In this document: piece by piece, positions 1-64,000 of the stretch
How positions within the stretch are numbered: position 1 is the stretch's first letter
Layout of the letters: every line of letters begins with the position of its first letter
Assembly: GCF_032050975.1 (NCBI RefSeq)
Contig: NZ_CP116967.1
Span: 3,593,001-3,657,000, forward strand
Reading direction: 5' to 3'
Source: Candidatus Nitrospira allomarina
GTDB lineage: Bacteria > Nitrospirota > Nitrospiria > Nitrospirales > UBA8639
DNA length: 64,000 nt
The notes under the pieces: model-generated
The model's input: the letters and a program-made list of their open reading frames with translations, nothing else
Told to the model about the DNA's origin: nothing
Databases searched by the model: none
Translations under genes and position numbers: made by a program

Positions 1-1450
1 GAAACATCGTGTTAGCGACCCGACGAATATCGGCCTTGGTCACCTGATCCAATCGATCAATGGACCGGAATAACTCGCGCCAATCTCCAAACAACATCTG
101 GTAATCAGTCAGATGCATAGCCAGACCAAGGTTATTATTCAACGCCCGAACCAACCCCGCTTTGGCACGGGTGCGAAATCGTGCCAGTTCCTCATCAGAG
201 ACATCCTGCGTTTTCAGCCGGTCAAATTCTTCCCGTAACGCCTGCTGGACCGTATCATTCGTCACACCACGGCCGGGAACAGCATAGGCCATCCACACGT
301 GCGGATACTTGTCCCCCGGATATTCCCCGTAAGCTCCCACCGACACTGCGATGCGTTTGTCCCGAATCATCGATCGATATAATCGAGAGGTCCGCCCATT
401 CGTCAATATATCGTCGATCGCATCGTATACCGGTTGATCAGCATGGGTCACGGGTGGCTTATGATAACCCTCCACATATAAGGGTTGGGAAGGATCCTGC
501 AGCTTCACAATTTTTTCTGCGATGGAAGGAGGCTCCACGATTCGAAGCGGAGGAGGCACGGGAGCCGAGGGGATGCGATTGAAATATTTTTCAAGAATCG
601 GGATGACCGCCTCCGCTTTCACATCTCCGACGATCGCTGTCACCAAATTCGTCGGCACGTACTGCTCCTCATAAAACTTTTTTGCGTCGGTCATTGTGTA
701 GGATTGAATATCACTGGCAAAACCAATCACCGGATGATGATACGGATGAGCCATATAAGCCGTCGCAACAAACTGTTCGAGCAACCGGCCGAAAGGTTGG
801 CTTTCCGTGCGCATGCGACGCTCTTCCATGACGACGTCCCGTTCTTCGTAAAACTCCCGAAAAACCGGATGCAAAAACCGCTCCGACTCCAAATATGCAA
901 ACAGTTCGACTTTATTGGCCGGAAGAGCATAAAAATATCCAGTGACATCAGCACCGGTAAATGCATTTAACGCAACCCCACCCTCCCGTTCAATGATATC
1001 GCCGAACTCATTTTTCACCACATACGAGGAAGCCTGTTGTTGTCGCTCCTTAAAAACCGCATAGAGGCGCTCCACCTTCTCCGGGTCAGGATCGGAAGCA
1101 AACTTCTCCGTTTGATAAGCCTGGTAAGCCTCTTCCAATGCCTCTAACGCAACCTTCTCTGCATCATAATCAGTCGTCCCGATGTGGGGAGTACCTTTAA
1201 AGGCCATATGTTCAAACATATGAGCCAGTCCCGTTTGCCCCATGATTTCCTGAGCCGAACCCACATTGACTCGCGTCATAAAGGCAAAGACAGGCGCCAC
1301 TGGACGTTCCACAATAATAAAGGTCCACCCGTTCTTTAACGTATGCCGGGTCACACGTTGCTCAAAGGAGGCTAGATCCTGACCAAACACCGTCCCCGCG
1401 CAGACGCACCACACCAGACCCAGAAGTCCGAGCCTCTTACTCCATCGCAT
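1..1450 (-). CDS. M16 family zinc metallopeptidase, secreted (3' end outside window)
   Basis: The protein is an inverzincin (insulinase/pitrilysin type) that probably cleaves peptides in the periplasm. The start chosen is an ATG at 1450; an ATG further upstream runs into a stop within a few codons. The N-terminus is basic then hydrophobic and ends in an A/Q-D junction, like a signal peptide of about 24 residues. The inverted zinc motif HMFEH lies at residues 77-81, followed by the usual family stretch with NAFTGADVTGY and a VVMEERRMR block near residue 200. About 483 residues are inside the window. The last ones read like the C-terminal helix of an M16 domain (DQVTKADIRRVANTMF), so little is missing. 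No partner M16 gene is visible here; in many genomes a second one lies downstream, which would be to the left of this window. Confidence 0.9.
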   Translation of the reverse strand, partial: MRWSKRLGLLGLVWCVCAGTVFGQDLASFEQRVTRHTLKNGWTFIIVERPVAPVFAFMTRVNVGSAQEIMGQTGLAHMFEHMAFKGTPHIGTTDYDAEKVALEALEEAYQAYQTEKFASDPDPEKVERLYAVFKERQQQASSYVVKNEFGDIIEREGGVALNAFTGADVTGYFYALPANKVELFAYLESERFLHPVFREFYEERDVVMEERRMRTESQPFGRLLEQFVATAYMAHPYHHPVIGFASDIQSYTMTDAKKFYEEQYVPTNLVTAIVGDVKAEAVIPILEKYFNRIPSAPVPPPLRIVEPPSIAEKIVKLQDPSQPLYVEGYHKPPVTHADQPVYDAIDDILTNGRTSRLYRSMIRDKRIAVSVGAYGEYPGDKYPHVWMAYAVPGRGVTNDTVQQALREEFDRLKTQDVSDEELARFRTRAKAGLVRALNNNLGLAMHLTDYQMLFGDWRELFRSIDRLDQVTKADIRRVANTMF

Positions 1451-1759
1451 CAATCGATTACCCGTTCCCATTCATCACCATCCTGGTTAAGCCAACATCT
1501 TCAATCCGACCACTAAATGATCCTACCCAGTAAATGAGAATTCTGGCAAGCAAGACATATTTGAATGCGAAACCGCATTCATTCTAGCCTTGTCCATGTT
1601 ATTGGGGGATGCCAACCTTATCCTGAGACATGACCTTAGGAAAACGTTTCCTAAGCAACTTACAAGAAAAGCTGTTGCCCATCGGGCGGCCGCCTGTGCG
1701 ATAGAGATGTCTGTGCACAACCGAAAGGTGAAAATGCCGCGAACGTCACGCAACGTTCC
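1451..1759. other. Intergenic gap, no gene seen
   Basis: About 310 bases lie between two minus-strand genes. Open frames on both strands here have no recognisable family features and no good ribosome site. It probably carries the promoter of the M16 peptidase, but no clear -35/-10 pair could be picked. Confidence 0.4.
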
Positions 1760-2872
1760 CTATTCTACGACGATCACCGCTGAGGGTTCTGGGCTCATTT
1801 TCATTCCAAGCCCGGATTCCTCCCATGGCTGTAAGACCGGTCCCTCATAGGTATACCCGCCCTGTACTGGATCTATTGACAGGAGAAGCGGCATATCAAG
1901 ATCCAAAAATTCAAACCCTCCCAGCCCCAAGGCCAAACTGAAAGAACACCCCATGGCCACCCGACTTTCGACCATACCGCCAATCATCAATTGGAGCCCG
2001 CACGATTTGGCCAAACGGGCAATCTCCCCTGATTCCACCACCCCGCATTTAGTGATCTTGATATTGATCACATCCGCAGCCTGTTCACGAATCAACAATT
2101 CCGCATCATGAAGCGATCGAACCGATTCATCCGCCGCAATGGGGAAAGGACTGTCCCGGCGAACAGAAGCCAGACCTTCCCGGTTATTTCGGTGTACGGG
2201 CTGCTCTAGCAACAATACAGGAATGGACATTCGACTCATCGACTCGATGAACTGGAGAGCCTCGGAGACGGTAAACCCCTGATTGGCATCAACCACAAAT
2301 GAGGCTTCAGGGAAAGCTGAAAATACGGCCTCAATCCTTCGAATGTCGGCATCAACATCCTGACCCACCTTTACTTTAAATACTCTGAATCCTTGACTAA
2401 ACCACTCTTTGGCATTGCACACAACTTGTTCGGTTTCTCCAATCGGCAAAGTAATATCCGTTTCGCGAACCCGAACATCCGCTCCACCCCAGAGGGCCCA
2501 CATTGGAACGGCCATCTCGCGACACAGGGCATCAAGAAAAGCCGTTTCAAGGCCGCATCGGACCGAAGGCATCTCTCGGGCCACCTCCGCCAATTGATGT
2601 GCCAGCTTCCGCCAATTCCAAACCGATTGCCCAAGGATACACTGGGCGGCGGCAGGAAATGCGGCCAGGCAGGCAGCCTGGTCTTCGCCAGATATGTCCG
2701 GAAACGGCGCCATCTCCCCATACCCGCACGTCCCGCTCTTGAGGGTCAATCTGATGAAAATATTGTGGGCGACCGACATGGAACCTGAAGCCACCACGAA
2801 AGGAGCATTGAGAGGCAATTGAACCGGCCAGGCTTCAATGGCCGCAATACCGAGTGCTTCCGATTGCATCAT
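1760..2872 (-). CDS. Enolase-superfamily enzyme, dipeptide (L-Ala-D/L-Glu) epimerase-like
   Basis: This is a member of the muconate-lactonizing/dipeptide-epimerase branch of the enolase superfamily, which abstracts an alpha-proton with a pair of lysines and a Mg ion. Visible marks are the KVKVG motif (KxK), then Mg ligands in VVDANQG, LLLEQPV and IAADES, and the second catalytic lysine in INIKITKCG. The likely substrate is a murein-type dipeptide, but N-succinylamino-acid racemase or o-succinylbenzoate synthase activity cannot be excluded from sequence. The ATG at 2872 places the start just before the family's usual first strand (AIEAWPVQLPL). A TTG at 2935 is an alternative start. It stands alone, with no menaquinone or murein-recycling gene next to it. 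Confidence 0.82.
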   Translation of the reverse strand: MMQSEALGIAAIEAWPVQLPLNAPFVVASGSMSVAHNIFIRLTLKSGTCGYGEMAPFPDISGEDQAACLAAFPAAAQCILGQSVWNWRKLAHQLAEVAREMPSVRCGLETAFLDALCREMAVPMWALWGGADVRVRETDITLPIGETEQVVCNAKEWFSQGFRVFKVKVGQDVDADIRRIEAVFSAFPEASFVVDANQGFTVSEALQFIESMSRMSIPVLLLEQPVHRNNREGLASVRRDSPFPIAADESVRSLHDAELLIREQAADVINIKITKCGVVESGEIARLAKSCGLQLMIGGMVESRVAMGCSFSLALGLGGFEFLDLDMPLLLSIDPVQGGYTYEGPVLQPWEESGLGMKMSPEPSAVIVVE

Positions 2873-3068
2873 GGGTGAAAGAATAGACTCCCAATCACAT
2901 GTGTGAATAACAATGGGGATGAGGAGATTCTGCAACCTCGGAGGTCAGAAACCAAACACATAATTCCCGTCATGGAACAGAACAACCACTCTGACAACAC
3001 AATGCCGAGAATCTCCGTCGTGGTGGGCAATAAAATTGGCCAATATGGCGAATGATAATGTTGATTGG

Positions 3069-4202
3069 TTACTGATTACCAAACAATCCCTTCAACATCT
3101 CCAGGGCTTTTTGCGTTTCTGGTGGAAGATTTTCCAAATTCTGCCCTGGCAGAGAAGAAACGCCGCTTGAATTTACCGGATCGGCATTGCCGGAACAGAC
3201 AATTTCTCCATTTATTTTTTGGCAGACATTATCGGCTTTTTCAGAAGATTGTTGAATTCGCTCAGGAGAATCACTAAATGATGCCCCGGACAGGCCGGAC
3301 TCAAGAACATAACCGTCCGGCGGGCCATAAGCCACCGTCATTTTTTTTGTTCCCAGATATCGCTGTTCACTGAAGAGCGTGCTTCCATCCTGGCTCTTCG
3401 TAATGGTAATGATGGGGAATCCTTCAATTTTTTTGTGTTGTTCATGCAACCCATTCCCAAATGGGAGTCCCTTCGCCCATTCCTCCATGTAATCCATCCA
3501 GGCATGATAGAGCTCCTTGCTCCGCTCGCCGCCTGGAATGTCGTCCCATGCCGCGGCGCAAATGTGCCGAACATCAAAAACCTCTAACGTATACCATTCA
3601 CAAGGGATGCCCCCTTGTCGACCAGTTTCCCCCGTTTTCGTGACTTTCAGGGAGATCCCGGGAGAACTCCCGGAAGATTGCGTTGTCAATGCTTGTTCCA
3701 AGCGAGTTCGTTCTTCAGGAGAAAGCTCTTTATTTTCCACTGCCTTTTCTAGACTCATGCGTTGTTGATCCCGGATGGAATTCATGACATCCCCCAAGAC
3801 ATTGTTCATTCCCTGATCTTGGGTGGAACCCGGCTTAACTCCCAATTTCTGCATCATATTTTGGCTGGATTGTTTCAGAGCCTCCATCTGTTGCTTAGTG
3901 ATGATCGTATAGGTCTTGGCCTGATGCCTGACGTACATCATCTCCTGGCGATCCAGAAATATCTGCATATCATTTTGGCTGTCTATCGGTGTGGAAGACG
4001 TCCGTTTGTCCTCTAACTTGTCCGGAGCAACATTAAGGCGCATCCAATCTTTCGGTATGGCAACATTGACAGATCCTTCTTCCGAGGAACCATCGGGATA
4101 TGTGGTTTGAAAACGGTGGACGTGGGAGGTCGTCGATTCTTCAGCCCACACCATAGAGGGAAAAAGCCCAGCCAGCAAACAGAAGAAAATGGTGAGTTTC
4201 AT
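3069..4202 (-). CDS. Secreted protein of unknown function, DUF4412-like
   Basis: The function is unknown. The ATG at 4202 has AAGGAA upstream and gives a clear signal peptide (MKLTIFFCLLAGLFPSMVWA), so the protein is periplasmic or outer-membrane associated. The segment around YVRHQAKTYTIITKQQMEALK resembles the DUF4412 family of secreted proteins, which often have a beta-rich fold of unknown role. A helical middle segment, rich in M, Q and E, lies at roughly residues 125-165. A Cys-containing region with W and H residues (EVFDVRHICAAAWDD) follows. The C-terminus contains a further Cys pair and a Q/L-rich tail. No operon partner is evident, because a terminator-like hairpin separates it from the traT-like gene upstream. 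Confidence 0.7.
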   Translation of the reverse strand: MKLTIFFCLLAGLFPSMVWAEESTTSHVHRFQTTYPDGSSEEGSVNVAIPKDWMRLNVAPDKLEDKRTSSTPIDSQNDMQIFLDRQEMMYVRHQAKTYTIITKQQMEALKQSSQNMMQKLGVKPGSTQDQGMNNVLGDVMNSIRDQQRMSLEKAVENKELSPEERTRLEQALTTQSSGSSPGISLKVTKTGETGRQGGIPCEWYTLEVFDVRHICAAAWDDIPGGERSKELYHAWMDYMEEWAKGLPFGNGLHEQHKKIEGFPIITITKSQDGSTLFSEQRYLGTKKMTVAYGPPDGYVLESGLSGASFSDSPERIQQSSEKADNVCQKINGEIVCSGNADPVNSSGVSSLPGQNLENLPPETQKALEMLKGLFGNQ

Positions 4203-4365
4203 TGTTGGTATTTCCTTTTGGAGCATCCGGAATTACACAGAGGACAAGGCCTATTTTCTGAATGAAAGGAAAAAAATCTTTTCGATCAACCGATTGCTTG
4301 CCAACTTCGTGGGTTGAGATTGCCAAAACTCCTATTCCGCTGTTCTCACATCTGACGAGGGATCT

Positions 4366-4404
4366 TAAAAAAAAATTGGGGAAGGCAGAAACTCCACCCT
4401 CCCC
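4366..4404 (-). terminator. Rho-independent terminator of the traT-like gene
   Basis: On the minus strand a G-rich arm (GGGGAGGG) and a matching CCTTCCCC arm flank an 11-base loop and are followed by AA and a run of nine T residues. It lies about 37 bases after the stop of the TraT-like gene. Confidence 0.65.
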
Positions 4405-4440
4405 CCTGGATGATCACACTACCGGCACTCGACCTTTGGA

Positions 4441-5124
4441 CTACAGGAGGCCACCCAACGATTTAGCCAACCCTTGCACCAGGGGATCCTTGGTTTCTTC
4501 CCATTCTAAATTAACCTGTTCGGCAGTCGAGGCCACACGGGCTTGATGAATCTTTTTCCCCTTGCTAGTTTTCTCAGTTAATTGCAAATCGGTCATTACG
4601 GCAAATGTCACATCTTTAGTTAATGAGCCCGTGACCAATTCCGTCGCCCCCACCAAAAAACCGCCAATGCCTGCACCAAGAGCCGCGGACCGGCCCGTTC
4701 CCCCCAACCCATAGCCTACAGCCCCTCCGACGGCTCCTCCGCCCCAGGCGGAACCATAGCCAGCATGGACGGCTGTCCTCAAGGCAGCAGGATCGGCTTC
4801 GCCCACATACAAGACATTCACCTGATAAATATAGGCAGCCTCCTTGGCATTATCCACGATTTTGTATCCCCTGTTTTCAATGGCCTTTCGCACCGGGGTA
4901 TCAAAATCAATTTCTTTGTCTGAGGTGTTTTTGATTTCCAAAAATGCACTTTTTTCTATTTGGTTATCCAAATCCAAAAAAATAGATTGCGACATCTTGG
5001 TCTGGACCTTTAAATCTTTTTTCTCCAGAGCAACCTGAGTTGCCGAACAGCCTAATCCTACGAGCATCACACATCCAGCGGCCATGAGCACAATCTTTTG
5101 AATGCCAGGGACCCGTCCCATCAT
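4441..5124 (-). CDS. TraT-family outer membrane lipoprotein
   Basis: The gene encodes a TraT-type lipoprotein of 227 aa. Members sit in the outer membrane; the F-plasmid protein mediates surface exclusion and serum (complement) resistance. The signal sequence ends in a lipobox (VGLGC, near Cys26). The diagnostic TraT core follows: MSQSIFLDL, FLEIKNTSDKEID, a glycine-zipper hydrophobic segment (residues about 125-165, many GxxxG), then a DLQLTE segment and the C-terminal VNLEWEE...LAKSLGGLL. An AAAGGAG ribosome site precedes the ATG at 5124. No conjugation genes are nearby, so this is a chromosomal homologue and its role here is unknown. The glycine zipper suggests membrane insertion or oligomerisation. 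Confidence 0.9.
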   Translation of the reverse strand: MMGRVPGIQKIVLMAAGCVMLVGLGCSATQVALEKKDLKVQTKMSQSIFLDLDNQIEKSAFLEIKNTSDKEIDFDTPVRKAIENRGYKIVDNAKEAAYIYQVNVLYVGEADPAALRTAVHAGYGSAWGGGAVGGAVGYGLGGTGRSAALGAGIGGFLVGATELVTGSLTKDVTFAVMTDLQLTEKTSKGKKIHQARVASTAEQVNLEWEETKDPLVQGLAKSLGGLL

Positions 5125-5299
5125 GAGTTTCTCCTTTGTAACTTATAGGATTTCTTGAGGAAACGAGCGGGATTATGCCACATCCATAGGACGTATTGAA
5201 CCCCTCAAAAGCCTATTTTTACGAATGAACCCCGTGAGCGGCCGCGTACCGTTGACCTCTCATTTCTGTTCGTTAAAATGGAGGGGGTTCCTACCTCGA

Positions 5300-5944
5300 T
5301 CACCCATACCGGTCATTGTCCCATGGAAGCGCGGTATTGGAATATCCGCGCACTTCCCAAAATCCCTTTTGATCGCGATCGGAAAATGTAATTTTTTTGA
5401 CCCATTTTGCCCCTTTCCAACCGTAGCGTTTGGGAATAATTATGCGTACGGGTCCACCGTGATCTCTGGTCAATGGCCTTCCATTCCAATGAGTGGCCAG
5501 AAGTACATCCTCATCGTCGCAAACCTTTAGAGTAACATTGGTCGTGTACTCATCAAACGCTTCAAATAACACAAACTTTGCCTCGGGCAAGGGACGAACC
5601 AATTCCAAGAGATGCTGAAATCTCACACCTCTCCATTCATTATCCAACATGGTCCAGGACGTGACACAGTGAAAGTCAGCAGTGATCTGCACCTGAGGCT
5701 GCCGTTCAAAGGCTTCCCAATCCCAGGTCAGTGGATTGGCCACGCACCCATCAATACTTAAGGCCCATTCAGCCAGCACGATCTCCGGCTTACAGCCCAA
5801 ATCCAGAACCGGAAAATTATTCACCACATGTTGGCCGGGCGGAACCCGTTCGTCCTGAGGTTCATCCACCTCTCGACAGGAGAATTCTCGCCGATGTTGA
5901 GCTACCTGTTGCTTCGCTTTCACCATCCGTTCGTTGGGTTCCAT
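5300..5944 (-). CDS. Sulfite-oxidase-like molybdopterin enzyme, cytoplasmic
   Basis: This is a molybdopterin-binding oxidoreductase of the sulfite oxidase/YedY fold. The Mo-coordinating cysteine is Cys93 in ADFHCVTSW. The family motif RDHGGPVRIIIPKRYGWKG, followed by KWVKKI, marks the cofactor-binding part. Its length (214 aa) matches the single-domain bacterial group that lacks the dimerisation domain. No signal peptide or Tat motif is present, so it should act in the cytoplasm, unlike YedY/MsrP. The substrate is not known for this group. The ATG at 5944 follows a GGAGGAAAGG site; a GTG at 5965 is an alternative start. No cytochrome or membrane partner is adjacent. Confidence 0.87.
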   Translation of the reverse strand: MEPNERMVKAKQQVAQHRREFSCREVDEPQDERVPPGQHVVNNFPVLDLGCKPEIVLAEWALSIDGCVANPLTWDWEAFERQPQVQITADFHCVTSWTMLDNEWRGVRFQHLLELVRPLPEAKFVLFEAFDEYTTNVTLKVCDDEDVLLATHWNGRPLTRDHGGPVRIIIPKRYGWKGAKWVKKITFSDRDQKGFWEVRGYSNTALPWDNDRYG

Positions 5945-6348
5945 TGCAAGCCTTTCCTCCTCCACTCAAGGAGAGATGTCTTAGGACCACTAACTAGACT
6001 TCTCATGTTCATAACCTTAGAGCTAAACGCCAATCGACGCATTATATCGGGGTTGTCGGCTCAGCAATAGTCAAAGAACCCAAACCACACTCCCCTACAC
6101 CCTCCTGCTCTCTTATCGTCATGATTTCCTTCCCTCAATGCTTTTTGAGGACAGGTCCCGCCGGTCATGCGGTAGAGAGCCACAGGATATTTCCTGATCT
6201 CATAGCCAAGCTATTTATTTTTCTGATAAATTACACTATTCGTTCACAACAGCCTGGAAGCGTCCGGTTATTTACCCCCTCATTTTCAACCGCCCTCTTT
6301 TCCAGCCAACTGTTATATCAGCCATAATTTTTGCGGAGGATCAGTCTC
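5945..6348. other. Divergent intergenic region, no gene seen
   Basis: About 400 bases separate the divergent Mo-enzyme and FKBP genes. It is locally AT-rich near 6205-6245, where promoters of the FKBP gene could lie. No hairpin, repeat or convincing small gene was found. Confidence 0.4.
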
Positions 6349-6888
6349 ATGGCACTGCATGTATTAGCCCGGGTTGTATGTTGCTCCTTGCTGGTGGCCT
6401 CAGCGATGACCACGTCTGCGCAGGCAGATTCTCAAGAGGGAGGCTCACCCATGACCGTTTCTGAAGGAAAGTCCATCTCAATGGAGTACACATTGACCCT
6501 GGAAAACAAAGAAGTACTCGACTCCAACGTAGGAGGAGAACCTCTGACATTTACTCAGGGATCTCACCAAATTATTCCTGGCCTGGAAACGGCCCTGGAT
6601 GGAATGAAGGCGGGAGAACGCAAACAAGTCACCGTCGCACCCGAAGAGGGGTATGGCAAGGTCGACCCTCAGGCTATTCAGGAAGTTCCCATTGACCAAA
6701 TTCCACCTGATGCACGAAAGGTCGGGGTGCAATTACAAGGGAAGGACGGACAGGGCCGTGTCGTACACCCGACAGTAACGGAAGTAAAAGATCAGGTGGT
6801 CGTTTTAGACTTCAACCACCCCTTAGCAGGGAAAACGCTCTACTTTGACGTGAAAATTTTGGACGTCAAAGCTGCCACTGCTCCCTAA
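6349..6888 (+). CDS. FKBP-type peptidyl-prolyl cis-trans isomerase, exported (SlyD-like)
   Basis: This is a proline isomerase/chaperone with an N-terminal signal peptide ending near ATTSAQA-type residues, so it assists folding in the periplasm. The layout is that of the SlyD group: an FKBP half (SMEYTLTLENKEVLDS, GSHQIIPGLETAL), an inserted IF chaperone domain (EVPIDQIP to VTEVKDQVVVLDFN), and the return strand HPLAGKTLYFDVKI. There is no His-rich metal-binding tail. The GGAGGA site at 6335-6340 fixes the ATG at 6349. Gene and terminator form a single-gene unit. Confidence 0.9.
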   Translation: MALHVLARVVCCSLLVASAMTTSAQADSQEGGSPMTVSEGKSISMEYTLTLENKEVLDSNVGGEPLTFTQGSHQIIPGLETALDGMKAGERKQVTVAPEEGYGKVDPQAIQEVPIDQIPPDARKVGVQLQGKDGQGRVVHPTVTEVKDQVVVLDFNHPLAGKTLYFDVKILDVKAATAP

Positions 6889-6906
6889 CGTTGGGCGAAT
6901 ATCGCA

Positions 6907-6942
6907 TCCAAGAACCCCGCCGGAATTGGCGGGGTTCTTGGA
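6907..6942. terminator. Bidirectional terminator hairpin between convergent genes
   Basis: A perfect 15-bp stem with a 6-base loop (arms 6907-6921 and 6928-6942, core AAGAACCCCGCC) sits between the stops of the FKBP gene and the convergent SmbP-like gene. No long T run follows on either side, so it could stop both transcripts or protect 3' ends. Confidence 0.75.
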
Positions 6943-6996
6943 TCCCCGGTCTATCATCACTTCACTTCTTGCAGAAAAATGAAACAGAGAGTCCCT

Positions 6997-7380
6997 TCAA
7001 TAATACCCTCCTTTGGCGGGTGTCATTTCATTAATTTCCTTTAAATGCGTCACCGCAGACTTGGCATGACCGGTTGCCACATCAGCATGCCCGGCTTGGC
7101 CATGTGTAATAGCCTCCCCTAATTCGGCAATGGCCGCATCAAGGTGAGGATTCGTCATGTCCTTTTTCGCAGCCTGCGCATGTTGAAGGGAAGCTTCCGC
7201 ATGGGTCACGACCGCATCGGCATGCCCCATACCGCCATGATCGACGGCTTCCTGTGCATGCGTGACGGCTTCCGCCACATGTGGATTGGTATGTCCGGTT
7301 GAATGAGCGCAAGCCGCAACGAGTCCGAGGCACAACAGACCGACACTCAGTCGAGTGATCCTAGGTAGGACACGCATCAT
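6997..7380 (-). CDS. SmbP-like small metal-binding lipoprotein
   Basis: The gene encodes a 127-aa exported protein with His residues spaced along helices (HVAEAVTHAQEAVDHGG, HADAVVTHAEASLQHAQ, HLDAAIAELGEAITHGQ, HADVATGHAKSAVTH). This pattern is that of SmbP, the small periplasmic metal-binding protein first described in Nitrosomonas europaea, which binds several Cu(II) and other divalent ions on a four-helix bundle. The signal sequence ends in LVAAC (Cys24), so unlike SmbP itself this copy is probably a lipoprotein. AAGGAGG lies five bases before the ATG at 7380; ATG 7377 is equally possible. Its role is likely metal buffering in the periplasm of a nitrifier. Confidence 0.85.
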   Translation of the reverse strand: MMRVLPRITRLSVGLLCLGLVAACAHSTGHTNPHVAEAVTHAQEAVDHGGMGHADAVVTHAEASLQHAQAAKKDMTNPHLDAAIAELGEAITHGQAGHADVATGHAKSAVTHLKEINEMTPAKGGYY

Positions 7381-7642
7381 CAACACCTCCTTGAAAAAGT
7401 AAAAAAAAGACGTCTCCATCATCGAATTCTAGTGCAAAACTCATAATAAAATCTTCCAGTCTTTCCAGCACCTGCATTAAGACACCACCACAGGCACAGG
7501 ACGGGGCACAAGCGCTGTACTTTTTCATACGAGAAACCTGTAACCCGGGCTTATTACAGCTCAGTCAAATGACCACGAACGATGTGGAGTCACGACTGGG
7601 AAGAAAATGAGTAGGCAGGGGAAGTAGAGAGAAGAAGACCCT
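7381..7642. other. Intergenic region, no gene seen
   Basis: Between the SmbP gene and the terminator of the RNA helicase gene nothing convincing was found. It must contain the smbP promoter. Confidence 0.35.
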
Positions 7643-7680
7643 TAAAAAAATGAAGCCCGGACCAGAATGATCCGGGCATC
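7643..7680 (-). terminator. Rho-independent terminator of the RNA helicase gene
   Basis: On the minus strand GCCCGGA (7671-7677) pairs with TCCGGGC (7655-7661) around a 9-base loop and is followed by TTCA and seven T residues. It lies 55 bases after the helicase stop codon. Confidence 0.85.
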
Positions 7681-7734
7681 AGGAAAACTCGCAAGGACTC
7701 TTTTACAAATCAACAAAGAACATGCATGTGAGGG

Positions 7735-9006
7735 TTAGGAAGCTAAGGTTGACGGACGCGGTCGACGAACGGCCGGTCGATCATGCCTGCCAGGGCTCCC
7801 CGAACGAGGAGCACCAAATCCTCTACCCGCGGAATTAGGCCGAGGCCCACGTCTCTCCGGTGCAATGGCCGGCATTGGCGGACGGCTTCCGGGAGCGCAG
7901 GGAACCGCCTTACCCAGCAATTTTTCAATCATTCGTAATGAACGATTGTCTTCACCGGTCACAAAACTCGTGGCCCAACCTTTGGTATTCTTACGCGCCG
8001 TCCGACCAATACGATGAATATAATCCTCAGGCACATGGGGTAAATCATAGTTGATCACATGTTGAATATCGTCCACGTCCAATCCTCGGGCCGCAATATC
8101 AGTCGCGACTAATATTTCAAAACGTCCACGACGAAACCCTTCTAGCGCCGCTCGACGTTGAGGAAGCCGTCGGCCGGCATGCAACACTGCAACACGACAA
8201 CCGACCTTTTCCAGGGTTTCCCCGATCCGATCAGCGCGATGTTTGGTCCGGGTAAAGACAAGGACCGATCCCTCTGTCTCCTTTAAAATAGAAAGCAGGA
8301 GGGATGTTTTGTCGGAATTGGCCGTGTGATGCACGGTATGAGTCACCCCTTCAGCCGGTGTGGCCGATTTCGCCACCAGGGCTTTAAACGGATCGTTGAG
8401 AGACATCCGCGCCAAATCCGCCAAGTTATTTGGCATCGTAGCCGAGAAGAGTAAGGTTTGCCGGGTTTCCGGTAACGCCTCAATGATTTGATTAAGCTGA
8501 GGGGCAAACCCCATATCAAGCATCCGATCGGCTTCGTCCAGAACAACCATCTGAAGCTTGGCAAACGAAACCGTCCCCTGCCACATATGGTCGAGGAGGC
8601 GTCCCGGCGTCGCGACGATGATATCGGGACGCTGCCGTAATCCGCGAACTTGCGCGTTCATATCCGCACCACCCACCAGAGTAGTCGCAAAAATCCCGCG
8701 CACGCGCCCATACTTATCAACGGTTTCTTGAATTTGAAAAGCCAATTCCCTGGTTGGCGCTAAAATCATCGCACGTGGGTGGCCCTTCGGACCACCTGCC
8801 AATCGTTCAATGATGGGAATGGCAAAGGCGGCAGTCTTTCCGGTGCCGGTCTGGGCACAACCCAGCACATCCCGACCTTCCAAGGCCGGAGGAATGGCTT
8901 GGATTTGAATCGGAGTCGGTTCAGTTATACCGAGTTTGTTCAAAACCCCAACCAATGTAGCAGACACACCAAGCGCACCAAACTGTGACAACGCAGTTGA
9001 AGACAT
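7735..9006 (-). CDS. rhlE: DEAD-box ATP-dependent RNA helicase, RhlE type
   Basis: An RNA helicase of 423 aa that remodels RNA structures, probably in ribosome assembly or mRNA decay and often cold-induced. All motifs are visible in order: Q motif (GITEPTPIQIQAIP), I (AQTGTGKT), Ia (APTRELAFQ), Ib (TPGRLLDH), II (DEAD), III (SAT), IV (VLVFTRTKHRAD), V (VATDIAARGLDV) and VI (HRIGRTAR). The tail after residue 370 is short and rich in R, G and P, as in RhlE proteins. The ATG at 9006 was chosen because AAAGGAA precedes it; the frame stays open to 9276, but that extension has no family similarity. A strong terminator follows. Confidence 0.93.
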   Translation of the reverse strand: MSSTALSQFGALGVSATLVGVLNKLGITEPTPIQIQAIPPALEGRDVLGCAQTGTGKTAAFAIPIIERLAGGPKGHPRAMILAPTRELAFQIQETVDKYGRVRGIFATTLVGGADMNAQVRGLRQRPDIIVATPGRLLDHMWQGTVSFAKLQMVVLDEADRMLDMGFAPQLNQIIEALPETRQTLLFSATMPNNLADLARMSLNDPFKALVAKSATPAEGVTHTVHHTANSDKTSLLLSILKETEGSVLVFTRTKHRADRIGETLEKVGCRVAVLHAGRRLPQRRAALEGFRRGRFEILVATDIAARGLDVDDIQHVINYDLPHVPEDYIHRIGRTARKNTKGWATSFVTGEDNRSLRMIEKLLGKAVPCAPGSRPPMPAIAPERRGPRPNSAGRGFGAPRSGSPGRHDRPAVRRPRPSTLAS

Positions 9007-9183
9007 AAAACTATTCCTTTTGTTACAAGGATCGTATGTAAGCGGATTCAGAAAACCGAGTGAAGCAGAATCAGGTGGGAAGTCCGCTCCGAGCAGGATC
9101 TGGTCGCGATACGATCGCGGGGCCCGAAGATTAATTGAATGTTCCCGTCGTCGGACCGAATCGACATGAACAGAGGTTAGGTT

Positions 9184-9204
9184 ACAGGACAATCCATATC
9201 CTGT
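9184..9204. promoter_or_regulatory. Inverted repeat in the rhlE/gpx divergent region
   Basis: ACAGGA (9184-9189) and TCCTGT (9199-9204) form an inverted repeat with a 9-base spacer, about 180 bases from the helicase start and 125 from the peroxidase start. It could be an operator; there is no further support. The rest of 9007-9328 shows nothing clear. Confidence 0.25.
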
Positions 9205-9328
9205 CAAATTTTCCTTCTTCTCTCGCGTGCCCAAGCTGGTATTCGAATGGTACAATTGGAAGGTGACTTTAGTCACATGTCACACCACATCCATTCATCC
9301 ACTCAAGCACTGTAAAGGCATAAATCCC

Positions 9329-9829
9329 ATGAGTACCATTTTCGACATCACCTGCCGGAACATCCAGGGAAAGGATGAAACCCTCGCCAGCAAAAAGGGT
9401 CAGGTCTTACTTATCGTCAATACGGCTTCCAAATGCGGATTCACCCCCCAGTTTCAGGGGCTGGAAGATCTCTATAAAAAATATCATTCACAAGGACTGG
9501 AGATTCTCGGATTTCCCTGCAATCAGTTTGGAACCCAGGATCCAGGGGAGAACGAGGAAATCCTCGCGTTCTGCCAAACCAATTATGGAGTGACTTTTCC
9601 GATGTTTGCCAAGGTGGACGTGAATGGGCCCGATGCTCATCCTCTCTTCAAACACCTCAAAGCCGAGGCACCGGGAGTGCTCGGATCAGAGGCTATCAAG
9701 TGGAACTTCACAAAATTTCTGGTAGACCAAGCCGGTGCGGTCAAGGAACGCTATGCCCCCGCAACCAAACCCTCAGACCTTGAGTCAGACATCGCAGCAC
9801 TCCTCAACGCCAAGGCGAAGCAGGCATAA
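9329..9829 (+). CDS. Glutathione peroxidase family thiol peroxidase
   Basis: A 166-aa peroxidase reducing hydrogen and organic peroxides, in bacteria usually with thioredoxin as donor. The active-site cysteine is Cys36 in [11 protein letters not shown]. The conserved GFPCNQFG block carries the resolving-type Cys and the catalytic Gln, and WNFTKFLVD supplies the catalytic Trp. No signal peptide is present on the chosen start (ATG 9329), so it is cytoplasmic. An upstream in-frame TTG would add 34 non-conserved residues. It is divergent from rhlE, and no thioredoxin gene is adjacent. Confidence 0.92.
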
Positions 9830-9954
9830 ATCAGACAAGGCCTTTCCAAGTACCAAGATTTATTGACACCCCGGGAATTGCGCGCCAAACATCAGCCCGT
9901 ACCGTCCCCAACCCATTCCTTCCATTCCGGCCATTTGATATCATAATCTCCCCC

Positions 9955-11178
9955 ATGATTGATGTTTATACCATGATCCTTGCCGGTGGCCGTGGCGAAC
10001 GGCTCCTCCCGCTCACCCAACATCGCGCCAAACCTGCGGTGCCCTTTGGAGGCAAATACCGCATCATCGACGTGACCTTGAGCAATTGCCTCAATTCGGG
10101 GATTCGCAAAATTGCCGTGCTGATCCAATATAAATCCCACTCGTTGGACCGCCACATCCGAAGAGGTTGGTCGATTTTCAACCCGGAACTGGGCGAATTC
10201 GTCTTTTCCATCCCACCGCAACAACGTATCAACGCCGAGTGGTACCGGGGCACAGCGGACGCAGTCCATCAAAACCTCTTTCTGCTGGAACAAGAACGCC
10301 CGAAGTTTTTATTAGTGCTGGCGGGAGATCACCTTTACAAAATGAACTATGCCGACATGTTCAGGTTCATGCAAGAAACGGAGGCGGATGCCGTTGTGGG
10401 TGCCCTTGAGTGGCCGGTCGAAAAAGCTCGACAGTTCGGGGTCCTTGGGGTAGATCCCTCAAACCGTGTCACCCGGTTTGAAGAAAAGCCGGCCAACCCG
10501 TTTCCCTTACCTGATGATCCCACGCATGCGTTTGTTTCCATGGGCATCTATCTTTTTCGCACAGAACACCTCTATGAAGAACTGCGAAAAGATTCCGAAA
10601 TGCCCACGGCCCATGACTTCGGGAAAAATATCATTCCCAACATGATTCAGAACAACAAAAAAGTTTTTGCCTATAATTTTGAAGATGAAAACAAAAAAGA
10701 GGTTAAGTACTGGAGGGACATCGGGACCCTGGATGCCTATTACGAAGCCAACATGGATCTCGTCGGGGTTGATCCCCACCTCAACCTCTATGATGAGGCC
10801 TGGCCTATCCGCACCTACCAAGGCCAATACCCGCCCGCCAAATTTGTCTTTGCCGATGAGTTCAAGGGAGGGCGCCGAGGCATGGCACTGGATTCCATCG
10901 TCTCAGGAGGCTGCATTATCTCCGGGAGCCTGGTGCAAAATTGTGTGCTCTCACCAAACGTCCACATCGAGCATCATGCCGAAGTCCACGATTCCGTCAT
11001 CATGGAAAATGTCAAAATCGGCGACCGGTCCCGTATCCGCCGGGCCATCATCGATAAGGGCGTCGTCCTTCCCCCCGATACGGTCATCGGCCACGATCTC
11101 CAGCACGATCGCCAACGCTTTCCCGTCACCGAAGACGGCGTGGTCGTTGTTACACCCGATTCACCCACAAAGTCATGA
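9955..11178 (+). CDS. glgC: Glucose-1-phosphate adenylyltransferase
   Basis: It makes ADP-glucose from ATP and glucose-1-phosphate, the committed step of glycogen synthesis. The 407-aa protein has the nucleotidyltransferase signature [12 protein letters not shown] near the start, then [19 protein letters not shown], the WYRGTADAV block, the DHLYKMNY catalytic Asp region, FEEKP, and a C-terminal left-handed beta-helix with hexapeptide-like repeats ([21 protein letters not shown]). No other glycogen gene is in the window. The gene presumably works with GlgA/GlgB elsewhere and is normally tuned allosterically. The start ATG at 9955 has only a weak ribosome site. Confidence 0.95.
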
Positions 11179-11218
11179 AGCAGTCGTGAAACGGGCACAT
11201 CCCAAAACGGCCACCCCA

Positions 11219-12016
11219 TTACGCCAGAAACAAAACGCCTACCCCACTCACAATCAGGCCGATCCCGGCCACCCATCCCAATCCTCCGCTCCAGGGGCCG
11301 ACCGGCAACACTTTTTCTAAAAACACAAAGACCGAAATCGCCGCGATCCAGAGCACATTCATCACTCCACCCACAAACAACAACCCCATCAAGGCCCAGC
11401 AGCAGCCAAGACAAAATGCACCATGATGAAGTCCTAATCGAAACGCGCCGGAAGTGCCCGGGCGCCAATGCTCGGCAATAAAATGAGCAGGTGCCCGACA
11501 ATGATTTAAGCACGCAGTCTTCCACGGGGTAAGTTGATACAGACCAGCGACAATTAAAAGCCCTGCACCGACAACATGACTTTGGGCCACCATCATGGGC
11601 GAGAGCATGGCCGCTGCATGCAATCCCCACTGCACGACAGTCGCGCCTACACTAAAAACACTCCATAGAGCCAAATACCCGGCCACAAATGCCCCCGTCG
11701 GAGCCATGAGTGAACCCTGCCGTTCGGCCTTGCGAACCATGCCTGCATACAACAACGTCATCGGGACGGCACCCGGCAGCATCATCCCGACCATCATGAC
11801 AGCCCACATCAGAAACACAAACACAAAGTCCACCGGGGTCCATGGATGAAACTGCATGATCGCCCCGGGCCCATCGGAATTCATCATGGGCATCTTCGCC
11901 CAGAGATACAGAACATACACCCAGGCCAAAATAATCATCCCAATCAGAGCTGAGAGGATCGTGATCCGATCACGCTTGGGTAACATAGGAAATGGAGGAG
12001 GAGAAGAGGGGCTCAT
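11219..12016 (-). CDS. DUF2182 integral membrane protein
   Basis: A predicted metal-binding membrane protein of about 265 aa, family DUF2182. It has about seven hydrophobic segments (for example ITILSALIGMIILAWVYVLYLW and FVFVFLMWAVMMVGMMLPG) with Met-rich stretches typical of the family (MWAVMMVGMMLPGAVPM). A conserved segment, TPWKTACLNHCRAP, holds two Cys and a His that could bind metal. The DUF1326 gene lies just upstream on the same strand (276 bases away), a recurrent pairing. Function is unknown; a role in metal handling is inference only. ATG 12016 is chosen over a TTG at 12046. Confidence 0.85.
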   Translation of the reverse strand: MSPSSPPPFPMLPKRDRITILSALIGMIILAWVYVLYLWAKMPMMNSDGPGAIMQFHPWTPVDFVFVFLMWAVMMVGMMLPGAVPMTLLYAGMVRKAERQGSLMAPTGAFVAGYLALWSVFSVGATVVQWGLHAAAMLSPMMVAQSHVVGAGLLIVAGLYQLTPWKTACLNHCRAPAHFIAEHWRPGTSGAFRLGLHHGAFCLGCCWALMGLLFVGGVMNVLWIAAISVFVFLEKVLPVGPWSGGLGWVAGIGLIVSGVGVLFLA

Positions 12017-12291
12017 GGAAATGGACTTTAAGAACCCCCGGAACAATCAGCAACTGACAGGTTGGTTGAATAACGGGGAAGCGGACACTTTGGCCTGATA
12101 GAACGTTCCCTGCCTCACCACAAGTGCGAAGTCCGCGGGAGGCTACGGTAAAGATTACAGCAAGGAGGCTGTCCTGGGCCAAACCACGAGACTCACAACA
12201 ACGTTGTCAACACTCTGCACATGCAACATGGCAGAAGATGATGATGGGCGACGAGGAAGTCGTTCACAAGACAAGACGCCTCCCTCAACAA

Positions 12292-12927
12292 TCAGTTTCT
12301 GATCACTCCATCCTGATTCATGTGAAGAATATTAAATTGCCCATAGCTATTAGACAGGTTTAACGTAATTCCGGCTTGAGCCTTGGTCGACCCGTTGCCC
12401 ACTTCGGCCACGGTATATTCAAATCCTTCTGGCAATTGAATTCTGGCGCGATGATCTCTTCCGGTATGAGGATTGGAGATGGGTGTACCCTTCGATTCCA
12501 CCAAGCCCGGCACATTGACCGTGGCCTGTCTTGCCTCCACATCGATGGAAAGATCAATCGGAACAAACTGGGGTTCCAACACGTTGGACATCGTACTATT
12601 GAACACAAAAAAGTGGGTAGCTCCCGGGGCTGTGGCCTCGCCATGTAGTATTTTCCGGAGGGCTTCACGTTGCAAGGCATCTGCCCGCGCATCGATTAAA
12701 ATCTGCTGTGTTCCATTTCCTTGTGCAATTTCCCCCGGCCAATGCAAAAGCATGACATAGTTCAATCCATCCAAACGCGTGTCATTGAAATACCCCTCTT
12801 CAATATGCCCCGAGCCCATGGCCTCGCAAAATCCGTTGGTCGAGGGGGCATTAAACTGGCACCCACACCCATAGGTGCAGTTGCAATTGGCAAACTCGAC
12901 ACCACGAAGCATCCATTGATCAGCCAT
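12292..12927 (-). CDS. DUF1326 domain protein
   Basis: A 211-aa cytoplasmic protein of family DUF1326, function unknown. It opens with a cluster of cysteines (FANCNCTYGCGCQFNAPS), which suggests metal or Fe-S binding. The rest is predicted beta-rich with conserved PGEIAQGNG and HFFVFNSTM segments. An AAAGGAG site precedes ATG 12927. DUF1326 genes are commonly next to DUF2182 genes, as here, so the two products probably work together at the membrane. Confidence 0.88.
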   Translation of the reverse strand: MADQWMLRGVEFANCNCTYGCGCQFNAPSTNGFCEAMGSGHIEEGYFNDTRLDGLNYVMLLHWPGEIAQGNGTQQILIDARADALQREALRKILHGEATAPGATHFFVFNSTMSNVLEPQFVPIDLSIDVEARQATVNVPGLVESKGTPISNPHTGRDHRARIQLPEGFEYTVAEVGNGSTKAQAGITLNLSNSYGQFNILHMNQDGVIRN

Positions 12928-13198
12928 TGTGCGCTCCTTTCTAAATCCGGATCGGACATCCCTTCTGCATTTTCACTTTTTTTACCATGCCACGAGCTTT
13001 CGGTGCTACCTCCGCTTCAAGCATGCGAAGTATTCCTGCAGAGGTCTATGTCAAGGACCTCTCACACCGCATTCGGTCATCTACACATTCCGACTTTTCC
13101 CATTACACCATCTATACTTTTTCCCACAGGTTCGCTACCATTCGCCTCCCAACGGCACCATAGAAAAGCCGCACCATTAACAACACAAGGAGCACACC

Positions 13199-13291
13199 AT
13201 GGGCAAGAGCCAGGATGCACGCAAAGAAACCAAAAAAAAGCCAGCGAAAACCATGAAAGAAAAGCGGGCCGAGAAAAAAGGCAAAAAATAG
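13199..13291 (+). CDS. Very small Lys-rich protein (30 aa)
   Basis: A short frame encodes a 30-aa, highly basic peptide (begins MGKSQDARKETKKK, contains PAKTMKEKRAEKK). A strong AAGGAG site lies six bases before the ATG, and codon use fits the region. Similar small peptides with a KKxPAKTLKEKRAxKK core are widespread in bacterial genomes, to my recollection; no function is known. Charge suggests nucleic acid or ribosome association. It stands alone in a 500-base gap, on the opposite strand to its neighbours. Confidence 0.65.
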   Translation: MGKSQDARKETKKKPAKTMKEKRAEKKGKK

Positions 13292-13436
13292 CTGAGGGCA
13301 TTCATGCCCAATCAGTGAATACCCGAGTTGACGAGGCGGAAGGAAACGCCCCCTCGTCAACGCTCAGAAGATTCCCCTCAGCATCCGCCAACCTGACTGG
13401 TACCACCTCCCGCGAAATCCGTTGCTCTCCAATATA

Positions 13437-13763
13437 TTAAGCGGGACGAGGGCCCCAAAGAATCACTGCCGCTCCGGCAAGACACAGCCCGGCCCCGAGC
13501 CAATCCCAACGATCCGGTTGGATCTGTTCAACACCCCAGAGCCATAAGAGAGAGGCCGCGATATATACTCCGCCGTATGCGGCATAGGCTCGACCCGCAA
13601 ATGCAGCTTCCGTTCGGGCTAGCAACAGGGCGAACACAATCAGACTCACCATGCCGGGCACCGTCCACCACCCCGATCGCCCCAGTCGTAACCAGGCCCA
13701 AAAAGCAAAACACCCGCTGATTTCCGCCAGCGCGGCGCCGGCATACCAATACATGGTATTCAT
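13437..13763 (-). CDS. YnfA/UPF0060 family small membrane protein
   Basis: A 108-aa membrane protein with four helices, family UPF0060 (YnfA), a distant relative of small multidrug resistance transporters. The conserved [19 protein letters not shown] start, [19 protein letters not shown] centre and [19 protein letters not shown] end are all present. The function is not firmly known. AAGGAG precedes ATG 13763. It is the last gene of a possible minus-strand operon, 35 bases after the MFS gene. Confidence 0.92.
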
Positions 13764-13798
13764 ATCTTCTCCTTATTCCCTGAAACCACAAGGCACCA

Positions 13799-15025
13799 TT
13801 ACCCTCCCTTCGAATGAAGGGTATCCGGGTTATGGAGAACAAACCCGAGCATTGCGACAGCCGTCAACACCGCTCCACACAGAAAAGTGGCGGAAGAACC
13901 GAACTGGTCCCAGAGAAATCCAGCCAGCACACTCGCACAGAGGAGTGCCCCGCCGCACACGAAACTGAAAAATCCGAAGGCGCTTCCGCGAAGTTCAGGC
14001 TGTGAAGCCTCCGCAATGAGGGTAGCCAGGAGGCCTTGCGTGAGGCCCATATGAATGCCCCAGAACGCGACACCAATCATCACCACGACCACATCGCCGG
14101 CAAGGGCAAGAATCACATCAGCCACCATTAAGAACAGGCATCCTGCGATTAACAACGGGCGGCGACTCATCTTATCCGCCATCCTGCCAGCCGGATAAGC
14201 CGACGCGGCATAGGTCACGCTCATCACGACCATTACCAGAGGAATAAATGTCAACGATAACCCGAGATGTTCTGCCCGTAAAACAAGGAACGCTTCGCTA
14301 AACCTCGCCAGGGTTAACAGTGCTCCACACACAACAATCCACCAGTAGGCCGGACCAATCCTCCGCAGATTACCCAACCGAATAATCGTTCGAGGCATTC
14401 CCTCAGGCTGAGTGGATGGGGACTCCTGGACACCGACAATAAGAAGGACCACGGCCAATACCGCCGGGATCACGGCAACCCACAATACGGCTCGGATATC
14501 ATTCGCGAGCAGAACCATCAACCCCATGGCCATCAACGGCCCAAGGGATGCGCCGACGGTATCGAGCGATTGGCGAAGCCCGTAACAGGTCCCGCGCAAA
14601 TTCGGCGGCGCCAACTCTCCAATCAGCGCATCACGCGGGGCCCCACGGATGCCCTTCCCTACGCGATCCAGAAACCGCGCGAGAAACACGGTAGTCAGAC
14701 TGGGAGCTAGCGGAAATAACGGCTTCGTGACCGCTGCCAGGCCATAGCCAATCACTGTCAGCCGCTTGCGTTTGCCCCAATAATCACTTAGCACGCCGGA
14801 GAACATTTTGGTCAGTAAGGCCGTGGCTTCAGCAAATCCCTCAATGATGCCAACCGACAACAGACTGGCTCCAAGCACCGTCACCATATAGACCGGGAGC
14901 AAGCTGTGAATCAGCTCGGACGACATATCCATACACAAACTCACCAGGCCCAGCGCCCAAATACTTGTCGGGATTCGTGGTCGATCGGAATGAGAAGATT
15001 TGAGAGAAGTTACAGGATCAACCAT
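13799..15025 (-). CDS. Major facilitator superfamily transporter
   Basis: A 408-aa MFS protein with about 12 membrane segments. It shows the loop 2-3 signature GVLSDYWGKRKRL and its second-half echo (AGRMADKMSRRPLL). The motif RFLDRVGKGIRGAPRDALIGE is typical of a bacterial MFS subgroup often annotated as drug or metabolite exporters. It follows the ATP-grasp gene by 77 bases on the same strand, so it may export that enzyme's product; this is inference. The substrate is unknown. Confidence 0.85.
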   Translation of the reverse strand: MVDPVTSLKSSHSDRPRIPTSIWALGLVSLCMDMSSELIHSLLPVYMVTVLGASLLSVGIIEGFAEATALLTKMFSGVLSDYWGKRKRLTVIGYGLAAVTKPLFPLAPSLTTVFLARFLDRVGKGIRGAPRDALIGELAPPNLRGTCYGLRQSLDTVGASLGPLMAMGLMVLLANDIRAVLWVAVIPAVLAVVLLIVGVQESPSTQPEGMPRTIIRLGNLRRIGPAYWWIVVCGALLTLARFSEAFLVLRAEHLGLSLTFIPLVMVVMSVTYAASAYPAGRMADKMSRRPLLIAGCLFLMVADVILALAGDVVVVMIGVAFWGIHMGLTQGLLATLIAEASQPELRGSAFGFFSFVCGGALLCASVLAGFLWDQFGSSATFLCGAVLTAVAMLGFVLHNPDTLHSKGG

Positions 15026-15102
15026 AGCAGGGCTTGGAGTGTTCTATTGCCCGAAGGGAAGGCCTTAATGGATCATCAGGCAGGGGACACCTGAGGTCCC
15101 CG

Positions 15103-16440
15103 CTATGATAATTGCGCAACACACTCCTCATGCATGGCTTCCACGTCAAGTCTTGAGGGTCCCAAGAATACCATGTTACAGCACATCTGCTGTTGGCAGA
15201 AACCATAGGGAATCATCCCCCGGCCAGTGCGAGGATTGAACAGCCTTGCGTCAAACGCATGGCGAAACTCTGGAAAAGACACGGTCTGAATTCTGGCAAG
15301 CATCGAAAAGAAAGCCCCAATCACCGGGAAACCGCGGTCAATTTGACGCACATTGAGATGCGCCATCAAAAAAGTTGGATAGACGGATGCATTCCACCTG
15401 GCGTTAATTTCTGCAAGAAACCACCTTTTTCTTCCGGTACGGAGATCCGCATGTTCCACAAAATCAAAACCGACCAATCCTGTGAAGCCATCTTCCTGCA
15501 GCCATCGTCCCAATACTTCAGCAGCTCGACTCATGTCATTCAGCATGTGTGCTCCGGAGGGAAAGACATTTCCAATATGCCCCAGATGAAGATTCAAGCG
15601 CTGATCGGATATCCCGACCACGTTCACCGCCCCCCCATCAGGCTGGACATCGACAAGAATATTGGGGGAGAAGGCGACCTCATACAATACCTGCACGAGA
15701 TAGACCGGTGATAAGGGCCTTCGAGAGATGAGCTCCAATGCCTGTCGCTCGCTTTCGGCATTATCCTCGACAAGGAAGATCCCGGACCCGCCCCTTCCTT
15801 CGGCGGATCGAATAATCACCCGGCCCGTCTCAGTAACGTAACGACGAATTGCCGATCGAAGCATAGCCACATTCTTGGCTTGGCCATCAGACCACTCAAC
15901 AATTTCGCCCCGGGCAACCGGAATACCAAGTTCCTGAGCCTTTTGATACCCCACGTGTTTGAGATTCGCCGCAAAGGTCACTTCAGGATTGCCGCCCATG
16001 AACTTCACGGTCTTGCCAAGGATGTTCTCCAACGCTTGGGCCATCACATACCCCTTCTGCGACACTCCATCCGGATTCAGAACAACATGGTTTTTGGGTG
16101 AGATCCGCTCACAGATTCTGTGCAAGGAGTCGACAGAGGGGCAGAAGAGATCATTTTCCAGGCATTCGCCAGATACGGGGCCGGGCTCAATTTCAATAAT
16201 ATTTCCCAGTTCCGGCCCGACACCCAACTCGTACAGAAATCCCATATAGGATGGGTCAATCTTACTTCTTGTCATACAGACCACATCGTGCCGCCTGGCC
16301 ATGACGAGCGCCCGTTGATCGTAGGCACGGAAATTGGGAGTACGCATCTCCAAGGGAAGATTCTTTGCGAGTGCAACCGGATCATGCACAAAAATGTGCG
16401 TCATATCAGACCCGCCGAGGGTGGAAATAATAAGTGTCAT
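15103..16440 (-). CDS. ATP-grasp ligase with N-terminal pre-ATP-grasp domain
   Basis: A 445-aa amide- or peptide-bond-forming ligase. Residues about 1-130 resemble the pre-ATP-grasp domain seen in ligases such as the pheganomycin enzyme PGM1 (ISTLGGSDM, MARRHDVVCMTR). From about 140 the ATP-grasp fold follows: FMGGNPEVTFAANLKHVGYQ, the glycine-rich RSAEGRGGSGIFLVED loop, and the Mg-ligand block WFLAEINARWN. The C-terminus has a cysteine-containing GFCQQQMCCNM. The substrate cannot be read from sequence. It starts 8 bases after the SGNH hydrolase gene and precedes the MFS gene, which suggests a small biosynthesis and export unit. Confidence 0.78.
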   Translation of the reverse strand: MTLIISTLGGSDMTHIFVHDPVALAKNLPLEMRTPNFRAYDQRALVMARRHDVVCMTRSKIDPSYMGFLYELGVGPELGNIIEIEPGPVSGECLENDLFCPSVDSLHRICERISPKNHVVLNPDGVSQKGYVMAQALENILGKTVKFMGGNPEVTFAANLKHVGYQKAQELGIPVARGEIVEWSDGQAKNVAMLRSAIRRYVTETGRVIIRSAEGRGGSGIFLVEDNAESERQALELISRRPLSPVYLVQVLYEVAFSPNILVDVQPDGGAVNVVGISDQRLNLHLGHIGNVFPSGAHMLNDMSRAAEVLGRWLQEDGFTGLVGFDFVEHADLRTGRKRWFLAEINARWNASVYPTFLMAHLNVRQIDRGFPVIGAFFSMLARIQTVSFPEFRHAFDARLFNPRTGRGMIPYGFCQQQMCCNMVFLGPSRLDVEAMHEECVAQLS

Positions 16441-16447
16441 TCCGCCC

Positions 16448-17638
16448 TTATGTCTTTCGCCCGATCGATTCCACCATCAGGCAGATCCTCTCAGACATCA
16501 GCTTCCCCGCAAGCCGGTGACCGGCAGCGTTCCAATGGCCCTTCCCTAATTCACGGTTCTGAAATCCATGCAGGAACACACCATGCTGTTCAGCATAGGT
16601 GGCAAGAGGTTCGGCCAGGCTCAGTAACTCGATGCCTTCCCGTTTCGCCAAAGCCTGGATGCGCCGATCAGGATACAAAAGATCCGGCACGCCAAATTGA
16701 CGGGCCAATGCCTGTCGATGTTGCACGTCGGGATGAACCTGGTCGGGATTCGAAAGGCTGAAAAGAAGAAATCGGCGTCCCTCCTCATCTACCTCTCTTT
16801 TCATCTGCACGATCAATTGTTCGGTAACCTTCCAGGCATTTTCCCAGGATGGGTCCGGCTGGTCGAGATAGACCAGTAGATCGAGACGAAGAGCGGGATC
16901 TTCCCAGTCCTTCATCTGCTGTTGCTGAGCCCTTCCTTCCAGAAAGGATTTTAATTTGTATTTGGCGTGGCGAAACACCTGTAGCACGCGGGAGACTTCA
17001 AAAGCTTCGGCACTCAGCGGAAATTGTTGAAGCCAAAACTCCGTCGTGTGATGGAAGGAATTGTCAAGGACGAGACGTCCGTCGTTCAGGATGAAATAGG
17101 GGATATTGGTTTTCCCGTTTAGTTCTCTCAGGTTCCCACGTATATCGTTCTCTGTATAAAATGCCAGCAGGACGAGATCCGGATCATAGGCAGAAGCCCT
17201 ATGACGCAGCACCAGTAATTCCTGGGCTGTACTGAAGCCGGACACACCGAAATTCATGACTTCTACCTGACGCCCGGCGAGGGAGGGACAATCTGACAAC
17301 TCGTGTGCAAGCCTGACCCCATAGATGTGTTCTGTCGGGACCTGCATCGCTTCCGTGTAGGAATCGCCCAGAAGCGCAATCCGGAAGGTCCCAACAGGCT
17401 TTTCCAGAGTGTGCTCACGGTCGCGCAGCCCAAAACTATTGATTCGAATGTAGGCTTCACCTTCATTGGAATACAGACCTTCCGCCCCCGGTTTATGAGC
17501 ATAGCCGGTCAGATTGTCAGCAATAAAGAAAGAGGGGTAGGAAATTCCGAAAAAGTAAAGACCGATTTCAACGAGGACAAAGGCCATTCCACATCCAATG
17601 AAGACTAATGCAATGTTTCCTGCCCACTTCCTCACCAC
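16448..17638 (-). CDS. Membrane-anchored SGNH/GDSL hydrolase
   Basis: A 396-aa esterase- or acyltransferase-like protein. A single N-terminal membrane helix (IALVFIGCGMAFVLVEIGLYFFG) anchors it, with the catalytic part outside. The nucleophile block is ALLGDSYTEAMQV, then NFGVSGFSTAQE (Gly/Asn of the oxyanion hole), a YTENDIRGN block, and the final catalytic pair in GHWNAAGHRLAG. Such proteins deacylate or acylate polysaccharides or small molecules. The start is GTG 17638 (GTG 17635 also possible). It is tightly linked to the ATP-grasp gene, so they probably share a pathway. Confidence 0.82.
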   Translation of the reverse strand: MVRKWAGNIALVFIGCGMAFVLVEIGLYFFGISYPSFFIADNLTGYAHKPGAEGLYSNEGEAYIRINSFGLRDREHTLEKPVGTFRIALLGDSYTEAMQVPTEHIYGVRLAHELSDCPSLAGRQVEVMNFGVSGFSTAQELLVLRHRASAYDPDLVLLAFYTENDIRGNLRELNGKTNIPYFILNDGRLVLDNSFHHTTEFWLQQFPLSAEAFEVSRVLQVFRHAKYKLKSFLEGRAQQQQMKDWEDPALRLDLLVYLDQPDPSWENAWKVTEQLIVQMKREVDEEGRRFLLFSLSNPDQVHPDVQHRQALARQFGVPDLLYPDRRIQALAKREGIELLSLAEPLATYAEQHGVFLHGFQNRELGKGHWNAAGHRLAGKLMSERICLMVESIGRKT

Positions 17639-17719
17639 CCGCTCTCATGCCCCTCATTTTTCCATATCATTTTTAAAAATCGACCCTCTGAAACAAGGCG
17701 AGATTTCCCCATAGGCACT

Positions 17720-17974
17720 CTACCCGTACCGGAGCTTGAGGATAAAAATCCAACCAGCCAGAAACAGGGTCACCATATTGGCGATGACTAACGGCCAATC
17801 ATGATTGATCAAGCCATATACGCTCCAGAGCATCAAGCCCGAAGTTAAGATTGAATACATGCTCAGGGAAAGATCTTTGGTATGTTTCGTTTTCACAATT
17901 TGAATCGCCTGGGGAAGAAACGACGAGGTTGTGCAGGCCCCCGCGACATATCCCATAATCGTCACCCAATCCAT
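17720..17974 (-). CDS. SemiSWEET-type sugar transporter
   Basis: An 84-aa three-helix membrane protein of the SemiSWEET/PQ-loop family, which forms dimers that carry sugars by facilitated diffusion. The PQ motif is in TTSSFLPQAIQIVKTK, followed by the conserved KDLSLSMYSILTSGLMLWSVYG and NMVTLFLAGWIFILKL helices. It is first in a minus-strand run with the SGNH hydrolase gene 81 bases away; whether they share a transcript is unclear. Confidence 0.9.
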   Translation of the reverse strand: MDWVTIMGYVAGACTTSSFLPQAIQIVKTKHTKDLSLSMYSILTSGLMLWSVYGLINHDWPLVIANMVTLFLAGWIFILKLRYG

Positions 17975-18158
17975 GTTGCCTCCTCTGTGAGATGTCCCAT
18001 TAACCGATGCGGGTTTTTCAGTGGACCACTCTGGTCAAATTTCCAGACGTGCCATATACCGCCGCGTTGGAATGGGGGGACGTTGAATCGCCGGAAGAAA
18101 ATGACGTATGGTGTGTGCCGATCTTGCACAATTTTCAAACGAAAGGATTCTTAATCCA

Positions 18159-18473
18159 ATGACCTTGCAAGCTCATGCGGAAGCATTGTATTCAGGCATT
18201 CGATCACTATTGGGACAGCATGACGCAAAACAGGTTCAAGCGAAACTGGAACATGACCTGCGCCATGTGGTTCCAACCTGGAACCATACCACACCTGCCT
18301 GTCCCGGATGGTATTGGTTTAAGGCGCAGGGCGTCAGTGAACCACAACTATTGCACGTGACTCATGGCCGGATTGATACCAAACTCATGGCCGATCTGGG
18401 TCCGCCGAATAATCTGGTGGATGTTCAGCGCATCAAAGGGCAATGGGCGGGGCCCCTTCTTCCCCCAACCTAA
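18159..18473 (+). CDS. Hypothetical protein
   Basis: A 104-aa protein I do not recognise. It has no signal peptide or membrane segment. A helical N-terminal part is followed by CPGWYWFK and a strand-rich end (LLHVTHGRIDTKLM). A GAAAGGA site precedes ATG 18159; an in-frame ATG at 18108 would add 17 residues. It is transcribed opposite to its neighbours, and codon use is consistent with coding. Confidence 0.55.
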   Translation: MTLQAHAEALYSGIRSLLGQHDAKQVQAKLEHDLRHVVPTWNHTTPACPGWYWFKAQGVSEPQLLHVTHGRIDTKLMADLGPPNNLVDVQRIKGQWAGPLLPPT

Positions 18474-18629
18474 GCGGGAGTAGGGACTTTTGAACGGATC
18501 CGCTGTGCTCCAGATTGCTCTGCCATGAAATGGTGAGAGATGAAAATTGATGGCATGCAACAGTCTCTCGGCGTGTCTTCTTTCTTCAGCCAATCCCAAC
18601 TGTCACGTTCTTCCACTCACATCGACTGT

Positions 18630-19721
18630 TCAAAGCTGATTGAAATCCTGATATTTGTGGACGACGCTTACCACATCCCGTAGTTTCTTCATCTCCGGGG
18701 AGTTATCGTAAATCAACCACAGTCGGTCTTGGAGATTGCCAATGAGTGCGACCGTTGGTCTATGGTGAATGGACCCAACTCCCCACACAACCTCAGTGAG
18801 CACCGGAAATTCAATATCAGAAGAAGACCGAATTTTCGACGTGGCGTTGGACAGATACGTCAGCAGAATCGTCATCACCTCCAGATCCCCTTCGGATCGC
18901 AAAATCCGTCCCAATCCCTTGGCTGCCGCCGCTCGAATCGAGACCGGTCTGTCCTGGCTTTCGAACAACCCTTGCAGGTGCGGGACGACGTCGAGTCCAA
19001 GACCGGAAATGGCAGCAATGGCTTGTTCCGGAGCCTGCCCCTGTTCAACTTCTTTCAGGAGATACGGAAGGGCTTCGGGATCCGGGAACTGACGGAGCAA
19101 ATCAAGAATAATCAATTGACGGGTTTGGGACGTCTCGGGATTGGTCAGCACGGACACCAGTCGATGGGTTTGCCCCCATTCACTGAGGAGCATAACCGGA
19201 AAATCAAACCGTTCAAGTTCCCGGGTGAGTTGCTCAAAAACAGCAACTCCGGAGTCTACGTCCTGCGCCTCGCGCAGAATACGAGAATCCTGCTCCATCG
19301 AGGGGTGTACTTCTTTGTGCCAACTCAGGTCCCTCCCCTCAAGGAGATACGATAATTGGCAGGCCGGGCCATGCCAGAGTCGATCGGGGGTATGGGTCAA
19401 CTCATTATCTCCGCCAAAGCGAGCGACGCTTTGTTGGTGTTTACGCTCTTCGCAGATGATGTGGAATTCCACATCATGGGGTTGAGTGGCATCCGTGACC
19501 ACCTGAAATCCCAGCTCCTCGAATCGCCGCTGAACCACCTGGAGGATAAGCTCGGGCGAGATAAAACCCTTTTCGGTCAGTGCCAGGGCGGAAACCCGGA
19601 TGGTTTGAATGCGGGAGAGCTGAGCTTTTTGTTCAGGTGTGAAAGAGGCGCGGCGGGCCACACTGTCCGTCGGAAAAATAAGCGCCAGAAGGATAACGAG
19701 ATGCACCACTATTCCCATCAT
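18630..19721 (-). CDS. Secreted HEAT-repeat-like protein of unknown function
   Basis: A 363-aa exported protein. The ATG at 19721 follows AAAGGGAG and gives a signal peptide (GIVVHLVILLALIFPTDSVA). The first half has a strand-helix pattern (RRFEELGFQVVTDATQPHDVEFHIICEE) that recalls small alpha/beta domains in periplasmic lipoproteins. From residue 190 there are alpha-helical repeats of HEAT type (DPEALPYLLKEVEQGQ, DVVPHLQGLFESQDRPVSIRAAAAKGLGRIL), which usually bind proteins. No pathway can be assigned. Confidence 0.72.
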   Translation of the reverse strand: MMGIVVHLVILLALIFPTDSVARRASFTPEQKAQLSRIQTIRVSALALTEKGFISPELILQVVQRRFEELGFQVVTDATQPHDVEFHIICEERKHQQSVARFGGDNELTHTPDRLWHGPACQLSYLLEGRDLSWHKEVHPSMEQDSRILREAQDVDSGVAVFEQLTRELERFDFPVMLLSEWGQTHRLVSVLTNPETSQTRQLIILDLLRQFPDPEALPYLLKEVEQGQAPEQAIAAISGLGLDVVPHLQGLFESQDRPVSIRAAAAKGLGRILRSEGDLEVMTILLTYLSNATSKIRSSSDIEFPVLTEVVWGVGSIHHRPTVALIGNLQDRLWLIYDNSPEMKKLRDVVSVVHKYQDFNQL

Positions 19722-19936
19722 GGCAATCTCCCTTTTGAGCAAGAGTACCAGAGATTAATGGAACCGCAACCCTCTTTTCTGGAGAAAGAGGAATTTTATG
19801 AAAAAAGATTAGTTGTTCACAAGGGGAATGGGAACTGGCATCTCCTCCTCTTATTGCAACCGGGCTGGCAAGCCAAAAGACTTCCTTCGCGAAGTTTCCG
19901 GTCATACACACATCAGGACCACTGGCGAAGCTCTCG

Positions 19937-20992
19937 TTATGAGGGGGTGTCTGTTATCGATGCCATATCGATGACAAAACGAAAACGGACGTCCCCCCGA
20001 AGGACGCGTTCATAGGCTTCATTTATTTGATTGATGGGAATGACCTCCACATCGGAAGTGATCCCATGCTCCCCGCAAAAATTCAGCATTTCCTGTGTCT
20101 CACGAATCCCGCCAATCAGGGAACCCACCAGACGCCGTCGCCGCATAATAAGCGCAAAGGCCTCAACGGAGAGGGGTTCGCTCGGCGCACCGACCATAAT
20201 GTACGTTCCATCAGTTTTAAGCAGCCCCAGATAGGCATTGAAATCATGGGTCCCAGAGACCGTATCAATCACAAAATCAAACTGACGGGCCAAACGCGTC
20301 AAGGTCCCTTCCTGCGAAGTCGCCGCAAACCCTGCCGCCCCAAGACGCTCAGCTTCCCCCCGCTTCAGGTCCGTGCGGCTCAAGACGGTGACCTCCGCCC
20401 CAAAGGCCCTACCAAATTTAACGGCCATGTGACCGAGCCCCCCGAGCCCCACCACAGCAAGCATATGGCCTTTCCCTATGCCCCACTGTCGCAAAGGAGA
20501 GTACGTGGTAATTCCGGCACACAACAGGGGGGCGACTCCTGCCGGCGGAAGAGAGTGAGGAATCTTGAGCACATAGGATTCATGCACCACGATTTCGCTG
20601 GAGTACCCGCCATAAGTCGGCCGGCCATCTTTGTCGAGACCGTTGTAGGTCAGGATCATACCCGCTTCACAATATTGCTCTAAGCCACGGGTACATGATG
20701 AACAGGTGCGACATGAATCGACAAAACATCCGACTCCGACCGTCTCTCCTTCACTCACCTTCTGAACACCTGCCCCCACCCTGGTCACCGTACCAACTAT
20801 CTCATGCCCGGGGACCAGAGGAAAGATGGACCCACCCCATTCGTCTCGCGCCTGATGAATGTCGGAGTGGCAGACTCCGCAATACACGATTTTGATCAGA
20901 ACGTCATTCGACCCGACCGGTCGCCGGTCAAAGCTGAACGGTTCGAGCAAGGCCCCGGCTTGCAACGCGGCATAGGCTTTGGTTGCGCCCAT
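19937..20992 (-). CDS. Zinc-dependent NAD(P) alcohol dehydrogenase, cinnamyl-alcohol-dehydrogenase-like
   Basis: A medium-chain dehydrogenase/reductase of 351 aa that interconverts alcohols and aldehydes. Catalytic zinc ligands are Cys41 (GVCHSD) and His63 with Glu64 (PGHE). The structural zinc lobe has the four cysteines of CRTCSSCTRGLEQYC. The nucleotide site is VVGLGGLGHMAVKFG, and the SRTDLKRGEAERLGA segment fits NADP preference as in the YahK/CAD group. An AAGGAG site sets ATG 20992. It follows the CBS-domain gene by 50 bases on the same strand. Confidence 0.92.
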   Translation of the reverse strand: MGATKAYAALQAGALLEPFSFDRRPVGSNDVLIKIVYCGVCHSDIHQARDEWGGSIFPLVPGHEIVGTVTRVGAGVQKVSEGETVGVGCFVDSCRTCSSCTRGLEQYCEAGMILTYNGLDKDGRPTYGGYSSEIVVHESYVLKIPHSLPPAGVAPLLCAGITTYSPLRQWGIGKGHMLAVVGLGGLGHMAVKFGRAFGAEVTVLSRTDLKRGEAERLGAAGFAATSQEGTLTRLARQFDFVIDTVSGTHDFNAYLGLLKTDGTYIMVGAPSEPLSVEAFALIMRRRRLVGSLIGGIRETQEMLNFCGEHGITSDVEVIPINQINEAYERVLRGDVRFRFVIDMASITDTPS

Positions 20993-21042
20993 CGATGCGC
21001 TCCTTAAATTAAACAATTCAATCCGGCCATGGGTGAAGAGCC

Positions 21043-21891
21043 CTATGATTGCTGATTGAGAAATCTGGGGCGATCCCTGACGGAAATCATGCGCATCAGA
21101 TCCCTGACAGACAAAATTCCCACGATCGCATGGTTTTCCGTAATGGGCAAATGCCGAATATTTTTTTCGGCCATAAGATCGCTGGCATCATGCACGGTGC
21201 GGTTGATATCAATATCGATCAGCGCTTGCGTCATCACGGAGCCCGCCCTGGCCTGAGTCAGATCCCGGTTCTGAGCCATGCCTTTGTAGATCAGATCTCG
21301 CTCCGTGACAATCCCCACCATCTCTCCAGCCTGCGTCACCATGAGGGCCCCGATCCGCTTGTCGGTCATACGCTGGGCGACGGTGATGAGTGTCGCTTCC
21401 CGATCGATCGTTTCAATGTCACGCCGCATCAGCACACTGAGCGGCCGGTACACATCATCAAGATCCCGGATCGGCCCCTTCTCAGCATACACAAAATGTT
21501 TCACCAGGTCGCGAACGGATATCAGCCCGACAACGGCTTCCCCTTCTGTCACACAAAGATGCCGAATGCCATGCTTCTCCATGAAATGGCTGGCATCCAG
21601 CATCGTTCGATCAGAGGGAATGGAGAGTAACGGGCTTGCCATAATCTGCCCCACATTCGTTCCGGCCGCATTCAGATCTTTGGCGATGACCAGGCGGATA
21701 AGATCGGTCTCTGAAATGAGCCCGATAATTTTTGTTCTCTGAGATTCCTGCCCTGCCGGATGGACAACGAGACTCCCAATCCGTCGTGCCGCCATGAGAC
21801 TTACCGCATTCAGCACAGAGGTGTCTTCGCTCACCCCTTGAAGGGCGCGCTGCATATAATGCCCAATGGTTTCCTTAAAATCGACGCTCAT
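21043..21891 (-). CDS. Protein with four CBS domains
   Basis: A 282-aa protein made only of two CBS pairs (Bateman modules). Repeats begin near residues 10, 80, 150 and 220, each with the pattern seen in DASHFMEKHGIRHLCVTEGEAVVGLISVRDLV. Such modules bind adenine nucleotides or S-adenosylmethionine and regulate partners. No enzyme domain is fused. It lies upstream of the alcohol dehydrogenase and downstream of the H1-like gene on the same strand, so co-expression is likely; the target is unknown. Confidence 0.9.
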   Translation of the reverse strand: MSVDFKETIGHYMQRALQGVSEDTSVLNAVSLMAARRIGSLVVHPAGQESQRTKIIGLISETDLIRLVIAKDLNAAGTNVGQIMASPLLSIPSDRTMLDASHFMEKHGIRHLCVTEGEAVVGLISVRDLVKHFVYAEKGPIRDLDDVYRPLSVLMRRDIETIDREATLITVAQRMTDKRIGALMVTQAGEMVGIVTERDLIYKGMAQNRDLTQARAGSVMTQALIDIDINRTVHDASDLMAEKNIRHLPITENHAIVGILSVRDLMRMISVRDRPRFLNQQS

Positions 21892-21975
21892 AACCTTCCC
21901 TTCTTCCTCAAGGGGTGAAAATCCCCCATGCCACTCTTTCCCATTCGATCCTGATCCCTGGCCCGGGCATTCCGA

Positions 21976-22353
21976 TCACGTACGTTCCTGTTCCTGAATA
22001 AATTGTCGAGCGTTGGTGAGTTCCTCATACAGGCACAGTTGATTTTTCACCAGGAGATGCTCAATTGCGGCAATCCGGAACATAACTTCAGGGAGCATGA
22101 TATCGAGGCGTTCAGTGAGAGACTCAATCGTTTTGGCCATGCCTCCCGGTGCACGAGCCCCCCCCACACGTTGAGGCCGCGTTGATTTCCTGGAGGCGAT
22201 CCCCTTTTTTCGAGAGGCGGTCCCTTTCTTGGAGGAGACCGGTCCTTTCTTGGAGGAGGCTGGTCCTTTTTTACGAGAAGGCGTCTGCTTTTTCTTCGAG
22301 GTAGGAGTGCGTTTCTGAGGTGCTTGACGGATCGACTTCTTTGTTACGGCCAT
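21976..22353 (-). CDS. Histone H1/AlgP-like Lys-rich protein
   Basis: A 125-aa protein. Residues about 3-62 are a low-complexity basic region built on short repeats (SSKKGP, SRKKG, PSRKKGP), like bacterial H1-type or AlgP tails that bind DNA. The C-terminal half is predicted helical (MAKTIESLTERLDIMLPEVMFRIAAIEHLL) and may oligomerise. GGAGGG four bases before ATG 22353 sets the start. The repeats could vary in number by slippage. The role is probably nucleoid-associated; this is inference from composition. Confidence 0.75.
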   Translation of the reverse strand: MAVTKKSIRQAPQKRTPTSKKKQTPSRKKGPASSKKGPVSSKKGTASRKKGIASRKSTRPQRVGGARAPGGMAKTIESLTERLDIMLPEVMFRIAAIEHLLVKNQLCLYEELTNARQFIQEQERT

Positions 22354-22476
22354 ACTACCCTCCAATTGACCAATAATAAATCTCCCAACGAACAACCGGT
22401 CACAGAGATTTGCGTCCTTTTGTCCACGAATACGCTGAACGACTATACACCACCATGTCAGATTTTTTCGAGCACA

Positions 22477-22645
22477 CTAGGAGCCAGTCGGACTTGGGGG
22501 ATCGAGAGCGAAAAAGCGGCTGAGCGAGGCCAGATATTGACGATTTCGCCGGCCCATAGTAAGACTATGGTCCAAGAAAGCGGTGAAATATGGACCGCTT
22601 AAACGCTTTTGGAGCCGATTCATCCTCAGTCCGACAGCCTCCTAG
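22477..22645. repeat. MITE-like element with terminal inverted repeats
   Basis: A 169-bp non-coding block is bounded by imperfect inverted ends (CTAGGAGCCAGTCGGACT at the left, AGTCCGACAGCCTCCTAG at the right). Inside are two further hairpins: CCATAGT/ACTATGG around AAG at 22554-22570, and AAGCGG/CCGCTT at 22578-22600. No ORF is inside. This is the layout of a small non-autonomous transposable element or REP-type unit. It sits just upstream of the H1-like gene. Confidence 0.65.
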
Positions 22646-22687
22646 GCTTCCATTGACATGAACAGGGCCATGGCCTGTTCTACCTGG

Positions 22688-23242
22688 TCACTTCAGGATT
22701 TTCAACTCTTTCTCGATGTTGCCCTGACATTTCGTGCAAATCCCATGCGTCAGGGAAGGCACAACCTTGCTGCCAAGAAGATCAAGATAATTCACCACCT
22801 CCTCCAACTCGACCCATCCCTGGTTCGGGAGACGGACTTTCATACACCAACTACAGATCGTCAGAAAGGGCTCTCCTCTCTGTACATCGGGATCGAGGAA
22901 CAATACAGGGTCTCGTGGAACCACACGGATGGGGTGAGTCGAGAACATCAGTTCGTCCTCCTGAAGAGGAGACACCATGAGTTGAAAATACCGGCGACAT
23001 ACCGGGGAATCGCAGCGAAACTTGAAAACCGCGGCTTGCTGCTTCTTTCTCACGACTTTAAAAATGTGGCGGTATATCTGACGGAGTTCTTCTCCTTCAA
23101 TGAAATCCCAGAGAGACTTTCCAATGACATACGCGCGATTCAGATGCCCTCCGGCATTTTGGCAGGCAAACTGTAACCAACCCTCATTGATAAACCGAAT
23201 GCAATCGGCTTTATCGATGCTATATTGAATCGACGTGTGCAT
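22688..23242 (-). CDS. PAS-like sensor-type protein with C-terminal Cys motifs
   Basis: A 184-aa cytoplasmic protein. The first part resembles a PAS sensor fold (INEGWLQFACQNAGG, GKSLWDFIEGEELRQIYRHIF, FRCDSPVCRRYFQLMVSPL). The C-terminal part carries two Cys motifs (ICSWCMKVR and GICTKC) that could bind zinc or another metal. No kinase, cyclase or DNA-binding domain is fused, so it would work through a partner. CGGAGG sits seven bases before ATG 23242. I do not know a named function. Confidence 0.65.
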   Translation of the reverse strand: MHTSIQYSIDKADCIRFINEGWLQFACQNAGGHLNRAYVIGKSLWDFIEGEELRQIYRHIFKVVRKKQQAAVFKFRCDSPVCRRYFQLMVSPLQEDELMFSTHPIRVVPRDPVLFLDPDVQRGEPFLTICSWCMKVRLPNQGWVELEEVVNYLDLLGSKVVPSLTHGICTKCQGNIEKELKILK

Positions 23243-23480
23243 GGTGGACCTCCGGGTGGGAGAGGGCCTCCCACTACAATCGTGAAGGAGGGGTCATCAT
23301 ACGCCAAATGGGAAAGCAGTTCAAAATCGTTCTAAAAGCCCAGGCCCAGGGGTTTCAGGACACTCAACACCAGACCCATTCCGCCGTTCGTGTTCCCTTC
23401 TTCTGGAAGAGATTTATTCATTCTTGCTAGAGTGCGTCAGGGCTCCGCTGTGTGCGTCATCTATTATGAGGAGGGGCTGA

Positions 23481-24452
23481 ATGAAATATGTCCATCTTGG
23501 TCGATCCGGGTTGAAAGTCAGCCGGTTGTGTCTGGGCACGATGAATTTCGGACCGGAAACCACAGAAGCCGACAGCGGAACCATCATGGATACCGCACTG
23601 GAACTCGGCATTAATTTTTTCGATACCGCAAACGTGTATGGCTGGGAAGTGGGGGAAGGCATTACCGAACAGATCATCGGTCGTTGGTTTGCGCAAGGAG
23701 GCCAACGCCGGGAAAGAGTCGTCCTGGCCACCAAAGTGTTCGGGCGAATGGGAGACTGGCCCAACCAATCCCGTTTGTCCGCACTCCATATCAAGCGCGC
23801 CTGTGAAGCCAGTTTGCGCCGGCTCCAAACCGATTATATCGACCTGTATCAGATGCACCATATTGACCGGCATTCGCCATGGGAGGAAATCTGGCAGGCC
23901 ATGGAACAACTCATGCGCGAGGGGAAAATCTTATACGTGGGGAGTAGTAACTTTGCGGGGTGGCATCTGGCGCAAGCACAGGAAATGGCCAGGCACCGGA
24001 ATTTCCTGGGACTGGTGGCGAAGCAAAGTTTGTACAACTTAAATGACCGCATGATTGAGCTGGAGGTCATTCCGGCCTGTGAAGCGTACGGCATTGGCTT
24101 AATTCCCTGGAGTCCGGTCGCCCGCGGCCTCCTGGCCGGGGCGCTTGAACCCGCGACCAGCGGACGGCGGGCCGATGAGGATCTGCGAAAGAACGTGGAA
24201 AAATTCCGGCCACGGTTGGAAGCCTACGAAGCGCTGTGCCGGGAAGTAGGCGAAACGCCTGCCCATATCGCCATGGCATGGCTGCTTCATCAACCAGCCG
24301 TCACGGCACCCATCATCGGGCCCCGAACTCTGGATCAGTTACAGGGCGCCATGCGCACCTTCGACATCACACTTTCCAAAGAGGTGTTGAAAAAATTGGA
24401 TACCATTTTCCCCGGACCAGGAGGCCCCGCACCCGAAGCTTACGCCTGGTGA
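23481..24452 (+). CDS. Aldo/keto reductase
   Basis: A 323-aa NADPH-dependent (beta/alpha)8 oxidoreductase. The catalytic tetrad is visible as Asp48 and Tyr53 (FFDTANVYG), Lys85 (LATKVFG) and the His of YQMHHID near residue 126. The NADPH-binding end shows PIIGPRTLDQLQG. It is of the Kv-beta/YghZ-like group, which reduces methylglyoxal and other aldehydes. A GAGGAGGGG site precedes ATG 23481. It has no operon partner. Confidence 0.92.
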   Translation: MKYVHLGRSGLKVSRLCLGTMNFGPETTEADSGTIMDTALELGINFFDTANVYGWEVGEGITEQIIGRWFAQGGQRRERVVLATKVFGRMGDWPNQSRLSALHIKRACEASLRRLQTDYIDLYQMHHIDRHSPWEEIWQAMEQLMREGKILYVGSSNFAGWHLAQAQEMARHRNFLGLVAKQSLYNLNDRMIELEVIPACEAYGIGLIPWSPVARGLLAGALEPATSGRRADEDLRKNVEKFRPRLEAYEALCREVGETPAHIAMAWLLHQPAVTAPIIGPRTLDQLQGAMRTFDITLSKEVLKKLDTIFPGPGGPAPEAYAW

Positions 24453-24709
24453 GACCCCTCGCCGGGTGTCAAATATTTGCAACTTGTGTACAAAGGGATA
24501 AAGCATCGACAAAATATTGACGGGTGCGTTGACCCCACGCCGGCCTCACCACCATTCGAATTGCTTACAACTCAACAGGTTGACCTCCCCTGAATCACAA
24601 CCAACCGTTCACGTCATCTTTGGCATACCAGTTGCTCTAAAGAACAAAGAGGAAGTCCACTCACAACCAGGTGGAGTCGGGCTCAGGGCCTCAAGCCAAG
24701 GAGGATGTC

Positions 24710-25114
24710 ATGCGAACGACCATCCCCATTCACGCATTCACTATCGTTTTAGCCCTTATTCTCTTTGGAGGAGAAATCGCCACAGCGGAAATGCCGCCAC
24801 CTGAACCGGATGAGGCCTATCTGGTCGACGAAGATATCAATATTGTCACCGGCCTCTACATTCGAGAATATTCCCTCCGCAAAGACGGCATCGTGGATTA
24901 CAAAACCGCCCGCCAAATTCTCATCTCGGAATATAATGAACATTGGAATTCGGTTGTCGAAACCAAAGAATGGCCGTTATTCTACTGGCATGATGTGAAC
25001 CGGGACGGACATTGGACCATGTATGTCGACCGAAAGGTCAAAGGCTGCACCTGCGATATCGTCCCCTATGAAGTGAAGACGGAGGACGCGATGGCACAAA
25101 AAGATCCTTTTTAA
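24710..25114 (+). CDS. Secreted hypothetical protein with EF-hand-like loop
   Basis: A 134-aa exported protein. AAGGAGG lies five bases before ATG 24710. The signal peptide ends near GGEIATAE. The mature part is rich in D, E, W and Y. The segment DVNRDGHWTMYVD matches the DxNxDG pattern of a calcium-binding EF-hand or dockerin loop, but only one such loop is present and no flanking pair can be seen. Two Cys in KGCTCD could form a disulfide or bind metal. I do not recognise the family. Confidence 0.62.
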   Translation: MRTTIPIHAFTIVLALILFGGEIATAEMPPPEPDEAYLVDEDINIVTGLYIREYSLRKDGIVDYKTARQILISEYNEHWNSVVETKEWPLFYWHDVNRDGHWTMYVDRKVKGCTCDIVPYEVKTEDAMAQKDPF

Positions 25115-25171
25115 CTAGGAAAGTTTTAAATAAGCGCCTTGGCCGTATTCACATACCTCTCTGTACGCTCC

Positions 25172-25236
25172 GCCCGTCCAAGCGGCGGCGGCCTTTCCTT
25201 TGAGGAGCCTCAGGACAGGGCTAGACGGGCCTTTTT
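25172..25236 (+). terminator. Possible terminator with long loop
   Basis: GCCCGTC (25172-25178) pairs with GACGGGC (25224-25230), followed directly by CTTTTT. The 45-base loop is itself GC-rich. It lies 58 bases after the secreted protein gene. The rest of 25115-25560 shows no gene; a GTTCAACAGCCTGTTAGA fragment near 25307 looks like the end of a small repeat. Confidence 0.45.
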
Positions 25237-25560
25237 GAACATCCTGCTTCGCTCAAAGAAGATCGTAAAATTCTGAATCCCCATAAGCTCTCAGAAGAAC
25301 TTTGAGGTTCAACAGCCTGTTAGACACTTGCGCGACTCGACCCAACACAACCCGGTGCTCCACAGGACCAGGTGCCACGCTCCCTCCCCTTCTCCTGAAA
25401 ATCGACATGCTTCCTGCTTCCCTGCACAGCAAACGAATCGCCGGTTGACCGGTGAATGAATTCGCCATCGTGGCGAAGTACACTCTTGGTCCGGTTTCTT
25501 GCTAATCTAATAAAAGATCCATCGACTAGTTCTGTAGGGTTTCAAGGAAAGGAGACATTC

Positions 25561-25824
25561 ATGGGGCATTCATTAGAACAGCTGCAAAAGATTGCCGATG
25601 ATCTAAAACGCCAACGTGACGAGCTTCAGGTAAAATTACACCTGGCCAAAGCGGATGCGCGTGATGAATGGGCGAAACTTGAAACACGGTGGGAAGACGT
25701 CAAGACCAAGATGGAAGCGGTTAAAAAAGAAGCGAGTCACACCACCGAATCCGTGTCCTCCGGGCTGGGACTGGTGCTGGATGAACTAAAAAAAGGCTAC
25801 GACAACATTCGCAAGACATTGTAA
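25561..25824 (+). CDS. Small coiled-coil protein
   Basis: An 87-aa soluble protein, almost entirely helical with heptad patterning (LEQLQKIADDLKRQRDELQVKL, WAKLETRWEDVKTKMEAVKKEA). AAAGGAG precedes ATG 25561. There is no membrane segment. Similar short coiled-coil proteins occur in other environmental bacteria without known function. It is probably its own transcript, 120 bases before deoC. Confidence 0.65.
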   Translation: MGHSLEQLQKIADDLKRQRDELQVKLHLAKADARDEWAKLETRWEDVKTKMEAVKKEASHTTESVSSGLGLVLDELKKGYDNIRKTL

Positions 25825-25944
25825 TCCGTGCCCTATCAGCGCATCTTTGATGTCTGATCCGGGTACCAATACGACACGGTCAGGTCATAGGAATTTTCGA
25901 AGGGAATATCGCAACCTCTCGAACCACTCATCGGAGCCTGCAGG

Positions 25945-26619
25945 ATGACCCGCGACGAATTCACTAAAATTATTGACCATACCGCGTTAAAACCCGACAC
26001 CACAAAAGATCAGATACGACAGCTCTGCGAAGAAGCCATGACGTTCGGCTTTGGGGCGGTCTGCGTCGCCCCGCTCTGGGTTCCGTTTGCCACGCGTTGC
26101 CTGACGGGATCTCCCGTCCGGATTGCCACGGTTATTGGCTTTCCTCACGGCAACACGCTTCCGGATGTGAAAGCCTACGAGGCCAAACTGGCCATTGAAG
26201 CCGGAGCGCATGAAGTAGATATGGTGATCCAGATTGGCTTGCTTCGAGCGGGCAATCATGGAGCCGTCCTGGACGATATTCAGGGCGTCATGAACGTCGC
26301 GCGTCGTGTCTCCCGATCAAAAATCCTGGTCAAGGTCATTCTGGAAACATCGCTCTTAAATAAGGAAGAACAACAAACAGGTTGCCAACTCGTGGAGAAG
26401 GCCGGAGCGGATTATGTGAAAACGTCGACCGGATTTACCGGTCGCCACGTCACTATTGAAGAGGTGGGGTTTTTGCGGAGTATTGTCGGAACACGGGTGG
26501 GCGTCAAGGCGGCCGGAGGCATCCGCGACCTGATCACTGCGGTGGCGTTGGTCAATGCCGGAGCGTCCCGCCTGGGGAGTTCCTCATCCGTGTCCATCAT
26601 GCACATGTGGCCGGGATAA
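25945..26619 (+). CDS. deoC: Deoxyribose-phosphate aldolase
   Basis: It splits 2-deoxyribose-5-phosphate into glyceraldehyde-3-phosphate and acetaldehyde in nucleoside salvage. The 224-aa protein has IDHTALKPDTT at the start, the proton-relay Asp in AHEVDMVI, the substrate Lys in KILVKVILETS and the Schiff-base Lys in DYVKTSTGF. A phosphate-binding GGIRD and an ASRLGSSSS end follow. The length is normal. It is not with other deo genes. Confidence 0.95.
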   Translation: MTRDEFTKIIDHTALKPDTTKDQIRQLCEEAMTFGFGAVCVAPLWVPFATRCLTGSPVRIATVIGFPHGNTLPDVKAYEAKLAIEAGAHEVDMVIQIGLLRAGNHGAVLDDIQGVMNVARRVSRSKILVKVILETSLLNKEEQQTGCQLVEKAGADYVKTSTGFTGRHVTIEEVGFLRSIVGTRVGVKAAGGIRDLITAVALVNAGASRLGSSSSVSIMHMWPG

Positions 26620-26770
26620 ATTTTACCTTCCTTAAAAATTTTCTCTCCCTCTCCTCGACATTATTATAGATAGTCATTCCAATAAACTTCCGCTGTGTTC
26701 GGAGCAAAGTCATGCCTGCTTCCACCCACATCTTACTTACTGAAAATGATGTGAATCGTTGGATAGAATG

Positions 26771-27004
26771 CCGGGTTTCGGCCCGGCAGCCGAAGTCCTT
26801 TTGTTTCGGCAAAAGGACCCAAAACCATTGACGCCCCGCCTGGCCTCATTGAAGAGGAGGGACGCCAACCTTTAGAAGAGCGGACCAACTCGCTCTGCTC
26901 AAACAAGGTCCGCTAAATGCGAAGAGCGTCCCTCCCTAGGGCCAGCCGGCAGGCGTCGGATTAACGGTTCGCCTGGTGATTTGGGCGTCAGCCCGGTTGG
27001 CCGG
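26771..27004 (-). repeat. Three-hairpin repeat, subfamily A plus half of B (locus 1)
   Basis: In minus orientation the order is a half B unit (26966-27004), long hairpin H1 of type A (GACGCC...GGCGTC ends, 26830-26957), H2 (arms around TTTTGCCGAAACAAAA, 26795-26818) and H3 (CCGGG/CCCGG around CCGAAA, 26771-26786). This is the only copy outside the 38-59 kb cluster. No coding sequence is interrupted. The rest of 26620-27240 shows no gene. Confidence 0.8.
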
Positions 27005-27240
27005 CAACGAACGATGGTGCTTCACCCAACCAGCCAAATTTCGGAATTTATTTGAAATGACCATAAAATAGGGGGGATTCCTTCCTTGCCTTTTCCATTC
27101 ATCAATTCCGCCAGTCGTAAGCGGGAAGTTATGGTTCCAGGCCGTCTCTTTCGTTTCACGTACCCGAGCTTTCCGACTGCCGGCCAGGCGTGCTATCGTC
27201 TCGCCCTCCTGAATGTGTTGACAACAATCTTGAGTCGCCC

Positions 27241-27837
27241 ATGAAAACCGAAGCCACATCTGAAATGGGGAAAGAGGCCCAACATCCCCCCCTCTTGGAT
27301 GAGGTGATGAAGCAGTTAACGGATCATCGCCAGGCCTTTCACGCCTTTCTGACCCGCCGTCTGGGTAATCCGGCCTTTGCCGAAGACCTCCTGCAACAAT
27401 GCTTCATGAAAGCCATGGCCCATTTCCATTCCATCAAAAAGATGGACCGGATCGTCCCCTGGTTCTATCAAATCCTTCGCCATGCGTTGATTGATTATTA
27501 TCGAAGCAAAGAAACGGACACCAAGCGGTTTCAAGCCTTTCTGGTTGAGACCGAGACACTGGGCACCCATCAGGTCCCTTCGCTGGATGAACTGCAACCG
27601 ACGATTTGTGCCTGTCTGGATCGTCTCGTGTTGACCCTCAAACCTGAATATGCCGACATCATTCGCCGGATCGATTTGTCCGGAGAATCGTTGCAATCCG
27701 TCGCCAGGGAGTTACACATCACCACCAATAACCTCACGGTCCGGTTACACCGAGCGCGCCAGGCCTTGCGCAAGTCCCTGGAAGATTCCTGCGGGATTTG
27801 CAGCAAGCATGGGTGCTTGAATTGCACCTGCGAATAA
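27241..27837 (+). CDS. ECF sigma factor with Cys-rich C-terminal tail (CorE-like)
   Basis: A 198-aa extracytoplasmic-function sigma factor. Region 2 is visible as FAEDLLQQCFMKAMAHF and the RHALIDYYR stretch; region 4 as SLQSVARELHITTNNLTVRLHRARQALR. The last 15 residues form a metal-site-like tail with Cys184, Cys187, His190, Cys192, Cys195 and Cys197. This recalls CorE of Myxococcus xanthus, where a Cys-rich tail senses copper and replaces an anti-sigma factor. No anti-sigma gene is adjacent. CopZ, a small membrane protein and CopA follow, which supports control of copper export. ATG 27241 begins the conserved protein. Confidence 0.85.
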   Translation: MKTEATSEMGKEAQHPPLLDEVMKQLTDHRQAFHAFLTRRLGNPAFAEDLLQQCFMKAMAHFHSIKKMDRIVPWFYQILRHALIDYYRSKETDTKRFQAFLVETETLGTHQVPSLDELQPTICACLDRLVLTLKPEYADIIRRIDLSGESLQSVARELHITTNNLTVRLHRARQALRKSLEDSCGICSKHGCLNCTCE

Positions 27838-27928
27838 GCCCCAACTCCCCTTCTCCCTACATCTCCCACATCTTCTTCCTCCTTTTTGCTCAATTTTCTT
27901 CCCGTTCCAGTTTTAAATAATCCCTCGC

Positions 27929-27969
27929 TGTAAGAATCAGGAAAGAGTTCCGTCTATATAAGCAGACGG
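27929..27969 (+). promoter_or_regulatory. Candidate ECF promoter and palindrome before copZ
   Basis: TGTAAG (27929-27934) and CGTCTA (27951-27956) are spaced by 16 bases, like a -35/-10 pair for an ECF sigma factor. The -10 element is also the left arm of a palindrome CCGTCT-N8-AGACGG (27950-27969). It lies 65-105 bases before the CopZ start. The palindrome could be an operator or early hairpin. Confidence 0.35.
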
Positions 27970-28033
27970 GCATGTCGGACACCGAACAGGACATGCACCA
28001 CACACAAACCAATTTCAACAGACGGAGGTTCCC

Positions 28034-28252
28034 ATGGAAGATCTCACACTCACAATTGAAGGCATGAGCTGCGGGCATTGTGTGCAAGGTATCACCAACA
28101 TCCTTTCCAAGTTGAAGGGCGTGAAGGTGGATCAGGTGAAAATTGGGGAGGCCACCCTTGGCTTTTATCCGCAGACCATCACACCCGACCAAATTATTCA
28201 CGCGATCGAGGAGGAAGGCTACAAAGCCCGGCTCAGCATGGAGGCCGTATGA
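28034..28252 (+). CDS. copZ: CopZ-like copper chaperone (HMA domain)
   Basis: A 72-aa heavy-metal-associated domain protein that carries Cu(I) in the cytoplasm. The metal motif is GMSCGHC near residue 10-16, and the ferredoxin-like fold ends with HAIEEEGYKARL. An ACGGAGG site precedes the ATG. Its stop overlaps the start of the next small gene (ATGA). Copper delivery to the CopA pump encoded 360 bases downstream is the expected role. Confidence 0.92.
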   Translation: MEDLTLTIEGMSCGHCVQGITNILSKLKGVKVDQVKIGEATLGFYPQTITPDQIIHAIEEEGYKARLSMEAV

Positions 28253-28389
28253 ACACCATCGAATGGATCGTCATCATCGGTGGGCTATCGGCTATTGCCT
28301 GGGTCAATTGGTACTTCTTCATGGCTCAAGCTGTTGCAGCCAAGCGGGTGCAGAGGAAGACGGAACTCAGGACATCAGCCCCACGATGA
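28249..28389 (+). CDS. 46-aa single-span membrane protein in the copper operon
   Basis: A small frame overlapping copZ by four bases (ATGA), hence translationally coupled. It encodes one membrane helix (IEWIVIIGGLSAIAWVNWYFF) and a short basic tail. A nearly identical helix begins some small membrane-anchored cupredoxin-domain proteins, as far as I recall. This copy has no cupredoxin domain, so it may be a shortened relative or a separate small regulator of the pump. The overlap with copZ and the uninterrupted frame support a real gene. Confidence 0.7.
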   Translation: MNTIEWIVIIGGLSAIAWVNWYFFMAQAVAAKRVQRKTELRTSAPR

Positions 28390-28421
28390 ACGATCAATGA
28401 AACCGTAACGCCCTAGCTTCC

Positions 28422-28510
28422 TTGTCATCCTGAGTGCAACGAAGAATCTCGTTCAGCGTGGAAGTCTGCACCTGGGCACAGATCCTTCGCCGAACGGCTC
28501 AGGATGACAA
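28422..28510. repeat. CATCCTGAG-type inverted repeat
   Basis: Perfect 13-bp arms (TTGTCATCCTGAG at 28422-28434, CTCAGGATGACAA at 28498-28510) with an inner matching pair (CGAAGAATCT / AGATCCTTCG). It lies between the small membrane protein and copA. Partial copies recur at 38.7, 48.9, 49.4, 54.1, 58.6 and 60.4 kb. Confidence 0.75.
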
Positions 28511-28615
28511 CGGGGTGGGAGGCCAAGCAAGAACGTGCAGACTTTTTACATGCCTGAAAATTGAAATCAACAATCTTATCCATCAGCATCGAGCCGACAG
28601 AATAGGAAATCGGAC

Positions 28616-31042
28616 ATGAATACCGTCATCGCCAAACCAGAGAGCAGACGATCACATCCTCCCGTGAGGAAACGGGACGAATCCGCCGACATGAGCCCTC
28701 CCCGACGGGTCAGTCTTTCGGTCGGCGGCATGACCTGCGCCGCCTGCCAAATCCGCGTGCAACGTGCGCTGGACAAAGAACCCGGCGTCATTCAGGCCTC
28801 AGTCAATTTGATGTTGAAATCGGCGGAGGTGACCTACGATCCGGTCACCACGACACCGGATGCGGTCAGACGGGCCATTACACAGACCGGATATGAAGCG
28901 GAGATCCATTCGTCGGATCACACGGACCAGGATGAGCAGGCACAACAGGAACAAAAGCAGGCGGAGGAATTTCGATCATTTCGCAACAAGGCGGTGGTCA
29001 GCGGAATCCTCGGGGTGGTTGCCATGGTGCTCTCCATGCCGCTCATGAGTGCCGCACCCACACACCCGCACGGTGGGGTGACCGATCCGTTCATGCACTG
29101 GATCATGGGATGGATGACACCCGTTCTGACATCATTCGCTCCCGATCTCTATGCGATACATCCAAACATCCTGGCATTCACCCTGCTCGCCATGACCGTC
29201 TTCGTCATGACCTGGGCAGGCAGACATTTTTATACGCGGGCCTGGGCCGCCTTCCGCCATCATTCCGCCGACATGAATACCCTGGTGGCGGTTGGCACCG
29301 GCGCGGCCTTCCTCTTCTCCCTCCTCGCCACCCTCGCGCCCGAGATCTTTTTGAGGCGAGGCATGGCGCCGGAACTCTATTATGAAGCCGTCATCATGAT
29401 CATTGCGTTGATTTTGACGGGTAATGCACTTGAATCAAGAGCCAAACGCCAAACATCGGCGGCCTTGCGAAAACTCATGACGCTTCAACCCCGAACCGCC
29501 CGGATCATCCGGGATGGCCGGGAACAGGAGATCCCGGTGGAAGACATGCGCACCGGGGACACCGTGCTGGTCCGTCCCGGAGATCGCATCCCCGTGGATG
29601 GCACCTTTCTCGCCGGAACCTGCTCGGTCGACGAATCGATGCTGACGGGAGAATCCATGCCCGTCGACAAACAGCCCGGCGATCGCCTGATCGGAGGCAC
29701 CATGAATACCACCGGCGCGTTTCAGTACCACGCCACGACCTTGGGCTCAGACAGTGTGCTCTCTCGCATAGTGCAACTCATGCGCGAGGCCCAGGGGTCA
29801 CGTGCGCCCATTCAAAAACTGGCCGACCGTGTCAGCGGGATTTTTGTTCCCGTGGTTCTCTCATTGGCGATTGCGACATTTATGGTGTGGTTTGTGGTGG
29901 CGGATACCGCCCCTGCCATTCGCGCCCTGGTTGCCGCCGTGTCGGTACTGATCATCGCCTGCCCCTGTGCGATGGGATTGGCCGTGCCCACAGCCGTCAT
30001 GGTGGCTACCGGAAAAGGAGCCGACCTGGGCATACTCATCAAAGGTGGAGAAGCGCTCCAACGGGCAAGCCAGGTCACGACCATCGTCATGGACAAAACC
30101 GGGACGCTCACCGAAGGACAACCGGCCGTCACCGAAATTCTGTCGGCCCCCGGTACCACACACACCGCACAAGAAATCCTTCGTCTCGTCGCCTCGGTGG
30201 AACGTTCATCGGAACATCCGCTCGGCCAAGCCATCGTGCGGCATGCCACAACCCAGAAATACCCCTTGTCTCCGGTGCACGCGTTTCAAGCGATGACGGG
30301 ACGGGGTGCCGTGGGAGTGGTCGAAGACTACAAAGTCGCCGTGGGAAACCAGGCCCTGATGTCTGAGTTGGGAATCCAGACCGGCGCAATTCAACAGGAT
30401 GTCGAGCGGTTCGCCAGAGAAGGGAAAACCCCCGTGTATGTGGGCATCGACGGAACCGTGGCCGCTTTAGTGGCCATTGCCGACCCGCTGAAAGCCTCGT
30501 CTCGTGAGGTTGTCGACCGCTTGCACCGGCTGGGGTATCAGGTGATGATGCTCACGGGCGACCATCAACGCACCGCAGAAGCCGTGGCACAAATGGCCGG
30601 GATCACACGGGTCGTGGCGGGCGTCTTACCCGAAGGAAAGGTGGCGGAAATCACGCGGCTCCAGGCAAAAGGAGAAGTCGTCGCCATGGTCGGTGACGGC
30701 ATGAACGACGCACCCGCCCTCGCCCAGGCGGATATCGGCATTGCCATGGGAGCAGGGTCCGATATTGCCATCGAAGCCGGCGATGTCACCCTCATGCGCA
30801 ACGATCTGCGAGCGGTCGGGTCCGCCATCGAGTTGGCCCGGCAGACGATGAAGACCATGAAGCAAAATTTGTTCTGGGCCTTCATTTATAATGTCGTGGG
30901 CATCCCGGTTGCGGCCGGTATCCTCTACCCCATCTGGGGCATCATGCTCAGCCCCATCCTGGCCAGTGCCGCCATGGCCTTCAGCTCCGTCAGTGTCGTC
31001 ACCAACAGCCTCCGCCTCCGCATGTGGTCGCCGGAGAACTGA
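28616..31042 (+). CDS. copA: Copper-exporting P1B-type ATPase
   Basis: An 808-aa Cu(I) efflux pump of the inner membrane. One N-terminal metal-binding domain has GGMTCAAC near residue 40. The actuator loop carries LTGES. The membrane metal site is the CPC motif in [15 protein letters not shown] (about residue 447). The phosphorylated Asp lies in DKTGTLTEG (about 493), followed by the SEHPLG His-Pro of P1B pumps and [10 protein letters not shown] (about 692). An unusual Q/E-rich linker ([14 protein letters not shown]) joins the HMA domain to the first helix. It belongs functionally with CopZ and the Cys-tailed sigma factor, but is separated from copZ by a repeat hairpin. Confidence 0.95.
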
Positions 31043-31072
31043 GGATCGTCAGCCAACTTGATGGGCCCAGGC

Positions 31073-31106
31073 AGCCGGGAAGAAACGAATCCATTTCCTC
31101 CCGGCT
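31073..31106 (+). terminator. Hairpin after copA
   Basis: AGCCGGGA (31073-31080) pairs with TCCCGGCT (31099-31106), 30 bases after the copA stop. No T run follows. The remainder up to 31421 shows no convincing gene. Confidence 0.5.
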
Positions 31107-31421
31107 TCTCATCGTTCCGGTATCTGGCTTCAGGAATTGGAGCCAACGTTTTTTATTAGCTCTCACAACAGCGTTCCGGCTGATCTGTTGTCTCAACATA
31201 TCTCGAATCCTTTTCAACGCTGTCGGCACGCCATGCCACACAAAGGGCTCACGGATTTGCCCTCGTCAGAGGCCAGCCATATGTCGCGTGTCTAACCTTT
31301 TCGTTTTTTTCTCCTTCCCAATCCTTATATTTCGCCTTCTGACGGAAGTGGAAGAACTTTGCCAACCTTGGAAGGAACGCCCATTTGATACAATTATGGG
31401 TTACCCCTGGACAGAGACACT

Positions 31422-32438
31422 ATGACTTCTTTTGCACCTGAAACCGCATTGATCCAAATGACACCCTACGGCCTGTACTGTCCTCAGGGGAGGTTTTACA
31501 TCGATCCGGTCCGGGGACCGGTCGAGCGGGCGGTCATCACCCACGGACATGCCGATCATGCCAGAAATGTGGCGGAGACCTATTTCAGCACCTTTGGATC
31601 CTCACCGATTTTGCAGAAACGTTTATCCAACGACATTTCTTTGCGCACGGTTTCCTATGGTGACCCGTTTACTCTTGGGGATACCACAGTCAGTTTGCAC
31701 CCGGCCGGCCATATTTTAGGTTCGGCTCAGGTCCGCGTGGAGCATCAAGGAGAGGTCTGGGTGGTGACCGGGGATTTCAAACGGGACCACGATCCGACCT
31801 GTCAGCCGTTTGAGGTTGTTCCCTGCGATACGTTGATCAGCGAAGCCACGTTTGCCCTTCCGATTTATCGTTGGCCTCCTGCCGGGCAGGTGGCCCGGGA
31901 TATCCTGGCGTGGTGGGACGAAAACATCGAACTCCACCAGGTCTCGGTTTTGTTTTGCTACGCATTGGGGAAGGCACAGCGCGTACTGGCTGAGCTCAAT
32001 AAACTCACCGACCGCAAAGTCTTTCTGCATGGTGCCATCCTACCCATCGTGGATATCTATCGAGAAGCGGGCATTGCCATGTTGCCGACGGAGAAAATCG
32101 ACCTCCAGAATAAACGGGACTATGCCGGTGAACTGATCCTAGCCCCTCCCGGCGCGCTGGGATCGCCCTGGATGCGACGGTTTAAAGGCGCTCAGACCGG
32201 GTTTTGTTCAGGCTGGATGCGGGTGCGCGGCAATCGCCGTCGCGGTGGATATGATCGGGGCTTTGTCCTGTCCGATCACGCAGACTGGCCATCGCTGCTG
32301 CAAACGTTTGACGACAGCCGGGCGAGTCGTATCCAACTGCATCACGGATTTTCCGACATCCTGGTGCGGTACCTTGGCGAGCAGGGTGTGGATGCGATCA
32401 GCCTGGGATCACCTTTTGCGGATCCGGAGTCGGTATGA
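31422..32438 (+). CDS. Ligase-associated metallo-beta-lactamase DNA exonuclease
   Basis: A 338-aa nuclease of the beta-CASP/metallo-beta-lactamase group, known as the ligase-associated DNA exonuclease. The metal motif is THGHADHARN (residues about 40-49), with further ligands in HPAGHILGSAQV and GDFKRDHD, and a late VLSDHADWP. It probably trims DNA ends for the ligase encoded next. Its stop overlaps the ligase start by four bases (ATGA). It is the first gene of a four-gene unit. Confidence 0.92.
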   Translation: MTSFAPETALIQMTPYGLYCPQGRFYIDPVRGPVERAVITHGHADHARNVAETYFSTFGSSPILQKRLSNDISLRTVSYGDPFTLGDTTVSLHPAGHILGSAQVRVEHQGEVWVVTGDFKRDHDPTCQPFEVVPCDTLISEATFALPIYRWPPAGQVARDILAWWDENIELHQVSVLFCYALGKAQRVLAELNKLTDRKVFLHGAILPIVDIYREAGIAMLPTEKIDLQNKRDYAGELILAPPGALGSPWMRRFKGAQTGFCSGWMRVRGNRRRGGYDRGFVLSDHADWPSLLQTFDDSRASRIQLHHGFSDILVRYLGEQGVDAISLGSPFADPESV

Positions 32439-34051
32439 AACGGTTTGCCACTCTTTACCGGGCTCTGGATCAGACCACCTCGACGAACATCAAGCTCGCC
32501 GCCCTGCGGCGGTATTTCGAGTCGGTCCCACCGGCCGATGCGGCCTGGGCGGTGTATTTTCTGTCCGGCCGCCGGTTCAAGCGCATGGTGGGACCGGCCA
32601 ATTTGCGGCAGTGGATGATCGAAGCGTCGAATCTTCCGGCCTGGCTGGTGGAGGAAACGTACGCCAGTGTCGGAGACCTGGCTGAAACTGCGGCGCTGTT
32701 GACCGATACCCAAGCGCCAACTTCAATCAACCATTCCCTATCGGAATGGATGGAGAAAGAAATGCTGGTATTAGGCACGGAACCTCCGGACCAACAGCGC
32801 CTGCGGATCCAAAGTTGGTGGCAACATCTGGATTACGATACGTGCTATTTGGTGAATAAACTCCTGACCGGCTCGCTCCGGGTGGGTGTCTCCCATCTTC
32901 TCGTCGCCCGCGCATTAGCCGACAGCGCCAATTTACCTCGGCCGGTCATTCTGCACCGGCTGATGGGCCATTGGGAACCAACCCCACAATTTTATGACCA
33001 ATTGACCGCTCCGGATGACGGCTCCACCGATCATTCCCGCCCGTATCCTTTTTGTCTGGCCAGCCCCTTGGAGCAACAGAAAACTCTTCAGGAGTTGAAG
33101 ACGCAATTGGGAGACGCGCGCGAGTGGTTGGTGGAATGGAAGTGGGATGGCATCCGGGCTCAACTCTTGCGACGGCCCGGGGCCTGTTACATCTGGACCC
33201 GCGGGGAAGAACTGGTCACCGATCGCTATCCTGAAGTGCGGGACGCCGCGTATGGGTTACCTGAAGGCACCGTGCTCGACGGAGAAATCCTGGCCTGGTC
33301 GGAGGAGACAGGCGTGATGCCCTTTACGATCCTGCAACGCCGGCTCGGCCGCAAGACCGTCGGCAAAAAACTTCTGCAAGACATTCCCATTTGTTTCATG
33401 GCCTATGATCTCATCGAGCATGAAGGCCAGGACATGCGTCAGCATACAACGACGGAACGGCGTGCCCTGCTGGATACGCTCCTCAAACAAGCCGGACCGG
33501 TTTTGAAAATTTCACCGCTGCTGTCCGTCACCAGTTGGAAGGAGGCCGCACAGTGGCAGGCGGAATCGCGGGGGCGACTCGTGGAAGGGTTGATGTTGAA
33601 ACACCGGGACGCCCTGTACGAAGTCGGGCGCCGTCGCGGGCATTGGTGGAAATGGAAAATCACCCCTCACACCCTCGATACGGTCATGATGTATGCCCAA
33701 CCCGGCCACGGGCGCCGCGCGAATTTATACACCGACTATACGTTCGGCGTGTGGCAGGATCAGGAATTGGTTCCGATTGCCAAAGCCTATTCCGGACTGA
33801 CCAATGAGGAAATTTATGAACTGGATAAATGGATACGGCAACATACCCTCAAACGATTCGGGCCCGTGCGCTCCGTGAAACCCGAACAAGTTTTTGAATT
33901 GGCCTTCGAGGCGATCAACCGGTCATCCCGCCACAAATCGGGCGTGGCCGTGCGGTTTCCCCGCATTGCCCGATGGCGACGGGACCTTCATCCCAAAGAT
34001 GCCGACTCGCTTGCCGATGTTCATTCCCTGCCCGGGACGGGAACCGCATGA
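32435..34051 (+). CDS. ATP-dependent DNA ligase (LigB/LigC-like)
   Basis: A 538-aa ligase. An N-terminal helical DNA-binding domain (about 1-200) precedes the nucleotidyltransferase core with the adenylated lysine Lys236 in EWKWDGIRAQ. Later motifs are TVLDGEILAW, FMAYDLIEHEG, EGLMLKH and WWKWK, followed by an OB domain. It seals nicks during repair and is distinct from the NAD-dependent replicative enzyme. ATGA overlaps link it to the genes on both sides. Confidence 0.95.
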   Translation: MKRFATLYRALDQTTSTNIKLAALRRYFESVPPADAAWAVYFLSGRRFKRMVGPANLRQWMIEASNLPAWLVEETYASVGDLAETAALLTDTQAPTSINHSLSEWMEKEMLVLGTEPPDQQRLRIQSWWQHLDYDTCYLVNKLLTGSLRVGVSHLLVARALADSANLPRPVILHRLMGHWEPTPQFYDQLTAPDDGSTDHSRPYPFCLASPLEQQKTLQELKTQLGDAREWLVEWKWDGIRAQLLRRPGACYIWTRGEELVTDRYPEVRDAAYGLPEGTVLDGEILAWSEETGVMPFTILQRRLGRKTVGKKLLQDIPICFMAYDLIEHEGQDMRQHTTTERRALLDTLLKQAGPVLKISPLLSVTSWKEAAQWQAESRGRLVEGLMLKHRDALYEVGRRRGHWWKWKITPHTLDTVMMYAQPGHGRRANLYTDYTFGVWQDQELVPIAKAYSGLTNEEIYELDKWIRQHTLKRFGPVRSVKPEQVFELAFEAINRSSRHKSGVAVRFPRIARWRRDLHPKDADSLADVHSLPGTGTA

Positions 34052-36528
34052 GCACAGGCACACGAATCGACGCGTATTTCACGGCAAAAGGGTGGACCCG
34101 ATTCCGCTTTCAACGGGAAGCCTGGCGGGCTTATCGACAAGGGCACTCGGGGTTGATCTATTCCCCGACCGGTAGCGGAAAAACGTTGGCCGCCTGGCTC
34201 GGGCCGGTTCGTCGCGCGCTCGAGACCCCCGCCGTCAACAAAGGGTTGCAGGTGTTGTGGATTACTCCGCTGCGCGCGTTGGCCAACGACCTGGCCGCGA
34301 ATCTACGGGATTCGGTCGAAGCTCTGGATCTGCCCTGGCGAGTGGAGATCCGGACGGGCGATACAGGCTCATCCGTCCGTTCCCGACAACGCCAAAAGCC
34401 TCCGGAGGCTCTCATCACCACCCCCGAAAGTTTGTCATTGCTGTTGAGCTACCCTGAAGGAGAGCAATGGTTTTCCCGACTGCATACCGTGATCGTCGAC
34501 GAATGGCATGAACTCATCGGAACCAAACGCGGGGTTCAGCTTGAATTGTGTCTGGCCCGACTTCGACGCTGGCGGCCGGACCTGCAGACCTGGGGTCTCT
34601 CGGCCACATTGGGGAATGTCGATGAGGCGATGGAGGCCTTGCTGGGTCCGCATGGGAAAGGAATCATGATTCAGGATTCGCAGCCCAAAACCACTCACAT
34701 CGAGGCGGTTCTCCCGGTCTCAGCCGGAAAGTTTCCCTGGAGCGGCCACCTGGGTCTTCAGCTTCTTCCTCAGGTCATCGAACTTTTGGAAAACAGCAAC
34801 ACCACCCTGCTGTTTACCAATACGAGGGCGCAGGCCGAACAGTGGGCGGAAGCCCTTGGTAAAGCCCGGCCCGACTGGACGCCGGAAATCGATCTCCACC
34901 ATGGATCGATCGATCAGTCGTTGCGTCATCGTATCGAGGAAAAATTGCGGGCCGGGGCCGTGCGCTGCGTGGTGTGCACCTCATCTCTGGACCTTGGGGT
35001 GGATTTCAGCACGGTGGACCAGGTGATTCAGGTGGGAAGTCCAAAGGGCATTGCCCGCCTGTTGCAACGGGCCGGCCGCAGCGGCCATCAACCGGGCGCC
35101 GAATCCCGGGTGGTGTGCGTCCCCACGCATGCATTTGAACTCGTCGAAATCGCCGCGGCCCGGCATGCGGCGGAAGCCGGGTTTTTGGAATCCCGACCCC
35201 CTCTCCGGTCGTGTCTGGATGTGCTCGCGCAGCATCTCATTACGATCGCCCTGGGCAGCGGATTTGAACCTGAAGCGATGCGCGAAGAAATTGAATCCAC
35301 AATGGCGTTCGTCGGCCTTCAGGACGCGCAATGGCAATGGGTGTTGGACTTTATCACCCGGGGAGGCCAAACGCTGCAGGGCTATCCGCAGTTCCATAAA
35401 GTCAACGAGAGTCAGGGGGTCTATCGGGTGGAGGATCGACGTCTTGCCGCCCATCACCGGATGAGTATCGGGACGATCACCAGCAACACGGCCATGCAGG
35501 TCCGGTGGCTACGCGGTGGGCTCCTCGGTCATATTGAAGAGGATTTTATCGCCAAGCTCAGAAAAAACGATCGCTTCCTCTTTGCCGGCCGACTGGTCAA
35601 ATTGATGATGGTCCAGGACATGACCGCCTACGTGCAGCATGCGACGAACGGCGCGCGAACGGTCCCTCGATGGCAGGGCGGGCGCATGCCGCTCAGTAGT
35701 GAGTTGGCCGACAGCGTCTTGGCGCTGCTCGGACGATCGCGAACGGAGGACGTCCCCGACCCCGAAATGCGGGCCATCCGGGATCTCCTGACAATCCAAA
35801 GCCGCTGGTCTCGCATCCCCGATCCCTCCATCCTGTTGTGCGAGATGGTGAGGGGACGGGAAGGGGTCAGCCTGTTTTGTTACCCCTTCGGCGGGCGCCT
35901 GGTGCATGAAGGCCTGGCGACCCTCCTGGCCTACAGGTTGACCCGCCTCCGTCCAATGACCTTCAAACTTTCCGCTAACGACTACGGGTTCGAATTATTA
36001 TCGAAAGAAAACCCCGACCTGGACGAAACACTTCTTGCAAAGATGTTGACGACCCAGAATTTGTTGGAGGATCTTCACGGGTGTATGAACACCACAGAAC
36101 TCGCCCGGCGGCAGTTTCGGGATATCGCGCGCATCGCCGGACTCGTTTTTCAGGGATATCCGGGAAAGAATAAAACCACCAAACAGATTCAGGCCTCCAG
36201 TAGTCTCATTTACGATGTGTTCACCGCTTATGATCCCCACAACCTTCTTCTCGATCAAGCGTGGCGCGAGGTCTTGGAGAACCAACTTCAATCGACCCGA
36301 CTGGCCGGGATCCTCGAGCGCATCGTCACTCAAACCCTCGTTCTGACCCATCCCAAACGCCTGACGCCCCTGGCCTTTCCGCTCTGGGCCGAGCGAATAC
36401 AAAGTCAAACGATTTCCAGCGAAACCTGGCGGGAACGCGTGCTGAACATGATTGCCTCGCTGGAGAAGGAATCCCCCGAGCGTCGGAATGTCAAAATGGC
36501 ACGCGTGCTGACCGGTCATCGCAGATGA
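34048..36528 (+). CDS. Ligase-associated DEXH-box helicase (Lhr-core type)
   Basis: An 826-aa superfamily 2 helicase. Motif I is SPTGSGKT, motif II DEWH (VIVDEWHELIG), motif III LSATLG and motif VI QRAGRSGHQPG. A winged-helix part and the Lhr-specific C-terminal domain follow. It translocates on single-stranded DNA. The start is the ATGA overlap with the ligase stop; an open frame runs further upstream but only as a shadow of the ligase. Bacterial clusters of this helicase with ligase, exonuclease and PdeM are known. Confidence 0.95.
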   Translation: MSTGTRIDAYFTAKGWTRFRFQREAWRAYRQGHSGLIYSPTGSGKTLAAWLGPVRRALETPAVNKGLQVLWITPLRALANDLAANLRDSVEALDLPWRVEIRTGDTGSSVRSRQRQKPPEALITTPESLSLLLSYPEGEQWFSRLHTVIVDEWHELIGTKRGVQLELCLARLRRWRPDLQTWGLSATLGNVDEAMEALLGPHGKGIMIQDSQPKTTHIEAVLPVSAGKFPWSGHLGLQLLPQVIELLENSNTTLLFTNTRAQAEQWAEALGKARPDWTPEIDLHHGSIDQSLRHRIEEKLRAGAVRCVVCTSSLDLGVDFSTVDQVIQVGSPKGIARLLQRAGRSGHQPGAESRVVCVPTHAFELVEIAAARHAAEAGFLESRPPLRSCLDVLAQHLITIALGSGFEPEAMREEIESTMAFVGLQDAQWQWVLDFITRGGQTLQGYPQFHKVNESQGVYRVEDRRLAAHHRMSIGTITSNTAMQVRWLRGGLLGHIEEDFIAKLRKNDRFLFAGRLVKLMMVQDMTAYVQHATNGARTVPRWQGGRMPLSSELADSVLALLGRSRTEDVPDPEMRAIRDLLTIQSRWSRIPDPSILLCEMVRGREGVSLFCYPFGGRLVHEGLATLLAYRLTRLRPMTFKLSANDYGFELLSKENPDLDETLLAKMLTTQNLLEDLHGCMNTTELARRQFRDIARIAGLVFQGYPGKNKTTKQIQASSSLIYDVFTAYDPHNLLLDQAWREVLENQLQSTRLAGILERIVTQTLVLTHPKRLTPLAFPLWAERIQSQTISSETWRERVLNMIASLEKESPERRNVKMARVLTGHRR

Positions 36529-37205
36529 ATGCCAGGCAAGCCGGTCATCATCAAGAAATGGTCATTGACTGCGCGGGAGAAACCCTCATTCTCCATAGTA
36601 AACGAGCCATCTATCGTCCCTTCACCAGGACATTGCTGGTGGCTGATATCCATCTGGGGAAAGAAGCGGCCTTCGGACGGGCCGGCCTGGCCATGCCGTA
36701 TGGGATTCATCCCTCGAATCTTCTGCGTCTTTCACAACTCATTGCCTGGTGTCGCCCGGATCAGCTGATCGTGCTCGGCGATTTAATGCACACCGCCCCT
36801 GGGCAGGACGAAACGTGGCCGGATGAATTCTTACAGTGGCTGAAATCTCATTCGTCCTTGGACATCGCCGTGGTGGCCGGCAATCATGATCGGGTAAAGG
36901 GCCGGGAGATGTTCGGGTCGCAGGTCAGGTGGCTCCATGAACCCCATGTCTCGGCGCCCTTTGCCTATGCCCATCAACCCATGTCTTGTCAGGGACTGTT
37001 TACACTCGCCGGGCATCTTCATCCCACCTATTTACTTGCCAGCCGTGGAGACCGTCTCCGGAGCCCGGTCTTCTGGTTTCGGCCCGACTCTGCGGTCCTC
37101 CCTGCCTTCGGGACGTTTACCGGGGGATACAATATCTCACGCATTCCCGGCGACCGAATTTTTTTTATCGGCACCGAGGAGATCATTGAAATTCCACCAC
37201 GCTGA
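36525..37205 (+). CDS. pdeM: Ligase-associated DNA endonuclease PdeM (metallophosphoesterase)
   Basis: A 226-aa calcineurin-like phosphoesterase. Metal motifs are ADIHLGK, VLGDLMH, AGNHDR and AGHLHPTY in order. It is the fourth partner of the Lhr-core/ligase/exonuclease set; related enzymes are Mn-dependent DNA endonucleases or phosphodiesterases. It is coupled to the helicase stop by ATGA. The whole unit should process and reseal damaged DNA. Confidence 0.93.
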   Translation: MNARQAGHHQEMVIDCAGETLILHSKRAIYRPFTRTLLVADIHLGKEAAFGRAGLAMPYGIHPSNLLRLSQLIAWCRPDQLIVLGDLMHTAPGQDETWPDEFLQWLKSHSSLDIAVVAGNHDRVKGREMFGSQVRWLHEPHVSAPFAYAHQPMSCQGLFTLAGHLHPTYLLASRGDRLRSPVFWFRPDSAVLPAFGTFTGGYNISRIPGDRIFFIGTEEIIEIPPR

Positions 37206-37365
37206 ACATCATATCCATCGGCTGGAGAAGGCCGTTCCCAACGATGAAGGTGAGCGAATCAATATAAAGAATCGCCCCTCGAGACGACCCGAACGATAGT
37301 CGCACAAAACGTCTGGTTGGAACGTATTGCCCATCTATGCCAAAATGAAAAATGGAGGCGAGTCT

Positions 37366-37602
37366 ATGGCAACGATGAATGTGTCGGTTCCCGATCCCAT
37401 GAAGGACTGGGTGCAGGGTCAAATTGCAACGGGAAAATACGCGAACGCCAGCGATTATGTTCGTCATCTAATCCGGCGGGATCAGGAAAAGGTCGAAGTG
37501 TTACGACGGACACTTCTTGAAGGAGACCGCAGCGGTGTGAGCCGCCGGAAAGTTGAGGATATTATGAACGATGTGAAAAAACGATGTGCAGACCATGAGT
37601 GA
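37366..37602 (+). CDS. parD: ParD-family antitoxin
   Basis: A 78-aa ribbon-helix-helix antitoxin (MNVSVPDPMKDWV, then YANASDYVRHLIRRDQEK) that binds DNA and neutralises ParE. GGAGG precedes ATG 37366. It overlaps the toxin gene by eight bases, the usual arrangement, and should repress its own operon. Confidence 0.92.
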   Translation: MATMNVSVPDPMKDWVQGQIATGKYANASDYVRHLIRRDQEKVEVLRRTLLEGDRSGVSRRKVEDIMNDVKKRCADHE

Positions 37603-37885
37603 GTATCAACTCTCTAAAAAGGCAGACCAGGATCTCCAGCGAACCTATGAATTTTCCATCCAGCAATTCGGACAAAACATGGCGGATGAATATTTCCTCT
37701 CCTTCAGGGATTGCCTGCTGCAGTTGGCCGACAGTCCAACATTGGGAAGAGATTGCAGTGAAATCCTGCCCGAGTATTTTCGCTTCGAATGTGGCCCCCA
37801 CTCAATTTTTTACAAAATGGGAAAGAAACGGATTGTGATCGCCAGAGTCATCCACCAAAGTATGAATCCGGACATCCACATGTAA
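37595..37885 (+). CDS. parE: ParE-family toxin
   Basis: A 96-aa RelE/ParE-fold toxin, with the family pattern LSKKADQDLQRTYEF at the start and FRFECGPHSIFYKMGKKRIVIARVIHQSM at the end, split here by its own conserved F-Y-K core. ParE toxins inhibit gyrase. The frame is intact, so this is one of two toxin-antitoxin loci in the window that look functional. Confidence 0.9.
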   Translation: MSEYQLSKKADQDLQRTYEFSIQQFGQNMADEYFLSFRDCLLQLADSPTLGRDCSEILPEYFRFECGPHSIFYKMGKKRIVIARVIHQSMNPDIHM

Positions 37886-37978
37886 CCGGGGTGGATCGCT
37901 CCGCCACTCTCCCAGGAAACTCCTCTCCTCCCATCCTTCCTACCGAGATCATGTCCAAAGACATCCTTCGATAAACAC

Positions 37979-38644
37979 ATGAAGTATTGCCTGCAATTAC
38001 ACGATCACCAATGGCAATTGATCGACCAGGATGCGCCGGACCTGACGCCGGTGGTCATTGACTTTGTGTCCGGCAGAACCGCGTACCGGAGAAAATATGG
38101 CCACGCCGGTGGGGAGGCTATCAGCAAAGCCGTCGGCATCAAAAAAGGCAAACGCCCGACAATTGTGGATGCCACCGCCGGGTTGGGCCGTGATGCCTTT
38201 GTCCTGGCCACCATGGGCTGCCGCGTGCATATGATCGAGCGATCGGAAATGATCGCCGCACTCCTGGAAGACGGCTTACGTCGCGCCGCAGCAGATGAGA
38301 AAATTGGCGCGCTCATCCAAGACAAGCTGACGCTCACCTGCGGCGATAGCCGTCAGGCGCTACTCCAGGTCCCGTTTGCACCCGAAGTCATCTATGTCGA
38401 TCCCATGTTTCCCATAAAAGACAAAACAGCCTTAGTCAAAAAAGCCATGCGAATAGTCCAGGATATCGTCGGCCAGGATACCGATGCCGATGAATTACTC
38501 AAGGTAGCTCTCACGATTGCCACCAACCGGGTCGTCGTCAAGCGCCCCGCCTATGCCGATCATCTCGCCGGCATCAAACCCCAGGCCTCAATCAAAACAA
38601 AAAAACACCGCTTCGACATCTATCTCATTCCCAAGCAGCAGTAG
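37979..38644 (+). CDS. rsmJ: 16S rRNA (guanine-N2-)-methyltransferase RsmJ
   Basis: A 221-aa SAM-dependent methyltransferase that modifies a guanine (G1516 in E. coli) of 16S rRNA. RsmJ marks are IDFVSGRTAYRRKYG, then GGEAISKAVG, VDATAGLGRDAFVLA (SAM motif I) and YVDPMFP (motif IV). The start is ATG 37979. It is followed by the repeat-rich region. Confidence 0.92.
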   Translation: MKYCLQLHDHQWQLIDQDAPDLTPVVIDFVSGRTAYRRKYGHAGGEAISKAVGIKKGKRPTIVDATAGLGRDAFVLATMGCRVHMIERSEMIAALLEDGLRRAAADEKIGALIQDKLTLTCGDSRQALLQVPFAPEVIYVDPMFPIKDKTALVKKAMRIVQDIVGQDTDADELLKVALTIATNRVVVKRPAYADHLAGIKPQASIKTKKHRFDIYLIPKQQ

Positions 38645-38681
38645 CAGTCATCCTGCGCCACTCTGTCCTCCTCCACCTTTT

Positions 38682-38712
38682 TGTCATCCTGAGGGAACCG
38701 AAGGATCTAGCA
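38682..38712 (+). repeat. CATCCTGAG-type repeat, half copy
   Basis: The segment TTTGTCATCCTGAGGGAACC followed by GAAGGATCT matches the left arm of the element at 28422; no right arm follows. It begins about 40 bases after rsmJ. Confidence 0.6.
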
Positions 38713-38827
38713 AAGCAGCGGCCGCGACAACATAAGCACCGACCTTTCGCCCTTGCACCAGCTTTCCTTATCAACCGACAGCAGTGACCGATAGAACATA
38801 TGCCAAGGTCCACGGACTCATCACCTT

Positions 38828-38900
38828 CAGGTCAATCGACGCCTGCCGGCTGGCCCCAGGGAGGGACGCTCTTCGCATGTAGCGGACCGTGTTTGAGCCC
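38828..38900 (+). repeat. Three-hairpin repeat, truncated subfamily A (locus 2)
   Basis: Only the left half of long hairpin H1 is present (CGACGCCTGCCGGCTGG ... GGGACGC ... AGCGGACCGTGTTTGAGC), preceded by a CAGGTC fragment of type B. The right half, H2 and H3 are missing, so this copy is broken at the loop. Confidence 0.75.
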
Positions 38901-38977
38901 TTCGATTTTTACTGTCCTCCTCCTCCGTCACCCCCGACAGTTGTTATCGTGGATCTATCTTCCCCTCATGAAGCTCC

Positions 38978-39206
38978 CCTGGCCTGGTGGCATGGCCGAG
39001 CAGTGCAACCGGCACCGGGAGAAAGGCGGGCAGTGTCTGAGCGCAGCGAGTTTGCCCGCCGCCGGTGTCGGTGAAACGCGCAGGGCACCCGAAGGGCCAT
39101 GCCACGGTCAACATGGTTTTGGCCACTTTTGCCGAAACAAAAGTGGCTCGTCGTACGGGGGCGAAACCCCGAATACCTTGACCTCGGCTGCCGGGCCGAA
39201 ACCCGG
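38978..39206 (+). repeat. Three-hairpin repeat, subfamily C (locus 3)
   Basis: H1 has C-type stems (GTGGCATGGCC/GGCCATGCCAC outside, GGCGGGCA/TGCCCGCC inside) around the common loop core TGAGCGCAGCGAG (38987-39105). H2 follows with GGCCAC/GTGGC around TTTTGCCGAAACAAAA (39121-39147). Two H3 hairpins follow, CGGGG around GCGAAA (39156-39171) and CCGGG around CCGAAA (39191-39206). Confidence 0.85.
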
Positions 39207-39285
39207 TATCAATCGAACCCACACAAAGCACCTCCGTCATTGATCATACGACATCCATCTATACTCACCTCCTCCCCACCACCTG

Positions 39286-39525
39286 CAGGTCGGCCAACCA
39301 GGCTGACGCCAAAATTACCAGACGGCCCGTAGTCCCGACGCCTGCCGGCTGGCCCCCGGGAGGGACGCTCTTCGCATTTTGCGGACCTTGTGTGAGCCCT
39401 GCGAGTTGGTCCGCTCTTCAAAAAGTTAGCGGCCCTCCTCTTCAATGAGGCCAGACGGGGCGTCAATGGTTTTGGCCACTTTTGCCGAAACAAAAGTGGC
39501 TCGTCGTCCGGGGGCGAAACCCCGG
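39286..39525 (+). repeat. Three-hairpin repeat, B half plus full A (locus 4)
   Basis: A left half of B (CAGGTCGGCC from 39286) is interrupted by a full A unit: H1 39337-39464, H2 of the GCCAC/GTGGC kind around 39476-39500, H3 CCGGGG/CCCCGG at 39508-39525. Confidence 0.85.
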
Positions 39526-39646
39526 CATTATTTAAACCCTCAACTTCTCGCACACCTTCGACATTGTTCAGCAACCACCAATTGCCGGCTCCTTACCAAC
39601 CAAAATGCTGTTGACCTATATGCATAAATAGAGCATATTCATACCT

Positions 39647-39847
39647 ATGCGAACGACGCTAAATATTGATGATGCCCTTCTGGAACAAGCCGCAAAATTG
39701 ACCGGTGTGGAAGAAAAAACCTCCTTAGTCCGGCTCGGGCTTGAGGCTCTCATTTCCAAAGAAGCTGCACGACGCCTGGCTCAACTTGGGGGATCAGAAA
39801 AGCAACTACGGTTGCCTCCGCGACGGCGAACGATCCCCAAATCATGA
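39647..39847 (+). CDS. vapB: VapB-family antitoxin
   Basis: A 66-aa antitoxin with MRTTLNIDDALLEQAAKLTG, the start typical of the VapB group with ribbon-helix-helix fold, and a basic tail. The start codon of the old toxin overlaps its stop (ATGA). The toxin reading frame that follows is destroyed, so this is an orphan antitoxin that may still repress its promoter. Confidence 0.82.
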   Translation: MRTTLNIDDALLEQAAKLTGVEEKTSLVRLGLEALISKEAARRLAQLGGSEKQLRLPPRRRTIPKS

Positions 39848-39900
39848 TGCTCGGTAACACATCCGTTTAGTTCAACCACATCAGAGGAACAGGTTCATGT
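39844..39900 (+). pseudogene. VapC toxin remnant
   Basis: Immediately coupled to vapB, the frame reads MMLGNTSV, then TAG, then FNHIRGTG. VapC proteins begin MxLVDTSVWIDHLRG. The catalytic Asp has become Asn, the Trp codon is now amber, and similarity stops after about 17 codons. A type A hairpin repeat begins 70 bases later. The toxin is dead. Confidence 0.7.
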
Positions 39901-39971
39901 TTCCTCTCTTCCTCCCCCTTCCCCAAAATCTCTTGCATAAAAGTTTCGCAACCGTTCTTCTCCTCTGTTCC

Positions 39972-40160
39972 GACGCCTGCCGGCTGGCCCAATGGAGGGA
40001 CGCTCTGAGCATCTCGCGGACCTTGTTTGAGCGGAGCGAGTTGGTCCGCTCTTCAAGAGTTTGGCGTTCCTCCCCTTCAATAAGGCCAGACGGGGCGTCA
40101 ATGGTTTTGGCCACTTTTGCCGAAACAAAAGAACCTCGGCTACCGGGCCGAGACCCGGTA
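39972..40160 (+). repeat. Three-hairpin repeat, subfamily A (locus 5)
   Basis: Full H1 (39972-40099). H2 here is imperfect: the left arm is of the GCCAC kind but the right arm reads AAAAGAACC, so the two kinds may have recombined. H3 is CCGGG/CCCGG around CCGAGA (40143-40158). Confidence 0.82.
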
Positions 40161-40292
40161 TCAATCGAACCCACACATCACTCTCAACGATATGACCCAG
40201 CTAAAAGATCAAAATTTGACCTGCAATTCCCTGGAAGGCAACTTCTGGTAAACTTTAGCCACATCAACAGGGGGATCAATGGGGAGGTCAGC

Positions 40293-40496
40293 ATGGAATA
40301 TCCAGTCGTTATTGAACAAGACCCTGAAGTCGGGGGATACGTCGTCTATTGTCCCACGTTAAAAGGGTGTGTTTCACAAGGGGAGACTGAGGAAGAAGCC
40401 CTGGGAAATATCAAGGATGCCATTAAGACCTACCTTGAAAGTATCGAAGATTTAAAACGACGAAAGAAAATGCGGACAGTCGAAGTCACGGTATAG
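40293..40496 (+). CDS. hicB: HicB-family antitoxin
   Basis: A 67-aa protein of the short HicB group (YPVVIEQDPEVGGYVVYCP, GCVSQGETEEEALGNIKDAI) that folds like RNase H and neutralises HicA. GGGGAGG precedes ATG 40293. It lacks a C-terminal DNA-binding domain. Downstream is a truncated hicA, an inverted order relative to the classical hicAB but common for this short form. Confidence 0.88.
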   Translation: MEYPVVIEQDPEVGGYVVYCPTLKGCVSQGETEEEALGNIKDAIKTYLESIEDLKRRKKMRTVEVTV

Positions 40497-40651
40497 CCAA
40501 ACTCCCGCAAGTCTCTCATGAACGCACCGGGAGAGCCCTCAAGTATGCAGGTTTTTTTCTCCTTCGAGAAGGCAAGCACATTTCGATGTCCGACGATAAA
40601 CATATCCTCATCAATCCTCCTCATCACCTTCAGGTCGATCAACCGGGCTGA
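40493..40651 (+). pseudogene. HicA toxin, truncated by a repeat and lacking a start codon
   Basis: In the frame beginning ATAGCCAAACTC the translation is AKLPQVSHERTGRALKYAG, then FFLLREGKHISMSDDKHILI, clearly HicA (KLPxVSG...GF...R.GKHI). ATA stands where ATG or GTG is expected. The last quarter of the protein is replaced by sequence of the B-type repeat (CACCTTCAGGTC...), ending at a stop inside it. The nuclease is probably inactive. Confidence 0.75.
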
Positions 40652-40930
40652 CGTCCAAATCACCAGACGGACCATTGCTCCGACGCCTGCCGGCTGGCCC
40701 AAGGAAGGGACGCTCTTCGCATGTAGCGGACCTTGTCTGAGCCCTGCGAGTTGGTCCGCTCTTCAAAAAGTTAGCGGCCCTCCCCTCCAATGAGGCCAGA
40801 CGGGGCGTCGTTTTGCAAGGTGCGTCTCGAAGAGCGCGACCCTTGTTTGGTCACTTTTGCCTCCACAACCATGGATGCGCCATTTGGGACGCAGCAGGCA
40901 AAACCTCGTCGTCCGGGGCAAAACCCCGGC
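40631..40930 (+). repeat. Three-hairpin repeat, B half plus A with extension (locus 6)
   Basis: The B half starts at 40631 and merges with the end of the hicA remnant. A-type H1 spans 40682-40809. It is followed by an extra segment (GGTGCGTCTCGAAGAGCG) also present at 58.25 kb and, diverged, at 49.1 kb. H2 is decayed here; H3 (CCGGGG/CCCCGG) is at 40913-40929. Confidence 0.82.
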
Positions 40931-41016
40931 ATTCATCAAACACTCAAATCCCCCCCGACATCCATCATCAAACAGACACCTTTCTCCTAGATGCCAATCC
41001 TCCGCCTCCTCACCTT

Positions 41017-41312
41017 CAGGTCGGTCAACCGGGCTGACGTTTTATTTGTTAGGCGGACCTTGTTTGAGCCTCGCGAGTTGGTCCGCCCTCCTTGGGTTTG
41101 CCTGGGTACAGTCTAATTTTAATCCGACGCCTGCCGGCTGGCCCCAGGGAGGGACGCTCTTCGCATGTAGCGGACCTTGTGTGAGCCCTGCGAGTTGGTC
41201 CGCTCTTCAAAAGGTTGGCGTCCCTCCCCTTCAATAATGCCAGACGGGGCGTCAAGGGTTTTGGGTCCTTTTGCCGAAACAAAAGGACCTCGGCAACCGG
41301 GCCGAAACCCGG
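41017..41312 (+). repeat. Three-hairpin repeat, partial B plus full A (locus 7)
   Basis: The B part (41017-41100) keeps the inner stem GGCGGACC/GGTCCGCC but lost its outer right arm. The A unit follows with H1 41126-41253, H2 GGTCC/GGACC (41264-41289) and H3 CCGGG/CCCGG (41297-41312). Confidence 0.85.
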
Positions 41313-41477
41313 CTCCCCCCATCGCCAAACATACATCAAGAATAATTCTGTACTTTTTTTTCATGGGTTGGGTAGCATGGTCGCGGGTTCATTCATGAAT
41401 CAGATTCGCGCCTGTTCAAAACACATCAGGCGAATGGGACAGGGGAAAAATATCCATCGTAAGTTTCGACAAATAGC

Positions 41478-42863
41478 ATGATGAATTGTCGTCGAATCCG
41501 CTGCGTCTCGTTCTACATATCCTGGGTCCTGCCGATGCTCCTCCTGTTCGCGCCTCCGGTGGTAGCCGAAAACAGCGTCCCCGCTTCTGCCTCGGCCGAG
41601 AAGGAGGTGGCCTACGACCCCTATCGAGGAATGGATCAGAATGGCCGGATTCCCAGGATCGACAAAGCCGCTCTTGTCACCAAGCCCGAACGCTGGCGCT
41701 ATATCCCCGAGGGCCGACTCAAGCCCGGCGGGTTCTTCGAGCGCTTCCTGGTCTCGAGCTTCTTGCTTCCGTTCTTCTTCGCCAACTCCGCTGTCGGCGC
41801 CGGATTGGGCGTGGCAATCACCGACATCGATTTTCGTGCTCAACGTCGTCGTGAATTCCTGGGGGCCTTTCTCTCCCACACAACCGAGGGCCAACAGAGT
41901 TATGTGTTGCGGTGGCGACGGTGGCTCAAGCATCTCGAAGTTCCCACGGGTGGCGTGCTCCAGGAAGAACGCAGTTTCGTAAGCGCCGGCGGGGGTTATC
42001 GCAAGACGCTGACCAGCCGCTTCTTCGGGATCGGGCCATCGACCAGGGAAAGTCAGGAGACAAGCTATACCGACCAGGTCGCCTTTCTCGAACTGGGTCT
42101 CTCGAAGTCGCTTGAGGGATCGTTTGAAGACGTCGTCCTCGAGCTGAATGTGCGAGGGGAACACCACTGGCTCAGCCGGGGCCGCGTTGGGGGAGCCGGG
42201 CAAACCGACAGCGAGTTTCCCGGGCTCTTCGGGGAGGCGGATCCCTATGGTCTCGGGTGGGTGGGCGGCGCCATTCGCTGGGACACGCGTGACAGCCAGC
42301 GCAATCCCTACCGCGGGACGGTCCTGGGCGGGAGAGTCGATGCCGCGCTACTCCAGAGCGATTGGAACCGGGGTGCGATCTATCAACTCTTCGGCGACCA
42401 GCTGATCCCCGTTCCGGGGCTCTTTCACGATGGAGGAGGCGAGGACGAAGAGCACCCGCCGACCGACACCATCGCGCTCCACCTCGAAAGCCAACTAAGC
42501 TCCGGCGACCTGCCGTTTTTTGCGCGGCCGACCCTCGGCGGCAGCCGAGTGCTACGCGGGTACATCGCCGGTCGCTGGCGGGATAATGCGGCCTGGGCTG
42601 CGGCCACAGAATATCGCGTCTGGGTCCTCCCCCGTGGTTTCCCAATCTGGCGATATCTTCGGATCGAGCGCCTCGGGCTGGCGCTCTTCTACGAAGTCGG
42701 CGGTGTCGCAAAGAACGGATTTGAATTCTTCCAGGAACGCGTGCGCCAGAGCTACGGGGTCAGCGCCCGGTTCACGTTGGAGCGTGCGGCCATCTTCCGC
42801 GCCGATTTCGGATTCTCGGAAGACGGGATGAATTTCACAGCAGCCTTCGGCCTCCCCTTTTAA
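41478..42863 (+). CDS. BamA/TamA-superfamily outer membrane barrel without POTRA domains
   Basis: A 461-aa outer membrane protein. A signal peptide (LPMLLLFAPPVVAENS) is followed by about 60 residues and then beta-strands of a surface-antigen barrel. Recognisable parts are RWDTRDSQRNPYRGT, the LGGSRVLRGYIAGRWRDN segment (equivalent to the VRGY/F loop region of BamA) and the C-terminal RADFGFSEDGMNFTAAFGLPF, ending in Phe as outer membrane proteins do. No POTRA repeats are present, so it is not the assembly machine itself. Its GC content is higher than its neighbours, and it is flanked by hairpin repeats, which suggests separate acquisition. Confidence 0.85.
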   Translation: MMNCRRIRCVSFYISWVLPMLLLFAPPVVAENSVPASASAEKEVAYDPYRGMDQNGRIPRIDKAALVTKPERWRYIPEGRLKPGGFFERFLVSSFLLPFFFANSAVGAGLGVAITDIDFRAQRRREFLGAFLSHTTEGQQSYVLRWRRWLKHLEVPTGGVLQEERSFVSAGGGYRKTLTSRFFGIGPSTRESQETSYTDQVAFLELGLSKSLEGSFEDVVLELNVRGEHHWLSRGRVGGAGQTDSEFPGLFGEADPYGLGWVGGAIRWDTRDSQRNPYRGTVLGGRVDAALLQSDWNRGAIYQLFGDQLIPVPGLFHDGGGEDEEHPPTDTIALHLESQLSSGDLPFFARPTLGGSRVLRGYIAGRWRDNAAWAAATEYRVWVLPRGFPIWRYLRIERLGLALFYEVGGVAKNGFEFFQERVRQSYGVSARFTLERAAIFRADFGFSEDGMNFTAAFGLPF

Positions 42864-42929
42864 CCGGTACTCCATGAATCCCCGACATTCGTCATCGAGC
42901 ATCTATCTTCGCAGCCTTCCTATCGCCTT

Positions 42930-43107
42930 CAGGTCGGCCAACCGGGCTGACGCTCAAATCAACAGGCGGACCTTGTCTGAGCGGAGCGAGTTGGTCCGCC
43001 CTCCTTGTCCCAGCGTCAGCACGATGCAATGGGGCCGACCTGGGTGAAAATGGTTTTGGCCACTTTTGCCGAAACAAAAGTGGCTCGGCCGCCGGGCCGA
43101 AACACGA
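42930..43107 (+). repeat. Three-hairpin repeat, complete subfamily B (locus 8)
   Basis: The best B copy: outer stem CAGGTCGGCC/GGCCGACCTG, middle GCTGACGCT/AGCGTCAGC, inner GGCGGACC/GGTCCGCC around the common loop (42930-43042). H2 is GGCCAC/GTGGC (43058-43085). H3 is decayed (GCCGGGCCGAAACACGAC). Confidence 0.87.
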
Positions 43108-43190
43108 CTCTACAAAATTCTGTACTTTAGGGAATTGGTTGGGTACATTCTTCTAAGTAATCCCTTAGAACGAAAAAAGAGGAGCAAGCC

Positions 43191-43226
43191 ATGTCAACGG
43201 CAAAACAAATTATGAAAGAAATCTAA
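43191..43226 (+). other. Eleven-codon reading frame with a strong ribosome site
   Basis: AGAGGAG precedes an ATG, then MSTAKQIMKEI and a stop. CBS-domain proteins often begin with a TAKQIM-type string, so this could be the stub of a lost gene, or a leader peptide. The surrounding 43108-43379 shows nothing else. Confidence 0.3.
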
Positions 43227-43379
43227 TGGTGCGGTGCTTTCTCGCGATATTATGCGTTTTGTTCGGCGGCACTAGTTGAATTGAATTCTAGCTTATTTGG
43301 AAAGGTGTGCGTATGCGGCAAGCTTCAAATAACTTTGCTTTACGTTCCTTAGACTTAGTAGTTAACTGAGAGAAAAACG

Positions 43380-44609
43380 ATGAAGAGCTACAAAGAGATT
43401 AAATTATTTCTCGCCCAGTCATTACTGGAATCCTTCCCGCAGTCAGAAGGGGATGAAATCGATGCCATGGTCACACATTGGCTGCAATCACAGAGTCAAG
43501 AGATTCCGTTTCTTACTCCATCCATGAAAGAGCACTGCATTGCATTGCTCCAGCCTCCTCGCCCTCTAATATCACGTCCAAAAAGAGTAAGAGAGTCAAG
43601 CGAACCATATCAGGTCCAACTTCCCATCGATTGGGAAGACATTCCCTTCCCACCTGTAAAATATCCCAAATTCACATTCATTGATCTCTTTGCTGGCATT
43701 GGTGGTTTCAGAGTTGCAATGCAAGAACAAGAAGGCAAGTGTGTATTCTCAAGTGAATGGGACTCATATGCTAAGACAACATATGAAGCCAATTTCGGAG
43801 AAGTCCCATACGGAGATATTCGCAAAATTAGTGAAGAGAGCATTCCTGACCACGACATACTCTGCGCTGGGTTTCCCTGCCAACCTTTCAGCTTAGCAGG
43901 GATTTCCGCTCGCAATTCCCTCAATACTGCACACGGATTCGCATGTGAAACACAAGGCACCTTGTTTTTTGATATTGCTCGAATCATTAAAGCAAAGAGG
44001 CCCAAAATTGCTTTCCTTGAGAATGTGAAGAATATCGTTGGCCATGATTACGGAAAGACCTTTTCTGTTATCAAAAATACCATAGAGTCCCTTGGATACA
44101 GTTTCTCGTATAAACTGATTGACGCAAGTCCATTAGTGCCGCAAAAACGAGTGCGCTGCTATATGGTGTGCATACGTGATGACGACAGAGGGTTTCATTT
44201 CCCAGTGATTGACGGACCCCCTCTGGCTCTGAAAACCATACTCGAAGATAGTGTTGATTCCTCATTCACCATCTCTGCGAAACTTTGGGCTGGACACCAG
44301 AGACGCACGACTCGCAATCTTGCACGAGGTACAGGTTTTTCGGCTTTTCGCGCTGACCTTAATAAGCCATCAAATACGATAGTGGCAAGATACGGAAAAG
44401 ATGGAAAAGAATGCCTGATCCCTCAAGGCCGAAAAAACCCAAGAATGCTGACGCCAAGAGAATGCGCTAGATTACAGGGCTTTCCTGAAACCTTTGTTAT
44501 CCCAACGGCCAAAACTTCTGCTTATCGTCAGTTTGGGAACTCGGTAGCAATCCCAGTAATCAGGCGGATTGCAGAGAGGCTCGTCAAGCATCTACATAAT
44601 CGAGCATAG
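43380..44609 (+). CDS. DNA (cytosine-5) methyltransferase of a type II R-M system
   Basis: A 409-aa C5-cytosine methylase. Motif I is FIDLFAGIGGFRVAM, motif IV has the catalytic Cys in AGFPCQPFSLAG (near residue 166), motif VI is FLENVKN, motif VIII QKRVRCYMV, and motifs IX-X RMLTPRECARLQGFP and YRQFGNSVAIPV. An N-terminal extension of about 95 residues precedes motif I. It protects against the nuclease encoded 9 bases downstream. Codon use is AT-rich, unlike the flanks, indicating transfer. The recognition site is unknown. Confidence 0.95.
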   Translation: MKSYKEIKLFLAQSLLESFPQSEGDEIDAMVTHWLQSQSQEIPFLTPSMKEHCIALLQPPRPLISRPKRVRESSEPYQVQLPIDWEDIPFPPVKYPKFTFIDLFAGIGGFRVAMQEQEGKCVFSSEWDSYAKTTYEANFGEVPYGDIRKISEESIPDHDILCAGFPCQPFSLAGISARNSLNTAHGFACETQGTLFFDIARIIKAKRPKIAFLENVKNIVGHDYGKTFSVIKNTIESLGYSFSYKLIDASPLVPQKRVRCYMVCIRDDDRGFHFPVIDGPPLALKTILEDSVDSSFTISAKLWAGHQRRTTRNLARGTGFSAFRADLNKPSNTIVARYGKDGKECLIPQGRKNPRMLTPRECARLQGFPETFVIPTAKTSAYRQFGNSVAIPVIRRIAERLVKHLHNRA

Positions 44610-44618
44610 GAGGACTCA

Positions 44619-45452
44619 ATGAGGTTTGGAGCTGTGCAGAAAATTAATTTAGGCACAAGTGATGGCGCGTATTCTCTTGTTACTGAGCGAGAACACGTAG
44701 ATTCCCAGATTACATTGACCGATTATGAAGCGGAAATAGTGTTATCTCATTTCGGGAAAGACAACATTCATGTGGGCAACGTGCAATCAAATAAGTTTCT
44801 TTCCTCCAAACTATTCCGCCTATTTCCAAGCGGAAAACCAATCAAGCTGAACGTCGTATACCCCAAACCGGAAAAGACTGAATTGAGGTTGTACATTTCG
44901 TCAAGAGCGGGCTTCAAACCGAAAGGCGGAGATATCTGGTTCATGTTTCTTAAAGACGATTCCATCTGGATTGGGGCAATGGCAGAGCCTTTATGGAGAA
45001 ACAAAGCTTCAGAGGTCAAAGCCGACGAGTCTGATGACATATACCAGAGAGAGGTCAATGATACAGATAGGGTGCGTATTGCAAAACTGAAGGGACGCGA
45101 TATATATGCTCGGGATAGGAATATCGCTGTGTCACGAATGAAACTTTCAGGGTATACATGCGAGTTTGATCCTTCACACAAATTATTTTCATCCCGATTC
45201 ACTAAGAATCCATACTTGGAAGCTCATCATTTAATTCCAATAGGCTTGCAGGGATCATTCAGTCAGTCCCTGGATACAATTCACAATATCTTTTGCCTAT
45301 GCCCATATTGTCATCGTGCAGTGCATAACGCAGAAAATTCAGTGGCGCGTAGTATTCTTGCCTGTCTTGCCGAAAAGCGACCAGTTCATAAAAAGTTCGG
45401 CCTAACTGTCCCCCAACTCTTTGGCCTTTATGCAGTGGAGGAGATTGACTAG
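44619..45452 (+). CDS. HNH-family restriction endonuclease
   Basis: A 277-aa protein with a C-terminal HNH domain: EAHHLIPIGL, then a Asn in TIHNIFCLCPYCHRAVH with zinc-type cysteines (CxxC). The N-terminal 180 residues are unlike any family I recognise and probably read the DNA site. Its location directly after the methylase makes it the likely restriction partner. AT-rich codon use matches the methylase. Confidence 0.87.
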   Translation: MRFGAVQKINLGTSDGAYSLVTEREHVDSQITLTDYEAEIVLSHFGKDNIHVGNVQSNKFLSSKLFRLFPSGKPIKLNVVYPKPEKTELRLYISSRAGFKPKGGDIWFMFLKDDSIWIGAMAEPLWRNKASEVKADESDDIYQREVNDTDRVRIAKLKGRDIYARDRNIAVSRMKLSGYTCEFDPSHKLFSSRFTKNPYLEAHHLIPIGLQGSFSQSLDTIHNIFCLCPYCHRAVHNAENSVARSILACLAEKRPVHKKFGLTVPQLFGLYAVEEID

Positions 45453-45456
45453 GCGT

Positions 45457-45927
45457 TTGACGTCCTTAACTAAGAAGCATGGGTCTTGGAATATGGGGTT
45501 GTGGTAAAGACACAAAACCGGAATTTCTTGTACGAAGCGTTCTCCATCGGAATGGATACCGGCTTCGTCTCCACGCGAAGGAGCTACCAGGGAAACCTGA
45601 TATTGCTCTAGCAAAGCATCGCAGTGCTGTATTCGAGCATGGATGCTTCGGCCAACGAGACAAACGTTGCCAAGATGACTCAACTCCCAAGAGCCGCAGG
45701 AAATTTTGCTTCAAAGATTTACGGATACCGTTTTAAGAGATGTGAAGAACCAAGCAGTTCCACGAAAACATGGCTGGACAATAACAATTGTATGGGAATG
45801 TGAGACCGCAAAATCGGATAGACTAAAGATTGGATTAATCAGAGAAATCGAAGAATCATCAAACAATCCGCTCAATCCAATCAATCTCTACAATCCAAGT
45901 GCCGCTCAACCGTTCGTACAGATCTGA
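45457..45927 (+). pseudogene. Decayed very-short-patch-repair endonuclease (vsr)
   Basis: Three frames must be joined to rebuild a Vsr: SLTKKHGSWNM (from TTG 45457), then GKDTKPEFLVRSVLHRNGYR and LPGKPDIALAKH (from about 45505), and after a second shift near 45715 RDVKNQ and WTITIVWECET. The catalytic block reads HGCFGQRDKRC instead of HGCFWHRHxxC, so His ligands are lost. It lies directly after the HNH gene, the usual place for a vsr linked to a C5 methylase. Confidence 0.78.
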
Positions 45928-46013
45928 TCGCTAGGCGGAACCCCACCTACTCTTCCACCCCTTTGGGAGGTGACAAAATTCCACCACGGCGTGACCTTAA
46001 TTTTGTGGAAAGG

Positions 46014-46439
46014 TCAAAATTGAAGCAGCCTTCTAGGTGCTAAAAGATTTCGGAGACGGACTGAGATCTTTTCCAGGTTCTTCGTTTCGCATTCCCATAC
46101 AATGATAACGCGCCACTTCAGTTTTCGAAGAGCACGTTCCTTAGCCCGGTCCCTGGTAACATTCCCTTCTAGTTTATTACCCCAGAAGTTTTGTCGTGTT
46201 TTTGGTAGCGTGGCGTCCTTACATCCCTTATGCCGGTGCCAGAAACAGCCGTGTACGAAAACCACAGTCTCGTATTTCGGTAGGATTATATCTGGTTTTC
46301 CTGGCAGGTCTTTCCGATGGAGCCGGAAACGGTAACCCATGCGGTGCAAGATCGAACGAACCTTCCGCTCCGGGCCCGTGTTGATCCCCTTGATCCGGCT
46401 CATGTTCCAACTACGGCGTTGCTTCGTCAGATTGTCCAT
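46014..46439 (-). CDS. vsr: Very-short-patch-repair endonuclease Vsr
   Basis: A 141-aa mismatch endonuclease that nicks T:G mismatches made by deamination of 5-methylcytosine. The intact blocks are RRSWNMSRIKG, LHRMGYRFRLHRKDLPGKPDI (catalytic Asp), FVHGCFWHRHKGC (metal and zinc ligands) and WRVIIVWECET (zinc Cys). It is on the strand opposite to the decayed copy and differs clearly from it, so it is not a simple duplicate. It should guard sites of the adjacent methylase. Confidence 0.93.
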   Translation of the reverse strand: MDNLTKQRRSWNMSRIKGINTGPERKVRSILHRMGYRFRLHRKDLPGKPDIILPKYETVVFVHGCFWHRHKGCKDATLPKTRQNFWGNKLEGNVTRDRAKERALRKLKWRVIIVWECETKNLEKISVRLRNLLAPRRLLQF

Positions 46440-46637
46440 GGCACGTTAGTACACTGGAAGTAAAAAAATAACCTAGCTTCTAAAAGTCCCAAACAATGGC
46501 ATAAACTTCTGGGCAGTTGAGATCAACTGTGGTGACTCAAAAATCCTGCAGTTAATGGTAATTTTTTGATGTGTTTCAGGGAACACTGGCTAAGGCAAGC
46601 TACAAGGAAGGAAAAAGACTTAGGATTCTAGCTAATT

Positions 46638-46814
46638 TTAGACCCGGCTTTCCACCTTACCGACAGCATAGCGAGCAAGATCACAAATAGCAGCTCCACT
46701 CAATTCTCCGTTATCAGGCAAATCGTCATCTCCGATTAAAGCCACCATCCCTTTTAAAGCCTCATAGAGCAATGAGGCAGTTTCCTTGTCGATATCAATA
46801 CTTGTTTTTTCCAT
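46638..46814 (-). CDS. Small hypothetical protein (58 aa)
   Basis: A short acidic protein (MEKTSIDIDKETASLLYEAL, then GDDDLPDNGELSGAAICDLAR). GGAGGGCAGG precedes ATG 46814. It is predicted helical. I do not recognise it. A gene remnant ends 28 bases upstream on the same strand. Confidence 0.5.
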   Translation of the reverse strand: MEKTSIDIDKETASLLYEALKGMVALIGDDDLPDNGELSGAAICDLARYAVGKVESRV

Positions 46815-46841
46815 AACCTGCCCTCCCATGTTTGAAAGATG

Positions 46842-46976
46842 CTACCACTCCATACCTAGCGATGCAATCCAATCTTCAGGTGATTTTGGAGTATATGGTC
46901 GAGTATGGCGTCGGGAATAGTTTTTGACATAGTCCTCCGTTAAAGATGCAGTGTGCCCTTTCTCCCATGTCCATTA
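46842..46976 (-). pseudogene. C-terminal fragment of an unknown gene
   Basis: On the minus strand a frame reads WEKGHTASLTEDYVKNYSRR and continues HTRPYTPKSPEDWIASLG to a stop at 46842. An in-frame stop lies just upstream and no start codon is present. It looks like the end of a real protein, now truncated. I do not recognise the family. Confidence 0.3.
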
Positions 46977-46984
46977 GCTATGAG

Positions 46985-47392
46985 TCGACCCCGTACTTAA
47001 GAGTCGGGTATTGCCTTCACACATCACACCAGTTTTGCCCCTAATCTCCCTCCCCCACCTCTATTGGCCGCCATCCTGTTGGAGTGGGAGAGACTTCTAC
47101 TTTTCGATTTTCTCTGGTCGCCTCATCCTGACTCAGAGATAAGTCTGCCTTTGGCGCGGCCGAGGAGCGGAGTCAACTTCAAAGATTCGGCGAGGACGGT
47201 TTAAGCCCTTCGGCTTCGCTCAGGACAGGCTCCTCGAGTTCCGCTTCGGAACAAACCCCTACAAGGGCGAGGGAGTTTCTGACTTTTTATTGGGTTGGTG
47301 GCCGGGTCGTGACTTCATACGTTAAACTGCTTCTGGCCTGGGCTGGTCCTGCTTAATGGGAAAGTCGACACGCACACGCGAAGGAACATAAT
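46985..47392. other. Non-coding stretch, no gene seen
   Basis: About 400 bases without a convincing gene. A segment near 47190-47240 (GCCCTTCGGCTTCGCTCAGG) resembles fragments of the CATCCTGAG repeat family. Confidence 0.35.
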
Positions 47393-47513
47393 GGGAATGT
47401 TGAAAAAAGCCACCAGCGGCGTTCTCGCCGTTTTGTCGTACTCACGTACTGAGGGTAAGCTCCGGGCGCCAAAATGGCTGTGGCCTTGCTGGATGACGTT
47501 TTTGAACATTCCC
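47393..47513. repeat. MITE-like element with inverted ends
   Basis: A 121-bp block bounded by GGGAATGTTGAAAAA (47393) and its complement TTTTTGAACATTCCC (47499-47513). The inside contains CCAGCGGCGTTCTCGCC and GGCCTTGCTGG, features of a small repeat type that I recall from other environmental bacterial genomes. It has no ORF. Confidence 0.6.
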
Positions 47514-47683
47514 GTCAGCTGCTGATGCCTAAATTTTTCTCGTGCATATTCCGGTGATTTTTGCGATTTATTCAACAAGGCCATAATGGCCGGTGCTACG
47601 ATCGCGTTCGCTCACGAAAATATTCGAATCCAACTCTCACCCATTCGTGGGACAGAGAACCATGAAGTCACGGGAACACAGAC

Positions 47684-48169
47684 ATGAACAATAATTATTG
47701 CCTGCGTCGAATTCGTTACATCCTGGATTTTGGTGATTCCAAAATGATTGATGTCTTTGCTCAGGCCAACCAGACCGTGACACGAGCAGAGGTGAGTGCG
47801 TGGTTAAAGAAAGATGATGATCCGGATTTTGTGGAATGTCCTGACCCCATGTTCGCCACGTTTCTCAATGGTTTGATTAACGATAAGCGTGGCAAGAAAG
47901 AGGGCGCGCAGGCTGAACCGGAACAACGGCTCAACAATAATATTATTTTCGTCAAACTGAAAATCGCCTTCAATTTACAAGCCGATGACATCTTGTCGAT
48001 ATTGGCTTTGGCTGATTTTCGTATCAGCAAGCATGAGCTGAGTGCATTTTTTCGCAGACCTGACCACAAACACTATCGCAAATGCCAGGACCAAATTTTG
48101 CGGAACTTCTTGAAAGGCCTGCAACTGCAGTATCGTCCCGAGAGGGAATCTGACGAACCTTTTCAATAG
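47684..48169 (+). CDS. DUF1456 family protein (YehS-like)
   Basis: A 161-aa cytoplasmic protein with two copies of the DUF1456 unit: LRRIRYILDFGDSKMIDVFA...FLNGLINDKRG and FVKLKIAFNLQADDILSILA...ILRNFLKGLQ. A conserved RLNNNI links them. E. coli YehS is of the same family; function is unknown. The start is ATG 47684. Confidence 0.9.
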   Translation: MNNNYCLRRIRYILDFGDSKMIDVFAQANQTVTRAEVSAWLKKDDDPDFVECPDPMFATFLNGLINDKRGKKEGAQAEPEQRLNNNIIFVKLKIAFNLQADDILSILALADFRISKHELSAFFRRPDHKHYRKCQDQILRNFLKGLQLQYRPERESDEPFQ

Positions 48170-48498
48170 CCACCCCCTTGGAGTCGTGGGGAAAATCTTT
48201 GGTTGACTCCTACTCCTCCTCTCGCACTGGCCGGCATGGCCACCGTGTACTTCAGGACGTCGATTCCTTATCTTCAACAACACGGGTGGCGGCAAATCGG
48301 TATCCGGGCCGAGGAGGTGGCGCGCCGTACGCCTTTTCGGAACACGGAAGTTATTGGTGGGATTCTGGGACGAGAGTACAATGCGGTTATTTGAACCCGC
48401 CCAGCGAGTTGCCTTGAAGAGATAGATTTCTTGAACATCGATTTCAGAAAGAAGCAAGCGCGTGTTTTAAAATGGTGAGCTGTACTGTGTACCTTATA

Positions 48499-48694
48499 TA
48501 CGGGGTTTCGCCCCCGTACGACGAGGTCCTTTTGTTTCGGCAAAAGGACCCAAAACCATGTTGGCCGTGGCATGGCCCTCCGGGTGCCCTGCGCGGTTCA
48601 CCGACACCGGCGGCGGGCAAACTCGCTGCGCTCAAACACTGCCCGCCATTTTTCCGGTGCCGGTTGCACGGCTCGGCCATGCCACCAGGCCAGG
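48499..48694 (-). repeat. Three-hairpin repeat, subfamily C (locus 9)
   Basis: Minus-oriented C copy. H3 is TACGGGG/CCCCGTA (48499-48518). H2 is GGTCC/GGACC around the TTTTGCCGAAACAAAA core (48525-48550). H1 with GTGGCATGGCC/GGCCATGCCAC stems follows to 48694. Compared with locus 3, H2 has changed both arms from GCCAC/GTGGC to GTCC/GGAC. Confidence 0.85.
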
Positions 48695-48710
48695 AAATCC
48701 ACATTCTTGA

Positions 48711-48855
48711 GGTCAAGTCTTGCCATACGACATTTTTACTGCCTTGTCTTGGAGCTCCAGGGTTCTTCTTCTCTCCCCCTGTTTCTTTCGAAAAAATTTG
48801 TGTTGGTGTGAGGGGGCATTCTGCTTTTCTGTTTTCTATGGTCTCGGTTGGGTGA
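48711..48855. repeat. Segmental repeat unit (copy 1)
   Basis: About 145 bases closely match 50902-51046, including the identical stretch TTGTGTTGGTGTGAGGGGGC. In both places it directly follows the H1 end of a hairpin repeat (type C here, type A there). No gene is inside. Confidence 0.7.
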
Positions 48856-48910
48856 CATATTTAAAAATGGATGCCTACCGAAGACCTGCAGTGATGGCGG
48901 AGGGACATAG

Positions 48911-48969
48911 TGTTTCGATACGCGGGATTAGGCTGGGCACAGATCCTTCTCTGCTGCTCAGGATGACAA
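48911..48969 (-). repeat. Direct repeat carrying a CATCCTGAG arm (copy 1)
   Basis: Fifty-nine bases differ at only three positions from 49381-49439 (shared core GGCTGGGCACAGATCCTTC and CTGCTGCTCAGGATGACAA). Confidence 0.75.
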
Positions 48970-49050
48970 TACGGGGAATAGGTTTGGTGCCCGATGACTG
49001 GCGAGAATGACGGAGGGGGGATGGATGGAACTTGTCTTTTAGATTAGATG

Positions 49051-49264
49051 CCGGGTTTCGGCCCGGCAGCCGAGGTCCTTTTCTTTCGGGAAAAGGACCA
49101 AACAACGGTTGCGCTCCGCGAGACGCACCTTGCAAAACGACGCCCCGTCTGGCCCGATCGAAAAGGAGGGACGCCAACTTTGAAGAGCGGCCCAACTCGC
49201 AGGGCTCAAACAAGGTCCGCTAGCTGCCAAGAGCGCCCCTCCTTTGGGCCAGCCGACAGGCGTC
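49051..49264 (-). repeat. Three-hairpin repeat, subfamily A with extension (locus 10)
   Basis: H3 CCGGG/CCCGG (49051-49066). H2 reads TTTTCCCGAAAGAAAA between GGTCC/GGACC arms (49075-49099): the closing pair is C-G instead of the usual G-C. An extension containing GCGAGACGCACC lies between H2 and H1 (49139-49264). Confidence 0.85.
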
Positions 49265-49380
49265 GGACCACAGAAGAAACAACGTTCGTGCTGCAGGGTC
49301 AGGGCTTCCATTCACATATCACTCCCACCTTGCCCGCAACCTCCCCACTGACGACCACCTGGAAGAACGGAAGGGCGTAA

Positions 49381-49439
49381 TGTTTCGATAGGCGGGATGA
49401 GGCTGGGCACAGATCCTTCGCTGCTGCTCAGGATGACAA
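49381..49439 (-). repeat. Direct repeat carrying a CATCCTGAG arm (copy 2)
   Basis: Partner of 48911-48969. The A-type hairpin element at 49051 lies between the two copies. Confidence 0.75.
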
Positions 49440-49882
49440 CCTATTTTTTCCTTTGCCAGACTGCTCTCGTCCGGGAATCATCCTAAAGAAAGGTCCTGGC
49501 CTCTCAGGATATCGAACGGGGATGGCTCGCCTTTTGGCCGGGGTCTTTACTCCGCATTGTTCATGGCTGCATGAAGATGAATGTCCCATAACAGTTGTCC
49601 GGTAGGCCACATAGTTATGGCCCACCGCCTTTGCAAAGGGAAAATACCACGGTTAAGGATGCCTCTATTGGGTGCAAGGATGGGTCTTCGCATCGACCGA
49701 GTGTGCCCTCGGCACATGCAGACGATCTGCCAAAAAATTGTGATAATGCTAACCTGAATCGTTTTTGGTAAGGTTCAGCCAGAAAAATGACGATGAATTG
49801 ACAGAAGACACCTATCGGTGCCTGGAAGGCTCTGACATCTTTTTTGATGGCAGGGCGCATACTTTCATGTGGAGGCGATGTC
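49440..49882. other. Non-coding stretch before mntA
   Basis: No gene with recognisable features or ribosome site was found. It probably contains decayed sequence and the mntA promoter. Confidence 0.35.
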
Positions 49883-50176
49883 ATGAACCACAAGAATCTT
49901 GTCTCGTTATTGGGCAGCAGGCGGGAGGAAATCGTTCGCCGATTTGCCATTAAGACATTGGGTATTTTTGGGTCGGCCGCCCGTGATGAAATGCATGAGG
50001 GAAGCGATATCGATGTTCTTGTGGAGTTTCAGTCCTACCCCACCTTCGATGCCTATATGGATCTCAAGTTTTATTTGGAGGATCTTTTTCAGACAAATGT
50101 CGATCTGGTCCTTGAGGACACCGTGAAGCCTCGCATGCGTTCTTTGATCGAAAAGGATTTGATTCGTGTCGCGTGA
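49883..50176 (+). CDS. mntA: MntA-family nucleotidyltransferase (type VII antitoxin)
   Basis: A 97-aa minimal nucleotidyltransferase. The active site is GIFGSAARDEMHEGSDIDVLV (GSx10DxD split across it). In type VII systems MntA adds AMP to a tyrosine of HepT and so disarms it. GGAGG precedes ATG 49883. The HepT frame overlaps its last 11 bases. Confidence 0.9.
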   Translation: MNHKNLVSLLGSRREEIVRRFAIKTLGIFGSAARDEMHEGSDIDVLVEFQSYPTFDAYMDLKFYLEDLFQTNVDLVLEDTVKPRMRSLIEKDLIRVA

Positions 50177-50519
50177 TTGGACGTTTTTCCTTGAGGATAT
50201 TCTGGAAGCCGCCAATAAAGTGCTTCGCTAGACCAACGGCCTGACACTGGAAGCCTTCCAACGTGATGAACTGGTTTTCGATGCCGTGGTCCGCAATTTG
50301 GAAATAATCGGCGAGGCCGCCAAACATTTGCCGAGAGACGTCCAAGAAATGATGCCGGAGGTTGAATGGTCCAAAGCCGCCGCATTTCGTGATGTGATCG
50401 TCCATGGCTACTTTGGCTTGAATGTCCACATTATCTGGGATGTGGCCCGGAACAAAATCCCAGACATCTCCAGGTCTGTCGAAAAACTGCTGACAACACT
50501 ACGAAATGATCAAACTTAA
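50166..50519 (+). pseudogene. HepT (HEPN) toxin interrupted by an amber codon
   Basis: From GTG 50166 the frame reads SRDWTFFLEDILEAANKVLR, then TAG at 50229-50231 (codon 22), then TNGLTLEAFQRDELVFDAVV and on to a normal end at 50519. The rest keeps the HEPN RNase motif in FRDVIVHGYF (RX4HXY, including the Tyr that MntA modifies). The stop probably replaced a Tyr codon. An internal ATG at 50286 could make a shortened protein that still includes the motif but lacks the first helix. Confidence 0.82.
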
Positions 50520-50670
50520 GCCGTCTGATTTCTTATCTCAGTCGACAGATGAGGTGGTGAGGTTTTTGAACCACGCCTGCCGCTTAATTTCCTTCAACTC
50601 TCCTGTCTTTCACAATCGGGGTCAAATGTTGTATTCCTCTGCGGGTCTTTCTGGCACTTGGATTTTAGAG

Positions 50671-50893
50671 GCCGGAGTTTCGGCCCGGCAGCCGAGGTCA
50701 AGGAATTCGGGGTTTCGCCCCCGTACGACGAGGTCCTTTTGTTTCGGCAAAAGGACCCAAAACCATTGACGCCCCGTCTGGCCTGATCGAAGAGGAGGGA
50801 CGCCAACTTTGAAGAGCGGCCCAACTCGCAGGGCTCAAACACGGTCCGCCAGCTAATAAGAGCGTCCCTCTCTCGGGCCAGCCGGAAGGCGTC
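50671..50893 (-). repeat. Three-hairpin repeat, subfamily A with two H3 (locus 11)
   Basis: One H3 (imperfect GCCGGAG/CGGCCCGGC type) begins at 50671, a second (CGGGG/CCCCG around the GCGAAA complement) lies near 50709-50725, then H2 GGTCC/GGACC, then H1 to 50893. In the inner H1 stem one arm is GGGCC against GGACC, a mismatch intermediate between the two paired forms seen elsewhere. Confidence 0.83.
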
Positions 50894-50901
50894 GGACTGG
50901 G

Positions 50902-51046
50902 GGTCAAGTCTTGCAATACGATATCTTTACGACCTTGTCTTGGTAGCTCCGAGCTCTTCTTCTCTTTCCCGGTTTCTTCCGAAAACCTTTGTGTTGGTGT
51001 GAGGGGGCATTCTGCTTTTCTGTTTTCTCTGGTCTCGGTTGGGTGA
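50902..51046. repeat. Segmental repeat unit (copy 2)
   Basis: Partner of 48711-48855, here following a type A element. Confidence 0.7.
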
Positions 51047-51128
51047 AGGATTGAAGATGGATGCCAGCTGACGACCTGTAGAAATGACGGAGGGGAAGAT
51101 GGATATGACTTGTCTTTTAGATGAGATG

Positions 51129-51316
51129 CCGGGTTTCGGCCCGGCAGCCGAGCCACTTTTGTTTCGGCAAAAGTGGCCAAAACCATTGACGCACCGCCTG
51201 GCCTCATTGAAGAGGAGGGACGCTAATCAAGCGAAGAGCGGACCAACTCGCAAGGCTCAAACACGGTCCGCCCGCGGATTAGGAGCGTCCCTCCTTTGGG
51301 CCAGCCGGAAGGCGTC
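51129..51316 (-). repeat. Three-hairpin repeat, subfamily A (locus 12)
   Basis: H3 CCGGG/CCCGG (51129-51144), H2 of the GCCAC/GTGGC kind, H1 to 51316. The left flank (ACTTGTCTTTTAGAT) is shared with loci 10 and 14; the right flank (GTGCTGCAGGGTCAGGGC-like) is shared with locus 10. The rest of 51317-51663 shows no gene. Confidence 0.83.
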
Positions 51317-51663
51317 GGACTACGGAAAAAACACTGTTCGCGCTGCAGGGTCAGGGCTTCCATTCACATATCACTCCCACCTTGCCCCCTAACCTCCTCC
51401 CCCACCTCTATTGGCCGATATTGTGTGGCACCGCGAGGGAATTCTGCTTTTCTGTTTACTCTGGTCTCGATCGGCTTAGAGAATGGAGATAGATTACCGG
51501 TTACAACCGGACAGGGATGACGGAGGATTTGATACCTGCCTGCTCTCTTCCTACGAGTATAATAATGAGGGAAAGACGGATTGCCGATTTCTTTCGTGAT
51601 GTAACCCTTCAATACGCTAGTGCCCCGCTCCCTTCAGGAAAGCACTGCGCCTGGGAAGCTGCC

Positions 51664-52131
51664 TCAGTGGATGGTGGCTGCGGAATCGGTGGTCGTCTGT
51701 TTCTGTTGCTGTTGTTGTTGCTGTTGATACAGGGCTTCGAAATTCACCGGGTTGAGCATGACGGTCGGGAACCCTCCCCGCGTCACCGCATCAGACACCG
51801 ACTCACGAACATAGGGAAAGAGAATATTTGCACACCCGATCCCTAACACCGGACCCATTTCCGATTCGGGGACATGCTGAATCCGAAATATGCCGGCTTG
51901 TTCTACCTCCACAATAAACATGATTTTTTCGTTGACCTTGGCCGTCACGGTCACCGTCACGGACGCATCATACATGCCCTCTTCAACACGGGTATGTTGC
52001 GTCTTCAATTCGACATGAACCTGTGGGGCTCCACCCTCCCGAAAAATGCCGGGTGCATTGGGGACTTCCAAGGACATATCCCTCACGTAGATTTTTTCTA
52101 TGGTAAACACGGGCTTTTGTTCTTCAGTCAT
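51664..52131 (-). CDS. secB: SecB protein-export chaperone
   Basis: A 155-aa chaperone that keeps preproteins unfolded and passes them to SecA. The family core is complete: FTIEKIYVRDMSLEVPNAP, then VTVTAKVNEKIMFIVEVEQAG, GCANILFPYVRESVSDAV and GGFPTVMLNPVNFEALY. The tail is unusual: eight Gln in a row encoded by CAA/CAG triplets, then KQTTTDSAATIH. SecB tails contact SecA, so tail length could matter. GAGGAT precedes ATG 52131. Confidence 0.95.
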   Translation of the reverse strand: MTEEQKPVFTIEKIYVRDMSLEVPNAPGIFREGGAPQVHVELKTQHTRVEEGMYDASVTVTVTAKVNEKIMFIVEVEQAGIFRIQHVPESEMGPVLGIGCANILFPYVRESVSDAVTRGGFPTVMLNPVNFEALYQQQQQQQQKQTTTDSAATIH

Positions 52132-52539
52132 GGGTCATCCTCTTGTGCGTGAATAGAGATGGGCTTCAAGCCACAACCGGGCCTGAGCAACCTGATCTTC
52201 CGGCATTCTAAAAAAAAAGGAAACCCATATTGTCATCGATTCCTCATGAGACGCAACCCGGCTTCCATTTCCTAGATACTCTCAGGCCCCTTCACAACTT
52301 CTTCCAAGAGGAGATGGATGACCGATTGAACATGTCGGAAATGACGGAAGGAAAGTGGATTCCATTAATTTTTTGTTATCACAATAGTCTTTTCTCCTTC
52401 CAACCCGAGACCCCGGGTATTTTGCAGATGAGGAAATTCCGTGCCCGGTGTTGATGTGGAAGGCCAGAGATTGGCATCATGTCGTATGCTATAGAGGAAG
52501 AGACCACGGTGGCGTTGAATCTAACCGGGAGGTCTGAGC
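52132..52539. other. Divergent intergenic region, no gene seen
   Basis: About 400 bases between secB and the next gene. No clear promoter or repeat was identified. Confidence 0.35.
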
Positions 52540-52854
52540 ATGCGATTCTACATTTTACGTAATCAGGTCGTCGTTCCCGCTTCGAGTGCCAAGGAATTTG
52601 GTGAATGGGTGGAAACGGCTGATCGGGTTGTGAGTCACACACAGGTCGCAGACATTGAGGTGTCTACCGTGTTCCTTGGGATTGATCATCAATTCTTTGC
52701 CGGCCCTCCTCTCCTGTTTGAAACGATGGTGTTTGGTGGCGATCTTGATCAAACGTGCCGCCGCTGCTCCACCTGGGATGAAGCGGAGGCGCAACATGAA
52801 GAGATTTTGTCGGAAGTGTTAAACCGGGTGTATGGCTATCATAAGCCGGGGTAA
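52540..52854 (+). CDS. Conserved hypothetical protein
   Basis: A 104-aa protein. The central segment VSTVFLGIDHQFFAGPPLLF followed by ETMVFGG, and a STWDEAEAQHEEIL end, match a widespread family of small proteins, often of phage or plasmid origin, without known function. GGGAGGTCTGAGC precedes ATG 52540. There is no membrane segment. Confidence 0.75.
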   Translation: MRFYILRNQVVVPASSAKEFGEWVETADRVVSHTQVADIEVSTVFLGIDHQFFAGPPLLFETMVFGGDLDQTCRRCSTWDEAEAQHEEILSEVLNRVYGYHKPG

Positions 52855-52966
52855 ACCTGGGACGTTTGTTTGGTCTTGAATCTGTTTGATGGCAGGTTTT
52901 CCATTCACATCTACTCGCAGTTCCTGCCTACCTTTTTGCTTATTTAAAATGGCTTACTTTTTTCTG

Positions 52967-53266
52967 CGGGGTTTCGGCCCCGAAGGACGAGGTCCTTTTG
53001 TTTCGGCAAAAGGACCCAAAACCATTGACGCCCCGTCTGGCCTCACTGAAGAGGAGGGACGCCAACCCTGGGAAGAGCGGACCAACTCGCCAGGCTCAAA
53101 CACGGTCCGCTGGCTGATAAGAGCGTCCCTCCTGTGGGCCAGCCGGCAGGCGTCGAGTCAAAATAAATGCGTGCCGACGCAGGCCAACGGAGGGGCGGCC
53201 CAACTCGCAGGACTCAAACAAGGGCCGCCTCTTTATTTGAGCGTCAGCCCGGTTAGCCGACCTGAA
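52967..53266 (-). repeat. Three-hairpin repeat, full A plus B part (locus 13)
   Basis: H3 CGGGG/CCCCG around CCGAAA (52967-52982), H2 GGTCC/GGACC, H1 of type A to 53154. Next comes a B part (53194-53266) whose inner stem is GGCGGCCC/GGGCCGCC. Confidence 0.84.
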
Positions 53267-53453
53267 GGTGATAGTTTAAAGACGCCTACCTTCCTTTTCC
53301 CCTCTCAGGGCTTGGGATCGGAACCTTCTATTCACAGATCTTCCCAGCCTATTTTCTACCTTCCTGGTTGTCTAGGCTGGTTCACTTTTGTCTGTGGGTT
53401 CTTGTGGGAAAAGTTTTGTAAATCGAAGGTGGATGAAACTTGTCTTTTAGATG

Positions 53454-53632
53454 CCGGGTTTCGGCCCGGCAGCCGAGGTCCTTTTGTTTCGGCAAAAGGA
53501 CCCAAAAACCATTTCCACCCAGGTCGGCCTCATTACATCATGGCGACGCAGGTCTAGGAAGGGCGGCCCAACTCGCTCCGCTCAAACAAGGGCCGCCTCT
53601 TGATTTGAGCGTCAGCCCGGATGGCCGACCTG
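53454..53632 (-). repeat. Three-hairpin repeat, complete subfamily B (locus 14)
   Basis: H3 (53454-53469), H2 GGTCC/GGACC, H1 with outer stem CAGGTCGGCC/GGCCGACCTG. The inner stem is GGCGGCCC/GGGCCGCC, against GGCGGACC/GGTCCGCC in locus 8: both arms changed together. Confidence 0.86.
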
Positions 53633-53767
53633 AAGGTGGGAGTTTCGGTAAACCTTCCTTTAATTTCCCCTACCAGAGCTTGAAGTCAGGCCTTCCACCC
53701 ACCCATACTCCCACCTTAACCTGTACTCCGAATTCTTTTCCTCCCATTTTTATTCCCCAACACGGTT

Positions 53768-53951
53768 GCCTGGCGGCTGGCCCCAGAAGTGAACGCTCTA
53801 ATGAAACGGCGGGCCTTGTTTGAGCCCTGCGAGTTGGTCCGCCCTCCTGAAGCTTGCGTTCACTTCATCGAATGAGGCCAGACGAGGCATCAATGGTTTT
53901 GGCTACTTTTGCCGAAACAAAAGTGGCTCGTCTGCCGGGACGAGACCCGGC
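53768..53951 (+). repeat. Three-hairpin repeat, diverged A with compensatory stem (locus 15)
   Basis: The middle stem is AGTGAACGC/GCGTTCACT where other A copies have AGGGACGC/GCGTCCCT. The outer arms (TTGCCTGGCGGCTGGCC / GGCCAGACGAGGCAT) are also changed. H2 and H3 (GCCGGG/CCCGGC around ACGAGA) are present to 53951. Confidence 0.85.
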
Positions 53952-54110
53952 TCTTTTTTGATAAAGGATGATGGCAGCGAGAGGATGGGTGCCCACAAGC
54001 CTGGTGCATGACGGAAGGGAGAAAAAATAGGAAGTCAAACGAAGCGAAGATAAATTCCCAACTACAACTTGCGGGGCTGAAGGCAGAGATGGGTTTGATG
54101 TGATGTACCT

Positions 54111-54168
54111 TGGGCACAGATCCTTCGACGAGCCTGCCCTGAGCGGAGTCGAAGGGGCTCAGGATGCC
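54111..54168. repeat. CATCCTGAG-type repeat with inner hairpin
   Basis: CCTTCGAC and GTCGAAGG form a perfect 8-bp stem, and flanking GGGCACAGATCCTT and CTCAGGATGCC match other family members. Confidence 0.65.
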
Positions 54169-54183
54169 AAGGAGACAGGAAGC

Positions 54184-54498
54184 TCAGAATGACAACTCGG
54201 ATCTGTTGACTCCCGTCGGGCACGACGGAGGGGAAAATGAATACCGATCGTTTTTTCGAGTCCCGATTAAGCCCAGTTTTTCTTTTCGCTTCATGGATTT
54301 AATCGCGGCTTCTCTTTTTAATGCCTGGCCTCTCGTCTCCTGACGTTCGGTGAACACCAAGGTAAACGGACCGCGGTGTTTCGTATATTTGGCCCCTTTC
54401 CCTTTCGCGTGTGCGGCAAGACGACGCTCCAGATCCAGGGTAATCCCGGTGTACAAACTAGAATCGGCGCATTCCAACATGTAGACCGTCCACGCCAT
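54184..54498 (-). CDS. GIY-YIG family nuclease domain protein
   Basis: A 104-aa single-domain GIY-YIG protein of the YhbQ/UPF0213 type. The signature is WTVYMLECADSSLYTGITLD with the conserved Arg in LERRLAAH, and the late Glu in RGQALKREAAIK. Its role in DNA repair or turnover is not settled. ATG 54498 is chosen as the start; an in-frame ATG upstream (MRKGPCMAW) is possible. Confidence 0.88.
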   Translation of the reverse strand: MAWTVYMLECADSSLYTGITLDLERRLAAHAKGKGAKYTKHRGPFTLVFTERQETRGQALKREAAIKSMKRKEKLGLIGTRKNDRYSFSPPSCPTGVNRSELSF

Positions 54499-54618
54499 AC
54501 AAGGCCCTTTCCTCATTAACCATGCCGCCCGGTCCGGCTGTGAGTGAATCTCCCCCCTACCCATACGAGACCACCGGGAACTCACCTGAAACATTCCCGT
54601 ATTGATCCCCCTCAATGA

Positions 54619-55170
54619 CTAATCGTCGAGCAGCAGATGTCCAAATACCGAGAAGATGCCGATCATGATGCCGGTCACAAATTGCGCATGCACAAAATAG
54701 GAGAACTTTTTCAAATCCTGTGGAGAATATCGCCATGTCAGGAAAAATCCAAACATGCCCTGCCACAGCACCAGCGCCAGGACGGCCGGAAAAAATAAGA
54801 TGTCGGCGTGCAGGCCGAGCATCGCGATGTGCAACAAGATGACCGCGATGGCGGCAATCCCCACGTAGACGTGCGTGCGATTCAACACATTGAGAAGGGT
54901 GCTGAATGGTGGAATCGCAGACATGTCGTATTCGTCGGGGACAAGTCGCTGAAGGAGGCCACCCTGACCACACGCCAACTTCAACAACGTTCTCCCATAA
55001 ATAATGCCCAGTGCCCAGAGGCCGAGCGTCCCGAAGCCTTCCCCGATTTCGCGCAGAAAGGTTTCGTGCTCGGGATCATCAGGCCGATTCGGATAGAGAG
55101 AGAGGAAGTATCCAAAGGAGAGAAGAAACACACTGACCGTAAAGATGAGGATTCGTTTAAGATTGCTCAT
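54619..55170 (-). CDS. Membrane protein with cytochrome b-like histidines
   Basis: A 183-aa inner membrane protein with four to five hydrophobic segments (LIFTVSVFLLSFGYFLSLYP, YVGIAAIAVILLHIAMLGLH, FFPAVLALVLWQGMFGFFL, FVTGIMIGIFSVFGHLL). His residues in NRTHVYVG, LLHIAML, YFVHAQF and FGHLLLDD are at places where heme b could bind, as in cytochrome b561-type proteins. That is inference; no quinone-site motif is evident. The gene is alone on the minus strand between the GIY-YIG and MFS genes. Confidence 0.6.
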   Translation of the reverse strand: MSNLKRILIFTVSVFLLSFGYFLSLYPNRPDDPEHETFLREIGEGFGTLGLWALGIIYGRTLLKLACGQGGLLQRLVPDEYDMSAIPPFSTLLNVLNRTHVYVGIAAIAVILLHIAMLGLHADILFFPAVLALVLWQGMFGFFLTWRYSPQDLKKFSYFVHAQFVTGIMIGIFSVFGHLLLDD

Positions 55171-55304
55171 GCGAAGGTTCCCGCTTGGTTATTGCGAGTG
55201 TTGCGGATGTCTTGTCAATGGTATCGGATGGAAACACATATGGGAATGGGACGGCAGGCATACCTGTCGTGTATCGATTGGTTTCCTGGTGACACGCCCC
55301 GGGT

Positions 55305-56792
55305 TCATTCCGAAACGTTTTCATTCCCCTGACACTCTGCTTCCGAAGCCACTCCCCGATTTCCCGCCGTGCGGCGGTACATGCCGACTGCGAGGGCGAG
55401 GGCGATGAGGATGAGCATCGCGGCGACGGCGAATGTGCTCCGCATACCCCTGGCCACGGCCTCGGGAGGCGCCGTGGTGATGTCGATCGTGGCCGAGGCA
55501 AAGGCGAACACTGCACCCATCACGGATGCCCCGGTGATGCGCCCGAGGTTGCGCGAAAGGTTGAGCATGCCGGATATGACGCCCCGCTGGTCCGGACTGA
55601 TACCGGTCATGACGGCGGTGTTGTTGGCCGTCTGGAATAACCCATACCCGGCGGTGATGACAACGATGGGAGCGAGGTAGCCGGAAATACCGAGTGTCGC
55701 CGGCAGCACGGCCAGGAGGAAGGAACCGGCCCCCATGCCGATGAGCCCGACGATCGCCACGCGTGGTGCGCCAAACTGGTCCGCCATGCGCCCGGCGGGC
55801 ACCCCGGTTAGCGCGGCGACCAGCGGCCCGGCCGATAAGACGAGTCCCACCATCGCCGCATCGAGGCCGAGCGCACGAGAGAGATAGAACGGCCCGACGA
55901 CGAGCGTCGCCGTCACCACGGTCGTGACAAGTGCGCTCATGGCGAGGCTTGCACTCAGCAGGGAATCGCGGAACACCGCCAATCGGATCAACGGCGAGGC
56001 GGTTCTCGCCTCGACGTGCACAAAAAGCCCGACGCCAATTGCCGCAGCCAGGAGCAGCGCCAGATTGAGGGCACCGAAACTGCCGCGACCGAGCGTCACG
56101 GCGAGGGCATAGGCCGCGAGCGTCAGCGCCAGCAGAAACGTACCCACATGGTCGAATCCGGCCCGATCCGTCTCCGGCCCGCGGCGATCCACGGGGAGGT
56201 AGTGATGCGCGAGAAGAAAAGTCAGCATCCCCAGGGGTAGGTTGATGAGGAAGATGGCCCGCCAACCGAATCCGGCGATCAGCACGCCGCCGAGCGATGG
56301 ACCGAGAGCCGTGCCGATTGCGGACATCGTGCCGAGCAGGCCCATGGCGCTCCCGGTCCTGGCCTTCGAAACCGTCTCACCGACAAACGCCATGGAGAGC
56401 GCCATCATGATTGCCCCACCGAGGCCCTGCGCCGCCCGCCCGGCAATCAACAACCAGAATGTGGGCGCGACGGCGCACAGGACCGAGGCGACCGTGTAGA
56501 GGAAAATTCCGGCTAACAGCAGCCGGCGCCGACCGATGATATCACCGAGCCTTCCGACGCTGACGATCAGGGTCGTGGCAGCGAGAAGATATGCGAGGAT
56601 CACCCACTGGACTTCCTGGAAGGAGGCGGTGAACGCCCGGGCCAATGTGGGTAAGGCCACATTGGCGATACTGGTATCGAGCGAAGAGAGCAACATGGAA
56701 AGCGACAGGCTGACGAGCGCCCATCGTATCGTTGGTTTCCGTTCTGCACTTTCATGGACGACCGTAGATTGGTTCGCAAGAATTGTCTTCAC
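55305..56792 (-). CDS. MFS drug-efflux transporter, DHA2 (14-helix) type
   Basis: A 495-aa transporter of the EmrB/QacA group. The marks are SSLDTSIANVALPTLARAF (motif D1), VSVGRLGDIIGRRRLLLAG (motif A), and GLGGAIMMALSMAFVGETV near motif C. The start at GTG 56792 follows GGAGGG; a longer frame upstream lacks similarity. It diverges from a LysR regulator with which it shares 142 bases of promoter DNA, so the regulator probably controls it. The local GC content is higher than average. Confidence 0.9.
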   Translation of the reverse strand: MKTILANQSTVVHESAERKPTIRWALVSLSLSMLLSSLDTSIANVALPTLARAFTASFQEVQWVILAYLLAATTLIVSVGRLGDIIGRRRLLLAGIFLYTVASVLCAVAPTFWLLIAGRAAQGLGGAIMMALSMAFVGETVSKARTGSAMGLLGTMSAIGTALGPSLGGVLIAGFGWRAIFLINLPLGMLTFLLAHHYLPVDRRGPETDRAGFDHVGTFLLALTLAAYALAVTLGRGSFGALNLALLLAAAIGVGLFVHVEARTASPLIRLAVFRDSLLSASLAMSALVTTVVTATLVVGPFYLSRALGLDAAMVGLVLSAGPLVAALTGVPAGRMADQFGAPRVAIVGLIGMGAGSFLLAVLPATLGISGYLAPIVVITAGYGLFQTANNTAVMTGISPDQRGVISGMLNLSRNLGRITGASVMGAVFAFASATIDITTAPPEAVARGMRSTFAVAAMLILIALALAVGMYRRTAGNRGVASEAECQGNENVSE

Positions 56793-56877
56793 CTTACCCT
56801 CCGCGATTTTGGCCACTCTCGACCTGTCATGATCCAAAATATACTCTCTGCGGTGACCTGGCGGAAGACGCACCACT

Positions 56878-56894
56878 TGCACTGTATTCGTGCA
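56878..56894. promoter_or_regulatory. Candidate LysR operator
   Basis: TGCAC-N7-GTGCA is a perfect palindrome in the divergent region, 41 bases before the LysR start and 86 before the MFS start. Position and shape fit a LysR-type binding site. Confidence 0.45.
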
Positions 56895-56934
56895 TGAGAC
56901 GCTACATCACAAAAAACTATGCTACAATCCCTGC

Positions 56935-57831
56935 ATGTCGACCCCTGATTTCAATCTGCTGATCACGCTCGATGCGGTGCTCGCGGAAGGGAGTGTGGCG
57001 CGCGCAGCCCGACGGTTGCGGCTGAGTCCGTCGGCGATGAGCCGCGCGCTGGCGCGCTTGCGTGAGACGATTGGCGATCCGCTGTTGGTGAGGGCCGGAC
57101 GCGGTCTCGTTCCCACCCCCCGGGCGCTCGAACTCCGCGAGCGGGTCAGTCAGCTCGTGCAGGACGGCGAAGCGGTGCTTCGCCCGGCCGGAAAGCTCAA
57201 CCTCGCACAACTCGTCCGGACGTTCACGCTCCGGACCGGCGAAGGCTTTGTCGAGAACTTTGGACCGGCTCTCATTGCCCGCATCGGCAAGGAAGCGCCC
57301 GGCGTGCGGTTGCGCTTTGTACAGAAGCCCAACAAAGACAGCACGCCACTTCGCGAAGGGATCGTCGATCTGGAAACCGGCGTGGTGGCTGACACAACGG
57401 CCCCCGAGGTGCGCGCGCAAGCATTGTTTAGCGACCGGTTTATCGGCGTCGTGCGAAGAGGGCACCTACTGAGCAAGGGGAAGATCACGCCCTCCCGGTA
57501 TGCTGCCGGAAAGCACGTCATTGTCTCGCGGAGGGGTCTCGACAAGGGAACGATTGATGAGGCCTTGGAGCTTTTAGGTCTGAAACGGGAGATCGTAACG
57601 ATCGTCGGTGGTTTTTCGGCCGCGCTGGCGCTCGCCCGGGGTTCCAACCTGATCGCCAGTGTTCCCGAACGACACACCGGAAATCTGCGCACCGGCATGC
57701 AGAGCTTTCCCCTTCCGTTCTCCACCCCGGAGGTGACGGTTTCCTTGCTCTGGCACCCCCGGCTGGATGCCGATCTCGCGCATCGCTGGCTTCGCGGCCA
57801 CATCCGGGAAATCTGCGCGGCGATCCGCTGA
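56935..57831 (+). CDS. LysR-family transcriptional regulator
   Basis: A 298-aa regulator. The winged helix-turn-helix is at the start (FNLLITLDAVLAEGSVARAA, RLRLSPSAMSRALARLR, RAGRGLVPTPRALEL). The effector-binding domain follows from about residue 90. The start at ATG 56935 matches the conserved N-terminus of the family. It is divergent from the DHA2 pump and likely activates or represses it. The signal molecule is unknown. Confidence 0.92.
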   Translation: MSTPDFNLLITLDAVLAEGSVARAARRLRLSPSAMSRALARLRETIGDPLLVRAGRGLVPTPRALELRERVSQLVQDGEAVLRPAGKLNLAQLVRTFTLRTGEGFVENFGPALIARIGKEAPGVRLRFVQKPNKDSTPLREGIVDLETGVVADTTAPEVRAQALFSDRFIGVVRRGHLLSKGKITPSRYAAGKHVIVSRRGLDKGTIDEALELLGLKREIVTIVGGFSAALALARGSNLIASVPERHTGNLRTGMQSFPLPFSTPEVTVSLLWHPRLDADLAHRWLRGHIREICAAIR

Positions 57832-58121
57832 AGAGGTAGGTCTCTCCCCGTCCACCAGGACAATCTTGCCGATTGTCTGCAGAATCCAGGGCTACCCATC
57901 GAGGTGAAGGATCGGTCGTGAAGATCGCGGCTGGCAACACGACGGCTTGCTCAACTCCTAGAAGCCAGGCACGCCGCTTGTGAGATCACGGCACTGATCA
58001 AGTGCCCTGAGGTTTGATCTTCCTATCCCTTATCCGGGATACCCTCCAGACCATTCAACCCGTGAGCCGCATCGACCGCTACACATCCCGTTGTCATGAA
58101 GAATTGGTCTTCTTATGGTCC
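57832..58121. other. Non-coding stretch, no gene seen
   Basis: No gene or repeat was recognised between the LysR stop and the next hairpin repeat. Confidence 0.35.
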
Positions 58122-58338
58122 GACGCCTGCCGGCTGGCCCAGGGAGGGACGCTCTTATCTGTTGGCGGACCGTGTTTGAGCCCGGCGAGTTGGTCCGCTC
58201 TTCTAGGGGTTGGCGTCCCTCCCCCTCAATAATGCCAGACGGGGCGACGTTTTGCATGGTGCGTCTCGAAGAGCGCGACCCTTGTTTGGGTCCTTTTCCC
58301 GAAAGAAAAGGACCTCGGCTGCCGGGCCGAGACCCGGC
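58122..58338 (+). repeat. Three-hairpin repeat, subfamily A with extension (locus 16)
   Basis: H1 58122-58248, the same extension as locus 6 (GGTGCGTCTCGAAGAGCG), H2 with the C-G closing pair (TTTTCCCGAAAGAAAA) as in locus 10, and H3 GCCGGG/CCCGGC around CCGAGA (58321-58338). Confidence 0.85.
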
Positions 58339-58506
58339 AATTTCTGACACACATAAATTATTTTCACACCATTGCGAAAGATCAACCTTCACTCGCGCCA
58401 CATTCAACACTCATGCTGCTCAGCGAGATGCTTCGTAGAGCCTGCCTGAGTGGAGTCGAATGGTCTCAGCATACCAATAAGAACAAGGAGACATGACCAC
58501 TGCGAC

Positions 58507-58584
58507 TCAGGACTTCCCGTTTGCCGCCGCTTTCATGGACGGGGAAATGCGCTTGCGAGGAACGTCCACCTTGAATATCCCGTT
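58507..58584 (-). pseudogene. Copy of the tex 3' end (copy 1)
   Basis: On the minus strand the frame reads GIFKVDVPRKRISPSMKAAANGKS and a stop, against VLEVDVPRKRISLSMKAAANGKS at the end of Tex. Similarity also extends about 14 bases beyond the stop. No upstream part of tex is present. Confidence 0.75.
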
Positions 58585-58611
58585 GTCATTCTGAGTGCAA
58601 CGAAGAATCTG
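58581..58611 (+). repeat. CATTCTGAG-type half repeat
   Basis: GTTGTCATTCTGAGTGCAAC followed by GAAGAATCT directly abuts tex copy 1. The same junction occurs at 60403-60432. Confidence 0.65.
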
Positions 58612-58784
58612 TGTCCAACCCACGCACCTATTACTCAACTAGATGCTTCGTAAAACCTGTTCTAGACGAAGTCCAAAGGATCCGGATGAAAAAGTCTTGC
58701 AGAGGTTGAACAAGCGCACCAATGCTGAACAGGAATTGTTAGGGTAAATTGGCTGTTAGAGGCGAGATGTAATTGAGCCCCACG

Positions 58785-59192
58785 CTACAGAGCTTGAACA
58801 AAACGAGCCAATTTGGCTTTTTTGGCTACCGACACCAACTTGGCGTCATCCGTGACAAGCGTGATGGATTCACGTTCGGCCAGGGCCAGGTACAAGCAGT
58901 CATACACAGGGTGATTAAATTGAACGGCAAGGCCAAAGGCCTTTTGGGCCAGTTCTGAAGACGGCACAATATGGTCAAAGATCATTGAAACATTGGTTAC
59001 TATGGCTTGACCTTGCACGGGGGTGACCTCCTGATTCTTGACCTTTTTCCAGACCACATTGCACATTTCTGGAATAACAACATCCGGGGCAATAAATGAG
59101 GCGCCCTTGTCAAGAATTTTTCTGGCAGCCGAGGAGCGGGGTTCCTCGATGAACCACTTCAGGCCCACATTGGCATCAATGACCAGGGTCAC
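58785..59192 (-). CDS. vapC: VapC-family PIN-domain toxin
   Basis: A 135-aa PIN ribonuclease. The four acidic residues are present: Asp in VIDANVGLKW, Glu in VIPEMCNV, Asp in VYDCLYLALA and Asp in LVTDDAKL. It cuts specific RNAs, often initiator tRNA. It overlaps its antitoxin gene by four bases. This locus looks intact. Confidence 0.92.
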   Translation of the reverse strand: MTLVIDANVGLKWFIEEPRSSAARKILDKGASFIAPDVVIPEMCNVVWKKVKNQEVTPVQGQAIVTNVSMIFDHIVPSSELAQKAFGLAVQFNHPVYDCLYLALAERESITLVTDDAKLVSVAKKAKLARFVQAL

Positions 59193-59419
59193 CGGTCACG
59201 ATCCTCCCTCAGGAGAACCGTGGAGTCGGTTTGCGGAGTGGAGGGAGTCATGGCACGAATATGATCGACCAAGCTTCGGCGATCTTCGATTGTGGGCTTA
59301 GCGGCTTCGGCCAGAATACCCCTGAGCTCTTGTTCAAGGGAATGCCCTCGCATTTCAGCTTTAGTTTTTAAGGCGGCGATGATGTGATCATCAAGGTTTC
59401 GAACAATAACTTGGCCCAT
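59189..59419 (-). CDS. vapB: FitA/VapB-type antitoxin
   Basis: A 76-aa antitoxin with an Arc-type ribbon-helix-helix (QVIVRNLDDHIIAALKTKAE, GHSLEQELRGILAEAA) and a C-terminal part that wraps the toxin. GGAGGG precedes ATG 59419. It should repress its own promoter. Confidence 0.92.
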   Translation of the reverse strand: MGQVIVRNLDDHIIAALKTKAEMRGHSLEQELRGILAEAAKPTIEDRRSLVDHIRAMTPSTPQTDSTVLLREDRDR

Positions 59420-59771
59420 CTCTCACCCTCCTTTGATGTTAGCAAAAATGATATCACTCTTTCGATTTAGTGGCAAGGTCCTGCGGGTAAGATCAAGTCA
59501 CTAAAGAGGTAGGTTTACTCCTTGTGCGATTACCATCAAATCTTTTCAGGTGAACTTGCCTTCCTCGACAACGCCATGAGTTTGCGGGAATGGTGCCCTC
59601 TCACATCAGTCGGTCATCCAGGACGTGTGCTCTTTCATTGGTCGTTCCCCATTCAGCAAACAGCGTCTGAACGGAAAGGAAAGATTGCGTCTTCCTTCCG
59701 TCCTATATTGCCAGGCTCCCGCCTCCATCTTAAACTAGTCTATAACTAGTCTAAATAAGGAGATAGTCGTT

Positions 59772-60044
59772 ATGCCTGAAATTGGGGCCTATGAAGCCAA
59801 AACACATTTACCCAAGTTACTCGAGCGGATCCAAAAGGGAGAACGATTTACCATCACCAAACATGGGCGGCCCGTGGCCGAACTTGTCCCCGTGACCCGC
59901 AAGGACCCCAAAGCGGTTCGCCAAACCATGAACCGCATCCGTTCTTACCGGGAAACTCTTCGTAAACGGGGGGTCAGCACCCAGCGCCTTCTCAAAAAGA
60001 ACGAAACGCTTCGTGATTTGGCTCATCTGGGCCACCGATACTGA
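59772..60044 (+). CDS. Phd/YefM-family antitoxin
   Basis: A 90-aa antitoxin. The Phd fold is visible in IGAYEAKTHLPKLLERIQKG and RFTITKHGRPVAELVP. The C-terminal tail is basic and helical. It is coupled by ATGA to a VapC-like gene with an internal deletion, so it probably lacks a working toxin. Confidence 0.88.
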   Translation: MPEIGAYEAKTHLPKLLERIQKGERFTITKHGRPVAELVPVTRKDPKAVRQTMNRIRSYRETLRKRGVSTQRLLKKNETLRDLAHLGHRY

Positions 60045-60271
60045 TGCCGTTTGTCCTAGACAGTTCGGTCGCATTGGCCTGGGTCCTTGATGCCACCTCT
60101 ACTGAACGAGCACTGGAAGAAACTATGACCTTAGCCCGGAAGTACGAATTAACCACCTACGACGCCTCATATCTTGAGTTAGCCAAGAGACGTGGGACGC
60201 CGCTGGCTACATTTGATACCAAGCTACGCCAGGCCTGTGTGTTAGCCAAAATCCCTGTTTTACCGTCCTGA
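60044..60271 (+). pseudogene. VapC toxin with in-frame internal deletion
   Basis: The 75-aa frame starts MPFVLDSSVALAWVLDAT (first PIN strand with Asp) and jumps to ETMTLARKYELTTYDASYLEL and PLATFDTKL (third and fourth acidic sites). About 50-55 residues of a normal VapC are absent, including the segment with the second acidic residue (usually in a LExANAL-type helix). The frame is open, so a protein could be made, but a PIN active site cannot form. Confidence 0.78.
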
Positions 60272-60337
60272 AGCCGTCTTGCCACAAGCCTCGCAAAAGG
60301 GAACAGTTCACTTACTCACCGAGCACCATCAGATCCT

Positions 60338-60404
60338 TCCATTTGCCGCCGCTTTCATCGACAGCGAAATACGCTTGCGGGGAATGTCCACCTTGAATAT
60401 CCCG
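60338..60404 (-). pseudogene. Copy of the tex 3' end (copy 2)
   Basis: On the minus strand GIFKVDIPRKRISLSMKAAANG matches the C-terminus of Tex, whose own copy ends at 60479. It shares the GIFKVD start and the abutting TTCTGAG repeat (60403-60432) with copy 1, so the two copies are closer to each other than to tex. Confidence 0.75.
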
Positions 60405-60478
60405 TTGTCCTTCTGAGGGCAACGAAGAATCTGGGCCCAGCTCGCAGTCACATGACTTAGCGAAATGACCACCCCGAC

Positions 60479-62632
60479 TCAGGACTTCCCGTTTGCCGCC
60501 GCTTTCATCGACAGCGAAATACGCTTGCGAGGCACATCGACTTCCAGCACGGTGACTTTGACCTGTTGATTGACCTGCACCACCGTGTTGGGATCGCTGA
60601 CAAATTTATTGGCGAGTTGACTGATATGCACCAGACCATCCTGATGCACGCCGATATCGACGAACGCGCCAAAGGCCGTGACATTGGTCACCACCCCGGA
60701 CAGAATCATGCCGGGCGTGACCTGTTCGATGGATTGCACCCCTTCATCAAACTTTACGGCTTCAAATTGTTGGCGCGGATCACGGCCGGGCTTGGCCAAT
60801 TCAGTGAGGATATCCATTAAGGTCGGTTTGCCCACGTCCTCGGTGATGTATCGATTGAGATCGATCGTGCGTTGCCGGGCAGGATCCTTCATGAGATCCT
60901 TCACGGTGCAGCCTAAGTCTTTGGCCATCGCGTTGACCACAGCATACCGTTCGGGATGCACGGCGCTGGCATCCAGCGGATGCTCGCCATCGGTGATGCG
61001 TAAAAATCCGGCCGCTTGCTCAAACGCTTTGGCTCCCAGGCGCGGGACTTTCTTTAAGGCGGTTCGGCTGGAAAACGGGCCATGTTCCTGTCGATAGGCC
61101 ACAATATTCGTGGCAAGTTGCGGACCCACACCGGAGACGGCCGTGAGCAGTTGCGGACTCGCCATATTCACATCCACCCCTACCCGATTGACACAACTGA
61201 TGACCACATCCTGCAACCGCTGTTTCAAGATGCCCTGATCGACATCATGTTGATATTGCCCGACGCCGATGGCCTTGGGATCGATCTTCACGAGTTCGGC
61301 TAAGGGATCCATAAGCCGTCGTCCGATCGAGACAGCGCCACGCACCGTCACATCGTGATCGGGAAATTCCTCACGTGCGACCGGGGATGCGGAATACACG
61401 GACGCGCCGCTCTCGTTGACCATGACAATGGGGATAGCGGTTGGTAATTTCAAAGCACGGAGAAACGCTTCGGTTTCCCTTCCGGCCGTCCCATTGCCCA
61501 CCGCGATCGCCTCAACCTGAAAACGCTGACACAATTCCACAACCGTCTCTCCCGCTTTGGCGGCCCCGCTGGCTCCCAGATGCGGAAAGATGGTCTCCGT
61601 ATGACGCAAGGTGCCCTGGCGGTCCAGACACACCATTTTACATCCGGTGCGAAAGCCGGGATCGATCGCCAGCACGGTCTTCTGTCCTAGCGGGGGGGCC
61701 ATGAGCAGTTGCTGAACATTTTGCGCAAACACTTCTATCGCTGTTTGATCGGCGCGGGTTTTGGTGACCAGGCGGGTTTCGGTTTCCATTGAGAGAGACA
61801 AGAGCCTGGTAAAACTGTCCTTGATCGCCAGGGTGACCTGCTCCGATGCCGGCCCTTTTCCTTTGAGAAAGAGGCGATGCAAAATCGACAGCGCTTCGGG
61901 TTCCGGCACCATCACCCGAAAGGACAGAAACCCTTCTGTTTCTCCACGCCGCATGGCCAGGACCCGATGTGAGGGCGCCTTGGCAACCGGCTCTTCCCAT
62001 TCAACATAATCCCGATACTTGCTGGCTTGAACATCTTTCCCCCGCACCGCAGTGGTCTTGAAGATCCCCTGCTCCAGATACAGCGCTCGCATGGAGGCGC
62101 GGGCTTGCAGATCTTCGCTGATCCATTCGGCCATGATATCGCGCGCGCCGGCCAATGCGTCCTCCACGGTCTCCACACTGAGTTCCGGGTTGAGATATTT
62201 TTTCGCCTCGGTTTCGACATGCAATTGGGTCTCTTGTGCCCAGAGGCTCAACGCCAACGGTTCCAATCCCCGCTCTTTCGCGATCATGGCCCTCGTGCGG
62301 CGTTTGGGGCGGAAGGGTAAATAGATGTCTTCCAATTCGGTCATGGTTGCGGCCGCGTGCACCTGCCCTTGCAGCACGTCGGTGAGTTTGCCTTGTTCCT
62401 CAAGCGAGGCCAGGATGACGTCCCGCCGCTTATCCAACTCCCGAAGCTGCGCGATACGATCCCGAATGGCGGTAATCACGACCTCATCCAACCCGCCTGT
62501 GACTTCTTTGCGATACCGTGAAAGAAACGGCACCGTGGCCCCGTCATCCAGCAGGCTCACCGTGGCTGCCACCTGCTTATCGGAAATTTTCAGTTCCTTC
62601 GCAATGGTCTGATCATGCAATGCTGAATTCAT
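60479..62632 (-). CDS. tex: Tex family RNA-binding transcription accessory protein
   Basis: A 717-aa cytoplasmic nucleic-acid-binding protein related to eukaryotic Spt6. The domains in order are the Tex N-terminal helical part (KELKISDKQVAATVSLLDDG, FLSRYRKEVTGGLDE), a YqgF/RNase H-like domain (VLAIDPGFRTGCK, about residue 335), helix-hairpin-helix repeats (ASPQLLTAVSGVGPQLATNI), and a C-terminal S1 domain (ILSGVVTNVTAFGAFVDIGV, GLVHISQLAN, RKRISLSMK). It affects transcription and RNA metabolism. Two short copies of its 3' end lie downstream. Confidence 0.95.
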   Translation of the reverse strand: MNSALHDQTIAKELKISDKQVAATVSLLDDGATVPFLSRYRKEVTGGLDEVVITAIRDRIAQLRELDKRRDVILASLEEQGKLTDVLQGQVHAAATMTELEDIYLPFRPKRRTRAMIAKERGLEPLALSLWAQETQLHVETEAKKYLNPELSVETVEDALAGARDIMAEWISEDLQARASMRALYLEQGIFKTTAVRGKDVQASKYRDYVEWEEPVAKAPSHRVLAMRRGETEGFLSFRVMVPEPEALSILHRLFLKGKGPASEQVTLAIKDSFTRLLSLSMETETRLVTKTRADQTAIEVFAQNVQQLLMAPPLGQKTVLAIDPGFRTGCKMVCLDRQGTLRHTETIFPHLGASGAAKAGETVVELCQRFQVEAIAVGNGTAGRETEAFLRALKLPTAIPIVMVNESGASVYSASPVAREEFPDHDVTVRGAVSIGRRLMDPLAELVKIDPKAIGVGQYQHDVDQGILKQRLQDVVISCVNRVGVDVNMASPQLLTAVSGVGPQLATNIVAYRQEHGPFSSRTALKKVPRLGAKAFEQAAGFLRITDGEHPLDASAVHPERYAVVNAMAKDLGCTVKDLMKDPARQRTIDLNRYITEDVGKPTLMDILTELAKPGRDPRQQFEAVKFDEGVQSIEQVTPGMILSGVVTNVTAFGAFVDIGVHQDGLVHISQLANKFVSDPNTVVQVNQQVKVTVLEVDVPRKRISLSMKAAANGKS

Positions 62633-62987
62633 ATTTTCATTCCATCCTTACTGAATCCTGAGTGAAATGGTAATCACGAGGCGCTCGTCACACCCAAAGC
62701 CCGATTCCAGATACATCTTCCCGGCAAATCACTTGGGCGGTGTTTTCGGGACCCATCGGTGTTCTCCCAAACCCGGCTCAACATCATCCGGTCGCTTCGT
62801 GTACGACAGACCGCACGACCGTGCCTCCAGACAGGAGCAGACTTTCCATACCGACCACAAGCCATGCCCTCAAAATGGACACCCCGTGTTCTCAATGGAG
62901 TTGATTTTTCGTGCGGCCGTAATATGGCCTTTATGGAGTAGACGGGATATACTCGTCAACTTTCGATCTCAAAAAAATGAGGATACC
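62633..62987. other. Divergent intergenic region, no gene seen
   Basis: The DUF3313 gene frame stays open through here, but the translation has no family similarity and a signal peptide starts only at 62988. It probably holds the promoters of tex and the lipoprotein. Confidence 0.4.
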
Positions 62988-63698
62988 GTGAATTACACCT
63001 TTCCGCAATTACAACGGCTGAGCCTGCTCTTGTGCATAATCGTCAGCTGCTCCGGATGTGCTCCCAAAATCGAGCCGTTGAATTTTTCCGGATTTTTAAC
63101 CGATTACACCAGCCTTCGTCCCTCGCCGGATGACAGCGGTGCCTGGAGTTATCGGAAGCCGGGGGTCAATTTCAAAGAATACGACCACATTATTCTGGAT
63201 CCCCTGGTGATCTGGCCCAGCCAAAATTCCGAGTATGGCGGTCTTGATGCCTTAACCGCCTGGAAACTGGCTCTGGGTTTCCAGGAGAGCATGAGCCGCG
63301 CACTGGCAGGAGGCTATGTGATTGTGAAAGATCCCGGGCCTGGAGTCCTCCGGCTTCGAGCGGCTCTGACGGACGTATTATTGGAACGCCCGTCAGTGTC
63401 CACGCCGGACCATATCCTTCCGCTGGCCAATGACCTGCTGATCAGGGCTTCCGAAAAGATTTCCGGCATGAATGCCCTGGAGGGAGAGGCAGCCATTGAG
63501 GTCGAAATATTGGATACTCAGAGCCGGGAACGACTGGTGGCGTATGTGGAAAAGCGGATGAGCTCAGAGATCCTCATCACCCGCGATAAAGATTCCCTGG
63601 GACCGGTGCTGGAGATCTTTGACTATTGGGGCAAGAAACTTCGCCAACGGTTAGACGAGGAACGCGGACTACGGGAGTATCGGAAAGATATTCAATAA
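62988..63698 (+). CDS. DUF3313 family lipoprotein
   Basis: A 236-aa lipoprotein. The start is GTG 62988 after TGAGGAT. The signal sequence ends in the lipobox VSCSGC. The family pattern is DYTSLRPSPD, then YDHIILDPLVIW, ALGFQESMSRALAGGY and a DVLLERPSV strand. DUF3313 proteins are envelope lipoproteins of unknown function, probably periplasmic-facing. Confidence 0.85.
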   Translation: MNYTFPQLQRLSLLLCIIVSCSGCAPKIEPLNFSGFLTDYTSLRPSPDDSGAWSYRKPGVNFKEYDHIILDPLVIWPSQNSEYGGLDALTAWKLALGFQESMSRALAGGYVIVKDPGPGVLRLRAALTDVLLERPSVSTPDHILPLANDLLIRASEKISGMNALEGEAAIEVEILDTQSRERLVAYVEKRMSSEILITRDKDSLGPVLEIFDYWGKKLRQRLDEERGLREYRKDIQ

Positions 63699-63892
63699 TC
63701 CGTGGTGGTGTGCTCAAGAAAGAAGTGTATCCGCATCAGAAATTCATATGAATCGGCCGGGCCGTTCACTCATCCCGGGCGAATGCCTGCCGGCAAAATT
63801 CCATCACTCCCCGTTCCTGATAGCACACAACTAATTCCAAATCTTTCTCCATCCTCCCATTGGCACGTTGGTCCGTCACCTGCGGACGGGTG

Positions 63893-63920
63893 TTGAAAAT
63901 TTCCGACGGAAATTTCAACC
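63893..63920. other. Hairpin in the 3' intergenic tail
   Basis: GTTGAAAATTTCC and GGAAATTTCAAC form a near-perfect stem around GAC. A GTCCG/CGGAC hairpin lies just before it. No T run follows. It may be a terminator or a regulatory hairpin; nothing else was seen in 63699-64000. Confidence 0.35.
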
Positions 63921-64000
63921 ACGTGACGAGAGATTGCCGACCAAAACCTTTGTATGAAACTGAGTCTCTGATTCTTACGAGGTAGTCGGGAGAGAGAGTT

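Follow-up and report, generated by a model that had tools for sequence, protein, structure and literature searches.

The described system closest to this locus is CorE of Myxococcus xanthus, a sigma factor that is activated by Cu(II) and inactivated by Cu(I). According to the original report (PMC3107203), CorE consists of sigma2 and sigma4 domains followed by a short cysteine-rich tail, with a CXC pair in the linker; no anti-sigma factor was found for it, copper efflux genes lie nearby, and its neighbour is CuoB. The same report describes Cys181, Cys184, Cys192 and Cys194 of CorE as the four invariant tail cysteines of CorE-type factors, Cys189 as the residue most needed for copper activation, and Cys206 as a sixth tail cysteine. 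The CorE family was formerly ECF44 and now falls into ECF238, a new group within which CorE itself has no classification (PMC8999054). CorE2, also from M. xanthus, has the same architecture and a closely similar tail and responds to Cd and Zn; according to PMC8999054 and PMC9023288, Cys174, which belongs to a Cys-Cys doublet, decides this response. OrbS of Burkholderia cenocepacia is likewise an ECF sigma factor with an on-board metal sensor in a C-terminal cysteine cluster, but Fe(II) inhibits rather than activates it and its cysteine spacing is unlike that of the factor described here (PMC9023288). A factor of the same kind as the latter, NIDE1902 of Candidatus Nitrospira defluvii, was listed among 21 CRD sigma factors in 2011 by PMC3107203, whose available parts assign it neither a function nor a target nor a promoter. 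Our literature searches brought up no copper-response or expression results for this lineage.

The features of the locus, which lies in a 64-kb stretch of DNA (hereafter the window), are collected in Table 1. Two relatives (G037 and G047) each have an open frame of 199 aa here, which backs the start codon of the sigma factor gene. The protein matched Sigma70_r2 (PF04542, residues 28-90) and Sigma70_r4_2 (PF08281, residues 125-176), both above the Pfam cut-offs, with no sigma3 match in the Pfam domain search, and ends in an extension of residues 177-198. As the sequence-only reading had it, this extension packs five cysteines and a histidine into 14 residues (CGICSKHGCLNCTC, residues 184-197), arranged as C184-x2-C187-x2-H190-x-C192-x2-C195-x-C197. 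These five cysteines correspond, with the same spacing, to Cys181, 184, 189, 192 and 194 of CorE; the sixth, Cys206, is absent. A second cysteine pair, CAC (residues 123-125; C123 and C125), lies in the linker between sigma2 and sigma4; it had been missed in the earlier reading. This CXC is invariant in 15/15 rows of one alignment and 55/55 of a larger one (the window's sequence and 54 others chosen out of 80 loci), and in these 55 sequences, drawn from across phyla, all seven cysteines of tail and linker are invariant. Two marks point to the copper subtype: the equivalent of CorE Cys189 is present (C192), and the equivalent of CorE2 Cys174 is absent, Ser188 standing in place of the doublet. 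When aligned on the final CXC, four tail cysteine positions are common to CorE2 and the window's factor. The identity of the metal and its redox state are inferred. By score, the top NCBIfam match was SigZ (NF007215/TIGR02959), whose 101.5 bits fall well short of the curated threshold, 212. A structure model of the sigma factor (pLDDT 72.1, pTM 0.42; tail below pLDDT 50) was uninformative on the metal site, and none of the 16 solved sequences that matched extends to the profile end.

Table 1. Coordinates of the features at the sigma factor locus (positions in the window).
Feature	Position	Strand	Basis or remark
Region upstream of sigma gene	27145..27240	+	Partly conserved block ending ATCGTC (seven sequences)
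CorE-type ECF sigma factor gene (predicted)	27241..27837	+	198 aa; Pfam and alignments
Cys-rich tail codons C184 to E198	27790..27834	+	Cys spacing 0-3-8-11-13
Candidate copZ promoter	27929..27956	+	Conserved TGTAAG-N16-CGTCTA
copZ, copper chaperone	28034..28252	+	HMA domain, CxxC
46-aa membrane anchor gene	28249..28389	+	Long forms in relatives, PF13473 in L148, dN/dS
REP-like inverted repeat	28423..28508	.	Separates anchor gene from copA; predicted to form a strong hairpin
copA, P1B copper-exporting ATPase, one HMA domain	28616..31042	+	Above TIGR01511 cut-off (copper-translocating ATPase)

The sigma factor gene is followed, in the order originally described, by copZ, a coupled gene for a small membrane protein and copA, whereas the neighbour of CorE is CuoB. 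The gene for the small protein shares four bases (ATGA) with copZ, and its product resembles the N-terminus of a membrane cupredoxin minus the copper domain; long forms are encoded at four related loci (L141, L144, L148 and L149), the cupredoxin domain PF13473 being found in L148, and dN/dS was below 1 in 21/21 pairs, showing purifying selection. By these comparisons the small membrane protein is a cupredoxin anchor without its copper domain; no cupredoxin remnant was found in the window, in six syntenic loci or in L230. The REP-like hairpin may affect read-through into copA. The nearest named relatives of the window's genome (G000) are Nitrospirales/Nitrospira records. The sigma gene directly precedes copZ-anchor-copA in G000, G029, G034, G037 and G047; G019 has the same genes with others in between, as well as a CusA/CzcA-type pump and a multicopper oxidase, and in G032 they are spread over two contigs. 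A second family within the order also shows the succession sigma, copZ, copA, in 6 of the 24 loci viewed with 1.5-kb flanks (L136, L139, L141, L144, L148 and L149), and the anchor was detected in five of these six. In N. moscoviensis (L155, 53% identity), neither CopA nor CopZ was seen within 5 kb of the sigma gene.

An ECF promoter, TGTAAG-N16-CGTCTA, had been proposed before copZ. TGTAAG, the -35 element, lies at 27929-27934 and is followed by AAT; CGTCTA, the -10 element, lies at 27951-27956, and 16 bases separate TGTAAG and CGTC. The pattern TGTAAK-N16-CGTC occurs once in the window, with 0.13 expected, and 12 of 100 shuffles contained at least one, so the window alone is no proof of a promoter. 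It is conservation that proves the promoter-like site: TGTAAG-N16-CGTCTA was found in 7/7 loci of the window's family, its own among them, and TGTAAT-N16-CGTCT in 6/6 loci of the second family, and the site is conserved before copZ in all 13 aligned loci, again with the window. Among 80 related loci belonging to several phyla, 51 carry TGTAA(G/T)-N16-CGTC next to the sigma gene (0.12 expected), including 23 of the 42 loci titled outside Nitrospirota. Over the 80 loci there were 52 sense versus 3 antisense matches, other spacings gave 0-4, and TGTAAK/CGTC was the top pair in an unseeded count as well. In more than half of the site-bearing loci, the site precedes a copper ATPase or copZ: ORFs lying downstream were taken from 50 of these loci, 51 in all, and 24 of them were CopA-like, 3 CopZ-like and 7 the sigma gene itself. 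In the cultured bearer Acidipila rosea DSM 103428 (L208), the site is found 13 bases past the sigma match and 33 ahead of a CopA-like ATPase. In the remaining 29 of the 80 loci, N. moscoviensis included, the 600 bp around the sigma gene contain no site. Genome-wide, the pattern is not enriched over a reversed control, and position alone speaks for a promoter. The promoter proposed before copZ is correct in sequence and spacing, and it recurs across phyla. The CorE sites of M. xanthus were selected by AAC in the -35 and G in the -10 element, 16-18 apart (PMC3107203). The spacing here agrees with those sites, but AAG or AAT replaces AAC, and TGTAAC-N16-CGTC occurs in 0/80 loci; the putative promoter is therefore not plainly the published one. 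The region upstream of the sigma gene itself, compared in seven sequences, has a -10-like CGTC and no TGTAAK -35 element.

Taken together, these results favour, with a probability of about 0.8, a copper-activated CorE-type sigma factor that carries its own sensor and drives the copZ block and a distant RND pump. The earlier proposal of a CorE-type copper-sensing tail is backed by the cysteine spacing, the Cys189 equivalent, the linker CXC, the neighbouring copper genes and the lack of a recognisable adjoining anti-sigma gene; judged computationally, the likeness to CorE holds at nearly every point that can be so tested, and the sigma factor very probably senses copper by means of its cysteine tail and in response activates the genes for copper export. 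At low copper, the factor would be inactive, with the tail in a probably unfolded state. Rising copper would be bound by the cysteines of the tail, chiefly Cys192 (the counterpart of CorE Cys189), and probably also by the linker CXC, and the metal-bound factor would become able to work with RNA polymerase at the promoter. Transcription would start from TGTAAG-N16-CGTCTA, about 70 bases before copZ, to yield CopZ, the membrane anchor and CopA, the last by read-through or from a promoter of its own; the Cu(I) carried by CopZ would be handed to CopA and exported. Elsewhere in the genome, another promoter of this type would drive the tripartite RND pump.

Some of these observations could be accommodated otherwise. 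A CorE relative using the same promoter might respond to a metal other than copper (Zn, Cd, Ag, Hg) or to a different redox state and induce copZ and copA, as the Cd and Zn response of CorE2 illustrates; moreover, same-family genomes carry other CRD sigma factors with Phe at the Cys189 position, so the choice of metal may vary. However, the tail is CorE-type at five positions without the CorE2 doublet, and next to the gene lie those for CopZ and a P1B ATPase of the Cu type, joined in G019 by a multicopper oxidase; such a response is improbable. Scarcely more probable is that copZ and copA are mainly under a different copper regulator, either an activator of the MerR type or a two-component system of the CusRS type, with the sigma factor in a minor role. 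M. xanthus copA does seem to be under double control (PMC3107203), and a MerR-family protein is encoded about 130 kb away (G000:C1:3754204); yet this protein, closest to MerR and CueR with MerR as best match, scores below both cut-offs (121 bits for TIGR02044), simple patterns revealed no CueR-type dyad at 26620-28700, and the sigma-type promoter stands before copZ at every aligned locus. No protein in the 48 genomes of the family passed the CueR cut-off (TIGR02044). CsoR (PF02583) had no match in G000; it is present in 12 of the 48 genomes, all eight genomes that carry an A-type sigma factor or its pseudogene lack it, and G022 has CsoR together with a second sigma type, 49% identical. This absence of CsoR beside the A-type factor is suggestive only.

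Very improbable, finally, is that an anti-sigma factor encoded elsewhere, or of an unfamiliar family, holds the sigma factor and that the cysteine tail is only structural, as the predicted disorder of the tail might suggest. Tail cysteine positions are invariant across phyla, and none was found for CorE as an anti-sigma partner either. In keeping with the claim that no anti-sigma gene is present, no known anti-sigma domain was found in the block itself or in eight flanking ORFs chosen by hand between 22688 and 36525. Four of these encode an aldo/keto reductase, a DeoC aldolase, an ATP-dependent DNA ligase and an Lhr-type helicase; the other four have no Pfam match whatever, which leaves room for an anti-sigma factor of an unfamiliar family.

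The full site occurs twice in the window's genome: before copZ and, 0.7 Mb off, before an AcrAB/MexAB-type RND operon encoding a tripartite pump (G000:C1, about 4316.6-4322.6 kb). The site at the RND operon has no mismatch in G000, G034, G037 and G047, one in G029, and three in G031, G042 and G044, where no such sigma factor was found. Within the genus it is thus kept (0-1 mismatch) with an intact sigma factor and weaker or gone where none was found; G035, whose sigma gene is broken, keeps it with one mismatch, as good as in G029. Several other matches were discarded. The second strict-pattern match of the genome (C1:1977161) has N15 spacing, lies at the start of a gene read as secA and was attributed to chance; a one-mismatch match (C1:3675062) faces genes encoded on the opposite strand, and TGTAATAAT-N13-CGTC, with CCT for CTA (C1:1974653), lies inside an opposite-strand gene. 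Matches with up to three mismatches were ignored (55 versus 92 for the reversed pattern), and N15 copies in G036 and G046, with no visible copper genes after them, were set aside.

We incline, by a modest degree, to the view that in this Nitrospira-like lineage one copper-sensing sigma factor switches on both CopZ-CopA and the AcrAB/MexAB-type pump, and that TGTAAK-N16-CGTC is a cross-phyla signature of this sigma group, sufficient to read its regulons. The CorE family (ECF44/ECF238) was already known; the promoter rule and the possible pump target are added here, and control of a multidrug-type RND pump would distinguish this factor from CorE as described in PMC3107203. If true, exposure to copper would ready the cell for drug or solvent efflux, and a copper sigma factor controlling a multidrug-type pump would offer a tangible example of metal/drug co-regulation. 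Metal sensors made of one protein and one promoter could be rebuilt in E. coli. With so clear a promoter signature, regulons would become predictable in Nitrospira-type bacteria, acidobacteria and verrucomicrobia. The bearers from these groups seen here are mostly known as MAGs only.

The sequence-only reading had placed a copper block led by an ECF sigma factor with a Cys tail at 27241-31042, and this block is real: its four genes, all on the + strand, encode the sigma factor, CopZ, a 46-aa membrane protein and CopA, the domains are assigned by Pfam, and the tail spacing is that of CorE, the copper-responsive sigma factor of Myxococcus xanthus. The tail of the window's factor has the sequence C184-GI-C187-SKHG-C192-LN-C195-T-C197. 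CorE has six tail Cys, at 181, 184, 189, 192, 194 and 206: those at 181, 184, 192 and 194 are shared by every one of the 21 factors in a 2011 list, copper activation depends chiefly on Cys189, and the Cys206 mutant behaves much like the wild type (PMC3107203). The five tail Cys of the window's factor match CorE 181-194 at a constant offset of three, Cys206 being the sole CorE tail Cys without a counterpart. The CXC of the sigma2-sigma4 linker, termed essential for CorE and CorE2 in a review (PMC8999054), is also present (C123-A-C125). In the Cd/Zn factor CorE2, the tail is Cys173-Cys174-X3-Cys-X2-Cys-X-Cys and metal specificity is set by Cys174, which CorE lacks (PMC9023288); the window's factor has Ser188 at this position. 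Taken together, the Cys spacing, the linker CXC and Ser188 bear out the CorE-type reading and point, by sequence, to a CorE-like factor of the copper subtype.

Coordinates of the copper block and of related features (window positions unless a contig or locus is named)
Feature	Position	Strand	Remarks
Block upstream of the sigma gene, conserved in part	27145-27240		CGTC at the -10 position; no TGTAAK (K = G/T)
ECF sigma factor	27241-27837	+	198 aa; Sigma70_r2 at 28-90, Sigma70_r4_2 at 125-176 (Pfam)
Candidate promoter before copZ	27929-27956		TGTAAG-N16-CGTCTA
copZ	28034-28252	+	HMA (Pfam)
46-aa membrane protein	28249-28389	+	start ATG overlaps the copZ stop (ATGA); no Pfam match
Inverted repeat TCATCCTGAG...CTCAGGATGA	28423-28508		between the 46-aa protein gene and copA; RNA fold z-score -4.2
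copA	28616-31042	+	E1-E2 ATPase, hydrolase and HMA domains (Pfam)
Row of overlapping ORFs	31422-36528		gene without Pfam match, ATP-dependent DNA ligase, Lhr-type helicase; reads like a DNA-repair-like operon
RND operon (HAE1-type) with a CorE-type promoter site before it	G000:C1 ~4316577-4322604 (L230)		adjoins a gene reading like pirin
21-codon remnant of the sigma 3' end	L035 11817-11879 (G019:C12:86816-86878)		directly before the copZ promoter

Copper activation of CorE has been demonstrated in M. xanthus (PMC3107203). By analogy, the most likely mechanism is that copper would be bound by the tail and linker Cys and would thereby switch the window's factor on; we infer the identity of the metal, the redox preference and the activation step. 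In the AlphaFold model, sigma2 and sigma4 are confident and the tail has a pLDDT below 50, which would fit a metal-folded tail but proves nothing; none of the solved structures matching the factor extends to the end of the tail. The top NCBIfam match is SigZ, with a score far under the SigZ cut-off. The own genome, G000, is a single contig of 4.55 Mb; its remaining sigma matches are partial, at ~30% identity, and it holds additional P1B ATPases at 48% and 36% identity.

The window's family was represented by 48 genomes, and a match of some kind to the sigma factor turned up in 31; when the tails were read, 15 of these carried a factor with the Cys-rich tail (CRD) and the other 16 weak matches only. 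The window's type (A-type) is found in seven genomes (G000, G029, G037, G047, G034, G019 and G032, split across two contigs in the last), and G035 bears a broken copy. A second type, at 49-53% identity and with unchanged Cys spacing, is present in G034 and G022, where it adjoins a His-rich protein; in the G022 locus (L038) this is DUF4396, and an efflux-permease-like gene, scoring under cut-off, lies beside the sigma gene. In G034 (L034 2047-4435), the two CorE-type factors of different types stand back to back. A further set of CRD factors has Phe at the Cys189 position; L040, L043 and L046 hold two such factors each, and in L046 each copy is preceded by a small secreted protein, similar in the two cases. 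One scan of named genome contigs gave 241 relatives, the best 80 of which were retained, a sample picked by likeness to the query that is not a frequency. The five-Cys spacing is found in 76 of these best 80 (reading stops before the tail in L154, L188 and L199, and L201 diverges after the second Cys), CXC was flagged in 80/80, and the seven Cys are all invariant in an alignment of the window's factor with 54 of them. The kind is not new, since one Nitrospira CRD factor, NIDE1902, was already in the 2011 list (PMC3107203): CorE-type factors are a known kind, to which the window's adds a member. The analysis contributes the exact match to CorE, linker CXC included; a promoter rule valid across phyla; a second operon as a likely target; and a likely derivation for the small membrane protein.

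The possible ECF promoter proposed before copZ, TGTAAG-N16-CGTCTA, proved to be conserved: it is kept in all seven loci of the window's family, window included, the remainder of the copZ upstream region being drifted or replaced. It recurs as TGTAATAAT-N13-CGTCT in 6/6 loci of a second family of the order, in which sigma, copZ and copA occur in this order in 6 of 24 loci (1.5-kb flanks). For the named loci (best 80 of 241), the search covered 600 bases to each side of the sigma match: TGTAA(G/T)-N16-CGTC gave 52 sense-strand matches, spread over 51 of the 80, and 3 antisense, for an expectation of 0.12 by a first-order Markov model (maximum in 50 runs, 1); other spacings (8-15 and 17-24) gave 0-4 matches, and TGTAAC and TGTAAA were each found in 0/80. 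When all 5-mer/4-mer pairs at spacings 10-22 were counted without supplying the motif, TGTAA-N17-CGTC came out on top in the full set (51 of the 80 loci) and again among the 42 loci with titles from outside Nitrospirota (23 of them). Relative to the sigma gene, the site is downstream in 44 loci and upstream in 8. From 50 loci, 51 downstream reading frames were picked: 24 resemble CopA, 3 resemble CopZ, 7 are sigma itself and 17 are none of these, the latter including L150 and L151, where the following copZ was missed by the pick, and several His-rich proteins. The M. xanthus CorE sites, in contrast, were chosen for AAC (PMC3107203); either this difference is real, or those sites need a second look. 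The TGTAAK-N16-CGTC consensus was not found in published text by a search blind to figures and with the CorE2 paper outside it.

All own-genome matches to TGTAAGAAT-N13-CGTCTA at a tolerance of three mismatches were collected, either G or T being accepted as the base following TGTAA. Two of them are full sites, one before copZ and one at C1:4322577 (- strand), for an expectation of ~0.02 (arithmetic, assuming equal base frequencies). A third site, core only (CGTCCT), lies antisense within a gene and was rejected. The second precedes an operon encoding an RND adaptor, an HAE1-type permease (NF000282, above cut-off) and a NodT-type outer-membrane protein (also above cut-off); by family score, the pump is of the multidrug and not the CusA type. 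A near ortholog of the adaptor was found in ten of the 20 genomes of the genus searched, a set with G019 outside it. The best upstream site has 0 mismatches in G000, G037, G047 and G034, 1 in G029 and in G035 (broken sigma), 2 in G036 and 3 in G042, G031 and G044; the A-type sigma was not found in these last four, the completeness of G042, G031 and G044 being 66, 73 and 91%, so that a sigma may have been missed. Upstream of five more distant adaptor homologs, the best site has 2-4 mismatches; in G032, which has the sigma, no near ortholog was found. Conservation of the second site thus appears to follow sigma presence, among few and related genomes, and the RND operon is a likely second target of the factor.

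Five genomes of the window's family have the sigma gene directly 5' of copZ, the small membrane protein gene and copA. Sigma and copZ are parted by other reading frames in G032 and, in G019, by genes for an outer-membrane efflux protein and a multicopper oxidase; a CusA/CzcA-type pump precedes the G019 sigma. The intact G019 sigma lies 4 kb upstream of the 21-codon remnant, which reads as a sequence left behind by the duplication or insertion event in which sigma became separated from copZ. The small membrane protein was detected in five of the six ordered loci of the second family, where it bears a cupredoxin domain (PF13473, 61 bits in L148); hence the window's 46-aa protein looks like a membrane-cupredoxin anchor minus its copper domain. 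It is nonetheless still a gene, under purifying selection: each of the 21 pairs among seven sequences has a dN/dS below 1 (range 0.14-0.57, by a simple counting method on short sequences).

The search for other regulators found CsoR in 12 of the 48 family genomes, the own genome not being one of them, and no CueR match over cut-off in the 48. The best own match to the CueR profile (C1:3754204, 121 bits) is below cut-off, as is MerR, ranked first for this protein by NCBIfam; its loop bears Cys, as in divalent-metal sensors, at the place occupied by Ser in CueR. The 226-base gap that separates copA, possibly read from the copZ promoter, from copZ and the anchor gene contains a strong REP-like hairpin. 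A 10-mer of its inverted repeat has 5 copies in the window vs 0.19 expected, including those at 38684, 48957 and 49427, and the repeat reads as a dispersed REP-like element.
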